This document shows, in pieces, positions 1 through 64,000 of a stretch of DNA of 64,000 nucleotides; positions within the stretch are counted from its first letter, which is position 1, and every line of letters starts with the position of its first letter. The translations under genes and the position numbers were made by a program. This DNA comes from Acidobacteriota bacterium (GTDB lineage Bacteria; Acidobacteriota; Terriglobia; Bryobacterales; Bryobacteraceae), in the NCBI GenBank assembly GCA_025352795.1, contig JANXSF010000028.1:1-64000 (forward strand), read 5' to 3'. The notes beneath the pieces were generated by a model. It was not told the origin of the DNA. It saw only the letters and a program-made list of their open reading frames with translations, and did not search any database.

Positions 1-389
<389 letters not shown>

Positions 390-960
390 TCCGTTGTATT
401 TGAAAACTTCTACCCATTCAAATCAGCTATGTTGTAGCCTCATCTCCTGAGTAAAAGCGGTCCTTCTGCTTTATAACTCAATTCTTGACGAGTCAAAACT
501 GTTGCGTCCAACCAGATTTTCAAAGATCTGAACAGCTCCATTCGATCTTGCGAAGGAATGAAAACTGCCGGCCTCGAAAGGCGTTTGCTAACCTCGGCGC
601 GAGCTTACTTAAGCTCGATTTTCTTAGCCCTAACTCCAGGCTCGCCAAAGCGCTAAAAATCGATCACTGAAAGAACTTAATAAAAGTTGTTCTGTTCAGG
701 CCTCAAATGGATTCCCTTCCGCTAGGAAAAGGACTTTAATCATTTGAAGTAATTTAGGAGAGTTTCACCGCTGCCGTTTCCGGCGCGCCGACTAACTCCG
801 TCCGACGTTCTCACAGCTTATCAAAACTAACTTCGATTTGCAAGAGCGAATTTCGTTCTTACTCGAAATCGTTTCATCCAGCTGTTCCGTTTTTGCGTTT
901 CGCTATTTGCTTTCCGTTTCCGGTTTGCCTTCGCTTTTCGCTTTTCCGTCTCGCTCGGAC
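390..960 (-). other. 16S rRNA leader region, no protein gene
   Basis: These roughly 570 nt between the probable rRNA promoter and the mature 16S end contain no convincing coding sequence. A perfect hairpin with a 7-bp stem and a 4-nt loop sits at 600-617. The strand is rich in short repeated A/G-rich words around 860-960. RNase III processing sites are expected in such a leader but cannot be assigned without the 16S trailer. Short open frames on the plus strand here (485-670, 893-1135) show no family resemblance and no ribosome-binding site. Confidence 0.6.
516..528 (-). promoter_or_regulatory. boxA-like antitermination site in rRNA leader
   Basis: On the minus strand the site reads GATCTTTGAAAAT, close to the boxA consensus (N-CTCTTTGAAAA type) that recruits NusB/NusE for rRNA antitermination. 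Its place between promoter and 16S fits. The assignment rests on motif similarity alone. Confidence 0.45.
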
Positions 961-966
961 AAACTC

Positions 967-995
967 AGAGTACCAAGGCCTCCCGGTGAATGCAA
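967..995 (-). promoter_or_regulatory. Probable rRNA promoter (sigma-70 type)
   Basis: Read on the minus strand: a -35 box TTGCAT (990-995), a 17-nt spacer, and a -10 box TACTCT (967-972). An A/T-rich stretch upstream at about 1010-1030 could act as an UP element. Transcription would start near 960. The spacing is ideal and the position fits the 16S gene. Confidence 0.45.
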
Positions 996-1185
996 CCCCT
1001 AGTCACAACATATTCCAAATTAATTTCAAGTCAGTAGGGTTACAGTCGTGTTTTGTTATAGTTACGACCAAAAAATATTTTGCATGGAGATCCAAAGTTT
1101 TTCTTTCCATCAGCCCAGCCCCCTTCTATTCATAATTATTTGCCTCCTGGGCCAGACGCAGACGTCGATTTCAACCATCTGCAAG

Positions 1186-1992
1186 TTACCTCAGCAAAGG
1201 CGTCTTCGTATATTGCATGGGCATCGACACCGTAGGATCAGACAGCTCCACCTTCCCCTCTCGCCGACCCACCATCCGAACATAACCAAGATTTCGTCCC
1301 GCATCCGCCTTCACCGCCTGAATTTCCACCGCATTATCAGGAGCAATCAACAGATGCCAATCCATCCAACATTGCCATCCATCCGCCATAGAATCGGCCA
1401 ATTCAACGGTTACAATGCCGGTGCGCTCCCAATGACGACGCCACCAGTCCGCCGAATGCAGACACCCCAATTCGTGAGTCCACCACTCTCGAAGATGCTC
1501 CGGAACTGGCCCTTCCATTTCCTGCATCAGCCCTGCCCCTACAATAGCCACTTGCCCACCCGGCTTCACAAACCGGGCCAAATTGTTCAGAAATAAGTCA
1601 TCCGTCCCAAAGTAAATGTAGGAATCAACGCACACAATGGCATCGAAAAATCCCTCGGCAAAGGGTAGCGACCGGGCATCGGCATGGATCGGAAACACGC
1701 CATCGGCAACACCCGCATCGTTGATTCGTTGCCGATTCTCTGTGGCACTAAACCACAGGTCCGTTGCCCAAACCTGCACCCCAAATTCACGATGCAGAAA
1801 GATGGACGACGCAGCCCGTCCGCAACCCAGGTCCAGCACCCGCATCCCCGGCTGTAAGTCCAGCGCGGTAGTCAGCCATTCTGTCAGCCACAGTGAATTC
1901 GCTCCACCGCTGGCTGAGGAAGTAACCCATTCGGAGTTATATTGCGCAGTGCGCGGAAACTTACTTGTAACTAACCCTTGATCCGAATCCAT
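1186..1992 (-). CDS. Class I SAM-dependent methyltransferase
   Basis: A cytoplasmic Rossmann-fold methyltransferase of about 268 residues. SAM-binding motif I is visible as VLDLGCGRAASS near residue 50, followed by an acidic residue at the end of beta-2 (WATDLW) and the post-motif pattern DAIVCVDSYIYFG. This matches the Methyltransf_11/25 type. The start at 1992 is preferred because AGGAG sits 8 nt upstream of that ATG; ATGs at 2019 and 2028 lack such a site. The substrate cannot be told. It is transcribed leftwards towards the rRNA operon, with decayed sequence on its other side, so context gives no pathway. Confidence 0.85.
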   Translation of the reverse strand: MDSDQGLVTSKFPRTAQYNSEWVTSSASGGANSLWLTEWLTTALDLQPGMRVLDLGCGRAASSIFLHREFGVQVWATDLWFSATENRQRINDAGVADGVFPIHADARSLPFAEGFFDAIVCVDSYIYFGTDDLFLNNLARFVKPGGQVAIVGAGLMQEMEGPVPEHLREWWTHELGCLHSADWWRRHWERTGIVTVELADSMADGWQCWMDWHLLIAPDNAVEIQAVKADAGRNLGYVRMVGRREGKVELSDPTVSMPMQYTKTPLLR

Positions 1993-2114
1993 TGGAAGTG
2001 CTCCTGTTATTTTCAGCATTGCAAACACGTACCTTTGCGACTGTCAATATCATAAATGCGCCAGATTACTTTACTTACTCATGAGCAGTAACTGCTAAGC
2101 TCAGGGTAAGTTAG

Positions 2115-2545
2115 ATGAAATACTTCACTGCGCTACTCATAGCCTGCGCCATCCCAGCTTTAGGACAGACTCCACCGCCGCTAGGCTAGGCTTGTCCTGC
2201 ACTATCGTCGATACGGCACCAAAATTCTTTAGCCTCGAAGGCTTCACAGAATCGACTTCTTGACGTTGTCTTACGGTGCCAAAGGAGGCACCTCAACCCC
2301 TGCCGGACAACCCATCCCAACAGTGACGTTTCGGGCCTACCTCAATATTAACCTCACCACCCGCTTACTTGCCACATCGCCAGACCTTTTCGGAGCACTC
2401 TTACTCGTCGACGAACCAACCCCCCTAAATCTGGGATGGGATCTTGAAGTGCGAGAGAGATGGCACCATTAAGGTCCAAACCACGGTACTTCCGGACCGT
2501 AAGAAATGCACGTTGCAAACCGAGGCCCGCCTGCATGCACGATGA
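2115..2545 (+). pseudogene. Remnant of a secreted Acidobacteria-type protein
   Basis: An ATG at 2115 opens a clear signal peptide (MKYFTALLIACAIPALGQ) that stops after about 24 codons. Downstream, in other frames, are pieces such as LTLSYGAKGG, FRAYLNINLTTRLLATS and ALLLVDEPTPLNLG (about 2260-2430), then CERDGTIKVQTTV (about 2450-2490). The LL(V/I)DEP pattern recalls a secreted beta-rich protein type common in Solibacter-like genomes; that is recognition from memory. Several stops and frame changes separate the pieces, so this is a dead gene. Confidence 0.5.
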
Positions 2546-2594
2546 AGAAGGTTCCTCCTAAATGGCGATTCGCTTCAGTTTACACTGGGTTTAG

Positions 2595-2870
2595 CTGCGT
2601 TCCACTATCAAGTATTGGACCATAGCGTCCGGCATGTTGATGGGCGCATCGATAGCAACGGTCTGGAGAATTTCTGGTTTCTCTTGAAGCACGGAGTCAA
2701 TGGAACATATGTTTCAGTTAAGTCTTTATATTTACTTACCTTGACGAGCAAGCCCATCGGTTTAATTGTCGAAAGTACAAAATGGGGGCGATTCAGTTTG
2801 ACCGTGGGGCTGGCGTTGTTGAAAGCGCGTTGCGGCGTTCAGGGAACTAACTGGGAAGAGGGAAGAATGA
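2595..2870 (+). pseudogene. IS1595/ISXO2-type transposase C-terminal remnant
   Basis: The frame from about 2600 gives DGRIDSNGLENFWFLLKHG then VNGTYVSV, the signature around the final catalytic N/E-x-FW segment of IS1595 (ISXO2-like) transposases, normally H-T-N-G-I-E-N-F-W-S-L-L-K-R-G-x-x-G-T-Y-V-S-V. After a frameshift near 2720, another frame continues TYLDEQAHRFN, then GRFSLTVGLALL, as the family C-terminus does. The N-terminal two thirds, with the catalytic Asp residues, is missing and no terminal inverted repeats were found, so the element is dead. Confidence 0.72.
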
Positions 2871-3116
2871 AGATAACGTGTAATCCCTTCCCTACTGAAA
2901 ACCAGGAATAGGCTCGAAGGTCCGAGCGGAAAGAAGCAACGGTATTAAGTTAAGGTATTGGTTAGTATCAACATCGGGGGGTAAGGGGTAATGAAACGTC
3001 GTAAGCGTGCAGGTATAAATTAAAAGTTTTGCGTTGCTTTTGCCCTCCCAAGCGTCATACTGTATCAGGAGTTGAAGATTAATCTTCGCTATTTGTGTTA
3101 ACTGAGGAGGTTTGTT
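2871..3116. other. Intergenic stretch after the transposase remnant
   Basis: No gene, RNA or terminator is recognisable here. A strong AGGAGG at about 3105 belongs to the next gene, which starts at 3117. Confidence 0.5.
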
Positions 3117-3662
3117 ATGGTGGCGCAGGAGGAAGAAGACAAATTCAGAGAGCTCATTCTGTATATCAGCCAGAGGTGTGCGTCCGATCCGAAGTTCGGC
3201 GCAACGAAGCTCAATAAGATTCTACTTTATGTTGACTTCTTTTCGTTTGGAAAGACCGGGAAGGCGATAACTGGTTTTGAATACCAGCATTTACCTAACG
3301 GACCAGCACCACGAAAACTTTTGCCGGTAAGGGAGAAGATGATCAAGGAAGGGATATTGGTGCTGCAGGAGGTTCCCCTTATGAGTGGGAAAACTCAAAA
3401 AAGAACCGTAAACTTGCGTTCGCCAAATCTGAAAATATTTTCTGGTGAGGAGATTGCTCTCGTAGATTTCATTATTGATGCACTCTCAGATTGCGATGCC
3501 AAAACCGTAAGTGACCTCAGCCATAGGATGATAGGTTGGCAAATAGCAACACAGGGAGAAACAATTCCCTACGAGACGGTTTTTCTCTCAAATGAACCGT
3601 TGACAGAAGCTGAAATTTCCAGGGGTCTTGAAATTGCAGCCAAAATCAACATTGCCGCCTAG
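3117..3662 (+). CDS. Panacea (SocA-like, DUF4065-type) domain protein, putative antitoxin
   Basis: A 181-residue cytoplasmic protein. The central pattern TKLNKILLYVDF ... GKAITGFEYQHLPNGPAPRK (residues about 30-65) is the core of the Panacea/SocA-associated domain, a promiscuous toxin-neutralising domain. The C-terminal part (SGEEIALVDFIIDAL ... LSHRMIGWQ ... GETIPYET) matches the usual tail of the variant found with small partner genes. AGGAGG lies 7 nt before the ATG. A small gene follows on the same strand after about 70 nt and is the natural candidate partner. Domain assignment is firm; the antitoxin role is inferred from the family. Confidence 0.8.
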   Translation: MVAQEEEDKFRELILYISQRCASDPKFGATKLNKILLYVDFFSFGKTGKAITGFEYQHLPNGPAPRKLLPVREKMIKEGILVLQEVPLMSGKTQKRTVNLRSPNLKIFSGEEIALVDFIIDALSDCDAKTVSDLSHRMIGWQIATQGETIPYETVFLSNEPLTEAEISRGLEIAAKINIAA

Positions 3663-3705
3663 GGGAATCGTCGAATAGCTAAAGTACGCAGCTCAACTCA
3701 AAGCA

Positions 3706-3921
3706 CTGAAAATTAAGCATCAAGATCTAGACGTGGCTTTCGAAAGAGTATCAATGGCACTTTGTATTAGGCCAGAGATTTTTCCTGAGTTATTAGATAC
3801 GGGTGTGCGTCGCCTAAGGATCATTGGCTATGGTAGGTTTCCAGATTTGGATGTATGGTTTACCTTCAATAGTGAAGAGGTTAAATTGCATTTTGTAGAG
3901 GTAGCCCCAGAGGAAGATTGA
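3706..3921 (+). CDS. Small partner of the Panacea gene, possible toxin
   Basis: Read from a GTG at 3733 this encodes 62 residues. However, the open frame extends upstream to a stop at 3676-3678 and gives further plausible sequence (LKIKHQDLD before VAFERVSMALCIRP) from a CTG at 3706. The ending DVWFTFNSEEVKLHFVEV resembles the last beta strands of small RelE/ParE-like proteins. There is no good ribosome-binding site for the GTG. The gene is just downstream of the Panacea gene and probably co-transcribed. The toxin role is inferred from position and shape only; the true start is unresolved. Confidence 0.5.
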   Translation: MKIKHQDLDVAFERVSMALCIRPEIFPELLDTGVRRLRIIGYGRFPDLDVWFTFNSEEVKLHFVEVAPEED

Positions 3922-4084
3922 AACTGGGGGACATTGAATGAAGCGCAGTCCCCAATATTCTTGGAAGCGCTCTGCACGATCATCGTGGTATCAAAAGCAA
4001 ATTTTTACAAGGTCTGCTGAATTTAGCACTGGGTTTGTCAACTATATTATTACCAACACTAGCCCGTTCCCACAAAAAACCAAT

Positions 4085-4114
4085 CAAACATTAACTTCTC
4101 ATAGGCGTTATAAT
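4085..4114 (+). promoter_or_regulatory. Candidate infA promoter
   Basis: A perfect TATAAT lies at 4109-4114, 45 nt before infA. A weak -35 (CAAACA, 4085-4090) sits 18 nt upstream. The rest of 3922-4158 holds nothing else recognisable. Confidence 0.45.
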
Positions 4115-4158
4115 CTAAAAGTCGCATCAGCGGCATATCAATCCAACACTGGGGGAGA

Positions 4159-4377
4159 ATGAGCAAGGAAGATAGTATCGAAGTTACAGGAACGGTGGTC
4201 GAAAAATTCCCATCGGGCCTGTTTAGTGTGCAATTAGATCAGGAACGCATTGTGCTGGCGCATTTGGCCGGTAAGCTACGCCGGAACCGCATCCGTGTAC
4301 TGGCTGGTGATCGCGTTACCATGGAACTCTCGCCGTATGATCTGACCAAAGGCCGTATTACCTACCGGCACAAATAG
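4159..4377 (+). CDS. infA: Translation initiation factor IF-1
   Basis: A 72-residue S1-like OB-fold protein of exactly the family length. It begins [20 protein letters not shown] and carries the IF-1 features [21 protein letters not shown] and a C-terminal [13 protein letters not shown]-1 binds the 30S A site and works with IF-2 and IF-3 at initiation. GGGGGAG directly precedes the ATG. Unlike the common arrangement it is not inside a ribosomal-protein operon here; it sits between a toxin-antitoxin-like pair and wecB, 22 nt before the latter, with which it may be co-transcribed. Confidence 0.97.
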
Positions 4378-4399
4378 CAGATCACACAAAACATCGGTT

Positions 4400-5524
4400 T
4401 TGCCCAAGAACGTTCTTTTCATCTTCGGAACCCGGCCTGAGGGCATAAAACTGTGTCCTCTTCTTAAAGAAATGGGCCGGCATCCCGGTCAATTTGAACC
4501 AATCGTCTGCGTCACCGGCCAGCACCGCAATATGCTGGATCAAGTGCTGCAAGCCTTCCACGTCAAACCCCAAATCGACCTGAATCTGATGCAGCCCGGG
4601 CAGACTCTGTTCGGCTCCACATCCCGAATTCTGGCCTCCCTGGAACAGGTTTTTGCCGACCTCAAACCCGATATGACCGTGGTTCAGGGTGACACCACCA
4701 CCACATTCACTGGCGCTCTAGCCTCGTTTTACGCCAAAGTTCCCATCGCCCACGTGGAAGCAGGTCTGCGTACTTTTGATCTGCAACAGCCGTTTCCCGA
4801 AGAGGCCTACCGCGTGCTCACCGCCCGCATCGCCACCCTGCATCTGGCCGCCACCGAAGGTGCGGCACAGAACTTACGACGCGAAAACGTGGACCCCGAA
4901 ACGATTTTCGTCACCGGCAACACTGGCATTGACGCCATTCTTTTTATCAAAGAAGAACTGGAAGCAGGCCGCCTGCAAGGTCTGGCTTGGCCCCACCTTA
5001 ATCCCAGCAAGAAACTAATCCTAGTCACCGCCCACCGTCGCGAAAATCATGGCCAGGGGTTCATCCACATCTGCCAGGCATTGCTGAAACTCGCCGACCG
5101 CGACGATGTGCAATTCATTTACCCCGTCCACCCCAATCCGCAAGTGCAGCAGCCCGTGAACCACGCGCTGGGAGGGCATCCGAACATCCACTTGTGCCCC
5201 CCTCTCGATTACATTCCTTTTGTCGACCTCATGCGCCGCGCCTATCTGCTCATCACCGATTCCGGCGGCGTTCAGGAAGAAGGGCCGTCTCTCGGTAAGC
5301 CCATTCTGGTGCTGCGCGAAAAGACGGAGCGGCCGGAAGCCGTCGAAGCAGGAACGGTGCAGTTGGTAGGCACCAATCCCGCCCGCATCATCGCCGCAGC
5401 TGAGCATCTGCTGAACCATCCTGAAAGCCGTCAAGCCATGACCCGCATCCACAACCCTTATGGCGATGGTCACGCCAGCGCCCGCATCTGCACCGCAATC
5501 AACCAATATTTCGCCAGCCGCTAA
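4400..5524 (+). CDS. wecB: UDP-N-acetylglucosamine 2-epimerase (non-hydrolysing)
   Basis: A 374-residue cytoplasmic enzyme that interconverts UDP-GlcNAc and UDP-ManNAc for surface polysaccharide synthesis. Family hallmarks are present: FIFGTRPEGIKL at the N-terminus, VTGQHRNMLDQ, VQGDTTTTF, HVEAGLRT with the Glu/His pair, TAHRREN, and DSGGVQEEGP for UDP binding near the C-terminus. Length is normal. Translation begins at TTG 4400, just after infA. No other ManNAc genes are adjacent. Confidence 0.95.
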   Translation: MPKNVLFIFGTRPEGIKLCPLLKEMGRHPGQFEPIVCVTGQHRNMLDQVLQAFHVKPQIDLNLMQPGQTLFGSTSRILASLEQVFADLKPDMTVVQGDTTTTFTGALASFYAKVPIAHVEAGLRTFDLQQPFPEEAYRVLTARIATLHLAATEGAAQNLRRENVDPETIFVTGNTGIDAILFIKEELEAGRLQGLAWPHLNPSKKLILVTAHRRENHGQGFIHICQALLKLADRDDVQFIYPVHPNPQVQQPVNHALGGHPNIHLCPPLDYIPFVDLMRRAYLLITDSGGVQEEGPSLGKPILVLREKTERPEAVEAGTVQLVGTNPARIIAAAEHLLNHPESRQAMTRIHNPYGDGHASARICTAINQYFASR

Positions 5525-5666
5525 ACATCCAGTCACAAGCATAGGGCTGTGTTGTGGTCACTGTTGCAATTCCTTCATAATCTGTTAACTTTTCAAGACA
5601 TAAATTTCAAACCGCCGAGGGTAACTGCGCTCTAAACCGCCCTTTCACCGTTGGATTTCGATTTCA

Positions 5667-6740
5667 TTGCCTAAACTTCCTGCTGTGAGAAACATTCCTT
5701 CAATCTTGAGAAATCGACGCTCGGGTGAACTGGGTGAACCAAACTGGATTGACCAGTTGCACGCAAAAGTGGTTGGCCAAACCGAAGGCCTGGCCTCAGT
5801 GGTCCCTTACGTGCAAATGTATCAGGCCGGGCTTGCTCCACAGGGTCGTCCAGTGGGCGTATTTCTCCTTTTGGGCCCCACAGGCACTGGCAAAACTCGA
5901 ACGGTGGAAGCGCTGGCGGAAGTGCTGCATGGCAGTGCCAAACATGTGCTGCGCATTGATTGCGGGGAGTTCCAAATGGAACATGAAGTGGCCAAGCTCA
6001 TCGGCGCACCTCCCGGCTACCTGGGCCATCGTGAAACGCAGCCCATGCTGACCCAAATGAAATTGAACGCCGTCACCAGTGAAAAGCTGAACTTATCTAT
6101 CGTGCTGTTTGACGAAATTGAAAAAGCCGCCGGATCGATGACCCGTCTGCTGCTAGGCGTGCTCGATAAAGCAACGCTACGGCTGGGCGACAACACTTCT
6201 GTAAACTTCGACCGCAGCCTAATCTTCATGACCTCAAATCTGGGAGCAAGGGAAATGGCTCGGGCCATGACTCCTGATTTCGGTTTTGAAGCCATGGTCA
6301 CGGACAACATCGCCACCACCGGCAGCTCGGGAGCCAACAAACTGGAAGCAGTCTGCCTGGCTGCGGTGAAACGGAAGTTTTCACCAGAATTCATCAATCG
6401 GGTAGACGTGATGGCGACATATCATCCATTGGGTCGAACTTCGATGGAGCAGATTTTGGACCAGCAATTGACCATATTGCAAGACCACATAGATCGCCGA
6501 TTAGCAGAACGAAGTTTCAAGATTTCAGTGCCGAAATCAGCCCGTGAATTTCTGCTGAATAAAGGAACCAGCAAGGAATATGGAGCACGCGAATTGAAAC
6601 GAGTAATTCATCGTTTCGTGATGCAACCATTGGCGGCAATGGTGAGCGACGGGCAGATTGAGGCTGATTCAGAGGTGGTGCTGGAAGTAGATGCTGGGAG
6701 GGAGCGGCTGATTTTGAGGCCAACGCAGCGGGCGGCTTAA
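5667..6740 (+). CDS. Stand-alone AAA+ ATPase of the Clp D2 type
   Basis: 357 residues with one ATPase module like the second domain of ClpA/B/C. Walker A GPTGTGKT is near residue 70, the pore-type loop APPGYLGH near 114, Walker B IVLFDEIEK near 150, sensor-1 FMTSNLGA near 188, and an arginine-finger-like RKFSPEFINRVD near 235. A C-terminal D2-small domain carries sensor-2 GARELKRVI. There is no N-domain and no D1 domain, so the length is less than half of ClpB. The IGL/F-type loop for ClpP docking was not seen. Start is TTG 5667. Its partner and substrates are unknown. Confidence 0.85.
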   Translation: MPKLPAVRNIPSILRNRRSGELGEPNWIDQLHAKVVGQTEGLASVVPYVQMYQAGLAPQGRPVGVFLLLGPTGTGKTRTVEALAEVLHGSAKHVLRIDCGEFQMEHEVAKLIGAPPGYLGHRETQPMLTQMKLNAVTSEKLNLSIVLFDEIEKAAGSMTRLLLGVLDKATLRLGDNTSVNFDRSLIFMTSNLGAREMARAMTPDFGFEAMVTDNIATTGSSGANKLEAVCLAAVKRKFSPEFINRVDVMATYHPLGRTSMEQILDQQLTILQDHIDRRLAERSFKISVPKSAREFLLNKGTSKEYGARELKRVIHRFVMQPLAAMVSDGQIEADSEVVLEVDAGRERLILRPTQRAA

Positions 6741-7188
6741 TAGGCTGGGGGGGCGCTGATATCTGATGTCGGCGACGGGGGTTAGCCGATTTTGCTGGGA
6801 CCCCGGAGTGAAGACAGTAATCTTCGGATCCAGCGACCGACTTAAAGACATTAATTTCCCGCTATGTGATGTGATATAGCAGACATGGAAGAACAAGGTA
6901 CTGAGCTCGAGACGTGTATTTTATAGTGATTTCAAGTCAACATTCCTCCCTAGAAAAGTTTGGAGGCAGAGGTCTTTGTCTCTTTAGCGCCCCAGTCCTC
7001 GCCAGCCAGCCAGATTCAAAGCGTTATGGACCACAGGCAATCACGCCTCTTTTGACGTACTGCCCAAGAGCGCGCGGACGGCGGAAATTGGCTCCGCCTC
7101 CATATTGATAAGATGAAACAGTGCAAGATCAGGCTGACCCAATTTTCCACAAGTATTTACTAAAGAATAAGACTCAGGAGGTCTTTCC
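6741..7188. other. Intergenic region, no gene recognised
   Basis: About 450 nt without a supported gene. A hairpin-forming ACGGCGGAAATTGGCTCCGCC-like inverted repeat lies near 7078-7100. An AGGAGG at about 7176 precedes the ATG at 7189 of the secreted-protein remnant. Confidence 0.4.
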
Positions 7189-7610
7189 ATGGCGCAAGTT
7201 TTATCGGTATACCAAACTACGCACCGTAGCCTACTAAGAGATTTATGTAGGAGATTCACGAGTCGTCACCTCCTTCGTGGAATCGTTAGCTTGGCTGTGC
7301 CGCTCTATCCGCTGTATCATCCCCAACAGGCCGCTGCGCAGCAAGAATGTGACCCCGCCGTCGCTGGTGAACATCTCGGTGAGCCCGCCAAGTGTCAATG
7401 TGGCGACCGGTCCCGCACCAGTAACCGTGACGACTCGGTTGACTGACGATTTGTCGGGCGTGCAGCAGTGGCTGGTGCAATTCAACAGTCCGTCCAGTAC
7501 TCAGTTCGTGCAGGTATTCGGTACGACGGGTCTGATTGCGGGCACCACGTCGAACGGGACGTTCCAAGGGACCTCACAAGTCCCACAATTCGCCGAGGCA
7601 GGAATCTTCT
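7189..7610 (+). pseudogene. 5' remnant of a secreted Ig-like domain protein
   Basis: A well-placed AGGAGG and ATG (7189) open a basic N-terminus followed by a hydrophobic signal-like stretch (LLRGIVSLAVPLYPLYHP) ending AAAQQ. At about 7345 the frame changes, and the sequence continues as VNISVSPPSVNVATGPAPVT, then LTDDLSGVQQW and VPQFAEAG. This is the strand pattern of Ig-like repeats in secreted Acidobacteria proteins. At about 7606 the similarity ends abruptly and the A/T-richer kinase region begins. No 3' remainder was found after the kinase/DUF3037 pair, so the gene is truncated. Confidence 0.55.
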
Positions 7611-7642
7611 CTCTAGCTAGTTTTTCCCGCATAAAAAATTTT

Positions 7643-8431
7643 ATGATTCCAACTTTTCAAGCTGTCCAGCTTCACCGCTTTATGGGGTCCGGGCGGACCA
7701 CTCCAGCTTTGTGTGGATGCGAAGATGAAAATGGGAAATTGGTTGGCGAGTTTGTGGTTAAGTTGCGAGGCGGCCTTGACCGCAACGTCACCGGGTTGGC
7801 TGCTGAACTTGTTGCAACTCAACTTGCGACATATTTCGGTATACCTGTCCCAGCTCCAGCACTTGTATCGATAGATGCAGAATTTGCGGATTTGGTAGCG
7901 TTGAGTTTTCCTGAGAAATCCAAACGGATCCGAGACAGTATTGGATTGAATTTTGGCTCTCGTCAACTGAGCGACGTGATTATATGGCCGGTGGATAAAG
8001 CGATCCCCGAAGCAATGTTGCAGACAGCCGTTTCCATTTTTGCCTTCGACGCTCTTATTGAGAACCCAGATCGCAAGTTCAGCCCTAATCCCAATCTGTT
8101 TATTCGGGGTGATACGATCTTCGTCTTCGATCATGAAGTGGCGTTCTCCTTCATAGAAGATATCTTTCCTTCGACCACTCCATGGAAATTAGATCGGGGC
8201 AACTATTTGTCCGATCACGTGTTTTTCAAACAGCTCAAAGGAAAAGACATTGATTTGAGCACGTTCACGAATCGGTTAGAACTATTGTCGGATACCGAAA
8301 TATCAAAGATCATGGCGGAAGTTCCAAATGAGTGGAACAATAGTAATTTGTCGAGGATCAGGGGCCACCTATCTGCGGTGGCCAGTCAGTCCGCGCTTTT
8401 TGCTGAGGAAATACGAAGGAGACTGGTATGA
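7643..8431 (+). CDS. HipA-like kinase family protein
   Basis: 262 residues from ATG 7643 (MIPTFQAVQLHRF). The frame is open back to 7277, but residues upstream belong to an unrelated secreted-protein remnant, so the long reading is artefactual. Kinase-like features: GEFVVKLRGGLDR with the ATP-binding Lys, AAELVATQLATYFGIPVP, a catalytic-loop-like FDALIENPDRKFSPNPNLFI (Asp/Asn residues), and VFDHEVAFSF as the metal-binding Asp. This matches the stand-alone HipA-like kinase family, shorter than true HipA and lacking HipB. Its stop overlaps the next start by ATGA, implying translational coupling to the DUF3037 gene. Confidence 0.78.
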   Translation: MIPTFQAVQLHRFMGSGRTTPALCGCEDENGKLVGEFVVKLRGGLDRNVTGLAAELVATQLATYFGIPVPAPALVSIDAEFADLVALSFPEKSKRIRDSIGLNFGSRQLSDVIIWPVDKAIPEAMLQTAVSIFAFDALIENPDRKFSPNPNLFIRGDTIFVFDHEVAFSFIEDIFPSTTPWKLDRGNYLSDHVFFKQLKGKDIDLSTFTNRLELLSDTEISKIMAEVPNEWNNSNLSRIRGHLSAVASQSALFAEEIRRRLV

Positions 8432-9270
8432 GGACCCCATATAGTTTCAGTGTCTTGCGATATATCCACGATCCTGTGACACAGGAGTTCGTAAACATTG
8501 GCGTTGCCGTATACTGCCAGCAAGCTGGATTTCTTCGTGCCATTTGCACTACTAACTATGGGCGAATCCGGGTCACGTTTACGAAGATCGACGGTAACCG
8601 CTTCCGCCAACTTACGCGATATATCCAAGAACAGGTAAACGCGGTTGGCGAAAACCTTGCCGGAGAACTTCCGTTTGAGACAGGCAAAACCATTGAACAA
8701 CTTCTTGCAAGAGTTCTTCCACCTGACGACAGTACGATTCAATTCTCTAAACCAGCCGGAGTCGGTATTGCGCACGATCTTGAAAAGACTTTGAACGAAC
8801 TCTTTGACCGATATGTGCAACAGTACATAACTCCTTCGGATGCGTCGAGGAGAAGAGATGAAGATGTATGGAAGGTGTTTAAGGGACCACTTGAAAAGAG
8901 ACATCTCACTGAATATTTGAAGCCCAAACGAATCGTGGCCTCCAGCTACGACTATGAGTTTGATCAGGCCTGGAAAAATGAGGTTTGGCACGTGTACGAG
9001 CCAGTATCATTCGACATGGTTGATGCTGGATCAATTCTGGACAAGGCTAACCGTTGGGTCGGCCGTGCCACTAGTCTCAATGATAGTAGCGAAAACTTCA
9101 AGATTCACATGCTGTTGGGAGAACCGCAAGATGAGCGTCTGCAAAGCACATTCATTAAAGCCCAGAATATTCTGAACAAAATGCCCGGCCAGATAGAATT
9201 TATTGGAGAACGGGACGCCGAGGCATTTGCTGAAAAACTTGAATCGGAAGTTAAAGCCCATGGGCGATGA
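8428..9270 (+). CDS. DUF3037 domain protein, partner of HipA-like kinase
   Basis: 280 residues, no signal peptide or membrane segment. The N-terminal SFSVLRYIHDPVTQEFVNIGVAVY (residues about 6-28) is the typical DUF3037 opening, a predicted alpha/beta domain of unknown function. The rest is mostly helical with many charged residues. It overlaps the kinase stop by 4 nt. DUF3037 genes are recurrent neighbours of HipA-like kinase genes, so the two probably act together; whether as toxin-antitoxin, defence or signalling module is not known. Confidence 0.75.
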   Translation: MRTPYSFSVLRYIHDPVTQEFVNIGVAVYCQQAGFLRAICTTNYGRIRVTFTKIDGNRFRQLTRYIQEQVNAVGENLAGELPFETGKTIEQLLARVLPPDDSTIQFSKPAGVGIAHDLEKTLNELFDRYVQQYITPSDASRRRDEDVWKVFKGPLEKRHLTEYLKPKRIVASSYDYEFDQAWKNEVWHVYEPVSFDMVDAGSILDKANRWVGRATSLNDSSENFKIHMLLGEPQDERLQSTFIKAQNILNKMPGQIEFIGERDAEAFAEKLESEVKAHGR

Positions 9271-9501
9271 ATTGAAGCTAACTGTAAGTGACATCCAATC
9301 TCCAACAACGAGTCACAGTCGATTGGTCATAATCTAATATTCATCAGTCAATGCAAAATATGTGCGTTTCACAGTACTTTTAGCCACTTTCGGCAAACCT
9401 ACAGCGGGTGTCTGTTACTTACTTGAGAAAGTGCCTTTACAGCGGATGTTACACTGAACCATAACTAATTCAAACTAAGAAAACACCTACCGGCTGCCAA
9501 A

Positions 9502-10338
9502 TCAGAAGCTCGGGGACTTTACGCAACGCACGCACGATTTACCCAAGACATAATCTGTCCTCTGTTCCTGTGGCGACAGGACTGCTCGACAGTTGAAGCA
9601 TTCTACGTGACCAGCTTCGTTTAATTCCGGGGTTAATGCCACGCGACGGTCGAACACGAAGCAGTTTCCGTTATAGTGCGCGCCGCCAACTTCTTCGAAA
9701 TATTTAAGAATGCCGCCATCCAGTTGATACACGTTCTGAAAGCCATGCTCCTGCATGTAAAGTACCGCTTTTTCACAACGAATACCGCCTGTGCAGAAGG
9801 TGACAACAGTCTTATTGCGCAGGTCGTCTTCAAGCGCCCTCACGCGTTCCGGAAATCGGCCAAAAGATTTAATGCCTGGGTCTAGCGCACCGTCAAAAGT
9901 GCCGATGCTTACCTCAAATCCATTACGAGTGTCCAGCAACGCCACGGCACGACCGCTATCGTCATGACCCGCATCCAGCCAACGTTTTAGGTCAGTAGGT
10001 CGGACAGCCGGAGCGCGCTCCCCGATGGGGCGGACCTGGGGCTGGTGCATGGTGATGATTTCTTTTTTCAGCTTCACCAGCATGCGGTTAAAGGGTTGAT
10101 GATCGGACCAGCTTTCTTTGGGATGCAGATCGGCGAACCGGGCATCGGTTTTCAACCACTCGACCCAGGTGTTGAGCTTTTCCGGCTCTCCGGCCAGAAA
10201 CAGATTGATGCCTTCAGGAGCCAGCAGAATGGTGCCCTTCAGCCCGGCTTCCACGCAGGCAAGTCGCAGATGTACGCGCAGCTCAGCCAAGTGGTCGAGC
10301 TCAACAAAGCGGTAAGCTGAGATGTTCAAAAACTCCAT
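9502..10338 (-). CDS. trhO: tRNA uridine(34) hydroxylase, rhodanese family
   Basis: 278 residues from ATG 10338 (MEFLNISAYRFVEL); the frame stays open to 10455 but the family start is here. An N-terminal acylphosphatase-like domain (GLKGTILLAPEGINLFLAG) is followed by a rhodanese domain with catalytic Cys in FCTGGIRCEKA, then a C-terminal cysteine-rich tail (HVECFNCRAV ... CVRCVK). This is the YceA/TrhO layout. The enzyme hydroxylates wobble uridine to 5-hydroxyuridine, the first step to cmo5U/mcmo5U in tRNA. Confidence 0.93.
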   Translation of the reverse strand: MEFLNISAYRFVELDHLAELRVHLRLACVEAGLKGTILLAPEGINLFLAGEPEKLNTWVEWLKTDARFADLHPKESWSDHQPFNRMLVKLKKEIITMHQPQVRPIGERAPAVRPTDLKRWLDAGHDDSGRAVALLDTRNGFEVSIGTFDGALDPGIKSFGRFPERVRALEDDLRNKTVVTFCTGGIRCEKAVLYMQEHGFQNVYQLDGGILKYFEEVGGAHYNGNCFVFDRRVALTPELNEAGHVECFNCRAVLSPQEQRTDYVLGKSCVRCVKSPSF

Positions 10339-10537
10339 TGCAGGCTCTATTATGACGCCTGAATTGCGGTTCTGCTTAGCCAACTGCGTCAATTGACCAT
10401 AGGTGGTTATTCGTAAACGCTCCTGGCGCTCTTTACCGCGGAGCAGTATTTGCATTTACCTTGGGAATGGGAACACAAATTCAATGGATTCCATGAAGTC
10501 CGTCGGTTGGCAGCCTACGTGCTCCCATTTTAGGGTG

Positions 10538-11272
10538 ATGCCGCGTTGCTTACTCCAATTCGCATTGCTGACGATACTGAGCACGGCCCTATTTGCGGGG
10601 CAGGATTCCGTTCCTTTGACCGCCGAAGCAGTTCTTACGAAATTGGCGGCTATGGAGTCTGCCCGCAACAAGAGGCTGCCTTCTTACAAAGTTATTCGCG
10701 AGTATCATTTAGAACTGGAATCGCGGGGTAAGTCGGTAATTTCTACGGCGGAAATTGAATATCGGCAACACAACGGCAAGACCTACCGCATTCTGAACGA
10801 AGAAGGGGCAGATGGCCTGTTTCGGCGAGCTTTGCACAAAGTGATGCAGGCCGAAGTGAAAGCCGTTCAATCAGAAAGCGAAGTGGAGGTTGGTCCAAAG
10901 AACTATTCCGCTACTATTCTGGGTAAAGAAATCAAGGATGGCAGGGAATGTTATCTTCTGTCCATTGTTCCGAAACGCAACAGCAAATTTCTGTTGAAGG
11001 GAAAGGCCTGGATCGACATAGGCGAATTCGGATTGGTCCGGATGGAAGGCTATCCCACAGAAAGTTTATCTTTCTGGGTTGGCAAGCCATACATAGTCCA
11101 AACGTTTGAAAACGTTGGCGGACACTTCCTGATGCGCAGCAACAAGTCGCTGGTAGAAGCCAAAATTGTGGGTCATCTTGAACTGACAATCAGTTCCAAA
11201 AACTATACGCTGAAACCCGGCGAACCGGTGCAGCGGACCGCCGAGCTGAGTAAGTTTGAGAAGTCAAAGTAA
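10538..11272 (+). CDS. Secreted LolA-like outer-membrane lipoprotein-sorting family protein
   Basis: 244 residues from ATG 10538, with signal peptide MPRCLLQFALLTILSTALFAG; upstream codons in the same frame overlap trhO and are unlikely to be used. The mature protein starts with a helix (LTAEAVLTKLAAMESARNKRL), followed by alternating beta strands (ISTAEIEYRQHNGKTYRIL, CYLLSIVPKRNSKFLLKGKAWID, FGLVRMEGYPTES). This half-barrel layout is that of LolA/LppX-fold proteins common in Acidobacteriota. It probably acts in the periplasm, binding a hydrophobic ligand; that is inference. It ends tail-to-tail with the VOC gene without a gap. Confidence 0.65.
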   Translation: MPRCLLQFALLTILSTALFAGQDSVPLTAEAVLTKLAAMESARNKRLPSYKVIREYHLELESRGKSVISTAEIEYRQHNGKTYRILNEEGADGLFRRALHKVMQAEVKAVQSESEVEVGPKNYSATILGKEIKDGRECYLLSIVPKRNSKFLLKGKAWIDIGEFGLVRMEGYPTESLSFWVGKPYIVQTFENVGGHFLMRSNKSLVEAKIVGHLELTISSKNYTLKPGEPVQRTAELSKFEKSK

Positions 11273-12061
11273 CTATTGAGCCACAGTTAACGCAGTTCCC
11301 AACCCTTCCGTTAGTTCTACGTAAGTGCCCCATGGGTCAGTAAAAAAGGCGATAGCAATTCCTAGAGATGGCACTTTACGATACGGCACATCGAACTTTA
11401 CGCCGGCAGATTCCATCTTTTTGGCAAAGGCTTCCAGGCCTTTCACTTCAAAGCCAATGTGATCCATGAATCGACCCTTAGTTGGCTCTACCTTGGTATC
11501 CGATTTAGAGAACGAAAGATCCGCACCAGGGATGTCTGCCTTTTCAAACTTGCCACGCACACCTGGAATTGCGCCGAACATTTTCACGTACCAAGCCTTG
11601 GTATCTTCCACCGATTCCGTATACCAGTGAATGTGATGATGGGCAATGGGGGCCTGCATTTTTGTGTTTTCGCTGAGTTCCACTTTCACGTTATCCGGTG
11701 ACATAACAAACACTTGGCGAGTGGCCATATCCACTCTTGGCATGGCGAAACCGCCCGACTTGCATTTTTCGATGTAGGTGTCAAGATTCTTCACCGCAAA
11801 GCCCAGATGGTTAATAGAAGAACCCTCGGTACCGCCTTTCGCCTCGCCTTTTTGCACGATTACGATGACGCCAGGGAAAGTATAGACTTCAAGCTGGCCT
11901 AATTTGCCCACACTTGCACCCAGCGTATCCACCCAGAATTTTCTGTTGGCGGCCACATCACTTGTTTTCAGATGCAAATGACCCATGCCGACCCCCGTGG
12001 AGTTTGGTTCCGGCAATTGTGCCATTAGCGGCAGCAGGAAGGTGAAAGTAAGGAATTTCAT
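11273..12061 (-). CDS. Secreted protein with two VOC (glyoxalase-fold) domains
   Basis: 262 residues from ATG 12061, with a short signal peptide (MKFLTFTFLLPLMA). Two vicinal-oxygen-chelate modules follow: GMGHLHLKTSDVAANRKFWVDTLG to VKVELSEN, and HHHIHWYTESVEDTKAWYVKMFG to WGTYVELTEG. Likely metal ligands are the His residues opening each module and the Glu near each end (KVELSE, YVELTE). The fold covers glyoxalases, extradiol dioxygenases and resistance proteins; the reaction is unknown. Export of a VOC protein is unusual outside this phylum. Confidence 0.8.
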   Translation of the reverse strand: MKFLTFTFLLPLMAQLPEPNSTGVGMGHLHLKTSDVAANRKFWVDTLGASVGKLGQLEVYTFPGVIVIVQKGEAKGGTEGSSINHLGFAVKNLDTYIEKCKSGGFAMPRVDMATRQVFVMSPDNVKVELSENTKMQAPIAHHHIHWYTESVEDTKAWYVKMFGAIPGVRGKFEKADIPGADLSFSKSDTKVEPTKGRFMDHIGFEVKGLEAFAKKMESAGVKFDVPYRKVPSLGIAIAFFTDPWGTYVELTEGLGTALTVAQ

Positions 12062-12192
12062 GTCGAACCACAATACCAATTTTCTACGGAATAAGCTGGC
12101 AGAGACAACTGATATGTCAGTATGGTAACATCCAACCATTAAGTTTTACGTAATTTACAAAATCAGTTGTATAGCTGGACTCAAGAGACAGG

Positions 12193-12198
12193 TATAAT
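12193..12198 (+). promoter_or_regulatory. Candidate -10 box for the receptor gene
   Basis: A perfect TATAAT lies 51 nt before the chosen start of the TonB-dependent receptor at 12249. No good -35 at standard spacing was seen. Confidence 0.3.
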
Positions 12199-12248
12199 TA
12201 CACATCGAATATTGAAGTGGGTTTACAGGCGTGAATAAGGGGATCTGT

Positions 12249-15200
12249 ATGGAAAAGAGTTTAGGGTTGTTGCTTTTGCTTGCGGGCGTGCTGTCTGCAC
12301 AGGAATTCCGCGCGACGATTAGCGGTCGCGTCACCGACGTGCAAAACGCTGCCATGGTGGGCGTTAAAGTCACGGCCATCCAAATTGGCACCGAAGCAAA
12401 GGTGGAAACTGTTTCTGGAACGGACGGCAACTACACACTTCCATTTCTACAACCGGCCACCTACCGACTTTCTGCTGAACTGGCGGGCTTCAAGCGATAC
12501 GTGCGGGAAATGGCTGCGGGCGCTAACGAACGGCTGGGTGTGGACATTCAAATGGAAGTGGGCGCGGTGACGGAAACCATCAACGTCACAAGCCAGGCTC
12601 CGGTGCTGGATACAGCATCAGCATCTACGGGACAGGTGATCAGTTCTGCACAAATCGAAAACATGCCGGTTTCCGGTCGCACTCCGCTTTCCTTAGCCCA
12701 ACTGGCTTTCGGCGTGGTCCCCAATACTGATCCACGCTTTACCCGACCTTTCGATAACGCCGGCCCATCCGGTTTTTCCATGGGCGGCGCTCCTGCCCAG
12801 GTGAACGAATTGTTGATTGACGGCGCGGCCGATAACACCGGCAACTTGCGCGTGGCTTACAACCCACCCATGGATGCCGTCACCGAAGTGAAGGCGGAAA
12901 GCTTTCAGGCCGATGCCGCTTACGGGCACAGCGGCGGTGGCACTGTGAACATTATCACTCGCAGTGGGAGCAATCAATTTCACGGTACGCTTTACGAGTT
13001 CAATCAGAACTCCGCTTTCAATGCCACTCCCTTTTTCACCAATAAGGCCAAGGCCAAAAAGCCGGTTAGCCGGTTCAATCAATACGGCGGGTCGTTTTCT
13101 GGTCCAGTGCTGATTCCAAAATTGTTCAATGGCAAGAACAAGGTGTTCTTCATGTTTGCTTATGAAGGCGTGCAGGATGCGTTACCTGCTCCTAGCACCA
13201 ACACCATGCCAACGACAGCGGAACGTGGGGGCGATTTTTCTTCCCTCCTTAGTGTGGGCTCCATCTATACAATTTACGATCCGCTCACGGGCGTGGCTCA
13301 GGGTGGCCGTGTGGCACGGACGCCATTTCCAGGCAATATTATTCCTGGTGGCCGCATCTCTTCCATCGCCAAGAATTATCTTCAATACTATGTGCAGCCC
13401 AATCAGCCGGGCAGCCCCAACGGCCAAGCCAATTTTCTTTCTAATACCGATGGGGAACGGAACACTTTTTACAACGTGATTGGACGCCTGGATGTGAATC
13501 TTTCCGATAAGAACCGATTCTTCTTTGCTGCTCGTAATAACTTGCGCACCGGCAATGGTGGCAATGGGTTCGGCAAAACTGTATCGGACAACCCAACAGC
13601 AACCGATGCCCTGAAGCGCATTAACTGGGGCTATACATTTGACGATGTCCACACGTTTACCCCCACCTTTCTAATGAACAGCCGCCTGAACTGGACCCGA
13701 TTCGTTGAGCCCACCCGCAACTTTTCGCTGGGTTTCGATTCCACCACGCTAGGCTTACCTGCATACTTATCCGCCGCCGCACCTCGCAAAATTCTACCTA
13801 AGATTTCGTTTTCCAGCGCGACTTCCTTCACCAACCTGGGCGATACCGGTGGTGTGGAATTTCCGTTTGACACATTCCAAATCTTTGAAACCTTTACCAA
13901 GCTTAAAGGGAAACATACTTTGAAATTCGGCATGGACCTGCGACAGATTCGGGAATCTCAGACTAGCTTTGGATTTTCCAATGGTACGTTCGTGTTCGGT
14001 AATAACTGGACCAACGGGCCGTTGGACAACTCCGCATCTGCTCCCATTGGACAGGACTTTGCTGCATTCCTTTTGGGCCTGCCCACTTCCGGCCAATTTG
14101 ATTTGAACGCCTCGCGCACCAACAAGAATCATTACTATGGCTTTTTCTTACAGGATGATTTCCGTGTTCGCTCTAATTTGACGTTGAACCTTGGCCTTCG
14201 TTTAGAAGGGGAAACCCCCACCACGGAACGTTATAACCGTTCCATTAATGGCTTCAACAATACCACCGCCAGCCCCATTTCAGCGCAGGCGATTGCTGCT
14301 TATAACGCCAACCCCATATCTGATATTGCTGCCGGTCAATTCAAAGTGAACGGTGGACCTACTTTCCCAGACTCGTCGAATCCGGCCATTTTCTCCACAC
14401 CCAAGGCGAACTTCTCTCCCCGCATCGGCTTTGCCTGGACCCCTGGCTTTGGTGGTAACAAAACGGTAATCCGCGGCGGCACCGGCATCTTCTACTTCCC
14501 ATATGGCATTGTTGGGAACCAGGCACCCGGCTTCAGCCAGAGTACGTCGCTTGTCTCAACTTTGAATGGCTATCTAACTCCAGCCGCTACGCTTGCCAAC
14601 CCATTCCCGGGCGGCATTCAAGCGCCTACCGGGTCAAGCCAAGGGCTGGGCACATTCCTCGGGAAAGGCATCACATTCTACGATCCGAAACCCGGCTATG
14701 CCTACTCCGCACGCTGGCAGATGTCGGTACAACGGGAACTGTTCCAAGGTGTTCTGTTAGAGTTGGGCTACTTGGGAAACAAGGCAAACAAAATGCCAGT
14801 TGATCACAATTTCAATGGCACTCCGCTGCAATATCTGTCTAATGCTACTTCACGAGATCAAGCCAATCTCGACCGTTTGACGGCCAATGTCCCCAATCCA
14901 TTCGCGAATCTGATTCCAGGTACGAATTTGAATGGAAGCCTGGTAGCACGCAGTCAATTGTTGCAGGCATTCCCTCAATTCACCAACGTGACAGGGCAAG
15001 CCTTCACTGACGGCTCTTCCTTTTTCCACGCCTTTGAAGCACGCCTTGAAAAGCGCCTATCTAAGGGTTGGCTGGCGATGTTGAATTTTCAAAAATCGAA
15101 ATTGATAGAGATGCGCAGTCGCTTAAACGATTTAGATCCGAAGTTGGAAAAGCGCATTGCCGCCGAAGATCGTCCCTATCGTGTGGTGGGCAGCACTACT

Positions 15201-15689
15201 TACGATCTTCCATTTGGCAAAGGCAAGACCTACTTAACCAATGTGAACCGGGTAGTGAATCAGGTTGTGGGTGGTTGGAACGTCAACATGATTTACACGC
15301 TGCAACCGGGCTCACCACTTACGTGGGGCAATGTTATTTACTATGGTGGACCGATTAATCTTGACCCGCACCATGTGGATGGCGCCTTCGATATTTCGCA
15401 GTTCAACATAGTGAGTAACCAGCAGCTTTCCTTGAATCGTCGGACGCTGCCCAGCCGTTATTCAAACTTACGACAGGACGGAGTAAATCAGGTTGATTTT
15501 TCGGTGATTAAGTCAATGCACATCACTGAAAAGTTAGCCCTCACGTATCGCTGCGAATTCTTCAACAGCACGAATCGGGCAATTTTCAATGCCCCTGATC
15601 TGTCCCCAACGTCATCGACGTTTGGCAAGATCACCGGCCAGGCAAATACCCCTCGTCGAATTCAGATGGCTTTACGGTTAGTTTTCTAA
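12249..15689 (+). CDS. Oar-type TonB-dependent receptor with carboxypeptidase-regulatory domain
   Basis: 1146 residues. The ATG at 12249 is preferred to the GTG at 12231 because AAGGGGAT lies just upstream. Signal peptide MEKSLGLLLLLAGVLSAQ; CarboxypepD_reg-like domain (ATISGRVTD ... VKVTAIQIGTEAKV ... NYTLPFLQPATYRLSAELAGF, about 20-105); plug-like region (VLDTASASTGQVISSAQIENMPV, then SGGGTVNIITRSGSNQFHG); then a long beta-barrel ending in RRIQMALRLVF with the terminal Phe typical of outer-membrane proteins. The likely role is import of a large substrate such as an oligosaccharide or peptide. No SusD partner is adjacent. Confidence 0.9.
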   Translation: MEKSLGLLLLLAGVLSAQEFRATISGRVTDVQNAAMVGVKVTAIQIGTEAKVETVSGTDGNYTLPFLQPATYRLSAELAGFKRYVREMAAGANERLGVDIQMEVGAVTETINVTSQAPVLDTASASTGQVISSAQIENMPVSGRTPLSLAQLAFGVVPNTDPRFTRPFDNAGPSGFSMGGAPAQVNELLIDGAADNTGNLRVAYNPPMDAVTEVKAESFQADAAYGHSGGGTVNIITRSGSNQFHGTLYEFNQNSAFNATPFFTNKAKAKKPVSRFNQYGGSFSGPVLIPKLFNGKNKVFFMFAYEGVQDALPAPSTNTMPTTAERGGDFSSLLSVGSIYTIYDPLTGVAQGGRVARTPFPGNIIPGGRISSIAKNYLQYYVQPNQPGSPNGQANFLSNTDGERNTFYNVIGRLDVNLSDKNRFFFAARNNLRTGNGGNGFGKTVSDNPTATDALKRINWGYTFDDVHTFTPTFLMNSRLNWTRFVEPTRNFSLGFDSTTLGLPAYLSAAAPRKILPKISFSSATSFTNLGDTGGVEFPFDTFQIFETFTKLKGKHTLKFGMDLRQIRESQTSFGFSNGTFVFGNNWTNGPLDNSASAPIGQDFAAFLLGLPTSGQFDLNASRTNKNHYYGFFLQDDFRVRSNLTLNLGLRLEGETPTTERYNRSINGFNNTTASPISAQAIAAYNANPISDIAAGQFKVNGGPTFPDSSNPAIFSTPKANFSPRIGFAWTPGFGGNKTVIRGGTGIFYFPYGIVGNQAPGFSQSTSLVSTLNGYLTPAATLANPFPGGIQAPTGSSQGLGTFLGKGITFYDPKPGYAYSARWQMSVQRELFQGVLLELGYLGNKANKMPVDHNFNGTPLQYLSNATSRDQANLDRLTANVPNPFANLIPGTNLNGSLVARSQLLQAFPQFTNVTGQAFTDGSSFFHAFEARLEKRLSKGWLAMLNFQKSKLIEMRSRLNDLDPKLEKRIAAEDRPYRVVGSTTYDLPFGKGKTYLTNVNRVVNQVVGGWNVNMIYTLQPGSPLTWGNVIYYGGPINLDPHHVDGAFDISQFNIVSNQQLSLNRRTLPSRYSNLRQDGVNQVDFSVIKSMHITEKLALTYRCEFFNSTNRAIFNAPDLSPTSSTFGKITGQANTPRRIQMALRLVF

Positions 15690-15704
15690 GTGGAATAAGC
15701 TGTT

Positions 15705-15774
15705 GTTGAAAAGACCGCCGCGGTAGGGATGTCCGTTACCGGCCGTCCCCCCGCGGTCACGGTTCGGTAACGTA
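15705..15774 (+). repeat. Dispersed intergenic palindromic repeat, copy 1
   Basis: It opens GTTGAAAAGACCG and closes GCGGTCACGGTTCGGTAACGTA, with an insert of about 34 nt. The ends pair (GACCG with CGGTC), and an inner GCCGCGG/CCGCGGT adds stem. The same opening and closing words recur at 41895-41938 with a shorter middle. Both copies lie just after a stop codon. Confidence 0.6.
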
Positions 15775-15854
15775 TCCTCGATCGTCTCCACCTTTGTGTC
15801 GCGCATTGAGAAAGTAACCAATGAAATGAGATAAATCTTTTTTCACCGAAACGG

Positions 15855-15863
15855 TATACTAAC
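15855..15863 (+). promoter_or_regulatory. TATACTAAC element 27 nt before the kinase start
   Basis: TATACTAAC occurs exactly 27 nt before the kinase ATG at 15882. The same nine bases occur exactly 27 nt before the sigma-factor ATG (18892-18900). The first six bases form a good -10 box. Confidence 0.4.
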
Positions 15864-15881
15864 TTCCTCAGGCAAACTTCG

Positions 15882-18800
15882 ATGACAACTGGGCGTTGGC
15901 AACAAATTAAAGCCATATTCGACGACGCTGTGGAATGTGACCCTTCCTTACGTGCTGCCTTTGTCCGCAAACAATGCGAGGATGACGAAGAACTACTGCG
16001 CGAAGTGGAATCGCTTCTGGCCGCCGATAACGCCACCGTCGCAGCAGTTCTGCAGTCCAGCATCATCACCCAAACAAAACTTGTTTTTAAGGATCGATAC
16101 GAAATTCAAAAAGAGCTGGGCCGTGGCGGCATGAGTATTGTCTACCTGGCTGCGGACCGCCAACTGCTTTCGAAGAACGTTGTCATCAAAGTGCTGCTGG
16201 AGGAAACCAGTCAGGATCCATGGATGCAGCAAAAGTTCATGCAGGAAATGGAAGCCTTAGCGCGCATTGATCATCCTGGCGTGGTGGGCGTGCTGGATTC
16301 AGGGTTGACCGTTGGCGGCCAGCAGTTTCTGGTTATGCAGTATGTTGAGGGATCAACCTTGCGCACTGCCATTACGCCCGGCGGAATGAGCCCTATTCGC
16401 GCAGCAGGCATCATTCGACAAATCGGATCGGCGCTGGCGGCTGTGCATGAAAAAGGGGTTTGGCATCGTGATCTGAAGCCGGAAAATATTATGCTGCAGC
16501 GGCTAAGTGGGGAAGATCACGTCAAGCTAATCGACTTTGGTATTGCTGGGATTCAGAACTCGCAATTTCGTGGTAAGTCAACGAAAGTGGCCGGTAGTTT
16601 GCGTTACATGGCACCAGAGCAGTTCGCGGGGCAAGCTTGCGCCGCCAGCGACACTTACGCACTGGCTGTGATAGCTCACGAATTACTGACCGGTGCGCTT
16701 CCCAAACCGCAGGACGAAAGTGCTTCCGATTTGCGCCCGCATCCTCTTCCAGAAGCCGTGGAACAATCCATGCGTAAGGCGTTGCAATTCCGCCCTGAGC
16801 TTCGTCACGGCGAATCAAGAGAATTCAGCGAAGAGCTGTATCAGGTCCTCACCGGTGACAAATCATCCCGCCGTTTAATTCACCCAGGCGAAGCGGAAAT
16901 GGCCCATGTTTTATTCGGCGCATTGGAAGGTGCCGGACCAGGCGAGCTGCAGCAAATCGTCCATAATTCTTCACAGTTCCGCACTGCAGAGCAGATGGGT
17001 GACATGGTCAGCGTGTCCACCAGCAGCGGTATGGCTATGGCTTTCTTTGGCGATCCAGCGGCCCCTGCTCGTTGCGCATTGGAATTGGCTGCCAGTGTAA
17101 AACTGAAATCGTATTTAAGATTACGCATGGGCATTCACACCGGCCCAGTGTTCCGCGCGACTGACGGAAATAGTGATGCGGACTTGGCCAGCGGCGGTAT
17201 CGCCATGGCTCAACAAGTGATGGATTGCGGTGATGCCGGGCATATTTTAATGTCGAAAAGTGTGGCTGATGTGTTGTGTCAATTAAGCCAATGGTCGCCC
17301 TACGTCACAGACCTTGGGGAATGCACCACCAAGCAAGGTGTGAAGGTGCACCTGTGCAGTTTAGCCACCCCACAGGCAGGCAATTCCACTCGCCCTTTGA
17401 AACTAGAAGCCAGTAAAAAGGTGGGTTCGAAGGCCATCACAACGGTTTTGGCATTACTTATGGTTGGGTTCCTGGCGCTGGCTTTTTGGCTCGGTCGAAT
17501 GGGCATAAAATCGCAATCTACGCAGGAACAGCCTTCCATCGCCGTACTACCGTTCCTCGATCTGAGCCCTGAAAAAGATCAGCTATATTTTTCTGACGGC
17601 ATTACTGAAGAGCTGTTAGATGCCCTCACCAGGATTCCAGGTCTGCGTGTCGCAGCAAGGTCAGCGGCCTTTCGCTTTCGTGACAATAGTGAAAACGTCG
17701 GCGTGATCGGTAAGCAGTTGAATGTATCCACGGTCCTTATGGGAAGCGTACGTAAGCAGGGCAATCGTACACGCATAACAACGGAATTAGTGAAGACAGC
17801 AGATGGGTTCCATCTGTGGTCGAATTCGTTTGAACGCGACATGGGCGATGTCTTCGCCGTGCAGGAAGAAATTGCCCGCGCCGTGATCACCGCATTGAAA
17901 ATAACACTGGGAGAAAAGTGGATCGCTCCTACCGTCAAAACAACCAACGTCAATGCCCACAACGCCTATTTACAAGGTAGAAGATTACTTTGGCTTGGCG
18001 ATAAGTCGAATATTGAAAAGGCGATTTTATCCTTAAAACTGGCTATCCAGTTGGACCCCAATTATGCACCGTCCTGGTTACAACTGGGCGAAGCACACAA
18101 CGTCCAAACGTCCCGCGGTTATTTGCCTGCCGATATAGGCGGCCCTCTGGCCCGCGGCGAAATTGAGCGTGCTTTAACCTTGGACCCAGATTTGGCCGAT
18201 GCCCACACCGCCATGGGCAGGCTGAAGATGCTCAACGATTTGGATTGGCTGGGTGCAGCAGCCTACTTCAGACGGTCACGGCAATTGGCTCCGGGGAAAT
18301 CCTCCGCCATCAGTCAGAGCGCAAACCTGGCCCGCACCTTGGGTCACTTTGATGAGTCGGTTGCGTTAAGCCGCCAGTACATTGCCGCGGACCCGTTGAG
18401 CCCCGGTGGCTTCCACAATGCTGGATTAAGTTTCTATTCCGCAGGCTTGCTTGCCGAAGCCGTTGTAGCGTTCAAGAAGGCATTGGAACTTGCACCTGCC
18501 AAAGAGGTCACCCATGCTTCCTTGGCGGAAGTCTACCTGGCCCAGGGCCGTCTGCAAGAGGCGTTGGACGAAGCACGCGCAGAAAAGAATGTGGCTCTCA
18601 GCCTGTGGGCCCAAGCGTTGGCGCAATATGCTTTGCGACGAAATGCAGAATCTGACTTGGCACTGAAGACGTTGATTGAACAATATTCTAAGGAAGCGCC
18701 ATTTGAAATCGCCGAAGTCCACGCATTTCGTCAGGATAAGGATCAGGCGTTTGATTGGTTGGAAAAAGCCTACGCGGCGCATGATTCCGGCCTGACTCAA

Positions 18801-18884
18801 TTGAAGGCTGAGCCCATTTTGAAGAACCTGCATCAGGACCCTCGCTATGCAGTCTTCCTCAAGAAGCTTCGGTTGTCCGATTGA
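15882..18884 (+). CDS. Ser/Thr protein kinase with cyclase-like, TolB-like and TPR domains
   Basis: 1000 residues. N-terminal helical segment (1-70); kinase domain about 72-330 with GRGGMS loop (80-85), VIKV Lys (103), HRDLKPEN (195-202), DFG (218-220) and APEQ; class III cyclase-homology-like domain about 340-500 (MAFFGDPAAPARCALELA, LRMGIHTGPV, GHILMSKSVADVL); one membrane helix about 515-535; periplasmic FlgO/TolB-like part (SIAVLPFLDLSPEKDQLYFSDG) about 548-680; TPR repeats to the end. It is thus a transmembrane sensor kinase. Cyclase metal residues are not evident, so that domain is probably regulatory. It is followed by its own ECF sigma factor. Confidence 0.9.
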   Translation: MTTGRWQQIKAIFDDAVECDPSLRAAFVRKQCEDDEELLREVESLLAADNATVAAVLQSSIITQTKLVFKDRYEIQKELGRGGMSIVYLAADRQLLSKNVVIKVLLEETSQDPWMQQKFMQEMEALARIDHPGVVGVLDSGLTVGGQQFLVMQYVEGSTLRTAITPGGMSPIRAAGIIRQIGSALAAVHEKGVWHRDLKPENIMLQRLSGEDHVKLIDFGIAGIQNSQFRGKSTKVAGSLRYMAPEQFAGQACAASDTYALAVIAHELLTGALPKPQDESASDLRPHPLPEAVEQSMRKALQFRPELRHGESREFSEELYQVLTGDKSSRRLIHPGEAEMAHVLFGALEGAGPGELQQIVHNSSQFRTAEQMGDMVSVSTSSGMAMAFFGDPAAPARCALELAASVKLKSYLRLRMGIHTGPVFRATDGNSDADLASGGIAMAQQVMDCGDAGHILMSKSVADVLCQLSQWSPYVTDLGECTTKQGVKVHLCSLATPQAGNSTRPLKLEASKKVGSKAITTVLALLMVGFLALAFWLGRMGIKSQSTQEQPSIAVLPFLDLSPEKDQLYFSDGITEELLDALTRIPGLRVAARSAAFRFRDNSENVGVIGKQLNVSTVLMGSVRKQGNRTRITTELVKTADGFHLWSNSFERDMGDVFAVQEEIARAVITALKITLGEKWIAPTVKTTNVNAHNAYLQGRRLLWLGDKSNIEKAILSLKLAIQLDPNYAPSWLQLGEAHNVQTSRGYLPADIGGPLARGEIERALTLDPDLADAHTAMGRLKMLNDLDWLGAAAYFRRSRQLAPGKSSAISQSANLARTLGHFDESVALSRQYIAADPLSPGGFHNAGLSFYSAGLLAEAVVAFKKALELAPAKEVTHASLAEVYLAQGRLQEALDEARAEKNVALSLWAQALAQYALRRNAESDLALKTLIEQYSKEAPFEIAEVHAFRQDKDQAFDWLEKAYAAHDSGLTQLKAEPILKNLHQDPRYAVFLKKLRLSD

Positions 18885-18891
18885 AACAAGC

Positions 18892-18900
18892 TATACTAAC
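18892..18900 (+). promoter_or_regulatory. TATACTAAC element 27 nt before the sigma-factor start
   Basis: This is the twin of the element at 15855-15863, at the identical distance from the next start codon. It begins only 8 nt after the kinase stop codon, so the sigma factor may have its own promoter. Confidence 0.4.
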
Positions 18901-18918
18901 GTGTTTTAAGGAGTCCAT

Positions 18919-19488
18919 ATGTCCCAGCCCGAAGGCGAAGTTACTCGCCTGTTAGCTGAACTCCGCGAAGGTAAGAAGGACGCAGTCAATCAACTGGTCC
19001 CGTTGGTTTACTCTGAACTGCGTAAAATGGCTGGGGCCTACATGCAACGCGAGCAATCTGGACATACGCTGCAAGCCACTGCACTGGTCAATGAAGCATT
19101 CCTGCGCATGGCCGGTGGGGATGCCGGCAAATTGGAAAATCGTGCCCATTTCTTCGCCATTGCCGCCAATAGTATGCGGCAGGTGTTGCTGGATCATGCA
19201 AGGCACAGGCACGCCGCCAAACGCGGAGGAGACCATGCCCAGAAGGTGGATTTAGATGCCGAATTGCTGGTTGACCATGACTCGCTGAATGACGTGTTGG
19301 TGGTGAATGAATTACTGGAACGGCTGGAAAAGTTAGATCCCCGGCAAGGCAGGTTAGTGGAACTCCGCTTCTTCGCCGGTTTGACAACGGAGGAGACAGC
19401 AGAGGCCATGGGCGTTTCCCCAGCCACAGTAAAACGGGAATGGAGGTCGGCTAAGGCTTGGCTGAATCGGGAGATGGCTGCAAAGTAA
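18919..19488 (+). CDS. ECF-type RNA polymerase sigma factor
   Basis: 189 residues with a strong AAGGAG 6 nt before ATG. Region 2 is ELRKMAGAYMQREQ ... ATALVNEAFLRMA and AHFFAIAANSMRQVLLDHARHRHAAKR; region 4 is LEKLDPRQGRLVELRFFAGLTTEETAEAMGVSPATVKREW, a clear HTH. The pattern fits the subfamily of ECF sigma factors (Sig-70 X6 type) that in Acidobacteriota and Planctomycetota are paired with Ser/Thr kinases instead of a membrane anti-sigma factor. It lies 34 nt after the kinase gene, so phosphorylation-controlled activity is a reasonable inference. Confidence 0.9.
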   Translation: MSQPEGEVTRLLAELREGKKDAVNQLVPLVYSELRKMAGAYMQREQSGHTLQATALVNEAFLRMAGGDAGKLENRAHFFAIAANSMRQVLLDHARHRHAAKRGGDHAQKVDLDAELLVDHDSLNDVLVVNELLERLEKLDPRQGRLVELRFFAGLTTEETAEAMGVSPATVKREWRSAKAWLNREMAAK

Positions 19489-19557
19489 GCTGACTTGTTC
19501 AAATTGTAAGCATTCTTTCTAACAATAAGAGACAATCCTTGTAATAGACTATTTCCT

Positions 19558-21177
19558 TTGAAACCACCCAATAAACAAACCCCTCACAAGATCAACCCGA
19601 TTCAAGAATTTCTTCAGCGCTCTGTATTCAAAGGAATAATATGGCAGGATTTGGTGATCCTGATCCTGTCCTGTATGGTTGCTGACGCTCTGTGGCATGA
19701 CAACCTTTCCGCTCAATTTGGACTCATTGATGATCATGAAGTGGTGGAATGGCTGGGTGCCAAAAACGTTGTCACCTTGCAAGATGCCAAAGGGATCATC
19801 ACTTCGTCAGAAGCATTTCGCCCAGGCACAACCAGCCGCTATCGACCCACTTACTATATTCTTCGCACTGCAGAGGCTTATTTTTGGGGCGGAAATCCGG
19901 AATCGTGGTACCAGACTCGTATGGTGCTGTTCGTGCTTAGTTTGGCGATTGCCTGGGCGTTGACAGCTCGTTTGGGTGGTTTGGGGATTTCCACGGTATT
20001 TATACTATATGCCTTAACCGCTCCATATTGGGGACCAATATGGGCCATGCTGGGGCCAGCGGAAACGTACGCCTGCGCAGGTTTGGCGTTGTATTTTTTA
20101 GGCTTCTACATATGCTGGCATGCGGCGGATGACCACTGGCGGGAAGGTGGTTGGGCTCTGGTGTTTTTGGGTACGATACTCAGTGCAGGATCAAAAGAGA
20201 ACTTCGTTCTTCTTATTGTTCCAACGCTATACCTGGTCTGGGTGCAGTACAGAGCAGGACGAATCAGCAAAGACCATGCTATATTTCCGCTGTTAAGTAT
20301 TGGCTTTTGCCTGTTTGTGGGCATCTCCGTAGCTCAGGGAAACAGGTTGATCAAGCAGGACATCTATGCCCAGCCAGTGGATTCCGGTCGCCTGAAACCG
20401 CTCCAGAGTGAACTTATCGTGGCTAATCCGGCACTGTGGATTTTCCTGCTCATTCTTCTGGCGTCAGGCGTTTTGATGGCGTTGAGCCAGGATAAGAATT
20501 CCAAAGAACAAGTTAAAAGATTCTTCGCGAAAGTCATGCTTATGGATCTGACTTTGTATGCATGTTATGCGTCGCTGATTGTCTTTTATAACGGTATTTG
20601 GGGCATGGATAGCCGATACGCTTTTCCTGGTGAGTTGATCCTGCTGGCAATGGCTGCCTATCCGCTTTTCATCTTTCTATCCACACAGGAATTACCAGGC
20701 AGAGCTTATGTGAAATACCTCAGGGTGTGTCTTGTGATTTGCGGATTCTTGTTAGTTGCTTACAAAGGATTCGGCAAGAACCAACAGTTCGCCAAAACAA
20801 ACGCTTCGCGCACGCAAGCTCTGCATCAGGTGATTATTCGCGGCAAGGCTGCTGCTAAGGAAGATGCTGGTGCACCCATGATCTTATATACAAATAACTT
20901 GAGTGACTTTGAAGCCATTTACGCTGTACGCCGATACTTAGTCAACGCGGGCGTTAAAAACCCCGTGATGGTTGAAAAAGCGCCGGACTATGGCACTGCC
21001 GGATTTTCTGCAGAACTGGCCCCCCGCCTCATGAAATCGTTGGACGACATAGTAAACGGCGATAGTGGATTCACTCCCCGCAATTCTCTAAGGGATGATC
21101 AGTATTGTTACTGGATTGGATTCACTGCCGTTCCAAGCAGCGGCAAATGCAAGTCCCTAGGAAAAGTAACTCCATAG
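19558..21177 (+). CDS. Polytopic membrane protein, GT-C glycosyltransferase-like
   Basis: 539 residues, apparent start TTG 19558. About eleven membrane helices can be seen, beginning DLVILILSCMVADAL. The first periplasmic loop has the acidic LIDDHEVVEWLG, the kind of D/E motif used by GT-C polyprenyl-phosphate glycosyltransferases. A soluble C-terminal part (about 420-539) follows the last helix. Next to a GT2 (polyprenyl-phosphate-sugar synthase type) fragment, it may transfer sugar from such a lipid carrier outside the membrane. Family assignment is by topology only. Confidence 0.55.
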   Translation: MKPPNKQTPHKINPIQEFLQRSVFKGIIWQDLVILILSCMVADALWHDNLSAQFGLIDDHEVVEWLGAKNVVTLQDAKGIITSSEAFRPGTTSRYRPTYYILRTAEAYFWGGNPESWYQTRMVLFVLSLAIAWALTARLGGLGISTVFILYALTAPYWGPIWAMLGPAETYACAGLALYFLGFYICWHAADDHWREGGWALVFLGTILSAGSKENFVLLIVPTLYLVWVQYRAGRISKDHAIFPLLSIGFCLFVGISVAQGNRLIKQDIYAQPVDSGRLKPLQSELIVANPALWIFLLILLASGVLMALSQDKNSKEQVKRFFAKVMLMDLTLYACYASLIVFYNGIWGMDSRYAFPGELILLAMAAYPLFIFLSTQELPGRAYVKYLRVCLVICGFLLVAYKGFGKNQQFAKTNASRTQALHQVIIRGKAAAKEDAGAPMILYTNNLSDFEAIYAVRRYLVNAGVKNPVMVEKAPDYGTAGFSAELAPRLMKSLDDIVNGDSGFTPRNSLRDDQYCYWIGFTAVPSSGKCKSLGKVTP

Positions 21178-21211
21178 CCCCAAAGACCATTGTGCTTGAG
21201 ACAATCTATCT

Positions 21212-21832
21212 ATGCTGATTAGTATCGTTATCCCTGTATTTAACGAAGAAGAAGTCTTATTCGCATTCCACCAACAGCTTGGAAGTTTGCTCAAATCGTT
21301 GTCTCATGATTACGAAGTTTGGCACGTGGCTGGTGGGTCCACCGATAGAACCTCTGCTATGATCAGGCAATTTCACAAAGACGACAATAAAATTAAACTA
21401 CTGGAATTGAGTCGAAATTACGGGCATCAAGCAGCACTCACTGCGGGTCTGGATTTCGCCACGGGCGACGTAGTGATCACCATGGATGGCGATGGTCAGC
21501 ACCCGCCACGCATCATCCCGCAATTGATTGACGCGTTTGAGCAGGGCAATGATGTAATGCTTACCCAGCGGCGTTCCACTGGTGAAATTAGCTATGTAGC
21601 AAAATTATTTTCCAAAACCTTTTACCGTTTGATTAACCGTTTGAGCGAATCAGAAATTGTGCCTGACTCGGCTGATTTTCGCCTTTTGAGTAGAGAAGTT
21701 GTTCAAGACATTCGAAGCTTGCATGAGCAGCATCGCTTTCTGCGCGGCATGATCAGTTGGATGGGTTTTCAGCAAACCATTGTGCCATTCGATGCCCCAC
21801 CACGCATGGCAGGCCGATCCAAGTTCAGCCAC
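21212..21832 (+). pseudogene. GT2 polyprenyl-phosphate glycosyltransferase, 3'-truncated
   Basis: About 207 residues of a DPM/ArnC-like GT2: ISIVIPVFNEEE, LSRNYGHQAALTAGLDFATGD, MDGDGQHPP (DxD region), VMLTQRR and DFRLLSREVVQDI, ending QTIVPFDAPPRMAGRSKFS. Normal members go on with an amphipathic and two membrane helices; here the sequence switches at about 21830 to another gene in another frame. The usual V-(D/N)-D-G-S-x-D segment reads VAGGSTD, so the nucleotide-binding Asp is lost. Both features argue that this gene is not functional. Confidence 0.8.
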
Positions 21833-22130
21833 CGACGAAGACTTCAATGTGGAAAATTATACAGAAAAGCCAACTTACGACTTTCGCGTAAGTATGGGGA
21901 TCTCTGTTTTAGAGCCGCATGTCCTGGAATATATTCCGCACAACAAACCGTTCGATATTCCAGACCTTATCAAAGCGCTGATTGCCGATGGCAAGGCGGT
22001 GAAAGCATTTCCATTTACCGATGGTTACTGGTTGGATATTGGACGTCCCGATGATTATCAAAAGGCACTGGATGACATGGAACACATCAAGAGTCAAATC
22101 CTGCCTCATGCCCCAAGCGATGGTCAATAA
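21830..22130 (+). pseudogene. Sugar nucleotidyltransferase, C-terminal fragment
   Basis: The frame reads TDEDFNVENYTEKPTYDFRV, then SMGISVLEPHVLEYIP, FDIPDLIKALIADGKAVKAFPF and DGYWLDIGRPDDYQKALDD. This is the C-terminal third of a mannose-1-phosphate guanylyltransferase-like NTP_transferase. The catalytic N-terminus (GGxGTRLRP) is absent; a deletion joins the fragment to the GT2 gene. Its TAA overlaps the next ATG (TAATG), so it once headed an operon with the epimerase. Confidence 0.8.
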
Positions 22131-23052
22131 TGGCGGGTACTCGCACACTAATTACAGGTGCCGCTGGGTTCTTGGGCAGACACTTACTAAGTCAGTTGAA
22201 TCGTTTGGGATGGGATGTAACTGGAACAGCGCGGCAAGCAGCTTCCTCCCAAATTCTTAGTTGTGACATTACGGATGGAGCACGCGTAGTAGAAATTGTC
22301 AGCCATATTTCACCGGAAGTTATTTTTCATTTAGCCGCACTCACCCCTGCTGCCTCACCCAACGCAAAGGCCGATGATTACTTACGCGTCAACGGGGGCG
22401 GCACTTTGGCACTCTTTGAAGCCGCTCGCAAATTTGTACCCGGCGCACGGATTGTGCTGGTCACATCCAGCGCAATGTATGGACAGGCCGAGCAGCGGAC
22501 GGTGTGATTCGTGAAGATAGTGCCCTGCGCCCTGTGCATGCTTATGGCGTAAGTAAAGCCGCGCAGCACCTGTTCGGTCATCAATATTATGAGCAATATA
22601 ATTTAGATGTAGTGCGCGTGTGCCCGTTTAACCTTACCGGTTACGCACTTCCAAAAGGGCTGGTTGCTTCCGATTTTGCACAGCAAATTGTGGCCATGGA
22701 ACGCTTACAGCAAGAACCCATAATCCAGGTTGGCGACCTCAACAGCAAACGTGATTTCTTAGATGTAGCCGATGCTGTCAGTGCACTGGTCAGTCTCGTG
22801 GAAAAGGGCAAAGCAGGGGAGTACTATAATCTGGCTTCGGCGCAGCCCATCCGGATCAGCGACATTCTGCACGATCTGTTGAGCATGAGTAAGTTGGCAA
22901 TCAAGATCCAACCCCGCCCCAATAGCATGGTAAACAGAGTTCCAATTCAGATAGGCGCAAACGACAAGTTAATAAGTGCCACCGACTGGCAACCACAAAT
23001 TCCCATCAAACAATCTCTGGCCAGTGTGTTGGCGTATTGGCGGGAACAATAA
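22130..23052 (+). pseudogene. NAD-dependent epimerase/dehydratase, frameshifted (GDP-sugar reductase type)
   Basis: Two frames together make one SDR enzyme of about 307 residues. 22130-22507 gives the NAD-binding TLITGAAGFLGRHLL, IFHLAALTPAA and VTSSAMYGQAEQ. The frame then shifts at about 22500, and 22504-23052 continues IREDSALRPVHAYGVSKAAQ (YxxxK), VCPFNLTGY, VGDLNSKRDFLDVADAV and YYNLASAQPIRI. The layout resembles GDP-4-keto-6-deoxymannose reductase (RMD). A one-base loss near 22497-22503 explains the break; read that way, the sequence is continuous. A GTGA overlap at the break could allow re-initiation, so a split product is possible. Confidence 0.8.
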
Positions 23053-23061
23053 AGCCCACAC

Positions 23062-23826
23062 CTATTCGGGCTTAAACAAAGTCATAAACGCGGGCACACT
23101 CTCTTCCAAAGATGCTTCCCGTTCCCAGTGATCGAATTCCTCAAGCCTCTCCTGCTGGCTGTTCTGCACATGTTCCGATAGAATCGCTCTGGCCCGCTCC
23201 GGGTCTTGTTCAGCCACGGCTCGAATTAAATCGTCATGTTGCTTATGAATGCGCACCAGGTCCGCCGCATTATGTCCACGGTGGCGCATGGCAAAAATTC
23301 GGATCAACAGTCGGGTTTCATTTACGATCTTCAATATCCTGGCGTTGGCGGCCATGCGCATCAACAAAGCGTGGAAGGCCAAGTCGCAAGACATGAACTG
23401 GTGCATCTGATGCTGGTCCAACGATTTCGATTTTGACCGCTTCAGTTGACTCAGAAGCGGAAGAATTTCATCGGCCAAGCCATGTAACCGCTCCAAATCG
23501 GAAGCCCGTGGAGCCTGCCTGGCCGCTTTGGCCACTGCATAAACCTCCAGTGCTTCGCGCAATTCGAACAGATCAATAATATCTTGCCGGGTCAGTATTT
23601 TGACAACCGCACCACGGTTCGGTGTTTGGTCCAGCAAGCCTTCTGCAACCAACTGCCCAATGGCCTCGCGGATGGGGGTGCGGCTGCTTCCCAATTCTTT
23701 TGCCAGAGCCAATTCGGAAAGCGGAACTCCAGAACGTAACTCTCCAGATGCGATCTTGCGCTGAATCAGAGTGTAGGCTTTGTCGCGGACGGAGGAATCA
23801 CTTCGAGTTGCTGGGAGGGTTGGCAC
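23062..23826 (-). CDS. GntR-family transcriptional regulator (FadR/FCD type)
   Basis: About 254 residues from GTG 23826; the frame continues upstream through purD's start region but that part is not protein-like. Winged HTH: SVRDKAYTLIQRKIASGELRSGVPLSELALAKELGSSRTPIREAIGQLVAEGLL (about 10-65). The helical FCD effector domain starts DIIDLFELREALEVYAV, with likely metal ligands Asp/His in SCDLAFHALLMRM and later His residues. Such regulators sense carboxylates. The gene is divergent from purD, and the intergenic palindrome at 23855-23866 is a plausible operator. Confidence 0.85.
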   Translation of the reverse strand: MPTLPATRSDSSVRDKAYTLIQRKIASGELRSGVPLSELALAKELGSSRTPIREAIGQLVAEGLLDQTPNRGAVVKILTRQDIIDLFELREALEVYAVAKAARQAPRASDLERLHGLADEILPLLSQLKRSKSKSLDQHQMHQFMSCDLAFHALLMRMAANARILKIVNETRLLIRIFAMRHRGHNAADLVRIHKQHDDLIRAVAEQDPERARAILSEHVQNSQQERLEEFDHWEREASLEESVPAFMTLFKPE

Positions 23827-23854
23827 TAGGTGACAAGTATAGCTTGGAATGCAG

Positions 23855-23866
23855 CCTGTCGACAGG
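23855..23866. promoter_or_regulatory. Palindrome between GntR gene and purD, possible operator
   Basis: CCTGTCGACAGG is a perfect 12-bp palindrome containing the GT-N2-AC core typical of GntR-family operators. It lies 29 nt upstream of the GntR start and just upstream of a minus-strand TATACT, so it would cover the -35 region of the regulator's own promoter. Confidence 0.45.
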
Positions 23867-23937
23867 TGCAGAACAATCTGTTCTTTTGCCCGCCGTGTGT
23901 CAAAATAAGGGATCATTCTTTTGGAGATACCCGAATT

Positions 23938-25203
23938 TTGCACGTTCTCGTTGTAGGCTCCGGTGGGCGTGAACATGCCCTTGCCTGGCGCCTTGCCCAA
24001 AGTCCCTCTGTTACCAAAGTTTTTGTAACTCCAGGAAACGCCGGAATTGCTTCCGTAGCTGTATGCGTTCCTTGCGGCCCGTCCCCAATGGAATATCTGG
24101 CGCTTGCCAAATCGTTGGCTGTGGATCTTACTGTGGTTGGTCCAGAAGCACCGCTGGTTGACGGTATTGTCGATGCTTTCCTGGCGGAAAACAAACTTAT
24201 CGTGGGGCCAACGGCAGCCGCTGCCCAAATGGAAGGCTCCAAAAGTTTTTCTAAACAAGTGATGGCAGAAGGTGGCGTTCCCACTGCCCGATTCGTAGAA
24301 GTTTTCACATCTGACGATGCCCTGGCGGCACTTGCCCAGTTCACTTATCCAGTGGTTATCAAAGCGGACGGTCTAGCCGCAGGCAAAGGCGTGGTGATCG
24401 CCCAAACCCATCCTGAAGCTATCGAAACTATCCAGCAATTCCTGGGTGGTTCCCTTGGCGAGGCCGGCAAGAAGCTGGTTATCGAAGAATTTTTGACTGG
24501 CGAAGAGGTCAGTTTCATTGTGCTTACCGACGGCAAATCCGTGCTCCCCACTGAACCCGCTCAGGACCACAAAACTATTTTCGATGGCGACCTGGGACCC
24601 AACACCGGCGGCATGGGCGCATATTGTGATTCTCGTATTCTCACCGCCGATCAACGTGCCGTGGTGATCAACAAAATCATCCAGCCAACATTGGACGTTC
24701 TTCGCCATCGCGGAACTCCCTTTTCAGGCTTTCTGTTCGCCGGTTTAATGATCACCAGCGAAGGGCCAAAGACCTTGGAATTCAATTGCCGATTCGGAGA
24801 TCCTGAAACCCAACCAATTCTCTTTCGCATGGAGGGTGACTTGGGGGAAGTGCTGTTGGCATTGGCTCAACAAAGGCTGCATGAAGTAAAGTTGGCATGG
24901 AATCCCGATCCTTCTATTTGCGTTGTACTGGCCGCCCACGGCTATCCAGCGAAGGTTCGAACCGGCGATGTGATCACCGGCTTCGACCTTGCCGAAGCCG
25001 CAGGTGCCAAAGTCTTTCACGCAGGGACAAAGCAATCAGGAGTCCAAATTGTTACGGCCGGGGGGCGTGTCCTGGGGGTCACCACTGGCGGGTCAACGTT
25101 GCAAGCGGCCGTGGATCAATGCTACAAAGCTGCTGACCACATGCATTTTGATGGCATGCAGATGCGTCGTGACATTGGTCAAAAAGGTTTGAAACGCTGG
25201 TAA
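23938..25203 (+). CDS. purD: Phosphoribosylamine-glycine ligase
   Basis: 421 residues from TTG 23938 (then HVLVVGSGGREHALAW); GGAG lies about 11 nt upstream. The ATP-grasp layout is complete: N-domain GSGGREHALA; VVGPEAPLVDGIVDAF; GSKSFSKQVM; ATP-binding VIKADGLAAGKGV; EEFLTGEEVS; GPNTGGMGAYCDS; and metal-binding EFNCRFGDPETQ. The enzyme makes GAR in purine synthesis. It stands alone among unrelated genes. Its last 25 nt overlap the convergent DUF2238 gene. Confidence 0.95.
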   Translation: MHVLVVGSGGREHALAWRLAQSPSVTKVFVTPGNAGIASVAVCVPCGPSPMEYLALAKSLAVDLTVVGPEAPLVDGIVDAFLAENKLIVGPTAAAAQMEGSKSFSKQVMAEGGVPTARFVEVFTSDDALAALAQFTYPVVIKADGLAAGKGVVIAQTHPEAIETIQQFLGGSLGEAGKKLVIEEFLTGEEVSFIVLTDGKSVLPTEPAQDHKTIFDGDLGPNTGGMGAYCDSRILTADQRAVVINKIIQPTLDVLRHRGTPFSGFLFAGLMITSEGPKTLEFNCRFGDPETQPILFRMEGDLGEVLLALAQQRLHEVKLAWNPDPSICVVLAAHGYPAKVRTGDVITGFDLAEAAGAKVFHAGTKQSGVQIVTAGGRVLGVTTGGSTLQAAVDQCYKAADHMHFDGMQMRRDIGQKGLKRW

Positions 25204-25823
25204 CTGTTGCCGCGTTGACGATCCGCAAGCCAAACAATTGCCATCGCCACTAATGCTCCAATAAAGCCCAAACCCATATCTTTTTGAGCATCCCAAGGGT
25301 CGTTTTGCATGCCCACAAACGCTTCCCCAGCTCCCGGCGAAATGATTGAGGCAACAATTGATTCGATGATTTCGTAGATAGCTCCAAAAGCCAGGGATGC
25401 TTCCATCGGCAACCAGTATAGCCAGGCGTTGCGTATGCCGGTAAGATGCGCAAATGCTTCCATCATTGGATAACCCAGGAACAGGCCGAAGACAAAGTGC
25501 ATCACCCGGTCATAGTGGTTGCGCGTGGTGTGAAACCAAACCTTCATCCACTCACCTAAAGGGACGTCAGCATACTTATGATGGGCACCCCATTCATGGC
25601 AACAGAGGTAGAAGAAAATGAGTAAGTAAGAACCTCGCGAAAGCGGCACGCGGTAGTAACTCAAGGTTAAAGCAACGACCAATGCCAGCACTAACAGATT
25701 TTCCAGATACCAATCGAAAACCATCGCCGGATGATAGGCTGAAATCGCCATCACAGCCAGCATAGCCGCGATGAGGAGCTGCAAGAAGCGGTTCTCGCGA
25801 AAAGGAATTTGAGAGGATAACAC
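25179..25823 (-). CDS. DUF2238 (YjdF-type) membrane protein
   Basis: 214 residues with about six membrane helices, starting FLQLLIAAMLAVMAISAY. The family pattern YLCCHEWGAHHKYADVPLGEW ... NHYDRVMHFVFGLFLGYP is present, rich in His/Asp/Tyr that could bind a ligand or metal. IYEIIESIVA and NDPWDAQKDMGLGFIGA near the end are also typical. Function is unknown. It overlaps the purD end by 25 nt on the opposite strand. Confidence 0.85.
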   Translation of the reverse strand: MLSSQIPFRENRFLQLLIAAMLAVMAISAYHPAMVFDWYLENLLVLALVVALTLSYYRVPLSRGSYLLIFFYLCCHEWGAHHKYADVPLGEWMKVWFHTTRNHYDRVMHFVFGLFLGYPMMEAFAHLTGIRNAWLYWLPMEASLAFGAIYEIIESIVASIISPGAGEAFVGMQNDPWDAQKDMGLGFIGALVAMAIVWLADRQRGNSYQRFKPF

Positions 25824-25973
25824 CTCGCCAGATTGTATCGTAACCGGAACTTACACATTTCCAGGGCTTCACACCGGGAATGATTCAAAACGATAGCTTC
25901 GGCACATATGGGTTGGCTTCTCTAGACCCGCGACATATTGAATTGCGACTCCGTATCCGATTCTAAATTTTGC

Positions 25974-27479
25974 TTAGCGTACTTGCGGGAATCCCAGATC
26001 CACTTTGCTGGAGCTCGGGTCTGGCCAGCGGCTAGTAACAACTTTCGATCTGGTATAAAATTGCACGCCTTCCGGGCCGTACATGTGTAAGTCGCCGAAT
26101 AGGGAACCTTTCCATCCTCCAAAGCTGTAGTAAGCCACTGGAACTGGAATAGGAACGTTGATGCCGATCATGCCAGCTTCAGCATCGAACTGAAATTGCC
26201 GGGCCACGCCGCCATCGCGGGTGAAGATTGCAGCACCATTGCCATAGGGATGATCATTGATCATGCGCAGTGCTTCTTCGTAAGTCTTGACACGAACAAT
26301 GCCCAGTACAGGTCCGAAAATTTCATCGTCATAGCAACGCATGCCAGGCTTGACGTTGTCTAACAATGAAGTGCCCAGAAAGAATCCATCGCTATTCATG
26401 GAAGCATCGCTGCGTCCGTCCACTGTAACGGTGGCGCCTTCCTTCGCTGCTCCATCGACGTAAGATGCCACCCGTTCGCGATGTTCGCGTGTAATCAGCG
26501 GACCCATTTCGTTGCCAGCTTCCATGCCCGGTCCTACTTTAATTTTGGCCATACGTTCGGTGATGGCATCAATCAGCGGGTCGGCGATATTGCCGACTGC
26601 AACCACAATGGCAATGGCCATGCAGCGTTCGCCAGCGGACCCATAGGCGGCGGATACAGCGGCATCGGCAGCCATGCCGATATCAGCGTCGGGCAGCACT
26701 AGCATATGGTTCTTCGCGCCGCCCAAGGCTTGAACGCGCTTACCGTGGCGCGTCCCCGTTTCGTAAATATATTTGGCTACAGGGGTTGAGCCAACAAAGC
26801 TGATGGCCTTCACATCAGGGTGTTCCAGCAACCGATCCACGGCGACCTTATCGCCATGTAGAACATTGAACACGCCATCAGGTAAGCCGGCTTGTTGCAA
26901 TAACTCAGCTAAGTAAAGCGTAACGGACGGATCTTTTTCTGAAGGTTTTAGAATGAAGGAGTTGCCGCAGGTGATGGCATTGGCGAACATCCACATGGGC
27001 ACCATGGCAGGAAAGTTAAAGGGCGTGATACCGGCTACAACTCCTAGTGGTTGGCGAATCTGGTAAACATCCACACCACGGCTGGCTTGTTCGGAGTAAC
27101 CGCCTTTGAGCAGGTTCGGAACACCGCAGGCGAATTCAATGTTTTCCAGGCCGCGGGCCACTTCGCCCATGGCGTCGGAAACGGTTTTGCCATGTTCCAT
27201 GGTCAGCAGTTCCGCAATGCGTCGACGGTTGGCGTCCACTAATTCACGCATTTTGAACATCACTTCTGCGCGTCGCGATAAGGGCGTGGCGCGCCAGGAA
27301 TGAAATGCTTCCTTGGCTACAGCCACGCAGTGATCCACATCGTCAATGTCTGCCAAATCCAAATTTGCCTGGGGCTGCCCGGTTGCGGGGTTCCATACAA
27401 TGGATGTCCTGGTGGATTTTGAGGGTAAGTGCTTACCGCCAATCCAATGGTTCACACTTCTAAGTTCAATGGCTGTCAT
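25974..27479 (-). CDS. mmsA: Methylmalonate-semialdehyde dehydrogenase (CoA-acylating)
   Basis: 501 residues of the ALDH superfamily, MmsA branch. Visible: NHWIGGKHLPSKSTRT, GVVAGITPFNFPAMVPMWMF, LKPSEKDPS, FVGSTPVAKYIYETG, and the catalytic Cys in AYGSAGERCMAI. The C-terminal FGGWKGSLFGDLHMYG is diagnostic of MmsA. It converts (methyl)malonate semialdehyde to propionyl- or acetyl-CoA in valine, inositol or beta-alanine breakdown. It is 7 nt downstream of a class-III aminotransferase gene, which can supply a semialdehyde, so the two form a likely operon. Confidence 0.93.
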   Translation of the reverse strand: MTAIELRSVNHWIGGKHLPSKSTRTSIVWNPATGQPQANLDLADIDDVDHCVAVAKEAFHSWRATPLSRRAEVMFKMRELVDANRRRIAELLTMEHGKTVSDAMGEVARGLENIEFACGVPNLLKGGYSEQASRGVDVYQIRQPLGVVAGITPFNFPAMVPMWMFANAITCGNSFILKPSEKDPSVTLYLAELLQQAGLPDGVFNVLHGDKVAVDRLLEHPDVKAISFVGSTPVAKYIYETGTRHGKRVQALGGAKNHMLVLPDADIGMAADAAVSAAYGSAGERCMAIAIVVAVGNIADPLIDAITERMAKIKVGPGMEAGNEMGPLITREHRERVASYVDGAAKEGATVTVDGRSDASMNSDGFFLGTSLLDNVKPGMRCYDDEIFGPVLGIVRVKTYEEALRMINDHPYGNGAAIFTRDGGVARQFQFDAEAGMIGINVPIPVPVAYYSFGGWKGSLFGDLHMYGPEGVQFYTRSKVVTSRWPDPSSSKVDLGFPQVR

Positions 27480-27486
27480 GACTAAC

Positions 27487-28848
27487 TTATCTCCCCACTA
27501 GTGTGGCAATCGGTTCATATGCTTGGGCATGGTTTAAGGCCTGATCCACTATGCTGAGGCCTGCATCTACAATATCCAAACCGTGGCGAAGTTCGTCCTC
27601 AGTTACAATCAGCGGGGGACAAACCCAGAGCATGTTGAATCGGCTAAAGGCATAGATATGATTCTTTTTCAAATATGCCGCCAAGGCAGCCATCTCAGGG
27701 CTGGTTCCGTTGAACGGGGCAAGTGGTTCACGCGTGACTTTGTCTTTCACCAGTTCAATAACACTGAACATGCCCTTATAGCGAACGTCGCCCACGCACG
27801 GATGACTCTGCTTCATTGCTTCTAATCGACCGGCCAGATACTTACCTTGCCGTTCAACATTTTCAAACAGATGCTCTTCTTCGTAGACATTCAAATTTGC
27901 AATCGCCGCTGCGCACGAAAGTGGATGTCCGCTGTAAGTGAGGCCGGCCCAAAGCATGTTCGTTTCAAAATGGCGGGCAATTTGTTCAGAAACAATTACC
28001 GCACCAAGTGGCATATAACCACTTGTGAGACCCTTGGCGCAAGTCACGATATCGGGCATAATTCCGTAGTGTTGAGTGGCCAGCCATTTACCGGTGCGGC
28101 CGAAACCACTCATTACTTCATCATCAATCAGTAAGATGCCGTACTTATCACATAGCGCGCGCAACTTAGGATAGTAATCATCAGGTGGGACCAGTAAACC
28201 ATTGGAACCGGTGATGCCTTCCACCATAATTGCGGCAATGGTGTGCGGTCCTTCCATCTGAATGATCTCTTCAATATGGCTGACGCATTCGCGCTTGCAC
28301 GATTCCACTTTCTGTCCAAAGGGACAACGATAACAGTAAGGATCAAAGACCCGCACAATGCCAGGAATTCCAGGTTCCACTGGCCAGCGGCGTGGATCTC
28401 CAGAGGCAGTCATGGCCCCAAATGTCGCCCCATGATAGGAGCGGTAACGGGTAATAATCTTGTTACGACCGGTGAACATGCGTGCCATTTTGATGGCGTT
28501 ATCGTTGGCTTCGGAACCACCTAGCGTGTAGAACGTTTTTGCCAGACCGGTGACCTCAGCCAGTTTGCGACCCAATACCCCGCGTGGTTCGGTGGCGAAA
28601 CTAGGACCGGCAAAGCACATCTCACCAGCCTGCTTTTGGATAGCCGCAATCACCTTGGGATGCTGATGTCCGACGTTTAAGTTAATCAACTGCGAACTGA
28701 AATCAAGCCAGCGATTGCCATCTCCATCCCAGAACCAGACTCCTTTTCCACCCTTCATATGAATAGGATTGGAGGTGCCTTGCACTGACCAGGAAAACAT
28801 TGTGTAGTCACGGTTTTCCTGAATGATCTCTAGTGAATTTCGTTCCAT
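27487..28848 (-). CDS. Class-III PLP aminotransferase (omega/beta-alanine type)
   Basis: 453 residues from ATG 28848, preceded by AAGGAG; the upstream in-frame codons to 28914 are not family-like. Features: YTLGGSEANDNAIKMAR, YHGATFGAMTASGD, IDDEVMSGFGRTGKW (PLP-binding Asp), and the Schiff-base Lys in CAKGLTSGYMPLGA. The CPFGQKVESCKREC segment and overall pattern resemble taurine:pyruvate/beta-alanine:pyruvate transaminases. Being directly upstream of mmsA, a role in making malonate or methylmalonate semialdehyde (beta-alanine or 3-aminoisobutyrate) is likely. Confidence 0.87.
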   Translation of the reverse strand: MERNSLEIIQENRDYTMFSWSVQGTSNPIHMKGGKGVWFWDGDGNRWLDFSSQLINLNVGHQHPKVIAAIQKQAGEMCFAGPSFATEPRGVLGRKLAEVTGLAKTFYTLGGSEANDNAIKMARMFTGRNKIITRYRSYHGATFGAMTASGDPRRWPVEPGIPGIVRVFDPYCYRCPFGQKVESCKRECVSHIEEIIQMEGPHTIAAIMVEGITGSNGLLVPPDDYYPKLRALCDKYGILLIDDEVMSGFGRTGKWLATQHYGIMPDIVTCAKGLTSGYMPLGAVIVSEQIARHFETNMLWAGLTYSGHPLSCAAAIANLNVYEEEHLFENVERQGKYLAGRLEAMKQSHPCVGDVRYKGMFSVIELVKDKVTREPLAPFNGTSPEMAALAAYLKKNHIYAFSRFNMLWVCPPLIVTEDELRHGLDIVDAGLSIVDQALNHAQAYEPIATLVGR

Positions 28849-28974
28849 TCGGGGCTCCTTGGCAGCGGACTTGACTCTATGGTAAGCCTGGTTAAGGAGC
28901 AAATCAATGGACACAGTGTCTAAAGGATCAAATCCTGCCTTACACCCTGCCGAGACAACACGTAGAAACAGGTT

Positions 28975-29958
28975 CTATAAATCGAGCTCACGCAGCGAAG
29001 TTGCGCTTAGCGCCCGATGGGTAAGAGCTCGCAGATCGTCAATTGAGCCAAGGCTCCTTACGCGGTCGGAGACAGAGTTTTCTAACGTTCCGAATCGGGA
29101 CACCAATACATCCAGCAACGCTAATCGCCACGCGTCCAGCGCTCCTTCAGTTCGGCCTTCAGAACGACCTTGATTTCGGCCTTCCATGCGACCTATTTCC
29201 ATACCTTTCCGTTCCCAACTGGTTACAATTTCCACGACTTCCTCCCTCTGCTTTGGCAGTAACTTTGCCTTCGCCAGTGATTGTTGGAACAGGCGGTCCT
29301 CCGCCTCATTCAAATTCAAATACGAATCCACAAACGACGCAATCAAGCGCATTCTCGCTCGATCCAGCTTAAGCGTCACCATCAACCGCAAACATTCAAC
29401 CTTGACTCTTGGTCGATCTCGCTCGGCTATCTTCATTTTAGCCATAAGTGCACTCCCCATTGGGTTTTGCGAGTCAACGAACCTCCGCCAGGAAAGCCGG
29501 TTCAGTTGCACCACGCGATATTTGAATCGCAGAACTTCGCCACCAGGAAAATCAACTCGGTAAACATTGGGTTGCGCCTTCTTCGGTGCATCGTGCGAAT
29601 AAATCACAATGGGATAAACTGGCAGCCCATGCTTTTCAAAGATCGCTGAGTAGTAGCGAAAGAAGCGTCGTGGAAAAGTTGCTGGCGCAGTGCTCTGATG
29701 CTCAACGTGGATCAGGAAAAAGGTATCACTGTCCTTAAACACCGCCTTTAAAACTATGTCTGCATGGTATTCGTCGCCTTCCAATACGTTAACAAAATGC
29801 TCCTGTGTAAGAAACTCAATGGAATCACGTTTCAGCGATTCTGCAAGTTTCGGAAAGAATAACTCAAGGAACTCCACGAAAAACGTCGTTAGCAGTTCCT
29901 TGAAAAGACGGTCGTGATCTATAGCAAGCACGAAACCGGCGGATTCAGTGCCGTTCAT
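28975..29958 (-). CDS. Rpn-family PD-(D/E)XK nuclease (DUF4351-type tail)
   Basis: 327 residues. The N-terminal DRLFKELLTTFFVEFLELFFP and the core HADIVLKAVF ... DTFFLIHVEHQS give the D-x(n)-E-x-HQ nuclease signature of RpnA/Transposase_31 proteins. A helical middle is followed by a repetitive charged stretch (GMEIGRMEGRNQGRSEGRTEG, with G-R-x-E-G repeats) and a C-terminal helical domain (RLALLDVLVSRFGTL) seen in DUF4351 members. Such proteins promote RecA-independent recombination or act in defence. It is intact and stands alone. Confidence 0.82.
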   Translation of the reverse strand: MNGTESAGFVLAIDHDRLFKELLTTFFVEFLELFFPKLAESLKRDSIEFLTQEHFVNVLEGDEYHADIVLKAVFKDSDTFFLIHVEHQSTAPATFPRRFFRYYSAIFEKHGLPVYPIVIYSHDAPKKAQPNVYRVDFPGGEVLRFKYRVVQLNRLSWRRFVDSQNPMGSALMAKMKIAERDRPRVKVECLRLMVTLKLDRARMRLIASFVDSYLNLNEAEDRLFQQSLAKAKLLPKQREEVVEIVTSWERKGMEIGRMEGRNQGRSEGRTEGALDAWRLALLDVLVSRFGTLENSVSDRVRSLGSIDDLRALTHRALSATSLRELDL

Positions 29959-30032
29959 CGTCCTCTAAAGGTAGCACGCTATACGCTTGACAACAGTCAG
30001 CCGTTTATCGTACAAATGAGCGATAAACGTGC

Positions 30033-31226
30033 ATGGACTATGCCTACATTTGCGATGCGATCCGCACACCGTTCGGTCGTTACGGTGGTTCACTTGCGGC
30101 GATACGTCCTGATGACCTAGCCGCAATTCCTCTGCGCGCTCTTCTCGCTCGCAATCCGACCCTAAACCCTGCCGCATTGGACGACGTAATTTTTGGCTGT
30201 GCGAATCAAGCTGGCGAGGACAATCGAAATGTCGCCCGCATGGCCCTGCTGCTAGCCGGAATTCCTCAGGAAGTGCCCGGGTCTACGGTGAACCGTCTTT
30301 GTGGATCCAGTATGGACGCCGTTGCCATAGCGGCCCGCGCGATTCGCTCTGGTGAGGCCGCAGTGGTTATAGCAGGAGGCGTTGAAAGCATGTCCCGCGC
30401 TCCGTTGGTTTTATCCAAACCAGATGCGCCGTGGGCCAGATCGCAAAAGCTTGAAGACACCACCCTGGGATGGCGCTTTGTCAATCCTCGTATGCGCGAA
30501 CTATACGGCGTGGATTCCATGGCTGAGACTGCGGAAATTGTTGCTGCTGAATGCGGGATTTCCCGCGCTGATCAAGATACTTTCGCTCTTCGTAGCCAAC
30601 AACGCTGCGCAGTGGCAATGAAAGCAGGCTTTTTGTTCAACGAAATCATTCCTGTATCGCTTCCCAAAAATATTGTTGTGGAAATGGACGAACATCCTCG
30701 ACCCGATACTACCCAGGCTGGACTCGCCAAATTGAAGCCGGTTGTTAAATTGGAAGGCACCGTCACAGCAGGTAACGCTTCAGGCATTAATGACGGTTCC
30801 GCTGCCCTGATTCTGGCTTCGGAAACCGCCGCGCACCAACATCGATTGACGCCGCTGGCAAGAGTTGTCGGATGTGCCGTTGCCGGGGTGGCTCCTAGAG
30901 TTATGGGGTTGGGACCAGTTCCTGCCGTCCAAAAACTGCTCGCTCGCACCGGGCTAAAACTCAAGCAGATGGACGTGATTGAACTCAACGAAGCATTCGC
31001 CGCCCAAGCGTTGGGCGTGCTGCGAGCACTGGGGCTCCCCGATGATGCGGATCATGTGAATCCCAACGGTGGAGCCATCGCTATTGGGCATCCGCTTGGT
31101 GCCAGTGGTGCGCGCTTGATTGCAACTACCGTGTATCATTTGCAGAGGACCGGCGGGCGTTATGGGCTGTGTACTATGTGCATTGGTGTAGGACAAGGAA
31201 TCGCCATGATTGTGGAACGTGTGTGA
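30033..31226 (+). CDS. pcaF: 3-oxoadipyl-CoA/acetyl-CoA thiolase
   Basis: 397 residues, full-length thiolase. ICDAIRTPFGRYGGSLA opens it; active Cys is in NRLCGSSMDA (about 90), with GGVESMSRAP, GNASGINDGSAA, NPNGGAIAIGHPLGASGAR (His) and CTMCIGVGQG (second Cys) at the end. GCANQAGEDNRNVARMA is typical of PcaF/PaaJ. The enzyme cleaves beta-ketoadipyl-CoA to succinyl-CoA and acetyl-CoA, the last step of protocatechuate degradation, which suits the pobA two genes downstream. It heads the plus-strand aromatic gene block. Confidence 0.88.
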   Translation: MDYAYICDAIRTPFGRYGGSLAAIRPDDLAAIPLRALLARNPTLNPAALDDVIFGCANQAGEDNRNVARMALLLAGIPQEVPGSTVNRLCGSSMDAVAIAARAIRSGEAAVVIAGGVESMSRAPLVLSKPDAPWARSQKLEDTTLGWRFVNPRMRELYGVDSMAETAEIVAAECGISRADQDTFALRSQQRCAVAMKAGFLFNEIIPVSLPKNIVVEMDEHPRPDTTQAGLAKLKPVVKLEGTVTAGNASGINDGSAALILASETAAHQHRLTPLARVVGCAVAGVAPRVMGLGPVPAVQKLLARTGLKLKQMDVIELNEAFAAQALGVLRALGLPDDADHVNPNGGAIAIGHPLGASGARLIATTVYHLQRTGGRYGLCTMCIGVGQGIAMIVERV

Positions 31227-31235
31227 ACAAAAGGT

Positions 31236-31688
31236 ATCATCAAACTTCTCCATGTCGCAGACCTTTCGGTAATCGTAGGGATTCCCATTGATGTTGGGGA
31301 TACTGGTGCTGGTGTGCGGCGCGTCATCCCAATTCTGGGTGGCGAAGTTACCGGTCCGCGAATCAAGGGTCATGTTATGCAGGGTGGTGCCGATTATCAG
31401 ATTCTGCGCAAGGATGGGGTCACCGAACTGCATGCCCGCTATGTGCTTGAGTGTGAAAACGGCGCAAAGATTTATGTCGAACATTCAGGCCTTCGTCATG
31501 GACCACCAGATGCCATGGAACGTTTACGTCGTGGTGAACCAGTAGATCCCAAACTCATTTATTTCCGAGCCACACCCCGCTTTGAAACAAGTGACAAGAA
31601 TTACAATTGGCTCACTCGTCACATTTTTATTTGCGACTGCATACGTCGCCCCATTCGCGTCGAATTGGCGTTCTATCCGGTCCTTTAG
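31236..31688 (+). CDS. DUF3237 family protein, start codon not canonical
   Basis: About 150 residues of a DUF3237 beta-barrel: KLLHVADLSVIVGIPIDVG ... RRVIPILGGEVTGPRI, VMQGGADYQI, ELHARYVLEC, LRHGPPDAMERL. Family-like sequence starts right after the pcaF stop, but that stretch has no ATG, GTG or TTG in frame; the first is GTG 31314, which would remove about 26 conserved residues. ATC 31236 or 31239 would fit the family start (then IKLLHVADL). DUF3237 genes often neighbour aromatic catabolism genes; their reaction is unknown. It lies 3 nt before pobA. Confidence 0.7.
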   Translation: MIKLLHVADLSVIVGIPIDVGDTGAGVRRVIPILGGEVTGPRIKGHVMQGGADYQILRKDGVTELHARYVLECENGAKIYVEHSGLRHGPPDAMERLRRGEPVDPKLIYFRATPRFETSDKNYNWLTRHIFICDCIRRPIRVELAFYPVL

Positions 31689-31691
31689 AAA

Positions 31692-32900
31692 ATGGCGGTT
31701 CACAAACACCTGCGGACCCAAGTGGCCATTGTCGGTGCTGGACCTGCCGGACTCATTCTTTCCCATCTGCTGCACCTGGCAGGCATAGACTCCATCATTA
31801 TTGAAACGAAAGCTCGCAACCACCTTGAAGAACGCATTCGCGCCGGGGTCCTTGAACAAGGCACAGTAGATCTGCTGAACCAGGCAGGTGTTGGAGAACG
31901 CATGCAGCGCGAAGGGTTGGTGCATGGCGGGATTGAACTACGTTTCAATGGACGCAGCCATCGCATTGATTTGCGGGAACTCACCGGTGGCCGATCTGTC
32001 TGTGTATATCCTCAACATGAAATCGTAAAGGATCTGATTTCCGCTCGACTGCAGGCTGGCGGCCAGATCTTGTTTGAAGCGACACAGGTTCAGATTCACG
32101 ATTTAACGACCAACTCCCCCCGCGTCACGTTTCAACATGCTGACGAATTGCACCAAATGGATTGCGATTTCATCGGTGGCTGTGACGGGTTCCACGGAAT
32201 TTGCCGTCCTTCCATTCCTTCTGCAGAGCTCTCCACTTTTGAAAAACTCTATCCGTTCGGTTGGCTGGGCATTCTGGCTGAAGCCGTACCCGCTTCGCAG
32301 GAATTGATTTATGCCAACCACCACAGTGGCTTCGCCCTACTTAGCATGCGTTCGCCCTCAATCACTCGTGCTTACCTGCAATGTAAGCCTGACGAAGACA
32401 TTGCTGCTTGGCCGGATAATCGTATTTGGGAAGAGTTGCAACATCGGTTAAACACATCAACCGGGTTTCATTTGAATCAAGGCCCCATCCTTCAAAAAGG
32501 GGTTACGGCCATGCGCAGCTTTGTTTGCGAACCCATGCAATATGGGCGATTATTTCTGGCTGGTGATGCTGCCCACATAGTGCCGCCCACCGGTGCCAAA
32601 GGTCTCAACCTTGCCGCTGCCGATGTGCGTATTCTCGCCAGCGCCATTATCCGCTGGTATCGCAACAATGCGTCCGACCTATCGGAACGCTACTCAGAAA
32701 TTTGCCTCCGTCGCGTGTGGCGCGTACAACATTTTTCCTGGTGGATGACCTCCCTGCTGCATCGCTTTGATAGTGCTGACGGGTTTGACCATCGCCGTCA
32801 GTTGGCTGAACTGGAACAGGTAGTAAACTCAAAAGCTGCTGCCACTACGCTGGCCGAAAACTATACTGGATTGCCCTTCGATACTTCTGGAGAATTATGA
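31692..32900 (+). CDS. pobA: 4-hydroxybenzoate 3-monooxygenase
   Basis: 402 residues, the family's usual length. FAD-binding GxGxxG VAIVGAGPAGLILSHLL at the N-terminus, ERIRAGVLEQGTVDLL with the FAD-contacting Arg, DFIGGCDGFHG (DG motif), and LFLAGDAAHIVPPTGAKGLNLAAAD near the C-terminus. It is a cytoplasmic NADPH- and FAD-dependent hydroxylase making protocatechuate from 4-hydroxybenzoate. Its stop overlaps the next ATG by 4 nt. With pcaF it marks the protocatechuate/beta-ketoadipate route; ring-cleavage genes are not in this window. Confidence 0.94.
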   Translation: MAVHKHLRTQVAIVGAGPAGLILSHLLHLAGIDSIIIETKARNHLEERIRAGVLEQGTVDLLNQAGVGERMQREGLVHGGIELRFNGRSHRIDLRELTGGRSVCVYPQHEIVKDLISARLQAGGQILFEATQVQIHDLTTNSPRVTFQHADELHQMDCDFIGGCDGFHGICRPSIPSAELSTFEKLYPFGWLGILAEAVPASQELIYANHHSGFALLSMRSPSITRAYLQCKPDEDIAAWPDNRIWEELQHRLNTSTGFHLNQGPILQKGVTAMRSFVCEPMQYGRLFLAGDAAHIVPPTGAKGLNLAAADVRILASAIIRWYRNNASDLSERYSEICLRRVWRVQHFSWWMTSLLHRFDSADGFDHRRQLAELEQVVNSKAAATTLAENYTGLPFDTSGEL

Positions 32901-34006
32901 CCCGCAACGCACCTCCGTTTCGCGCTGACCATGTCGGCAGCTTGCTCCGTCCAGCGTCGCTCAAAGAAGCGCGGGTTCGACGTGAGCGTGCAGAAATCTC
33001 TTCTGCAGAACTTTGCTTAGTGGAAGATGAAGCCATTCAACAAGTCATCGCCAAGCAGGCCGCAATTGGTCTGCGCAGTGCAACCGATGGTGAGTTCCGC
33101 CGGGCAATGTGGCATTTCGATTTTCTTGGCCAGTTGGATGGTGTTGAAAGTTTCCACTCAGAACATGGCATTGCTTTCAAAGGCGGCATTGAAACACATC
33201 GCACAGGGCTGCGTGTCATCGCCAAACTTGGTTACTCCGCGCATCCCATGGTGCAGCACTTTCGCTTTCTGAATAGCCACACGCAGGCTAGGGCAAAGAT
33301 GACCATCCCTTCACCCAGTGTTTTGCACTTTAGAGGCGGGCGCAGCGCCATCAGTCACGATATTTACCCGCAAATGGAGCAGTTTTATCACGATCTTGCT
33401 TTGGCGTATAAAGATGCTGTGGGTGACTTTGCCCGAGCTGGTTGCCGTTATCTTCAATTGGATGAAGTGAACCTGGCCTACCTCTGCGATGAAGAGCAGC
33501 GCCAAGGTCTGCGTGAACGGGGCGACGATCCAGACCGTCTTCCCGGCATCTATCGCGACATGATCAATACCGCCATCAGTGACAGACCAGATGACATGAC
33601 TATCACCATGCATTTGTGCCGCGGCAACTTTCGTTCCAGTTGGATCGCCCAAGGCGGCTATGAACCGGTTGCGGAAATGCTGTTCAACGAAATTGACGTG
33701 GACGGCTATTTTATGGAGTTCGATACGGAACGTGCGAGTGGATTTGAACCGCTTCGTTTTGTTCCCAAAAACAAGACTGTGGTGCTTGGCTTGGTTACGT
33801 CCAAAGTAGGTGCACTGGAATCGACAGAAGAGCTGCTTCGACGGATCGACGATGCGGCGAAGTACATTGATCTGCAGCAACTTTGCCTAAGCCCGCAATG
33901 CGGTTTTGCCAGCACCGAAGAAGGCAATATTCTTTCTGAAGATCAACAATGGGCCAAGTTGGCGCGCATTGTGGAAGTCGTCGACAAAGTGTGGGGCGGC
34001 GAATGA
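32897..34006 (+). CDS. MetE-like cobalamin-independent methyltransferase family protein
   Basis: 369 residues matching only the C-terminal catalytic half of MetE. RADHVGSLLRP opens it, then SATDGEFRRAMWHFDFL and YLQLDEVNLAYL. Zinc-type ligands are HLCRGNFRS (His-x-Cys), a Glu in FMEFDTERAS, and the late Cys in LSPQCGFAST. True MetE is about 750 residues with a folate-binding N-domain, so this is the short paralogue type whose methyl donor and acceptor vary. Within an operon for methoxylated phenolics it could handle methyl groups, but that is speculation. ATGA overlaps on both sides. Confidence 0.82.
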   Translation: MTRNAPPFRADHVGSLLRPASLKEARVRRERAEISSAELCLVEDEAIQQVIAKQAAIGLRSATDGEFRRAMWHFDFLGQLDGVESFHSEHGIAFKGGIETHRTGLRVIAKLGYSAHPMVQHFRFLNSHTQARAKMTIPSPSVLHFRGGRSAISHDIYPQMEQFYHDLALAYKDAVGDFARAGCRYLQLDEVNLAYLCDEEQRQGLRERGDDPDRLPGIYRDMINTAISDRPDDMTITMHLCRGNFRSSWIAQGGYEPVAEMLFNEIDVDGYFMEFDTERASGFEPLRFVPKNKTVVLGLVTSKVGALESTEELLRRIDDAAKYIDLQQLCLSPQCGFASTEEGNILSEDQQWAKLARIVEVVDKVWGGE

Positions 34007-35340
34007 GTCAGAGCATTGATGTAGGGGCGCTCATTGATGGCGCTGCCTGGACCACCTATCAAAAGTTGATGACCGCACTGGCTGCATTGGCCGTTATCTT
34101 CGACGGTTTCGACATTCAGATTTTAGCCTTCGCCATTCCATCGCTAATTAAGGAGTGGCACGCCACCCGTTCCGACTTTGGTCCCGTACTGGCCATCGGC
34201 TTGGCTGGTATGGTGATTGGCGGTCCACTGGCCGGGTATATTGGCGATCGCTTTGGACGCCGTCCAGCACTCATCGGTTGCGTTGTAGTTTTCGGTTTGG
34301 CGACCATTGCCACAGCATCCGTGCAAGGGATTATAGGGCTCGCCATATTTCGTTTTATAACCGGATTGGGCGCAGGCGGCGCAGTACCCAATGCCAGTGC
34401 TTTGACCGCCGAATTTGCACCACTTCGACGACGTCCAATGGCTGTGAAATTAACCATTGTCTGCATCCCACTTGGCGGTATGTTAGGCGGTCTGATTGCC
34501 GCACGAGTCCTGCCTGTATATGGGTGGCGGACGCTATATATGATCGGGGGCGTGACGCCATTATTGCTGGCCATGCTGTTGTTGTGGGCGCTGCCTGAAT
34601 CTCCACGATTCCTGGCCCGTCGTACGGATCTACGGTCACAACTCATCAAACTGCTCACCCGTATGGGTCACACCTTACCCGCTGGCGCTACTTTTGCTGA
34701 AGGCTCGCAGCAGGTAAGTGCCGAACGTGTGTCTCTACGATCACTATTCGGTATGGGACTCGCACACGATACAGCAGGTCTCTGGTTCGCCTACTTCTTT
34801 TGTCTGGGGGCAATTTACCTGGTGTTCGGCTGGCTCCCGGCCATGCTTACCGCACAGGGACTGGATGTAGCCCCAGCCAGTTCCGCCCTGGCCATTTACA
34901 ATTTCGGTGGTGTGCTGGGCGTGTTGCTTTACACCCTGCTGATGACCCTGTTGGGGTCTAGAGGTCCGCTGCTGTTCGGCTCTATGGCTGCCGCTGCCAG
35001 CGCTTTGGTAATGCTGTTGATCCCAATTTCAGCCCATACCAATGCCACCTTATTCCTTGCATTTCTTGGACTCAACGGCCTTCTTGCCAATGCTGTTCAA
35101 ACGTCTATGTACGCATTGGCAGCGCATGTGTATCCAACCAGCGTACGGGCCACGGGGGTGGCTTATGCTGCGGCCATTGGACGTGTTGGCGCACTGGTCA
35201 GTTCTTTCTTTGGTGCTGCCATAATTCAGTCCGGGTCATCGGCTTATTGGTACGCTTTGGCCATCTGTATGGTCTGCACATTTTTCGGGCTGGCCTGGGT
35301 ACGCCAGCATTTCCAAGCCGTCGGAGCGATTACGGAATGA
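34003..35340 (+). CDS. MFS aromatic acid:H+ symporter (PcaK-like)
   Basis: 445 residues from ATG 34003, which overlaps the previous stop (ATGA). Twelve membrane helices. Helix 1 carries the AAHS-family signature with acidic residue (VIFDGFDIQILAFAIPSL), and loop 2-3 has GDRFGRRPALIG. ALPESPRFL precedes the central loop. AAHS members import 4-hydroxybenzoate, protocatechuate, vanillate and similar acids. Its place between pobA and the feruloyl-CoA synthetase supports uptake of hydroxycinnamate or hydroxybenzoate. Confidence 0.88.
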   Translation: MSQSIDVGALIDGAAWTTYQKLMTALAALAVIFDGFDIQILAFAIPSLIKEWHATRSDFGPVLAIGLAGMVIGGPLAGYIGDRFGRRPALIGCVVVFGLATIATASVQGIIGLAIFRFITGLGAGGAVPNASALTAEFAPLRRRPMAVKLTIVCIPLGGMLGGLIAARVLPVYGWRTLYMIGGVTPLLLAMLLLWALPESPRFLARRTDLRSQLIKLLTRMGHTLPAGATFAEGSQQVSAERVSLRSLFGMGLAHDTAGLWFAYFFCLGAIYLVFGWLPAMLTAQGLDVAPASSALAIYNFGGVLGVLLYTLLMTLLGSRGPLLFGSMAAAASALVMLLIPISAHTNATLFLAFLGLNGLLANAVQTSMYALAAHVYPTSVRATGVAYAAAIGRVGALVSSFFGAAIIQSGSSAYWYALAICMVCTFFGLAWVRQHFQAVGAITE

Positions 35341-37115
35341 GTCTTCGTCCCCAGATTCGAAAAGTGAATGTGCTTGGTGCGGAAGCCATTTTCGACCGCC
35401 GTCCGGACGGAACCATTTACGTCAAATCGCCTCGTCCGCTAGGTGCCTATCCGGAAAAGCTGACGGAACGGCTGGTGCACTGGGCTACACAGACCCCCAA
35501 TAGTATCTTTCTTGCACAACGTGATTCCGCTGGTGCCTGGCGCACCATTACTTACGCCCAGACTCTGCAACGTGTTCGAGCTATTGCTCAGGCTCTGTTA
35601 GATCGCAAGCTGGACGCCACAAAACCGGTTGCGATTCTTTCTGGAAACAGCATTGAACACGCCCTGATGGCTCTGGCCTGCATGTATTCCGGTGTTTTGT
35701 ATGTACCAATTTCGCCTTCGTATTCCCTCGCTTCTACTGAACTTACAACTCTCCGCTACTTGTGGCAAAAGCTGGAACCTGCGCTAGCCTTTGCCGCCGA
35801 AGGAGAAGTTTTTGAAAAGCCACTGGAAGCCATTCTTGATTCCCGTACAGAATTAGTCACCATCACCTCTCCGCAATCGTTGCATGCAACTTCATTCGAC
35901 CAACTCTGCAACGTTACTGCACGCGCCGATGTTGACGAAGCGCACGCCCGGGTGACCCCAGACACCATCGCCAAAGTTCTGTTTACTTCCGGGTCCACTG
36001 GCGCGCCCAAAGGCGTTATCACTACCCAGCGTATGCTGTGTTCCAACCAGGAAATGCTGCGCACTGTGATGGCGTTTCTGGCGGATGAGCCACCGGTGCT
36101 TTGTGATTGGCTGCCTGGAACCACACGTTCGGAGGTAGCCACAATTTCGGAATCGTTCTTTACAACGGCGGCACGCTTTATTTGGATAAAGGAAAATCCA
36201 CACCCACAGGCTTTGCCGCCACCATTGCCAATCTGCGTGAAATAGCTACCACAGCGTACTTCAACGTCCCCAAAGGATATGAAATGCTGGTGCATGCATT
36301 GCGCGCGGATAAGGACTTTCGATGTCACTTTTTCAGTCGATTGAAGATCCTTTTTTATGCTGCGGCTGGGTTGAACCAAAAGGTGTGGGATGATTTGCAG
36401 GAACTTGCCGTTGATACCTGCGGGGAAGAGATTCTGATGATGACCGGCCTAGGTGCTACGGAAAGTTCCCCATTCGCTATTTCTACTGGCATTGAAGGGG
36501 CAGCCTCTGGACGGGTCGGCCTACCGGTTCCTGGCGTGGAGTTGAAGCTTGTTCCGGTAGAAGGCAAGTTAGAAGCCCGTCTGCGCGGCCCAAACATCAC
36601 ACCAGGATTTTGGTGTGCCCCACAACTTACCAGCGCCGCATTCGAATGAAGAAGGTTTCTACAAACTGGGGGATGCGTTGGTCTTCGCTAACCTCGATGA
36701 TCCACTCAAAGGATTTTGCTTCAACGGTCGGCTGTCCGAAGATTTTAAACTGTCCACAGGCACCTGGGTAAGCGTTGGACCGTTGCGTGCAAAACTGCTC
36801 ACAGCCTTGATTGACGTTGCTCAGGATGTTGTCTTTGCAGGAGTCGACCAGAGTTATGTGGCCGCCCTTATCTTTCCATTGCCCGGTGCCCCCATCCACA
36901 CTCTGCAGGCGTTGTTAGAGGAATTTTCCCGTCGTAGCACCGGTATGTCAACCCGAGTGCAGCGCGCTATCGTCCTGGACAAACCGCCGTCAATGGATGC
37001 CGGTGAACTTACAGAAAAAGGCACCATCAATCAAAAGGCCGTACTGCGAAATCGTGCCAACTTAGTAGAAGAACTTTACGCCGGGTCACCGCGCGTTCTG
37101 GAGATCATTGTATGA
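35337..37115 (+). pseudogene. fcs: Feruloyl-CoA synthetase, disrupted by two single-base indels
   Basis: Three frames make one ANL-family ligase of about 592 residues. 35337-36117: N-domain with KVLFTSGSTGAPKGVITT (AMP-binding P-loop). A base is missing in CTGCCTGG at about 36116 (expected P-W-N-H-T). About 36117-36645: WNHTFGGSHNFGIVLYNGG, MMTGLGATESSP. An extra A at 36645-36646 breaks FDEEG. About 36647-37115: GFYKLGDALVF, FNGRLSEDFKLSTG, NQKAVLRNR (catalytic Lys). Family members make the CoA thioesters of ferulate, coumarate and caffeate. ATGA overlaps at both ends show operon design. Either decayed or misread. Confidence 0.85.
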
Positions 37116-38773
37116 ACATCAAGTTGCTGTGTTGGGTCGTGTTGTTGTCTGCGTTCACTTCTGCCCAAACTCGCACCATCACCCACACAAACTGCACAGC
37201 GAAAAAACTTGGCGTCAGCATTGCCATTGCCGCAATTGGTGAACCAGTTGCCGCAGTCACGCTCAGCGCACCGGTCTGGAACCCAGCAAAAGCAGGCGTA
37301 ACAGCGCATTGCAGCGTGGAAGGTTCCATGACTCCTGTCGAAAAAGGAACAACAGCCCAATCAATCCATTTCCGAGTTTTGTTGCCAGAATCGTGAACCT
37401 TTCATTCCGCCCATTTCGGCGGCGGTGGCATGAACGGCGTGATTCCAGATTTGATAGCCAGTGGCAGATTCACCACTGGACCTTCCTTGTTGGAACGCGG
37501 CTATGCCACTTATGGCAGTGATTCCGGTCATCAGGGCAACGCACGGGATTGGGCCCTCAGTGAGGAAGCCTTAAAGAATTTGGCCTACCTGCAACTGAAG
37601 AAAACTCACGATGCCGCTATGGTGCTAATGCAGCGAGCATATGGCAAAAAACCTCGCTTCAATTACTTTGTTGGAAACTCTCAGGGCGGTCGTGAAGGCC
37701 TCACCGTCGCACAACGTTATCTTGCCGATTACAACGGCATCATCTCCAATGTCCCTATTGTGAATTTCTCTTCGTTAATGCTTGCACCCGCGTTGATTCG
37801 AATTCAGGAAAAGCCTTTAGACAATTGGGTGACGCCTGCGAAATTGAATGCCATCCGTGGCGAATTCATTGGGCAATGTGACAGTTTGGACGGCCTGGCC
37901 GATGGCGTCATCAACAACTATATGGCCTGCCGAGCCATTTTCAATCGCAAACAAGCTTGGGCTTCCAAACGCTGCCCAGACAATAAAGATCCGAACCCTG
38001 CCGATGCAAGCACCACTGCCTGCCTTACCGATGGGCAGATAACAACGCTGCAAATGGTTTACAGTCGCTACGCGTTTGCCACGCCACTGGCCAATGGTGT
38101 GAAGACTTTTGGCATGTGGTCCCCCAATACCGATCCTTCAGGGAGCGGACTCATTGCACCGGCTCGCCTTCGCGGCCAACAAGGCGCAGCAGTAGATGCA
38201 CCCATGCACAGCAACCTTGGGATCTTAGGCGTAACCGGGTTTTTAATGCGCGATTTTACGGCCAATCCTTTGGACTATGTAGAAGGCGGACAGTTCAATA
38301 AGCGGCGCGAACAAATTTCCGAATGGCTCGATGCAACCAATCCTGATCTAACAAAATTCGCAGCACGCGGTGGTAAAATCATCCTCACCATTGGCACCAA
38401 CGATACTCTGGCGTCACCGGGCGCGCAGTTGGATTACTATCAGGCTCTGATTGATAAAATGGGTCAGGCAAAGGTGGATTCCTTCGCCCGTCTGTTTGTG
38501 ATTCCGCAGGCTGGGCACGGGCTCAGTGGTGCAAACTACACCGTTAATGGCGAAGGTGAAACCATTGCAACAGCACCCCTCCCCAACACATATGATCGGT
38601 TGCCGCTGCTTTTAAATTGGGTAGAAAAGAAGACGGCTCCGGCTATGAATGTTGTGGTGAAAGCCGGTGAACGCAGCCTTCCGCTGTGTTCCTATCCTTC
38701 CTATCCACAATATAAAAACGGGCCAACAATGTTGGCGACCTCTTATGAATGCGCTAAGCCTGCAGCGCCGTAA
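37112..38773 (+). pseudogene. Tannase/feruloyl esterase family protein, interrupted by TGA
   Basis: Signal peptide MNIKLLCWVVLLSAFTSAQ, then about 530 residues of the tannase/feruloyl esterase alpha/beta-hydrolase family: GSDSGHQGN, FVGNSQGGREGL (nucleophile Ser), CDSLDGLADGVI (calcium-site type), ACLTDGQ, PQAGHGLSG (His). At 37394-37396 a TGA interrupts the frame: the sequence TCGTGAACCTTTCAT would give S-W-N-L-H if one G were added and one T removed, as the family expects (LPESWN ... HFGGGG). The frame is the same on both sides. Secreted, it would release phenolic acids from plant polymer esters. Operon partner of fcs (ATGA). Confidence 0.82.
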
Positions 38774-39698
38774 TAATGGCCGCGCCATACACATCATCGG
38801 CAGAACATCCGCGCGATAAATCATTTGCAGGCTTCGCCAACCCCTGTAGAAAGGGCCCCAGCGCTGCTCCACTTGCCAATCGCTCCACCAACTTATAGCC
38901 GATGTTGCCGCTGTGCAGGTCAGGAAAAATCAGCGTGTTCGCATGGCCTGCAACCGTGGAACCTGGTGCCTTACTTGCCCCCACACTGGCCATCAATGCA
39001 GCGTCCACCTGCAATTCTCCATCAATGTTCAACTGCGGTGCTCGCTCGCGCGCAATGCGAACGGCTTCCACAACTTTGTCTACCCAGGCGTGTTTGCCGC
39101 TTCCCTTAGTTGAAAAACTGAGCATAGCCACCGACGGCTCCACATTCAGAATCCGACGCGTGCTCTCTGCAGTAGCAATGGCGATTTCCGCCAGTTCCAC
39201 CGCACAGGGGTCAATGACAATTGCACAATCGGCAAAGGCCAGCGCACCATCTTTACCAAAGGAACGGTCGGGCACAATCACAAACATCACGCTGGAAACA
39301 GTCTTCACATTGGCTGCCACGCCGATGCACAAAATGGCCGCCCGAACGGTTTCCGCAGTGGTATTTGTGGCCCCGCCCACACTGCCATGGGCGTCTCCTG
39401 CCGATACCATTAACGATGCGAAGTACAGCGGCTTTTGTGACAATTGACGGGCTTCCATTTCTGTCATACCTTTCGCCTTGCGTCGTTCATGAAGTAGCCG
39501 TGCATAGCGGTCATCGGGCAGGGTGTGGGCTTTTCCGATCAGTACCGGCTCCACCAGCCGTTCGTCTTCCAAGCGCGCTGCCGCTTGTTGAATGCGTGGG
39601 TCGTCGCCTTCTGGAAATACAATCCGCCGCTTCGGCAACTTCCGCAGACGGTCAATGTGCACCGCTAAAAAGCGCGCAGCTAATTCGGAATTGGCCAT
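38754..39698 (-). CDS. pta: Phosphate acetyl/butyryltransferase, short form
   Basis: 314 residues, just the catalytic PTA domain without the DRTGG or BioD-like domains of long Pta. RRIVFPEGDDPRIQQAA opens it. DAHGSVGGATNTTAETVRAAI, FADCAIVIDPCAVELAEIAI, VAMLSFSTKGSGKHAWV, GELQVDAAL and AGHANTLIFPDLHSGNIGYKL are family signatures. It interconverts acetyl-CoA and acetyl phosphate. No acetate kinase is adjacent. Its 3' end overlaps the esterase gene by 20 nt on the opposite strand, so it is not part of the aromatic operon. Confidence 0.9.
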   Translation of the reverse strand: MANSELAARFLAVHIDRLRKLPKRRIVFPEGDDPRIQQAAARLEDERLVEPVLIGKAHTLPDDRYARLLHERRKAKGMTEMEARQLSQKPLYFASLMVSAGDAHGSVGGATNTTAETVRAAILCIGVAANVKTVSSVMFVIVPDRSFGKDGALAFADCAIVIDPCAVELAEIAIATAESTRRILNVEPSVAMLSFSTKGSGKHAWVDKVVEAVRIARERAPQLNIDGELQVDAALMASVGASKAPGSTVAGHANTLIFPDLHSGNIGYKLVERLASGAALGPFLQGLAKPANDLSRGCSADDVYGAAIITALQA

Positions 39699-39722
39699 CG
39701 TTCCCCTTGTTGTTCCAAGCTA

Positions 39723-40976
39723 TTAGATCTGAATGGTCGAAACGTCCACATGAGATCGGTGTCCTTCCACCACCACAATGCCCGTTTCCGTTACATGATA
39801 TAACTGACGATCCTTATCCAGATCGTAGCCAATCATTGTTCCTGGGGGCACGCGGACGTTCTTATCCAGAATCGCCCGCTTGATTTTTGCATGACGTCCA
39901 ATATCTACGTTATCGAACAAAATGCAATCGTCCACTTGCGAACCGGTGTGGATTTTCACACCTCTTCCAATGACAGAATTTTTCACCATACCGCCGGAAA
40001 GAATGGACCCGGAACAGACCACAGAATCCACTGCCTGACCACGACGACCCTCATCATCGAAAGTGAACTTTGCCGGCGGATCTTCGTAACCCGCCGTACG
40101 CAACGGCCATTCGCGATTATAAAGATTAAGGTCCGGCGAAACTGATTTTAGATCCATGTTGGCTTCGTAAAAGGCATCAATCGTTCCGACGTCGCGCCAG
40201 TAAGGACGCACGCTAGCTGGATCTCCAGGAATGCGATTTGTGCGAAAATCGTAAGCGAAAAGTTCAGCCTTACCTACCAGTCCAGGCAAAATATCGCGCC
40301 CAAAATCGTGAGTGCTATTCTCATTTTCAGCATCGGCGTACAGCTCTTTCAGCAGCAGGCTGGTGGAAAAAACATAGTTCCCCATGGATGCATAAACGCT
40401 ATCCGGATCACTGGGAATGGTTGGGGCGTTCGGATTTTTTTCATGAAAGCCAATAATACGGCCATCGGGAGCCGCTTCAATAACGCCGAACTCTTTGGCT
40501 TCTTCCTTGGGCACAGGGATAGCCGCAACGGTTGCCTGGGCTCGTTTCTGTTCATGAAATTCGATCATCTCCCGAATGTTCATACGGTAAATATGATCGG
40601 CACCAAAGATGATAACCACGTGCGGGTCGGCCTGTTCAATCAGGTTGATGTTCTGGTAAATGGCATCAGCCGTACCGCTATACCAGTTTTCACTTTGCGA
40701 CCTCATTTGGGCTGGCACAGGGATGACGAAATGATTTTTCAGTAGTCCGCTGAATTCCCATCCATCGCGCAAATGCTGCAATAGAGACTGGCTCTTAAAC
40801 TGAATCAGGACGTAAGTGGAATAAATTCCCGAGTTCACCAGGTTGGTGAGCACAAAGTCAATGATCCGGTATCGTCCACCAAACGGAACAGCGGGTTTAG
40901 CCCGTTCCTTGGTTAGGGGATAGAGGCGGGTACCTTTCCCGCCGGCTAAGACAAACGCTAAAACACGAAGTTGCAT
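39723..40976 (-). CDS. glgC: Glucose-1-phosphate adenylyltransferase
   Basis: 417 residues from ATG 40976, with GAGAGGAAG upstream; longer in-frame starts to 41066 are unlikely. Nucleotidyltransferase signature FVLAGGKGTRLYPLTKERAKPAVPFGG, then RIIDFVLTNLVNSGI and the sugar-binding GTADAIYQN. FGADHIYRMN is the metal-binding Asp, and a left-handed beta-helix closes the protein (SVVCSGSILSGGMVKNSVIGRGVKIHTGS). It makes ADP-glucose for glycogen. It lies 25 nt upstream of pta on the same strand; the two may be co-transcribed. Confidence 0.95.
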   Translation of the reverse strand: MQLRVLAFVLAGGKGTRLYPLTKERAKPAVPFGGRYRIIDFVLTNLVNSGIYSTYVLIQFKSQSLLQHLRDGWEFSGLLKNHFVIPVPAQMRSQSENWYSGTADAIYQNINLIEQADPHVVIIFGADHIYRMNIREMIEFHEQKRAQATVAAIPVPKEEAKEFGVIEAAPDGRIIGFHEKNPNAPTIPSDPDSVYASMGNYVFSTSLLLKELYADAENENSTHDFGRDILPGLVGKAELFAYDFRTNRIPGDPASVRPYWRDVGTIDAFYEANMDLKSVSPDLNLYNREWPLRTAGYEDPPAKFTFDDEGRRGQAVDSVVCSGSILSGGMVKNSVIGRGVKIHTGSQVDDCILFDNVDIGRHAKIKRAILDKNVRVPPGTMIGYDLDKDRQLYHVTETGIVVVEGHRSHVDVSTIQI

Positions 40977-41203
40977 TGCTTCCTCTCTATGGGTCTTCGA
41001 AGGGACCATTTCTTCTGGAACAGCTTGCCGCAACTCATTCTGACTCTTTAGGGTGGTTGGAAGCAAGAGTGTTTAAAGAAGATTTGATAGTGAATAATGA
41101 ATGCGTCAAGAACCGTTGACAGTCCTGGTACCATTACGTATAGTGATCAACAGAAAGATCAGCATTAAAGCTGGCAAGTTGCACAATTTCACGGAGGTGT
41201 TCG

Positions 41204-41899
41204 ATGCGTATTCTCCCTCAAAGTCTACTTTTCTTATTGCTGGCAAGTGCTGCTAATGCCACCATCATCACTTACGTCGGAACCCGTTCCGGCCTGAATG
41301 CGCTTGGTCCTATTGACACTGTTGATTGGGGAACAGCGGCGGATGAAACCGGCAGTTCCGTTCCCAGCCCCTATGTTCGAACATCCACCCCAAGTTCTAT
41401 TACGACCACTGCCATCATCGCCACGGGCACCTCGAATTTCCTAATCGAAGTGGAAGGCAGTTTTTGGGACGGGAACTTTTCTCCTGGCGATGTTCTGCTT
41501 TGGACCAGCTTCAACAGCAGTCCCATGGCGTTAACTTTTTCAATCCCCATTCAAGGCATTGGGTTCCAAATTCAACGCGCTGATAGCGGACCCTTCACTG
41601 CTTCCCTGACTGCTTTTGGAGCCGGCAACGTCAGCTTCGGAACGGTTACCGTGAATGGAACTTCTTCGGCGGGCAGTGGTGATAACACGGCCCCTTTCAT
41701 TGGTGTTTATAGCAATTTGGCCGATATTATTTCCATCTCTCTGGCAGTCAATGGCGTGAGTACAGACTTCGCCATCAATCAGGCAACGTTGCTCACCAGC
41801 CTGAATTCCACTCCCGAACCTGGGACATTTGGGATGAGCGGAATTGGCTTCCTTGCGCTAATTTTTGTAGGGCAGCGATTCGCCCAATGCCACGGTTGA
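41204..41899 (+). CDS. PEP-CTERM sorting-domain protein
   Basis: 231 residues: signal peptide MRILPQSLLFLLLASAANA, a beta-rich Thr/Ser-rich body, and at the end STPEPGTFGMSGIGFLALIFVGQRF, i.e. the PEP motif, a membrane helix and an Arg. Such proteins are processed by exosortase and exported with exopolysaccharide. GGAGGTG lies just upstream of the ATG. It precedes GDP-fucose genes, consistent with an exopolysaccharide link. No exosortase is in the window. Confidence 0.85.
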   Translation: MRILPQSLLFLLLASAANATIITYVGTRSGLNALGPIDTVDWGTAADETGSSVPSPYVRTSTPSSITTTAIIATGTSNFLIEVEGSFWDGNFSPGDVLLWTSFNSSPMALTFSIPIQGIGFQIQRADSGPFTASLTAFGAGNVSFGTVTVNGTSSAGSGDNTAPFIGVYSNLADIISISLAVNGVSTDFAINQATLLTSLNSTPEPGTFGMSGIGFLALIFVGQRFAQCHG

Positions 41900-41938
41900 A
41901 AAGACCGATCCCTCGCGGTCACGGCTCGAATTAACGTA
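41895..41938 (+). repeat. Dispersed intergenic palindromic repeat, copy 2
   Basis: It opens GTTGAAAAGACCG and closes CGCGGTCACGGCTCGAATTAACGTA, with GACCG/CGGTC able to pair. It is the short form of the element at 15705-15774. It starts at the 3' end of the PEP-CTERM gene and overlaps its stop codon. Confidence 0.6.
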
Positions 41939-42002
41939 CCACTACGCTCGAATTTCCGCGATTCGCGTGCATCCGCTATGTCTTAGTTAAGCTAGTAACA
42001 GT

Positions 42003-42008
42003 TATAAT
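42003..42008 (+). promoter_or_regulatory. -10 box just upstream of gmd, possibly leaderless
   Basis: TATAAT ends 12 nt before the gmd ATG, so a transcript from it would have almost no 5' leader. No ribosome-binding site is seen before the ATG, in line with leaderless translation. The -35 is not clear. Confidence 0.4.
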
Positions 42009-42020
42009 CAGGCTTATCGA

Positions 42021-43079
42021 ATGGAAATCAACACCAAACGCGCACTAATTACAGGCATCACGGGTCAGGATGGGTCGTTTCTGGCGGAGTTTCTTCTGGA
42101 CAAGGGTTACAAAGTGCATGGCATCGTTCGGCGAGCCTCCACCTTTAATACAGACCGTCTGGATGACATTTACGCGGACCCACATGAAAGCGGTGCAAAC
42201 CTGCTGCTTCATTATGGGGACAGCACCGATGGTTCTTCTTTGCGTCGTATATTGGAGCGCGTTCAGCCAGATGAAATTTATAACCTGGCCGCGCAATCGC
42301 ATGTCCGTGTAAGTTTTGATCAGCCGGAATATACGGCTGACGTGGTGGCCACCGGAACTCTGCGTTTGCTGGAAGCAGTGCGTGACCACGTCACCAACAC
42401 CAAGCGCGAGGTCCGACTTTATCAGGCAGGATCTTCAGAAATGTTTGGGGCCGCACCGGCTCCGCAAAACGAAAATACACCTTTCTATCCGCGCAGTCCG
42501 TATGCAGTGAGTAAGGTGGCTGGGCATTGGTACGCGGTGAATTACCGCGAATCCTACGGGCTGTTCATCTGCAACGGGATCCTGTTCAACCATGAATCGC
42601 ATCGTCGTGGCGAAACTTTTGTGACTCGTAAAATCACCAGGGCGCTAGGTCGCATTAAGTTGGGGTTGCAGGAAAAACTTTACCTGGGAAATCTTGATTC
42701 GCGTCGCGACTGGGGCTATGCCGGAGATTATGTCGAAGCCATGTGGCTCATGCTTCAGCAGCGAACACCTGAAGACTTTGTAATCGCCACTGGCGAATCC
42801 CATTCGGTGGAAGAGTTTTTGAATTTGTCGGCAGAGTTTTTGGACATGGATTGGCGGAAAGTCGTGGAACTGGACCCAAGATATTTGAGGCCGACGGAAG
42901 TGGACCATCTGCTGGGTGACGGCACCAAAGCATTGACCAAACTTGGCTGGCGTCCGAAGGTGACTTTTCAGAATCTAGTGCGGCTGATGGTTGATCACGA
43001 CCTTGAGTTAGCGCGCCAGGAGCAGACACTGACAAGGGCTGGGCACCACTTTAAACCAAGAGGCGTGTCGCATGGATAA
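42021..43079 (+). CDS. gmd: GDP-mannose 4,6-dehydratase
   Basis: 352 residues, extended SDR. NADP-binding [54 protein letters not shown], the catalytic [14 protein letters not shown] (Thr/Ser-Glu) and [10 protein letters not shown] (YxxxK), then [22 protein letters not shown], a Gmd hallmark. It forms GDP-4-keto-6-deoxymannose. It overlaps fcl by 8 nt; the pair makes GDP-L-fucose. Confidence 0.96.
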
Positions 43080-44055
43080 GGCTATAGATAAAACGAGCTG
43101 CATTTTTGTTGCAGGACATCGGGGCCTAGTTGGTTCCGCAATCTGCAGAAGGTTGATGGCGGCAGGCTTCACCAATTTATTGGTACGAACGCACGCGGAG
43201 TTGGATTTGTGTGATGCCCGCGCGGTGGATTTATTTTTTGGAAAGCAGCGCCCGGAATATGTCTTTCTAGTGGCAGCCAAGGTGGGTGGCATTCTGGCCA
43301 ATAGCACCTACCCGGCGGACTTTCTACGAGAGAATCTTGCCATTGAGTTGAACGTAATTGAAAGCGCTTGGCGGCATGGGGTGAAGAAGCTGCAATTCAT
43401 GGGGTCAAGCTGTATTTATCCGAAGATGGCGGAACAACCGATTCGGGAAGAGTACCTTTTGAGTGGGCCACTGGAACCGACCAATGAATGGTACGCAATC
43501 GCAAAAATCGCGGGTATTAAACTGGCCCAGGCTTACCGCCATCAGTATGGATTTTCCGCTATCTGTTTAATGCCAACCAACCTATATGGCCCGTATGACA
43601 ACTTCGATTTGCAGAGGTCCCACGTGCTTCCGGCGCTAATCCGCAAATTTCACGAAGCGAAAAAGTTAGGGATGCCGGAAGTTGTAGTGTGGGGCAGCGG
43701 AACTCCGCGCAGAGAGTTTTTACACGTAGATGATTTAGCCGATGCGGCTGTTTATCTGATGCATCACTACGATGACGGAATGCCGCTGAACGTTGGAGGG
43801 GGGACCGATATTACGATCGCCGGTTTGGCTGCGTTGATCGGCAAAACAGTAGGATATGAAGGGAAAATCGTATGGGATGGCACGAAGCCCGATGGTACGC
43901 CGCGAAAGTTGCTGGATGTCTCGCGCCTGAATGCACTTGGTTGGACGGCGGGTATTCATTTGGAACAGGGCATTGCTTCCACCTATGAATGGTTCGTAAA
44001 CAGCCGTTGGGTGGAAAAAGGCGCAAGCTCAATGGCAACCCATCAATCGGCATAG
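43072..44055 (+). CDS. fcl: GDP-L-fucose synthase
   Basis: 327 residues. NADP-binding [61 protein letters not shown]; the active site [14 protein letters not shown] (YxxxK); [35 protein letters not shown]. It epimerises and reduces the Gmd product to GDP-L-fucose for surface glycans. Its start lies inside the gmd 3' end (8 nt), so the two are translationally coupled. An MFS gene follows 17 nt later on the same strand. Confidence 0.96.
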
Positions 44056-44072
44056 TAAGAGCCACCGCCAAC

Positions 44073-45290
44073 ATGAAAAGTAAATTGTATTACGGATGGG
44101 TCAACCTGATCATCGCTGCATTGGCAATGGTGGGCACATTGCCTGGACGCACGCAGGGCCTTGGTTTAGTGACAGAGCCGCTGTTGCGCGATCTACACTT
44201 GGACCGCGTCAATTACGCCACCATCAACCTGATTGCGACGTTGATCGGAGCCTTGTTCTGCCTTCCGGTGGGCCGTCTGGTAGATCGATTCGGCGCAAGA
44301 ATTGTACTCACCTTTACGGCCTTGGCATTGGGCGTCACGGTGCTTGCCATGAGCGGAATGTCGGCACTGGTAGCCATGTGTATCGCCATCACACTGACGC
44401 GCGGATTGGGGCAAAGTGCACTGTCGGTTGTGAGCCTGGCACTGGTCGGCAAATGGTTTTCGCGCCGCTTAAATTCAGCTATGGGGATTTATTCGCTACT
44501 GGTAGGAGTGGGATTCATTACCGCATTTCCGATCACTGGTCAGGCCATTCTGCATTCGGGCTGGCGCGTGGCGTGGTCTTACATTGGATGGTTTCTGATT
44601 TTCGGATTAACTCCCCTGTGCTGGCTGTTTGTTCGCAATCGGCCAGAGGAGGCAGAGCTGATTCTTGAAGAGGATGATTGGTCGGGGATGACTCTTACCC
44701 AAGCAATGCATTCCCCCGCCTTTTGGACCTTTGCACTTTCCAGCGCCATGTTTGGATTGATTTATTCAGGCATCGCATTGTTTAATGAATCCATTTTGCT
44801 GGAACGTGGGTTTGACGCTGCGGTGTATCACAGTGTTCTGGTGATCAGCACCATGGTGGGATTAGCTGCGAATTTCGGCGGCGGTTGGCTCGCTGGTAAA
44901 TGGCCCATTCAACGAGTGATGGGCATTGGCATGGCAGTGCTGGCCCTGTCCCTGGTTATGTTGCCGTTGGTCCGGACATTCCCGCACGTGGTTGTATACG
45001 GCATTGCCATGGGATCGGCAGGCGGCGTGGTCACGGTGGTGTTCTTCAGCGTATGGGGGCAACTCTTTGGACGTCCACATCTGGGTCGCATTCAAGGCTT
45101 TGCTCAGATGATGACTGTGTTTGCCTCCGCCATTGGACCGTTATTGTTGGCGCAAACTTTGAAGCAAACAGGATCGTACAATCTTATTTTTAATGGACTG
45201 GCGATGCTGGTCACACTGCTTGCGGTGGCTTGCTGGTATGTCCCTTTACCCCAAAGGAGCAAGAGTTTTGTATTGGCTGGGCTACAATAA
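44073..45290 (+). CDS. MFS transporter
   Basis: 405 residues from ATG 44073 (MKSKLYYGWVNLIIAALAMVG). Twelve membrane helices; loop 2-3 carries LPVGRLVDRFGARIVLTF, the MFS signature region; a second half begins ALSSAMFGLIYSGIALFNES. It resembles the oxalate/formate or monocarboxylate-type OFA and related MFS groups, but the substrate is not evident. It follows fcl closely and may be co-transcribed, though a fucose-related role is not implied by the sequence. Confidence 0.82.
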   Translation: MKSKLYYGWVNLIIAALAMVGTLPGRTQGLGLVTEPLLRDLHLDRVNYATINLIATLIGALFCLPVGRLVDRFGARIVLTFTALALGVTVLAMSGMSALVAMCIAITLTRGLGQSALSVVSLALVGKWFSRRLNSAMGIYSLLVGVGFITAFPITGQAILHSGWRVAWSYIGWFLIFGLTPLCWLFVRNRPEEAELILEEDDWSGMTLTQAMHSPAFWTFALSSAMFGLIYSGIALFNESILLERGFDAAVYHSVLVISTMVGLAANFGGGWLAGKWPIQRVMGIGMAVLALSLVMLPLVRTFPHVVVYGIAMGSAGGVVTVVFFSVWGQLFGRPHLGRIQGFAQMMTVFASAIGPLLLAQTLKQTGSYNLIFNGLAMLVTLLAVACWYVPLPQRSKSFVLAGLQ

Positions 45291-45295
45291 TTGAC

Positions 45296-46003
45296 GTGGC
45301 GCAACTCTTTGCTGGAACCTCAGGCTTTGCCTACCCAACTTGGAAGCCAGATTTCTACCCTGAAAAACTGGCCCAAAAGAAATTCCTGAATTACTACGCA
45401 TCCCGGCTCAACGCTGTGGAGATCAACTACACTTTTCGTAGACTCCCATCGGCATCCACGCTTGAAGGTTGGATCGCTCAAACGCCACCGGGCTTTATCT
45501 TTGTCACCAAGGCTCACCAGCGCATCACCCATTTTGATCGCTTGGAAGTGAGCGAATTTTCCCAATTATTCTTCAAAGCGATTGACGTCCTTCGAATGCA
45601 AAAACGTTTGGGACCGGTGCTGTTTCAGTTGCCTCCAAACCTTTCCATTGACCTTCCCCGCCTGACAGTATTTCTCGACTCCATTCCACAAGATGTTCCC
45701 TGTGCCTTTGAGTTCCGCAACAAAAGTTGGCTGGTGGATGAGGTATTTGAGGAATTGGAAAAGCACCATGTAGCATTGTGCCTTGCCGAATCAGAAAAGT
45801 TGGTGGTGCCCCAGCGCGTCACGGCTGGCTTTGTCTATTTCCGATTGCGTAAGGAAGAATACACGGCTGCGGAGTTAGTAGAAATCAGCGAAAAGGCCAA
45901 AGCCCTGCTGGCCGATGGCAAAGATGTTTATGTGTTTTTCAAACATGAAGAGTCACCTGCCGGGGCTTTCTACGCAGAGCAGTTACTCAAGCATTGCAAG
46001 TGA
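45296..46003 (+). CDS. DUF72 domain protein
   Basis: 235 residues from GTG 45296, 5 nt after the MFS stop; longer starts lie inside the MFS gene. TIM-barrel-like DUF72 hallmarks: LFAGTSGFAYPTWKPDFYPEKL, LNAVEINYTFRRLPS, FVTKAHQRITH, LGPVLFQLPPNL, CAFEFRNKSWLVDEV and DVYVFFKHEESPAGAFYAEQL. The family is widespread and of unknown, possibly nuclease-like, function. Its 3' end overlaps the convergent DapA-family gene by 17 nt. Confidence 0.9.
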   Translation: MAQLFAGTSGFAYPTWKPDFYPEKLAQKKFLNYYASRLNAVEINYTFRRLPSASTLEGWIAQTPPGFIFVTKAHQRITHFDRLEVSEFSQLFFKAIDVLRMQKRLGPVLFQLPPNLSIDLPRLTVFLDSIPQDVPCAFEFRNKSWLVDEVFEELEKHHVALCLAESEKLVVPQRVTAGFVYFRLRKEEYTAAELVEISEKAKALLADGKDVYVFFKHEESPAGAFYAEQLLKHCK

Positions 46004-46889
46004 CCGCTGCTAAATCACGCAAGACAGCCAATTCTTTTAGCCCTGCTGCATCCAGCGATTGTGTTGGATTGCGCACTGTAGCCGACCGGATCACACCGGC
46101 TGCCACGAGGTTATGTTTTACTGCCGAAACGCCCAGTCCAGGCTGTAATTCGTAACGGATCAACGGCAGTGCCTGCAGGAATTGATTCCACGCTTGTGCT
46201 GTTTCACCCTTTGCCAAGTGATTCCAGATAGCCACATAAGTGGAAGTAAGGTCGCTGGAAGGCATGGTGCCCACTGCCCCGCGATGGAATTCTTCAATGA
46301 GAAACTGGCCATTCAGTCCGCCGAAAATATGGAACTGCTGGGCATCGTCACCCAATGCAATCTTCAGCGCTCCAATCTTAGGCGCTGTAGCCGGTGCCTC
46401 AACTTTTGCTGCGCTGACGTGTTCCAGTTCGCGAGCCATGCGTGCCAGCAATGCCACAGGCATAGCAACTTGCGTCATTAACGGTGCGTCCTGCACCATA
46501 ATTGGGATGGTCACACCTTTTGAGATAGCCGAGTAATAGTGCATCAGCCCATCCGCATCGGGCTTCAACAAGTAAGGAGGAAGAACCATTAACGCATTGG
46601 CACCCATGTCCTGCGCTTCCTTGCTGAGTGCTACGGCACCATCGGCCCCGGTGTGTCCAGAACTCACAACCAACGGAACGCGACCGTTCACCCGCTTCAC
46701 AATCAACTGCAGCATGGCAATCCGTTCCGCAGGCAACAAGGTATAGCCTTCACTGGCGTTTCCAAACAGACCAAGACCGTGGGCACCTTGTGCCAACAGA
46801 TAGTCCACTAGTTGGCCCAGAGAATCGAAATCCACAGACCCATCGCTGTAAAAAGGGGTCACGACAATGGGGTAAACGCCATGTAACAT
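45987..46889 (-). CDS. DapA/NanA-family aldolase or synthase
   Basis: 300 residues from ATG 46889 (MLHGVYPIVVTPF); a TTG at 46913 is possible. A (beta/alpha)8 barrel: GLFGNASEGYTLLPAER as the substrate-carboxylate loop, the YYSAISKG segment with the helper Tyr, and the Schiff-base Lys in VSAAKVEAP. The C-terminal helices fit the DHDPS/N-acetylneuraminate lyase family. The lysine-pathway enzyme itself is unlikely given the divergent hexuronate-type transporter; a 2-keto-3-deoxy sugar-acid aldolase or dehydratase fits better, as inference. Confidence 0.82.
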   Translation of the reverse strand: MLHGVYPIVVTPFYSDGSVDFDSLGQLVDYLLAQGAHGLGLFGNASEGYTLLPAERIAMLQLIVKRVNGRVPLVVSSGHTGADGAVALSKEAQDMGANALMVLPPYLLKPDADGLMHYYSAISKGVTIPIMVQDAPLMTQVAMPVALLARMARELEHVSAAKVEAPATAPKIGALKIALGDDAQQFHIFGGLNGQFLIEEFHRGAVGTMPSSDLTSTYVAIWNHLAKGETAQAWNQFLQALPLIRYELQPGLGVSAVKHNLVAAGVIRSATVRNPTQSLDAAGLKELAVLRDLAAVTCNA

Positions 46890-46976
46890 AATAGGAGTCT
46901 TTCCAGAATACAATGTTTCGTGTCTTGTGACACCTGAAATCTGAAATATTTCAAACAGTGTGCTACCGTAAGTCCG

Positions 46977-48224
46977 ATGAAGATTCCCAACCTCCGCTGG
47001 TGGATTGCCGCGCTGCTGTTTCTATCAACGGTGATCAACTATATTGACCGGCAGACGCTGGCCGTGGTTGCCCCAGTGCTCACAAAGGAACTGAATCTTT
47101 CTCCAGTTGAGTACGCCAACATTCTGAATGCTTTCCTGGTGGCCTATACACTGATGTATCTTGGCTCAGGCGTGCTGGTGGACCGATGGGGAACTCGTCG
47201 CGCTTTAAGTTCATTTATGGTGTGGTGGTCTGCCAGTAGTATTTTGCACGCCTTTGCCCGAACGGCAGTTCAATTTGGAGCCTGCCGCATGTTGTTGGGT
47301 TTGGGTGAACCTGGCAACTTTATGGCAGCCACCAGGGCGACTTCGGAATGGTTCCCAGTAAGGGAGCGGGCTTTCGTCAATGGTCTATCCAACGCCGGGG
47401 CATCGGTAGGTGCGGTGATTGCACCGCCGCTGGTGGTGTGGCTGATGAAGACTTACAACTGGCAAACAGCTTTCATTGTCACCGGTGCTTTGGGGTTTGT
47501 TTGGTTAATTGCCTGGCTGCTACTTTACCGGCTGCCAGCCGAACATCCCAACCTGTCCACTGAGGAACTCACCCTGATTCTGGAGGACAAGGAGCCGACG
47601 CCTCAAAGCAGTGAACCTAAAGTCCCCTGGCTATCGTTACTGAAACATCGTCAAACCTGGGGGCTGATGTTAGGGCGATTTTTTTCTGATCCAGTGTGGT
47701 GGTTCTACCTGTTCTGGTTGCCGAAATTCCTAACCGATCAACGTGGGTTCACCATGGATCAAATCGGCATGCTGGCTTGGCTTCCATACCTGACGGCCGA
47801 CCTGGGTTCAGTCTGCGGCGGATTGCTATCTGGATATTTGATTAAACATAACTGGGACGTGCTGCAAGCCCGCTCCGCTGGTATGTGGCCATTTGCTTTG
47901 GTGATGCCCATTAGCTTGTTGATCATCTGGTCGCCATCGAATGCAGTAGTGATGCTGGTGATTTGCGTTGTAACATTTTCACACATGGCTTGGAAGACCA
48001 ACATCATGACCATCACCAACGATATTTACCCAACGAAAGTAGTTGGCTCAGTAGCCGGAATTGTTGCGTTCGGCAATGGATTGGGTGGCACTCTGTTCAC
48101 TTTCTTAGTGGGCTACATTGTACAGAATTACGGATACAACTCCATCTTTTTTATGATGGGGTTCATGCACCCAATGGCCTTCGTACTGTTTCGCTGGTTG
48201 GTGCGTAAGCCGGTCACACTTTAG
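46977..48224 (+). CDS. MFS transporter, hexuronate/sugar-acid type (ACS family)
   Basis: 415 residues, twelve helices. RWWIAALLFLSTVINYIDRQTLAVVAPVL is typical of ExuT-like anion:cation symporters, with GVLVDRWGTRRAL in loop 2-3, GEPGNFMAATRATSEWFP in the first half, and DPVWWFYLFWLPKFLTDQRGF opening the second half. It is divergent from the DapA-family gene with an 87-nt gap, which suggests a joint sugar-acid uptake and breakdown unit. It overlaps the SnoaL-like gene by 4 nt tail-to-tail. Confidence 0.88.
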   Translation: MKIPNLRWWIAALLFLSTVINYIDRQTLAVVAPVLTKELNLSPVEYANILNAFLVAYTLMYLGSGVLVDRWGTRRALSSFMVWWSASSILHAFARTAVQFGACRMLLGLGEPGNFMAATRATSEWFPVRERAFVNGLSNAGASVGAVIAPPLVVWLMKTYNWQTAFIVTGALGFVWLIAWLLLYRLPAEHPNLSTEELTLILEDKEPTPQSSEPKVPWLSLLKHRQTWGLMLGRFFSDPVWWFYLFWLPKFLTDQRGFTMDQIGMLAWLPYLTADLGSVCGGLLSGYLIKHNWDVLQARSAGMWPFALVMPISLLIIWSPSNAVVMLVICVVTFSHMAWKTNIMTITNDIYPTKVVGSVAGIVAFGNGLGGTLFTFLVGYIVQNYGYNSIFFMMGFMHPMAFVLFRWLVRKPVTL

Positions 48225-48631
48225 CGGGCGCCAATTTGAGTGAACATTGCGTTCATGTCCATATACTCACGTTCGAGATAAATTAGCCCATCGCGCAGCT
48301 CAATGAGGTTGGCGATCTGTAGGTCGATAGATTTGCCGCTGGCTGGAATTCCGAACAAATCGACCTGATGCGTACCGGTTGCCCGATATTCGGCTGCGGC
48401 TGAATTGCCAGAAGCCAGCACCGTAAGCACTTCAAGTTTCGCATCAGGAAAAGCGGTGGCATACATTTGCGCAATGCCGACTCCCACTGCCGGACCACCC
48501 GCGTGAACTTGGCCATCACCGCCCATATAAGAATATTCAGGGTGAAGCAGGGAACCGAATTTGGCATAATCGCGAGCATTGAATGCAGCCTTCAATTCCG
48601 CGTGAACGTTTTGTGAAGTAATCATGCTCAT
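48221..48631 (-). CDS. SnoaL-like/NTF2-fold protein (ester cyclase type)
   Basis: 136 residues, no signal peptide. The cone-shaped NTF2 pattern is visible: LKAAFNARDYAKFGSLLHPEYSYMG, QMYATAFPDAKLEVLTVLASGN, AAEYRATGTHQVDLFGIPASG, DLQIANLIELRDGLIYLEREYMD. Such proteins are polyketide cyclases or isomerases, or just small-molecule binding folds. The reaction is unknown. The start could also be the second Met, two codons in. Confidence 0.78.
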   Translation of the reverse strand: MSMITSQNVHAELKAAFNARDYAKFGSLLHPEYSYMGGDGQVHAGGPAVGVGIAQMYATAFPDAKLEVLTVLASGNSAAAEYRATGTHQVDLFGIPASGKSIDLQIANLIELRDGLIYLEREYMDMNAMFTQIGAR

Positions 48632-48675
48632 CCCTACGAACGGGTAAGCAAAGATAGATCTGTCAAAAAGATATT

Positions 48676-51545
48676 TTAGTTTTTACTCGTTGTAGCAACA
48701 GGTTTTTTAGCTGTCTTTGTGGCTACCTTTTTCACAGTTGGCTTTTTACGCTGCACGCCCAAACCACGTTCTAATATAGCTTCCAGCAGCTTCTTTCCTG
48801 AACCAACATTACTCGATTGAAGTTGTCCGGCCGCTTTGCCAGCAACCCATCCAATTCTGCAAGCCACTCCAGTGACGGCCGGGCATTTTGACCTTCAATC
48901 TGCCTCACTAACTCTAGCGATGTTGCGAAATCGGGAATTGTGCGGAAGCAACGCAGGGCCTTATCTCGCTCTCCCAAAGTTAAGAAAATCGCTGCCGCCT
49001 TCGCCAACTGGCCTGATTCCTCGCAGCATTCGGCGGTAAGTTTCGATTGCGCTTCAGAAGAATTCTCAAGAATTTCCAACGCCATGCGGTACTTCTTTTT
49101 CTTCATCAATACGCGAACGGCACGTTGCAATAGCCGCTCTTTACGAGCTGCGGCATCAGGGAAACCCATCGCATCGAAGAACGGCGGCAGAATGCGCTGG
49201 GCGATCATTGCGTTTTCACCAACCTCAATGCCACGCTCCAACTCTTCTACCCAAAATCCTGCACGCGGCATTATTTCCACGGTGAGCCACGAAGGTAATT
49301 GGTCTTGAACTTCAGCCAAAAGTTGGATTGATTGCGCAATCAGGACCAATTTTGATGCGCCGACAGCATTTTCGGCTAGGCCAAGGTGTCGAATAGCAGA
49401 TGCGAGCCGAGGTTTTAGGGCACCGTGGGCAGCATTGCAGGATTGCTCAAACAGATCTGGCCGACCAAGTTCAGGGGAAAGAATCATTTTGCGAAACGCG
49501 AGCTGAAAGCAGACTTCGCAAAGAGTCATGTTCGCTGACTCGCGCGTCGCAGGATCTGTGATTGCCCCAATTTCTGAATGAAATCCTAGGCTTGATGGGC
49601 TCGGGACCTAAGTCTGGCTTCACTGGGACGAACTGACGTGCGTCTGCTTGGCATCGCTGAATGCGCTCTTCAATTTCTAATTCTACTTCGTCCAAGCAAG
49701 TGCGCAGAGCTTCCGCTGTAATCGGCGGTAAGTTCAAATTGGTGACTGGTCTTAGCAAATATCCGACGCCCAAACCGTGTCTTCACTAGGAGCGGTGTCA
49801 ATCCACAGCAACCGTTCGGTGGGTCTTGAAAGAGCTACGCGAAGCTGGTCAATGGCCAGACGTTTAGCAAACGTTTCAGTGGCTGCAACAAGGGCTCTTT
49901 CATCGGAAACCTTGCGAACCAATGCCCCACCGTTCAGGATACAGACCGATTGAAAGTCTAAGCCTTTGGCTTCAGCGGGCGAAAGAATATAAGGAAGGCT
50001 TGCCGGGGGTAGGCCTATCTTATCGAAAGCAATCATCGCCAACCCTTCGCGCTGTGATAGTTCCCGCAAAAGCGGAGCCAGTTCAGTTTGACGAATTGCG
50101 GCGTACAATACTTGATCTGGCGAATCGTCATCAATTTCCGCATAACCAGTGCCGGAGGGCCGATCCTGTTTACGCAAGTGACCGTAAAAATCCCAAGCCC
50201 GATTCACAAGGCTGGCCAGACGTCGCGGGCTGCGCAGATTAACCAACAACTTAAACTCTTGCGGAGGACCAATGGCGTTATGCAGCATGTCATTCAACCA
50301 CGCCCATTCAAAGTCCGTCGGACGCACCGTCTGGGCTTCATCACCAGCCATAAGCAGTGGGCAGTACCGACCGTTGTCATTCAATTGGCGGGCCAGGGCA
50401 ACCACTACAAAGGCTTCCAGGGGAGTCAAATCCTGCACTTCATCTACTGCGATGCAGCCGACACTAGAAAATGGGTGTTCGTATCCAGCGGAGCCAGATA
50501 GAACCGTTTGCGCTGCCCGCCAGGCCAAAGCCAACTCGGGAAAATAAGCATCTGCCAACGGACCTTGGGCCGATTTTTCCAGACGATTCGCCACATCCAA
50601 AACACTTTCCAAATCGTTCCCCGTAAGGTAACGGGTGCGCTGGGTGCGATATGCCTGTTCTGGCAGACGGATGCGTTCCGCTTTGGAAAATCGACCCAGA
50701 TTTTCAGGGATTGCGGCACCAATCAGATGAGCATGCATCTCATCGTAAAGGGCATCAATTTCATTGGACCAGCTACCAAGGGAACGTTGATAGTTTTGGA
50801 TGTCACGCCGGAATTTGGTGCGCCCCTCCGACGGCGCAATCCCCGATTCCTGAGTGCCGATGAGTTGGCGAAGGAAGACTGGGTACGTGAGCACAGTGAA
50901 CGTCCGCTCACTGGAACAGAACCGATCAAAGTAATCGCGAGCCAATACTGCAAGCTCATTTGAGAACGTCAGGTACAGCACTCGCTCTGCCTGCGAGGCA
51001 TCGGCGGCATGTAGCAACGCTGTAGTTTTACCAGAACCAGGGTGGCCCTTGAGGACCCTTGCCACACCACGGCTTCTGGCGAACTTCACCTGCTGAGCAG
51101 TCCACGGCTCTGGGGTGTACTCACCGTTACGCAGGTCGGGAACGGTCATCAGTAAATAGTCATCGGAAAGACTTCCCGAAGTGAGCGGCGAATGATCGTC
51201 ATGATGACGGATGTCCCGTAGGAAAATCGACTCGGTGTTTACCCCTTCAAAAGAAGACTCCTGACTGAGTGGGGCTGCTCCAGTAGGTGCCCACCAGGCA
51301 TAGAAGTGTGAACCGGAACTGCCTCCCAATCGCGAACGTCGCCAGCCGCGATTCAAACCACTGGTGCCCTTATAATGCAATCGAGCAATATCTACAGCCA
51401 TACGCTGCAGCAGCAAGGACGTGCGTTTGGCCAACGGTTCGTTGCGCTGGGCGGTGAGTTTATCTAAAAATTCCTGGTGACAGTATACTGGCCTGTTCGG
51501 CCGTGCTGTCTGAAACCCGAAATCAGAAAGAGGTGGCTGGTTCAA
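48676..51545 (-). pseudogene. UvrD-like superfamily I helicase with helical C-terminus, broken by three frameshifts
   Basis: Four overlapping frames read as one protein of about 950 residues. 51545-49752: ATPase with Walker A GHPGSGKTTALL, FSNELAVLARDYF, VDEVQDLTPLEAFV (Walker B), LMAGDEAQTVRPTDF, NLRSPRRL, AKGLDFQSV and RVALSRPTERLLW. About 49773-49600: LLRPVTNLN, EIEERIQRCQADARQF. About 49590-48795: GAITDPATRESANMTLCEVCFQLAFRK, RPDLFEQ, helical repeat region to LLAKRPDNFNRVML. 48797-48676: KKLLEAILERGLGV and a Lys/Ala-rich tail. The breaks near 49765, 49580 and 48795 each look like one lost or gained base; at 48795 GAAAG replaces an expected GAAAAG. Confidence 0.75.
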
Positions 51546-51575
51546 GCAATTAGTTTAGCTTGGATGGGAACGATG

Positions 51576-52325
51576 TTAGCGCAGCGCCTTCTGAATGGCC
51601 TCTTCCGCGACTGGCACCAACAACTCATATCCTTTGTCGTTCGGATGCAAACCGTCGCGCGAAAAACCGTCGCGCAGCATTCCTTTATCGTCCACCACAG
51701 CTTTGAAATAATCGGCGAAGATGGCACCGGACTTACTTGCATACGTGCGAATCCAATCGTTTAATTTCAAGATGTCAGCCGGGGGACGCTTGGGGCTCTG
51801 CTTGCGGGTAGTGTAATCGCTGATGGGCATTACGGAACACAGAATCACTTTGATGCCATGGGCCTGGGCCAGTTCTGTAATGGCCTGTATATTTTCGGTA
51901 ATTTGCTGAAAGGTAGAAGGTCCGGTGTTGCCTGCAATGTCGTTGGTGCCAGCCAGCAGAATCATTACCTTGGGTTTCAGATTGATCACATCGGGAAACA
52001 TTCTCACCAGCATTTGCGGAGTTGTCTGGCCACTAATTCCACGATTCACATAAGGCTTACCAGCAAAGAATTGGGCCAACTTCCAGCCGTCGGTGATGGA
52101 ATCTCCCATGAAAACCACACGACCATCTACTATTGGTTCTGACTTCAATTTTTCATTGCCTTCATAATAGCGGCCAAGTTGATTCCAATCCTGTAGTTGA
52201 TCGGCCAGGGCTTGCGCCGTACCTTGTAAGCAGCAGTTTGCTTTTGGAGGTTGGAATTGTTCGGCTATTTGAGGGAAGGCAAGGGAGGGAATATAAAACA
52301 ATACGGCAGAGATTTGTTTCAGCAT
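51576..52325 (-). CDS. Secreted SGNH/GDSL hydrolase
   Basis: 249 residues from ATG 52325 with signal peptide MLKQISAVLFYIPSLAFPQ; the frame stays open upstream but without protein-like sequence. SGNH blocks: VFMGDSITDGW (Ser), NRGISGQTT (Gly), LLAGTNDIAGN (Asn) and RDGLHPNDKGYELL (Asp-His). It resembles periplasmic carbohydrate esterase or lysophospholipase-like members; an acetyl esterase acting on glycans is plausible. It probably stands alone. Confidence 0.87.
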   Translation of the reverse strand: MLKQISAVLFYIPSLAFPQIAEQFQPPKANCCLQGTAQALADQLQDWNQLGRYYEGNEKLKSEPIVDGRVVFMGDSITDGWKLAQFFAGKPYVNRGISGQTTPQMLVRMFPDVINLKPKVMILLAGTNDIAGNTGPSTFQQITENIQAITELAQAHGIKVILCSVMPISDYTTRKQSPKRPPADILKLNDWIRTYASKSGAIFADYFKAVVDDKGMLRDGFSRDGLHPNDKGYELLVPVAEEAIQKALR

Positions 52326-52413
52326 AGAATTTGCTTTATTCTCGCACAGTGTCCAGACCCTGGCATCAAATTCGCCAAGGGCCAGGACACAAGCGAGCTC
52401 CCACCAGGGAACT

Positions 52414-52827
52414 TTATTTCGGCGGCGCGGGCGGTGGAGGTGGGCCACCAGGAGCAGGAACTGCAGAGGCAGCCATTGTTTCCGGCATGACTGCGCCACG
52501 ATGACAGGTAAAGCAGGTAACGTGAACTTTGCCGTCAGGGAACTTGGCGTTAATTTCTTCGGTCATGGTGATCATATGACGTGCCGTTTCTTTCTTCGGA
52601 TTATCATCGCTGGCAAAGTTACCTTGCACATGACAATGCTGGCATTGAACGCCAAGCGCCGTCCGGTATTCGCCCATGGTGGTGCGAATAAACGTGGCAT
52701 CGCCGGCAGGTACTTTTAACACTTTCAAATTTTGAGGCGGTCGCGGTGGGCCACCTTTTTTCTTGCCGTCAGCCGGTGGCTGAGCCAGCAATGGCAGTAG
52801 GGCCAAAAAGAATATAAGGCTACGCAT
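52414..52827 (-). CDS. Small c-type cytochrome (photosynthetic reaction centre cytochrome-like)
   Basis: 137 residues: signal peptide MRSLIFFLALLPLLAQ, Pro/Lys-rich linker, then two haem-binding motifs, CQHCH and CFTCH, with Met residues (FIRTTMGEYRTALG, MITMTEEINAKF) as likely axial ligands. Ends in a Pro-rich tail (GGPPPPPAPPK). The motif spacing matches the domain of reaction-centre cytochrome c subunits that is widespread in non-phototrophic Acidobacteriota. A periplasmic electron carrier. Confidence 0.87.
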   Translation of the reverse strand: MRSLIFFLALLPLLAQPPADGKKKGGPPRPPQNLKVLKVPAGDATFIRTTMGEYRTALGVQCQHCHVQGNFASDDNPKKETARHMITMTEEINAKFPDGKVHVTCFTCHRGAVMPETMAASAVPAPGGPPPPPAPPK

Positions 52828-52886
52828 AGAGCTAAATTATATTATGTTCTTCAGCCCTTGGATGATTATGTTTGTAAAACTTTGGA

Positions 52887-53189
52887 CTACTTTACATCTA
52901 CAATCTTGGCGATCATCAGCTTGCCATCTTTCACGTCACCGGTGATTTTCACCTTGGAATCAAGATGAGTCTTGGCTAGGTCGCCATTGGTCAAACGGAA
53001 GACTTTACCTTCTTTTTCTGTGACAAAGACCGGGGCAGCCCCGTCTTTAATGCAGCGCTTAGCGCATTCGCGAGCTGACTCGGAACCATTGCCATTCCCG
53101 GCACCGCAGGACGCATCGCTGATCCATCCGGTCATCTCCGCGCTGAAAGCAACGGTGGCAACAAACAAGAACGATGTAAATAGCTTCAT
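52887..53189 (-). CDS. Small secreted protein of unknown function
   Basis: 100 residues: signal peptide MKLFTSFLFVATVAFSAE, then MTGWISDASCGAG, then ECAKRCIKDGAAPVFVTEKEGKVFRLTN, then an OB-like strand pattern (LDSKVKITGDVKDGKLMIAKIVDVK). Three Cys are conserved in similar Acidobacteria proteins as I recall them. It may sit in the periplasm or outer membrane; function is unknown. Same strand as the cytochrome gene, upstream of it by about 60 nt. Confidence 0.7.
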   Translation of the reverse strand: MKLFTSFLFVATVAFSAEMTGWISDASCGAGNGNGSESARECAKRCIKDGAAPVFVTEKEGKVFRLTNGDLAKTHLDSKVKITGDVKDGKLMIAKIVDVK

Positions 53190-53325
53190 ACCCTGATGCT
53201 ACCAGGACTTTGTCAGGAATTTCAGATCCATCGCATGCGGCGAAGTAAAATCAGCAGACTGACAGTGACAGAGATGGATTCGTAGCAATGCCGAAGAATC
53301 ACTACAATGCTAGTGCAGTGGTGCG

Positions 53326-53886
53326 CTACTCCTTGCGATCGAGTGCCTGATTGAGCAGTAATACATTCACTCCAGCATTGCCCAGGAAGCCCAATTGAGG
53401 TGTATCGGTATACCGGGCGATCAGTTCCCGAGCATGGGCTACATTGATTCCGCGCACATTGGACACCCTTGCTAGTTGGTACTCAGCGGCGGCAGGGCTG
53501 ATGTGCGGATCAAGCCCAGAGGCTGACGCTGTAATCAGGTCTATGGGGATATCGCCCCCCTGTGGATTGGCTGCTTTCAGTGCCGCAATGCGAGTTTCTA
53601 GAGCTTTGCGAAAGTCAGGATTTAGGGGTCCAAAGTTTGATCCAGAGGAGGATGCGGTGTTATACGCAAATGGTCCGGTGGCGGAAGGTCGGCTCCAGAA
53701 ATACTTGGGATTCTCAAAAGGCTGTCCCAGCAGACGGGAACCGGTGATGTGGCCGTTATTCGTAAGCAGACTGCCGTTGGCCGCGTTCGGAAAGAGGCCT
53801 TGAGCAATGACGGTTACTAAAAGCGGATATACCAAGCCTGTAAGAACAGTAAGAGTAAGTAAGCACTGAACGGATTGTCTAATCAT
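53326..53886 (-). CDS. kdpC: Potassium-transporting ATPase subunit KdpC
   Basis: 186 residues from ATG 53886 (MIRQSVQCLLTLTVLTGLVYPLLVT), with AAGGA 7 nt upstream; a TTG at 53907 overlaps the kdpB stop. One membrane helix, then the KdpC periplasmic-type domain: GSRLLGQPFENPKYFWSRPSA, ASGSDLDP-like SASGLDPHISPAAAEYQ, RVSNVRGI and GFLGNAGVNVLLLNQAL. It links the KdpA channel to the KdpB ATPase. Last gene of the kdpFABC unit. Confidence 0.95.
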   Translation of the reverse strand: MIRQSVQCLLTLTVLTGLVYPLLVTVIAQGLFPNAANGSLLTNNGHITGSRLLGQPFENPKYFWSRPSATGPFAYNTASSSGSNFGPLNPDFRKALETRIAALKAANPQGGDIPIDLITASASGLDPHISPAAAEYQLARVSNVRGINVAHARELIARYTDTPQLGFLGNAGVNVLLLNQALDRKE

Positions 53887-53903
53887 AGTAAGTTCCTTAG
53901 CTT

Positions 53904-55973
53904 TCAAGTAAGATGGGCAGCAACTAACAACATGTCGATGATCTTGATACCAATAAACGGAAGGACGATTCCCCCCAGGCCGTAGATCAACAGATGGCGT
54001 CGCAACAGCACGCTGGCGGGCACGGGCTTATAGGCGATCCCGCGCAATGCCAAAGGGATGAGCATCACAATGATCAAGGCATTGAAGATCACTGCAGACA
54101 GAATGGCGCTATTGGGAGTGGCCAACCCCATCACGTTTAAGGCAGCTAATTCGGGATACGTTGTGGCAAAGGCCGCCGGGATGATGGCGAAGTATTTAGC
54201 AACGTCATTGGCAGTTGAAAACGTAGTAAGTGCGCCGCGAGTCATCAGCATCTGCTTGCCGATTTTTACAATCTCAATCAGCTTGGTGGGATTGGAATCA
54301 AGATCCACCATGTTGCCAGCTTCCTTGGCTGCTTGCGTGCCGCTGTTCATAGCCACGGCGACGTCAGCTTGGGCCAACGCCGGTGCATCATTTGTTCCAT
54401 CCCCGGTCATCGCCACCAGACGTCCTTCCGCTTGTTTTTCGCGAATCAAGGCTAGCTTTTGTTCGGGCGTGGCTTCAGCCAGAAACTCATCCACACCAGC
54501 TTCTGCGGCGATCGCGGCAGCCGTCAGTGGATTATCTCCGGTGATCATAATGGTGCGAATCCCAGAACTACGCAGTTCCGCAAAGCGTTCTTTAATGCCG
54601 CCTTTGACTATGTCCTTCAGTTGAATCACGCCCAGGACACGAGCCCCTTCGGCCACCACCAGCGGGGTTGCACCTTGGCGGGCAATTGCATCCACACTTT
54701 GACGAACAGCATCAGGAAAGTGACCTCCCAGTTGTTCCACATATTTTTGAATGGCGTCGGTAGCTCCTTTGCGAATGGAGCGACCGTTGAGATCCACTCC
54801 GCTCATGCGCGTGCGGGCGCTGAATTCAATAAACGTGGCCCCTTTCACATCGTGCTCACGGATGCCGAATTTTTCCTTGGCCAGGACGACAACGCTGCGG
54901 CCTTCTGGTGTCTCATCGGCCAATGACGCCAGTTGCGCGGCTTCTGCTGCATCCCGTTCGCTCACCCCTGGTGCAGGAACAAACGCAACAGCCTGACGGT
55001 TGCCTAAAGTGATGGTTCCGGTTTTATCCAGCAACAAAACATCAACATCACCGGCAGCTTCCACGGCACGACCAGACATGGCCAATACGTTCGCTTGCAG
55101 CATACGATCCATGCCCGCAATGCCAATGGCAGAAAGCAGCGCCCCAATTGTAGTTGGAATCAAACAGACAAGCAGCGCCACCAGCACTGTGACTGATATT
55201 GGGGAACCTTGTCCTGCCTCTTTAACGCTGAAAAGTGAGAACGGCAGTAAGGTCACAGTGGCCAGCAGAAAGATGATGGTTAAAGATGCCAACAAAATAT
55301 TGAGAGCAATTTCATTGGGAGTTTTTTGACGCTTGGCACCTTCCACCATTGCTATCATCCGTTCCAGAAAACTTTCCCCAGGTTCGGTGCTGATGCGGAT
55401 TACCAGCCAATCGGAAAGCACCCGCGTGCCACCAGTGACAGAGCTGCGATCCCCACCGCTTTCCCTGATGACTGGAGCGCTTTCACCGGTAATGGCACTC
55501 TCATCCACGCTGGCCGCGCCTTCAATAACTTCGCCATCCATGGGAATGAATTCACCTGCTTCAGCAATTACGACGTCACCTTTTTTCAGCGTGCTGCCTG
55601 GGACGAGTTTGGAAGTCGCACCGTAGTTAGGTGTAGCCAGAATTCTTGCCTGCACATCACGACGACTTTTGCGCAAAGTATCTGCCTGGGCCTTTCCGCG
55701 ACCTTCAGCCATGGCTTCTGCAAAATTGCCGAAGAGCACCGTGAACCATAGCCAGGCGCTGATGGCAAGAATGAAGCTGGCCGGTTCTTCACCCTGATGA
55801 ATCAGGGCGTCGAAACCAAGAATCGTAGTCAGCGCGCTGCCTATCAATACTGTGAACATGACAGGGTTGCGCACCTGATGACGGGGGTCCAGCTTGCGCA
55901 GTGCGTCAGAAATAGCTTGGGCCACAATGGGGCCATTGAATAGTGGACGACTTTCAGTACGTGTGGACATCAT
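53904..55973 (-). CDS. kdpB: Potassium-transporting P-type ATPase subunit KdpB
   Basis: 689 residues. Phosphorylation site [27 protein letters not shown] actuator region (TGES), [19 protein letters not shown], and the hinge [22 protein letters not shown] are all present. [18 protein letters not shown] before the last helices is typical for KdpB. ATP hydrolysis drives high-affinity K+ uptake through KdpA. AGGAAAAT precedes the start. Same strand, 13 nt after kdpA. Confidence 0.97.
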
Positions 55974-55986
55974 ATTTTCCTGTTAC

Positions 55987-57705
55987 TTACTTCATCAACC
56001 GAAGATGCTCAACAATGGGTCCCAGCGCTAACGCGGGGATAAACGCCAGTGCACCAACAATTACAACGGTTCCCGCCAACATCATTACGAACAAGCCTGA
56101 GTGGGTAGGAAGTGTTCCAGCACTGGGTGGAACCGTTTTCTTGGCGGCCAGTGAACCGGCAATGGCAAGCACCGGAAGTGCAACCCAATAGCGTGAAGCC
56201 AGCATGGCAATTCCACCGACTGTATTGATCAACGGCGCATTGGCACTGTATCCACCAAACGCGCTGCCGTTGTTGTTGCCCATTGAGGTGAACGCATAGA
56301 GGATTTCTGAAAATCCGTGCGGACCATAGTTGAACAGCGCAGCGATGCCTTGCACTGAGACCACTCCCACAGCAGTTCCAATCAAGGAGCAGGCAGGGGG
56401 AACAAGAATCGTCAGTGACGCCATCTTCATTTCAAACGCTTCAATCTTTTTTCCCAAATATTCCGGTGTGCGACCGACCATCAAACCGGCAAGAAACACG
56501 GCCAGGATGGCAAACACCACCAACCCGTAAAGTCCACTGCCCACGCCGCCGAAAATCACTTCCCCAAGTTGCATTAAGAACAGTTGCGCAGCCCCGCCCA
56601 GAGGCAGGTAAGAATCGTGCATAGAATTTACTGAACCGTTGGAAGCAGCAGTAGTGGCGGCGGCCCACAATCCAGAGTTCATAATGCCGATGCGTACTTC
56701 CTTGCCTTCCATGTTTGGCCCGCTGATTCCTAATTTGGAATAGACCGGCGAAGTGACCGTTTCCGACCCAATGCACGTTGCCATCAACGGTAAAAAGATG
56801 ATCAACATAACAGCCAGCAGTGCCCAGCCTTGGCGTTTGTCGTTCACCATTTGTCCGAACGTGAAACAGAATGCGGCGGGAATTAAAATGATGGAAAGCA
56901 TCTGCAGGAGGTTAGAAAGTGGCGTAGGATTTTCAAACGGATGTGCAGAATTGGCGTTGAAGAATCCGCCACCGTTGGTGCCCAATTGTTTAATGGCGAT
57001 CTGACTGGCAGCCGGGCCCATGGGAATTAGTTGTTCAGTAACCTTGGCATTTTTTTCACCAGTGGTTGGTTCAGTGAGCGACGCAGGTTGATAGGGGTGT
57101 AAATTCTGAACAACGCCCTGACTGGCTAATACAAGGGCCAGCGCGAAGGATAGCGGTAGTAAGACGTAAATGGTGGAGCGAATCAAGTCTGACCAGAAGT
57201 TACCGATTGACTTAGTCTGGCGGCGGGAAAGTCCACGAGCAAGAGCGACGGCTACTGCCATGCCAGAGGCCGCTGAAACAAAGTTCTGAACCGTCAGTGC
57301 ACTCATCTGGCTGAAATAACTCAAAACGGTTTCGCCGCCATAGTTTTGCCAATTGGTGTTGGTGGCAAAGGAGACAGCAATGTTCCATGCCGTGTGTGGA
57401 TCAAGCGGGCCGAACGATTGCGGATTCCAGGGCATCCATTGTTGCGTTCGAAGAATGGCATAAACCAGCAGCAACCCTGCGGCGTTAAACAGCAGCATGG
57501 ATTTGGCGTAATCAGCCCAGGACATTTCTGTACTGGGGTCAATACCGCTCAGTTTATAAATCACCGATTCCAGCGGCTTCAAAACTTTGGCGGGGCCGGG
57601 TTCCTGCTTGGAGTAGATAGCGGCCATGTAGGCGCCAAGCGGTTTCACCAGCGCAAACAAGACCGCAAAATATACGACGATCTGAATCCATTCAAGGGAA
57701 GTCAT
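55987..57705 (-). CDS. kdpA: Potassium-transporting ATPase subunit KdpA
   Basis: 572 residues, about ten membrane helices in four pore-type repeats. Selectivity-filter-like segments: SFATNTNWQNYGGETVLSYF, QLGTNGGGFFNANSAHPFENPTPL, ATTAASNGSVNSMHDS and ALTSMGNNNGSAFGG-like AFTSMGNNNGSAFGGYS. KdpA forms the K+ pathway. It is preceded by kdpF with a 4-nt gap. Confidence 0.97.
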   Translation of the reverse strand: MTSLEWIQIVVYFAVLFALVKPLGAYMAAIYSKQEPGPAKVLKPLESVIYKLSGIDPSTEMSWADYAKSMLLFNAAGLLLVYAILRTQQWMPWNPQSFGPLDPHTAWNIAVSFATNTNWQNYGGETVLSYFSQMSALTVQNFVSAASGMAVAVALARGLSRRQTKSIGNFWSDLIRSTIYVLLPLSFALALVLASQGVVQNLHPYQPASLTEPTTGEKNAKVTEQLIPMGPAASQIAIKQLGTNGGGFFNANSAHPFENPTPLSNLLQMLSIILIPAAFCFTFGQMVNDKRQGWALLAVMLIIFLPLMATCIGSETVTSPVYSKLGISGPNMEGKEVRIGIMNSGLWAAATTAASNGSVNSMHDSYLPLGGAAQLFLMQLGEVIFGGVGSGLYGLVVFAILAVFLAGLMVGRTPEYLGKKIEAFEMKMASLTILVPPACSLIGTAVGVVSVQGIAALFNYGPHGFSEILYAFTSMGNNNGSAFGGYSANAPLINTVGGIAMLASRYWVALPVLAIAGSLAAKKTVPPSAGTLPTHSGLFVMMLAGTVVIVGALAFIPALALGPIVEHLRLMK

Positions 57706-57709
57706 TGAG

Positions 57710-57799
57710 TTAGAAACGCTCCGGGTTGATAAGAGCTACTAAAAGATAGAGCAAAAGCAGGGCAGCAATCGCGCCTCCTGCTACGTAGAGAGCTGGCAT
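57710..57799 (-). CDS. kdpF: KdpF, small potassium-pump subunit
   Basis: Just 29 residues (MPALYVAGGAIAALLLLYLL, then VALINPERF): one membrane helix ending in the conserved N-P-E-R-F/L of KdpF. AGGAG stands 6 nt before ATG. It lies directly upstream of kdpA, as in other kdpFABC operons. KdpF stabilises the complex in the membrane. Confidence 0.9.
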   Translation of the reverse strand: MPALYVAGGAIAALLLLYLLVALINPERF

Positions 57800-57808
57800 A
57801 AAAAACTC

Positions 57809-57895
57809 CTAAGAAGCCTTGCTGGCTTGGTGCACAAAGAATATGGAGAGGGCGAAAAAGCCCAGTGTGAGAAACAGAAACAGGATGTCTTCCAT
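57809..57895 (-). CDS. Tiny membrane protein upstream of kdpF
   Basis: 28 residues (MEDILFLFLTLGFFALSIFF, then VHQASKAS): one membrane helix and a short basic tail. It lies 9 nt before kdpF on the same strand. It resembles the small LFFALS-containing peptides sometimes found ahead of kdpF in other phyla. It is probably the first gene of the kdp operon. No clear ribosome-binding site. Confidence 0.6.
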   Translation of the reverse strand: MEDILFLFLTLGFFALSIFFVHQASKAS

Positions 57896-58041
57896 GTCTC
57901 AACTTTAGAGTGGCGCGTGTTAAGACCTTGTCAAGATGAGGGTGAGATGTATCAGGAAAGTATAAAAAAGATTGAAGGCGCACCAGATCTTAATTGGCGA
58001 TAATGAAGGGGAACTGGGGGAAGTTGCCAAACGGCAGCAGA

Positions 58042-58680
58042 ATGAGCCAAAAGATTCGCATTTTACTAGCCGATGATCACGCCGTAGTCCGCAAGGGCTT
58101 TCGTCTGATTTTATCTTCCCAGCCTGATATGGAAATTATTGGGGAGGCTGGCAATGGGAAGGAATGCGTTACTATGGCCACCGAACTAAATCCCGATATT
58201 GTGGTGATGGATGTGGCTATGCCGGAACTAAATGGCATTGAAGCAACACGTCGTTTGGCCGCAAGCAATCCGCAAACCAGAGTGCTGGCGCTGAGCATGC
58301 ACAAGGACTCCGTTTATGTGCGCGAAATTTTGCGGGCTGGCGCCAAAGGCTATCTACTGAAAGATTCGCTGGATACAGAACTGTTGGCAGCGGTCCGGGC
58401 GGTGGCCCGAGGGGAAGGCTATCTTCACCCTTCGGTGTCAGAAGCGGTGCTGGTAGATTACCGGCGTCACGTAACCGATCCGTTGGATTTGCTTAGCAGT
58501 CGCGAACGTGAAGTGCTCCAGTTGATTGCCGAAGGGAAGACCAACAAGGATATTGCCACGCTCCTGAACTTGAGCGTTTATACAGTGGACGCGCATCGTG
58601 GTCGGATCATGGAGAAGCTGAATTTGCATTCCACTGGGGAACTGGTTCGGTTCGCAGTGCGCAAGGGTTTGATCGATTAA
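58042..58680 (+). CDS. NarL/FixJ-type response regulator
   Basis: 212 residues from ATG 58042 (MSQKIRILLADDHAVVRKGF); a TTG at 58024, right after GGGGGAAG, is also possible. Receiver domain: acidic ADD pair, phospho-acceptor in DIVVMDVAMPELNGIEA, Ser/Lys switch LALSMHK and GYLLKDS. The C-terminal LuxR HTH is LSSREREVLQLIAEGKTNKDIATLLNLSVYTVDAHRGRIMEKL. No histidine kinase is adjacent. It is divergent from the kdp operon with about 150 nt between, so regulation of kdp is possible but not shown; normal Kdp control is by KdpD/KdpE, an OmpR-type regulator. Confidence 0.92.
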   Translation: MSQKIRILLADDHAVVRKGFRLILSSQPDMEIIGEAGNGKECVTMATELNPDIVVMDVAMPELNGIEATRRLAASNPQTRVLALSMHKDSVYVREILRAGAKGYLLKDSLDTELLAAVRAVARGEGYLHPSVSEAVLVDYRRHVTDPLDLLSSREREVLQLIAEGKTNKDIATLLNLSVYTVDAHRGRIMEKLNLHSTGELVRFAVRKGLID

Positions 58681-58696
58681 TGTAGGCCAATCGAGA

Positions 58697-58725
58697 AGCC
58701 CGTCGTTCTCTGACGGCGGGCTTTT
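58697..58725 (+). terminator. Rho-independent terminator after response regulator
   Basis: A 10-bp stem (AGCCCGTCGT with ACGGCGGGCT, one G-U pair) with a 6-nt loop, followed by TTTT at 58722-58725. It sits 17 nt after the stop codon, and its symmetry could also serve the convergent receptor gene. Confidence 0.8.
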
Positions 58726-58740
58726 CATATCAACTACTGA

Positions 58741-61700
58741 CTAAAAACTGAACCGCAATGACATCTGAATTTGACGCTGTGCACCAAGGCCCACCGCACT
58801 TTCCACCGTCTGCTGAATCTGCCCGAATGATCCACCTGTGGTCGCTGTGTAAGCCTGCCCAGGTTGCAGCGTGTTGCCTGAAGTGCCCAATACATTGTTC
58901 AAACGTACTACCGGATTTGCGAAGTTCGCTTTGTTGAACAGGTTGTAAACCTCAAAGCGAAACTCAGTATTCAAGCGCTCTGTCAATTTGAACTTCTTGT
59001 GGAGCGTCAAATCCAGTTGACTGAGTCCTGGGCCGTGCAATGCACCACGACCAAGGTTACCGAACGTGCCTGGATTCGGCACGGAAAATGCCGAAGGGTT
59101 CAGAAAGTACTTCTTGTCACTTACATTTTGAAGGAACGGATTCACACCCGCTACAACGTCTGGGAAACGGACGTCGCGTGAATTTCCTCCTCCTAAAACG
59201 TTAATCACCGGAACAGTCACCGGAGTGCCACTAACCACAATGGGCGCATGCACAATGGTGCCGTTACGAGTATCCCGATACACAATGTCAGGACGTGTAA
59301 TGCGGATATCCAGCGGCAGTCCGCTGCGCGCATTCACAATACCACCAACCTGCCAGCCCCCAATCCATCGATTATTTTTCGCAAAAGGAAGTTCATACAT
59401 GGCGGAAATATTGGCGCTATGACGAACGTCAAAAGCGTTGTTGCCGCGGTCAGCTTTGAAGTTATATGGGTTAGTGGCGGTGTTTGCTTCGTTTGATCCA
59501 CCAGTGTTGCCGATGCTATGCCCGTAGGTCCATTGCGCACCCAACGTCAAGCCCTTGCTGAAGCGGCGGTTCAGTGTGGTTTGTAACGAATCATAATGAT
59601 CGGTCCCACCGGTGGTCTTGTAATCAATCTCACCAAATTGCGGACCAAATTCACGAACCACAGAACCAACGCCAGTGGTTGCATTCATTGTGACGCCAAT
59701 TACTTTGTTGGCAGTGCTACGCAAAAACAAGTTGCGGCCCTGGCTACCCACATACGCCATTTGCAAAATCGCGCCGAAAGGAAGCTGTTGCTGCACAGAG
59801 AAGGTGTAACTCAGAATCTTTTCGGGCACCTTGTAACCAGGCGCGTACGCTCTGACCCCAATGCCGGTTGCTGTGTTCACGTTGAAATTCTTGATCACGG
59901 ACAAGGCGTCAATCGGATATCGACCTACTGCAGAAACACTCACGCGATCACTTTCAATTGGTTGAATCAAGTCTTCACCTTGGCCCGGACCGTAGTAATA
60001 ACCCGATCCGATTCGCAATGTGGTCTTACCCTTCAGCGAATCCGGTGTCCAGCTCAAAGCCAGACGCGGTCCGAAGCTGGCCTTTGCTGTCTGATAGAAA
60101 GGACGGCTACCGGGAACGTCTAACTTGCCCGTAACAATGTTGTAAAGTACAACAAGATTTCGATCTTCCCGCATGGGTGTGTAGTATTCATAGCGTAGGC
60201 CGTAACTCAAAGTAACATTCGGTCGAATTTTGTATTCATCCTGCGCGTAGACATCAAACATCTCAGTCTTTCCAAAACGATTTCCCGTTGCACCATTGTT
60301 AAACGGGCTGGGGGCGCTAAGATCCCCATTCACAGTGATGGTAGGTGTGTTTGCCAGGAATGCATTCAAGTTACTAAACGCGTAAGTAACGCCGCCCAGT
60401 CTGTCTGTATAAAGACGCACTTGACGGAATTCACCACCTAACTTGAAGTTATGGTTCCCTTTGATCCAGCTTAAGTTATCCACATAGCTGAGTGAGTAAT
60501 TTGTATAGGGTTGGCCACGGCCATTGGTAGCGCTGCTTGCCCGCACCTGACCCGAAGGAATGGAAATACCAGCACTCGCACCTTGACCGCCGATTCCTAC
60601 CAGAACATTGGCCCCGGTTATGTTCAACGTCACACCGCTAAGGTCTAATCCAGTAACTATCGGCGCCACGCCGTTGGTGCGTGTCTTGGGTCCGTTGTAA
60701 CCGAACTTTGCTTCGTTAATCACAGTAGGCGCAAGAATGCGCTGCCAACTAAGAACGCCGTTTTGGGCAAGGGCTCGTTGTTCAAATGCGCTGCCGGAAA
60801 CATCGAAGGGTGACGTGGAGTGCCCATCATCACAGAACCAACGGACATAAAACATGTTCTTTTCACTTTGACGATAATCGAAACGGATGCTTTCAGAATT
60901 TTCATTCACCACCGAGCGTCCATCAATCTGCGCCAAATCGAAATCAGGGTTTGGCGTGATTGCATTGCCAATTGGATATGCGCCGAATAATGGCTTGACA
61001 GAAGCCTCCACACAGCGGACGGTGGAACCAGGTACGCAGATCGGTAAATTGCGAACTACGGCACTTGGTACTTGCCCAAGCAGGGGGAACCCTGCGCGTT
61101 GTCGCAAACCTTCGTAGTGACCAAAGACGAATAGCTTGTCTTTAATGATTGCGCCACCCAGCGAACCACCGAATTGATTCAGTCGTAATGGCGATTTGAA
61201 AAGTCCATCGAAATAGTTGCGTGCATCCAGCGAAGAATTTCGCAAGTATTCAAACACGCTGCCATGTAATTCATTGCCGCCAGATTTGGTGACAATGCTA
61301 ATCTGCCCGCCAGTGCCAGTTCCATATTCCGCCGGATAGTTGCTGGACTCCACACGGAACTCCTGCACTGTTTCCAGACTCGCTTGCAAGCGGAAACTGG
61401 AAGAGGTCTGACCGTTAATGTTCCCCGGAGAAGAGTCAATGATGGAAGATCCTTCAACTCCATCGAATCGCACGGCATTTTGTTGGTTCGCCCGACCGCT
61501 GAAGCGAATGTTGTCGTAAGTGCCGCCACCTGCGGTTTGCGCACCAGGTGCCAAAAGATAAAGTTGCGAAATTTGTCGACCGTTAAGAGGCATGCTGGCC
61601 ACTTCACGGGCGTTAATGTTTGCCCCAACGGAAGCGGAACTAGTGTCAATCACAACTAGCTCTCCACCTGAAACTGAAATCTCTGTACTTACTGATGCGG

Positions 61701-62010
61701 GCATCATAGTTACAGTCACATTACGTTCCTGTCCAACGGCAAGGTTCATATCCTTGAATTGCGCATTGGCCAAACCTGGACTCACCACGGTCATGGAATA
61801 AACTGAGGGACTCAAGCCGGGGATAAAGAATGTAGCTGTATCGTTGGATGTTGCTTCGCGTTCCGCGCCTGTTTTTTGATTTTTGACAGTAATTTTGGCC
61901 CCGCGAATCAATGCGCCAGAGGAATCCACAATGGTTCCAGAGATGCGCGCCTGATCCAGTTGGGCTGGCGCGACACTCATAAAGACAATAGTTGAGAATA
62001 GGTATTTCAT
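58741..62010 (-). CDS. Oar-type TonB-dependent receptor with carboxypeptidase-regulatory domain
   Basis: 1089 residues. Signal peptide MKYLFSTIVFMSVAPAQ; CarboxypepD_reg-like domain (ARISGTIVDSSGALIRGAKI ... FIPGLSPSVYSMTVVSPG); plug region (INAREVASMPLNGRQISQLYLLAPG, YGTGTGGQISIVTKSGGNELHG); long beta-barrel (e.g. NVTLSYGLRYEYYTPM) ending RQIQMSLRFSF with terminal Phe. Same architecture as the receptor at 12249-15689 but clearly diverged in sequence. Ligand unknown. Confidence 0.9.
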   Translation of the reverse strand: MKYLFSTIVFMSVAPAQLDQARISGTIVDSSGALIRGAKITVKNQKTGAEREATSNDTATFFIPGLSPSVYSMTVVSPGLANAQFKDMNLAVGQERNVTVTMMPASVSTEISVSGGELVVIDTSSASVGANINAREVASMPLNGRQISQLYLLAPGAQTAGGGTYDNIRFSGRANQQNAVRFDGVEGSSIIDSSPGNINGQTSSSFRLQASLETVQEFRVESSNYPAEYGTGTGGQISIVTKSGGNELHGSVFEYLRNSSLDARNYFDGLFKSPLRLNQFGGSLGGAIIKDKLFVFGHYEGLRQRAGFPLLGQVPSAVVRNLPICVPGSTVRCVEASVKPLFGAYPIGNAITPNPDFDLAQIDGRSVVNENSESIRFDYRQSEKNMFYVRWFCDDGHSTSPFDVSGSAFEQRALAQNGVLSWQRILAPTVINEAKFGYNGPKTRTNGVAPIVTGLDLSGVTLNITGANVLVGIGGQGASAGISIPSGQVRASSATNGRGQPYTNYSLSYVDNLSWIKGNHNFKLGGEFRQVRLYTDRLGGVTYAFSNLNAFLANTPTITVNGDLSAPSPFNNGATGNRFGKTEMFDVYAQDEYKIRPNVTLSYGLRYEYYTPMREDRNLVVLYNIVTGKLDVPGSRPFYQTAKASFGPRLALSWTPDSLKGKTTLRIGSGYYYGPGQGEDLIQPIESDRVSVSAVGRYPIDALSVIKNFNVNTATGIGVRAYAPGYKVPEKILSYTFSVQQQLPFGAILQMAYVGSQGRNLFLRSTANKVIGVTMNATTGVGSVVREFGPQFGEIDYKTTGGTDHYDSLQTTLNRRFSKGLTLGAQWTYGHSIGNTGGSNEANTATNPYNFKADRGNNAFDVRHSANISAMYELPFAKNNRWIGGWQVGGIVNARSGLPLDIRITRPDIVYRDTRNGTIVHAPIVVSGTPVTVPVINVLGGGNSRDVRFPDVVAGVNPFLQNVSDKKYFLNPSAFSVPNPGTFGNLGRGALHGPGLSQLDLTLHKKFKLTERLNTEFRFEVYNLFNKANFANPVVRLNNVLGTSGNTLQPGQAYTATTGGSFGQIQQTVESAVGLGAQRQIQMSLRFSF

Positions 62011-62110
62011 TCCTTACGACGATATCAGTGGATCTGTTTCAGTACGATGACAAGTTAGTTACATGTTCGCTTCACTTGGAATTAGAATTTTTTATATACT
62101 TAGCAAATCC

Positions 62111-63727
62111 ATGCCAGCCCCCAGTTATGCCAAAGGCCCCGATGCTCCACTTTCAACGCTAACCTTGGCCCAGACTCTTGCCCAAACCGCAATGCGTTTC
62201 CCCCAACACGAAGCGCTAATCGTGCGTCATCAAAACATCCGCTACACTTGGCAACAATTCGATGAAGCAGTGACCCTTGTTGCCCGAGGTCTTGCTGGCC
62301 TTGGCCTGCAACCCCAGGATCGTGTGGGCATCTGGTCTACAACCTGTGTGGAATGGGTTCTGTTGCAGTATGCTTGCGCACGCGCTGGTTATGTTCTGGT
62401 GAATGTGAACCCCGCCTACCGGTCGCATGAAATGGCTTTCATCCTGCGCAAATCGGCGATTAAAGCATTGTTTCTCTATGTCCAGGACGGGCGAGCGAAC
62501 TATCAACAAATTCTTGATTCCGCGCGCTCCTCGGAACATCCGCTGACTCACGTGGTTCACTTGGGAACAAGTGAATGGGATGCACTGCTTGCCAACGGTT
62601 GCGACTTGCCTTCAACACCAGTCGAAGCTCACCACGTTACTAACATTCAGTACACGTCAGGAACTACTGGAAGTCCAAAAGGCGTTCTACTTACACATCA
62701 TAATTTGGTCAACAACGCATTTTACACTGGCGACTGGTTAGCCCTGACGGAACAAGACCGCATGGTTGTCCCGTTTCCCTTGTATCATTGCGCCGGGTGT
62801 GTTTGTTCTGTTCTGAATTGTGTAACGCGAGGCACTACCATCATCCTGCCTTCCCCCTCATTCGATCCGCGTGCTTCGCTTGAAGCCGTGCAGGAAGAGC
62901 GAGCCACTGTCATAGGCGGTGTGCCCACCATGTTCATTGCCCAATTGCAACACCCGGAGTTCTGCCACTTCGACCTCAGCACGCTACGCGTCGCCTTCAT
63001 GGGAGGCGCGCCCTGCCCTGTGGAACTATTGAAGCAAGTGAATTCACTGATGCATTGCCCGGAGGTGGCGGTGATTTATGGGCAAACAGAAGCATCGCCC
63101 ATCATCACCATGCATGGTGGTAAAGATAGTTTCGAACAGCGCACATCCACCGTTGGTTCAGCCGTCCCCAATTGCGAAGTGAAGATTATTGATCCAGCCA
63201 CTGGCCAGACGTTGCCGCAAGGTGAACCCGGCGAATTATGCGCCCGTGGCTACTTACTCATGACAGGCTATGATCATGAACCCGAAGCCACAGCCCGCGC
63301 TGTGGACGCTGATGGTTGGCTTCATACAGGCGACTTGGCAGTCATGCGGGAAGACGGTCATTTCCACATCTGCGGACGGGCCAAGGATCTAATCATCCGC
63401 GGCGGTGAGAACATTTATCCAGCAGAAATTGAAGGCTTCCTTTTCACCCATCCTAAAATCGCCGATGCCCATGTGGTAGGTTTGCCCGATCTGAAATTTG
63501 GTGAAATTGTTGGAGTTTGGGTACGTTTGCATCCCGGACAAACAGTAACGCCGGAGGAGATCCGCGAATTCTGCACCGGTCAAATTGCTCACTTTAAAGT
63601 CCCCCATCACATTCGCATTGTGGATGAGTTCCCCATGACCATCAGCGGCAAGGTGCAGAAATTCCGCATCAGGGAAATGGAAATTGAAGCGCTTGGACTA
63701 GGCAACCAGATCGTAGCTACAGCGTAG
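62111..63727 (+). CDS. Fatty-acyl-CoA/AMP-dependent synthetase
   Basis: 538 residues from ATG 62111; a longer frame to 62063 adds unlikely residues. ANL family, intact: P-loop QYTSGTTGSPKGVLLTHHN, MGGAPCPVELL, VIYGQTEASPI, GYDHEPEATARAVDADGWLHTGDLA, GRAKDLIIRGGENIYPAEIE, and the catalytic Lys in SGKVQKFRIRE. Closest in pattern to medium- or long-chain fatty-acid-CoA ligases (FadD3/AcsF-like). Contrast with the broken ligase at 35337. Divergent from the receptor gene. Confidence 0.9.
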   Translation: MPAPSYAKGPDAPLSTLTLAQTLAQTAMRFPQHEALIVRHQNIRYTWQQFDEAVTLVARGLAGLGLQPQDRVGIWSTTCVEWVLLQYACARAGYVLVNVNPAYRSHEMAFILRKSAIKALFLYVQDGRANYQQILDSARSSEHPLTHVVHLGTSEWDALLANGCDLPSTPVEAHHVTNIQYTSGTTGSPKGVLLTHHNLVNNAFYTGDWLALTEQDRMVVPFPLYHCAGCVCSVLNCVTRGTTIILPSPSFDPRASLEAVQEERATVIGGVPTMFIAQLQHPEFCHFDLSTLRVAFMGGAPCPVELLKQVNSLMHCPEVAVIYGQTEASPIITMHGGKDSFEQRTSTVGSAVPNCEVKIIDPATGQTLPQGEPGELCARGYLLMTGYDHEPEATARAVDADGWLHTGDLAVMREDGHFHICGRAKDLIIRGGENIYPAEIEGFLFTHPKIADAHVVGLPDLKFGEIVGVWVRLHPGQTVTPEEIREFCTGQIAHFKVPHHIRIVDEFPMTISGKVQKFRIREMEIEALGLGNQIVATA

Positions 63728-63734
63728 AGGGAAG

Positions 63735-63998
63735 TTACTCTTTGCTTTTTGAGATTTCTGCGTAAACCGCCGAAACTGCCCGGCAGTAATCATCTGGTGA
63801 CATCAAAATCTGCAAGCCCCGCTGCCCGGCAGATATAGAGATTACATCATATAGAATGGCCGTTTCATCCAACCAAACCGGATACACTTTCTTCGACGCC
63901 ATAGCAGTTATACCACCACGAATATATCCAGTAAGTGGAAGCACTTCCTGCAATGGAACTGTTTCGATTTTACGATCACCAGTTACCTTAGCCAGCGC
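63735..63998 (-). CDS. ybaK: YbaK/EbsC-type aminoacyl-tRNA deacylase, N-terminus beyond window
   Basis: The last 87 or so codons are inside the window, entering at the right edge. LAKVTGDRKIETVPLQEVLPLTGYIRGGI ... KKVYPVWLDETAILYDVISISAGQRGLQILMSPDDYCRAV matches the C-terminal half of Cys-tRNA(Pro) deacylases (GYxxGGIxP, then the GGQRGLQ motif). The enzyme hydrolyses mischarged Cys-tRNA(Pro). An internal ATG at 63953 is not the true start. It ends 8 nt from the acyl-CoA synthetase stop, convergent. Confidence 0.85.
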   Translation of the reverse strand, partial: ALAKVTGDRKIETVPLQEVLPLTGYIRGGITAMASKKVYPVWLDETAILYDVISISAGQRGLQILMSPDDYCRAVSAVYAEISKSKE

Positions 63999-64000
63999 CT

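Follow-up and report, generated by a model that had tools for sequence, protein, structure and literature searches.

In a draft genome of an Acidobacteriota bacterium (family Bryobacteraceae; assembly GCA_025352795.1, 6.05 Mb in 140 contigs), an open frame with an Ig-like segment continues without a stop into a HipA-like kinase gene, which overlaps a gene for a DUF3037 protein. The question raised by this locus is whether it encodes a secreted or surface domain joined to a kinase, or a separate gene pair standing behind the remains of another gene, and what function such a pair could have. The stretch analysed, called the window below, comprises 64,000 nucleotides (positions 1 to 64,000 of contig JANXSF010000028.1), and the features under consideration are the following.

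7189..7446, plus strand: start of a broken secreted-protein gene, followed by a signal-peptide-like stretch (ATG with AGGAGG upstream; signal peptide recognised by eye)
7238..7642, plus strand: open frame with an Ig-like (DUF7743-like) remnant, similarity from about 7340 to 7600–7640
7643..8431, plus strand: HipA_2 kinase (PDC-M66A), proposed toxin, 262 aa (Pfam, PADLOC profiles, alignment)
8428..8431, plus strand: ATGA overlap of the kinase and DUF3037 reading frames
8428..9270, plus strand: DUF3037 protein (PDC-M66B), proposed antitoxin, 280 aa (Pfam, PADLOC profiles), with the DUF3037 domain at residues 7–130 and a confidently modelled C-terminal alpha/beta domain at about 142–280

In our opinion, it is very probable that 7643–9270 is an intact PDC-M66 (HipAD-like) toxin–antitoxin defence operon and that the Ig-like stretch before it is an unrelated broken gene. 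The observations that carry this reading are family membership, intact frames, gene order, overlap, kept kinase columns, patchy distribution and varying neighbours.

The kinase/DUF3037 gene pair

When the frames were re-read, the kinase (ATG 7643 to 8431), the DUF3037 gene (8428–9270) and their ATGA overlap were found as given in a preliminary description of this DNA, and the overlap suggests translational coupling of the two genes. Pfam assigns the kinase ORF to HipA_2 (E 2.7e-22) and the second ORF to DUF3037 (E 6.5e-19). Both proteins match the PADLOC profiles of PDC-M66, a phage-defence candidate system, over nearly the full length, the kinase PDC-M66A (E 5.2e-68, profile positions 6–267 of 270) and its partner PDC-M66B (E 7.6e-80, 3–278 of 281), and the genes have the arrangement of this system, being adjacent, on one strand and with the kinase first. 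The DUF3037 protein is 56–72% identical to six relatives and the kinase 32–64% identical to the relatives aligned with it; the six close DUF3037 relatives in GTDB genomes all come from Bryobacterales, Acidobacteria or Candidatus Sulfopaludibacter MAGs. In an alignment of the window's kinase with four relatives, K40, N141, D143, R144, N149, N151, D163 and E165 are invariant, and these eight residues we take to be candidate active-site residues. Both genes of the pair look intact.

The structure model of the kinase (mean pLDDT 49) was too poor for a fold search or an active-site check. A sequence-profile search of the PDB gave one chance-level match for each of the two proteins and no solved structure for the kinase. 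No ribosome-binding site is visible by eye before ATG 7643, and the promoter scan found three sites against 3.1 expected, i.e., the chance level, so that expression of this copy is only presumed. The terminator scan gave none against 2.2 expected. A near-palindrome over the start codon, CATAAAAAATTTTATG, was considered as an operator and rejected, having by eye no counterpart within 150 bases upstream in six relatives.

The broken secreted-protein gene

It had been described that a secreted-protein gene with a good ribosome-binding site runs from 7189 through to 7606. This was not confirmed, as the frame of ATG 7189 stops at 7446 after 85 aa and the Ig-like segment sits in another frame, which has a stop just before 7238 and is then open to 8431, in frame with the kinase. 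Homologues of the Ig-like segment occur in 13 other genomes of the family (14 of 150 when that of the window is counted), and its match to Pfam DUF7743 (E 0.0007, 19.7 bits) is below the family cut-off of 27. Several homologues carry three Ig-like domains in a row, and in several (L066, L065, L040 and L067) the first domain, judged by eye, directly follows a signal-peptide-like stretch. Since these two parts are in different frames here, the reading frame of the remnant changes near 7340, through either a mutation or, in a draft assembly, an assembly error.

With a query extended to 7700, 16 of 21 sense-strand matches end at 7603–7639, one ends earlier and four end later (7648–7696, with 27–28% identity). 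It follows from these ends at about 7600–7640 that the gene has lost its 3' part and not its head; the protein earlier called decapitated is thus one with its head kept, its tail lost and, in addition, its frame shifted. The break in the remnant therefore falls close to, or exactly at, the point where its first Ig-like domain ends. Such a truncation is less easily explained by assembly error than the frame change is; a chimeric contig may nevertheless account for it. No 3' part of the gene was recognised in 9200–9520 in comparison with ten homologue loci, and the sole other match to the remnant in the window's own genome is marginal (E 0.08). Weak matches of its minus-strand frames to the same homologues (E 0.001–0.065) were taken as antisense noise.

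Possible insertion of the pair at this site

A defined insertion of the cassette into the secreted-protein gene would be compatible with the defence-operon reading. In its favour, the Ig-like similarity ends just before the kinase, and the pair is lacking in G001, a genome of the same genus. Against it stand the ends of the cassette: repeats of at least 14 nt in 6741–9600 comprise a direct pair (6844, 8243) and an inverted pair (7653, 8884), neither of which flanks the genes, and the 3' half of the secreted gene is not recognised downstream. No empty site was found either. In G001, two different contigs carry the orthologues of the left ClpB-like and right UPF0176/rhodanese genes, and each runs out (after 1.0 and 2.2 kb, respectively) without the pair; in G058 the flanking genes are likewise on separate contigs; an empty site is therefore undefinable in both genomes. 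Moreover, deletion, rearrangement or misassembly would give the same picture. Accordingly, of the insertion or recombination initially supposed, an insertion with identifiable ends was not borne out, and it is possible, a little short of probable, that the pair was inserted into precisely this gene.

Distribution among relatives

PDC-M66B matches were found in 28 of 101 genomes, including that of the window, five of them below E 1e-30, and PDC-M66A matches in 46 of 101, many of them weak. By profile, a PDC-M66A match lies upstream of PDC-M66B on one strand and within 514 bases in 17 of the 28 genomes, a count into which 29 of 57 kinase rows entered, the other 28 being on contigs without a PDC-M66B match. 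Four further loci (L008, L024, L027 and L028) have a kinase match upstream by tblastn, which brings the total to 21 of 28. The remaining seven genomes have no upstream kinase by profile or tblastn, or its last 40 residues alone (G019), and two of the seven, G080 and G019, have strong DUF3037 matches. These genomes without a whole upstream kinase count against the defence-operon reading.

Neither PDC-M66A nor PDC-M66B was matched in G001, the only genome of the same genus in the search; hence the pair is not a fixed locus at this site. The distribution is patchy and the neighbours vary between relatives, which supports a mobile, differently placed gene pair, as had been proposed. A complete kinase/DUF3037 pair was found at 1111–2762 of a 36-kb IMG/VR viral contig (L079), close to ORFs read by eye as lysis and tail genes, and a second viral contig (L080) carries a slice of the pair only. 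Four plasmid records matched, all below 60% identity, among them a Hymenobacter plasmid whose annotation at the match gives a DUF3037 gene and a HipA family kinase gene; phage records gave no match.

Several copies have decayed. The kinase of L036 is frameshifted; L033 contains a close DUF3037 relative without a kinase of its own; L064 (G080) is an orphan DUF3037 gene with a stop; and in L035, which has the same match figures as L007 and is probably one locus with it, what remains is the end of the kinase (40 residues) and residues 1–142 of DUF3037. That L036 and L033 have lost the kinase and kept DUF3037 agrees with the asymmetry of toxin and antitoxin, as seen in a handful of draft genomes.

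Relation to known systems and probable function

According to the available part of PMC12548924, the Retron-Sda1 operon contains a HipA/DUF3037 pair, identified by its authors as PDC-M66. The HipA kinase was required against phage Bas51, the RT and ncRNA were dispensable and deletion of DUF3037 was toxic (PMC12548924). The DS-6 system of E. coli is described as validated in the accessible text of PMC13092281 and as renamed HipAD in a separate paper cited there. Defence was lost when a predicted catalytic residue of its kinase was changed, AlphaFold3 predicts binding of the two DS-6 proteins, and for DS-6B AlphaFold3 models with DNA contact are given (ipTM 0.67) (PMC13092281).

Both window proteins match the two PDC-M66 models, adjacent and kinase first, and no essential difference from this system was found apart from the broken secreted gene that the window copy follows. 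With HipAD/DS-6, as far as the accessible text describes it, the pair shares a HipA-family kinase and a DUF3037 partner without similarity to HipB. DS-6B, likened here by description, is reported there with DUF3037 and DUF1829, whereas the window's partner matches Pfam DUF3037 only: DUF1829 gave no Pfam match up to E 10, and hhalign of shallow alignments, for which 5 of 61 genomes supplied DUF1829 proteins, gave a probability of 0.1 on a scale of 100. The Retron-Sda1 pair, also likened by its description in the available text, has the same two domains and defends without RT or ncRNA. The Sda1 arrangement itself differs in that no RT stands beside the window's pair: none was found in the seven ORFs of at least 250 aa between 4400 and 12139. 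The sole Rfam match in the window at the gathering score is 16S rRNA, a search in which retron ncRNAs may be missing from Rfam itself. Classical HipBA has in common a HipA-like kinase as presumed toxin; in contrast, the window's kinase matches the HipA_2 model only and its coupled partner is DUF3037. With a limit of E 0.1, its ORF matched HipA_2 and, weakly, DUF7743, but none of the classical HipA models.

The initial guess of a toxin–antitoxin or defence unit, with DUF3037 in the place of a HipB-type partner, agrees with the PDC-M66 profiles and with the pairs in the published text available. It is correct and not new, since this reading has already been published for such pairs. By analogy with these relatives, the kinase and the DUF3037 protein would be made together and form an inactive complex, in which the latter would bind the kinase and hold it back. 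Phage infection would free the kinase, which could then phosphorylate some target and bring about growth stop or death, i.e., abortive infection.

The surroundings of the pair bear on whether it might instead be a household regulatory module of kinase and partner, serving stress or metabolism and not phage defence. Three of six loci, with few ORFs sampled in each, have recognised defence genes next to the pair. The neighbours are an HsdR-type subunit and DarG in L031, a YhaV toxin in L062 (three of the four ORFs scanned there gave no match), and a type III methyltransferase, a PIN protein and a GajB/NERD-UvrD-like helicase in L033, where 2132–6167 holds a divergent HipA_2/DUF3037 pair, then the PIN protein and then the close DUF3037 relative. 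Among the few neighbouring ORFs scanned in L032, L034 and L036 there were no defence genes; a single ORF was scanned in each of L032 and L034, without a match, and L036 has a sigma-54 regulator and a histidine kinase as neighbours, as would suit a household role. The same can be said of the window, where few signs of a defence island are seen among the ORFs scanned: none of ten ORFs at 19.5–58.7 kb matches PADLOC below E 1e-10, and the matches of the AAA protein at 5667–6740 to PDC-M37B, DolB and other models (best E 5e-18) are taken as general AAA similarity. Besides the defence genes in half of the loci sampled, the patchy distribution, the copy on a viral contig, and the defence and toxicity of such pairs in the published text available (PMC12548924, PMC13092281) argue against the household role, and we regard it as quite unlikely.

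The long open frame

The Ig-like segment does run stop-free into the kinase frame, as had been noted, with the frame open over 7238–8431. In six other kinase loci (L031, L032, L034, L036, L062 and L003, with starts assigned by alignment), an ATG or GTG start codon stands at the matching place in every case, with 1–27 in-frame codons above it, and none of the six kinases has an Ig-like extension. The fused ORF is thus not a conserved protein, an outcome that, like the lack of a fixed locus at this site, favours the initial interpretation. At E 1e-3, loci L003–L036 contain no match to the remnant except in the window's own, L004, and in the longer locus L062 its match reaches E 0.77 only. When the 36-base leader was shuffled, 55% of the shuffles had no in-frame stop; multiplied by one third for the frame, this gives about 0.18. 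An open in-frame junction, expected by chance about once in five cases, is thus weak evidence of anything.

A real fusion of a secreted or surface Ig-like domain to the kinase, for which the stop-free frame and the lack of a visible ribosome-binding site at ATG 7643 could be cited, is extremely unlikely and best read as a reading-frame accident because the start with a ribosome-binding site is out of frame, the extension is absent from all six kinases compared, the remnant is not found beside the pair in the other loci searched and the junction can be open by chance. Automatic annotation, as had been warned, could be misled by this frame. Most likely, the kinase is translated from ATG 7643 as part of the defence operon, and not as a fusion.

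The C-terminal domain of the DUF3037 protein

In the AlphaFold model of the DUF3037 protein, only the part beyond about residue 140 is confident, with 10-residue pLDDT means of 81–95 in the C-terminal domain (about 142–280). The top four rows of the VIA-align search are BstEII, two Cdn1 entries and BsoBI, the best match having Z 8.1 over 124 residues at 3.7 A and 13% identity. This Z lies at the background of the tool, according to which models that lack a clear match usually reach a best Z of 7 to 8. These four, among 13 of 50 rows, are nuclease-fold proteins, judging by the entry titles. Of the others, 30 of 50 are G proteins or other GTPases and five ATP citrate lyases; these rows reflect a common alpha/beta arrangement and count against the nuclease reading. 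Foldseek found nothing below E 0.001 for the DUF3037 model. E191, in the strand 186–194, is invariant, and two places further on stands V or I, not K, in all seven rows, so that the domain lacks the lysine which an active nuclease should have.

It is conceivable, if rather unlikely, that the modelled domain has a restriction-endonuclease-like fold which lacks the catalytic lysine and senses nucleic acid, in which case the DUF3037 protein would do more than restrain the kinase, and the kinase toxin might be gated by DNA or RNA, perhaps that of a phage. The AlphaFold3 models of DS-6B in contact with DNA (PMC13092281) can be cited for this reading. As a separate observation, in L035 (4161–4702) and L080 (4618–5390), where only the end of the kinase is present, the DUF3037 match stops at residue 142–149, near the border of the DUF3037 and C-terminal domains.

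Other features of the window

The first 389 bases hold, on the minus strand, part of a 16S rRNA gene (Rfam), cut by the first base of the contig. A possible relic of an IS1595-type transposase lies at 2615–2911, with a weak Pfam match below the cut-off (E 0.0069). At 3117–3662 a Panacea-domain (SocA-like) antitoxin protein is encoded, which has no recognised toxin partner and no PADLOC match; the small ORF next to it (3733–3921) has no Pfam match at E 0.01. The gene of translation initiation factor IF-1 (72 aa, Pfam eIF-1a, E 2.5e-22) occupies 4159–4377, and the block 4151–4379, conserved in 97 of 121 genomes of the family and considered as a hidden RNA, proved to be this gene.

Conclusions

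Summarizing, an acidobacterial copy is added to a recently validated defence family. The locus also demonstrates how a cassette beside a broken gene results in a long open frame, by which annotation could be misled. The nuclease-like sensor, if true, would point to a way in which infection releases a HipA-type toxin that has no HipB.
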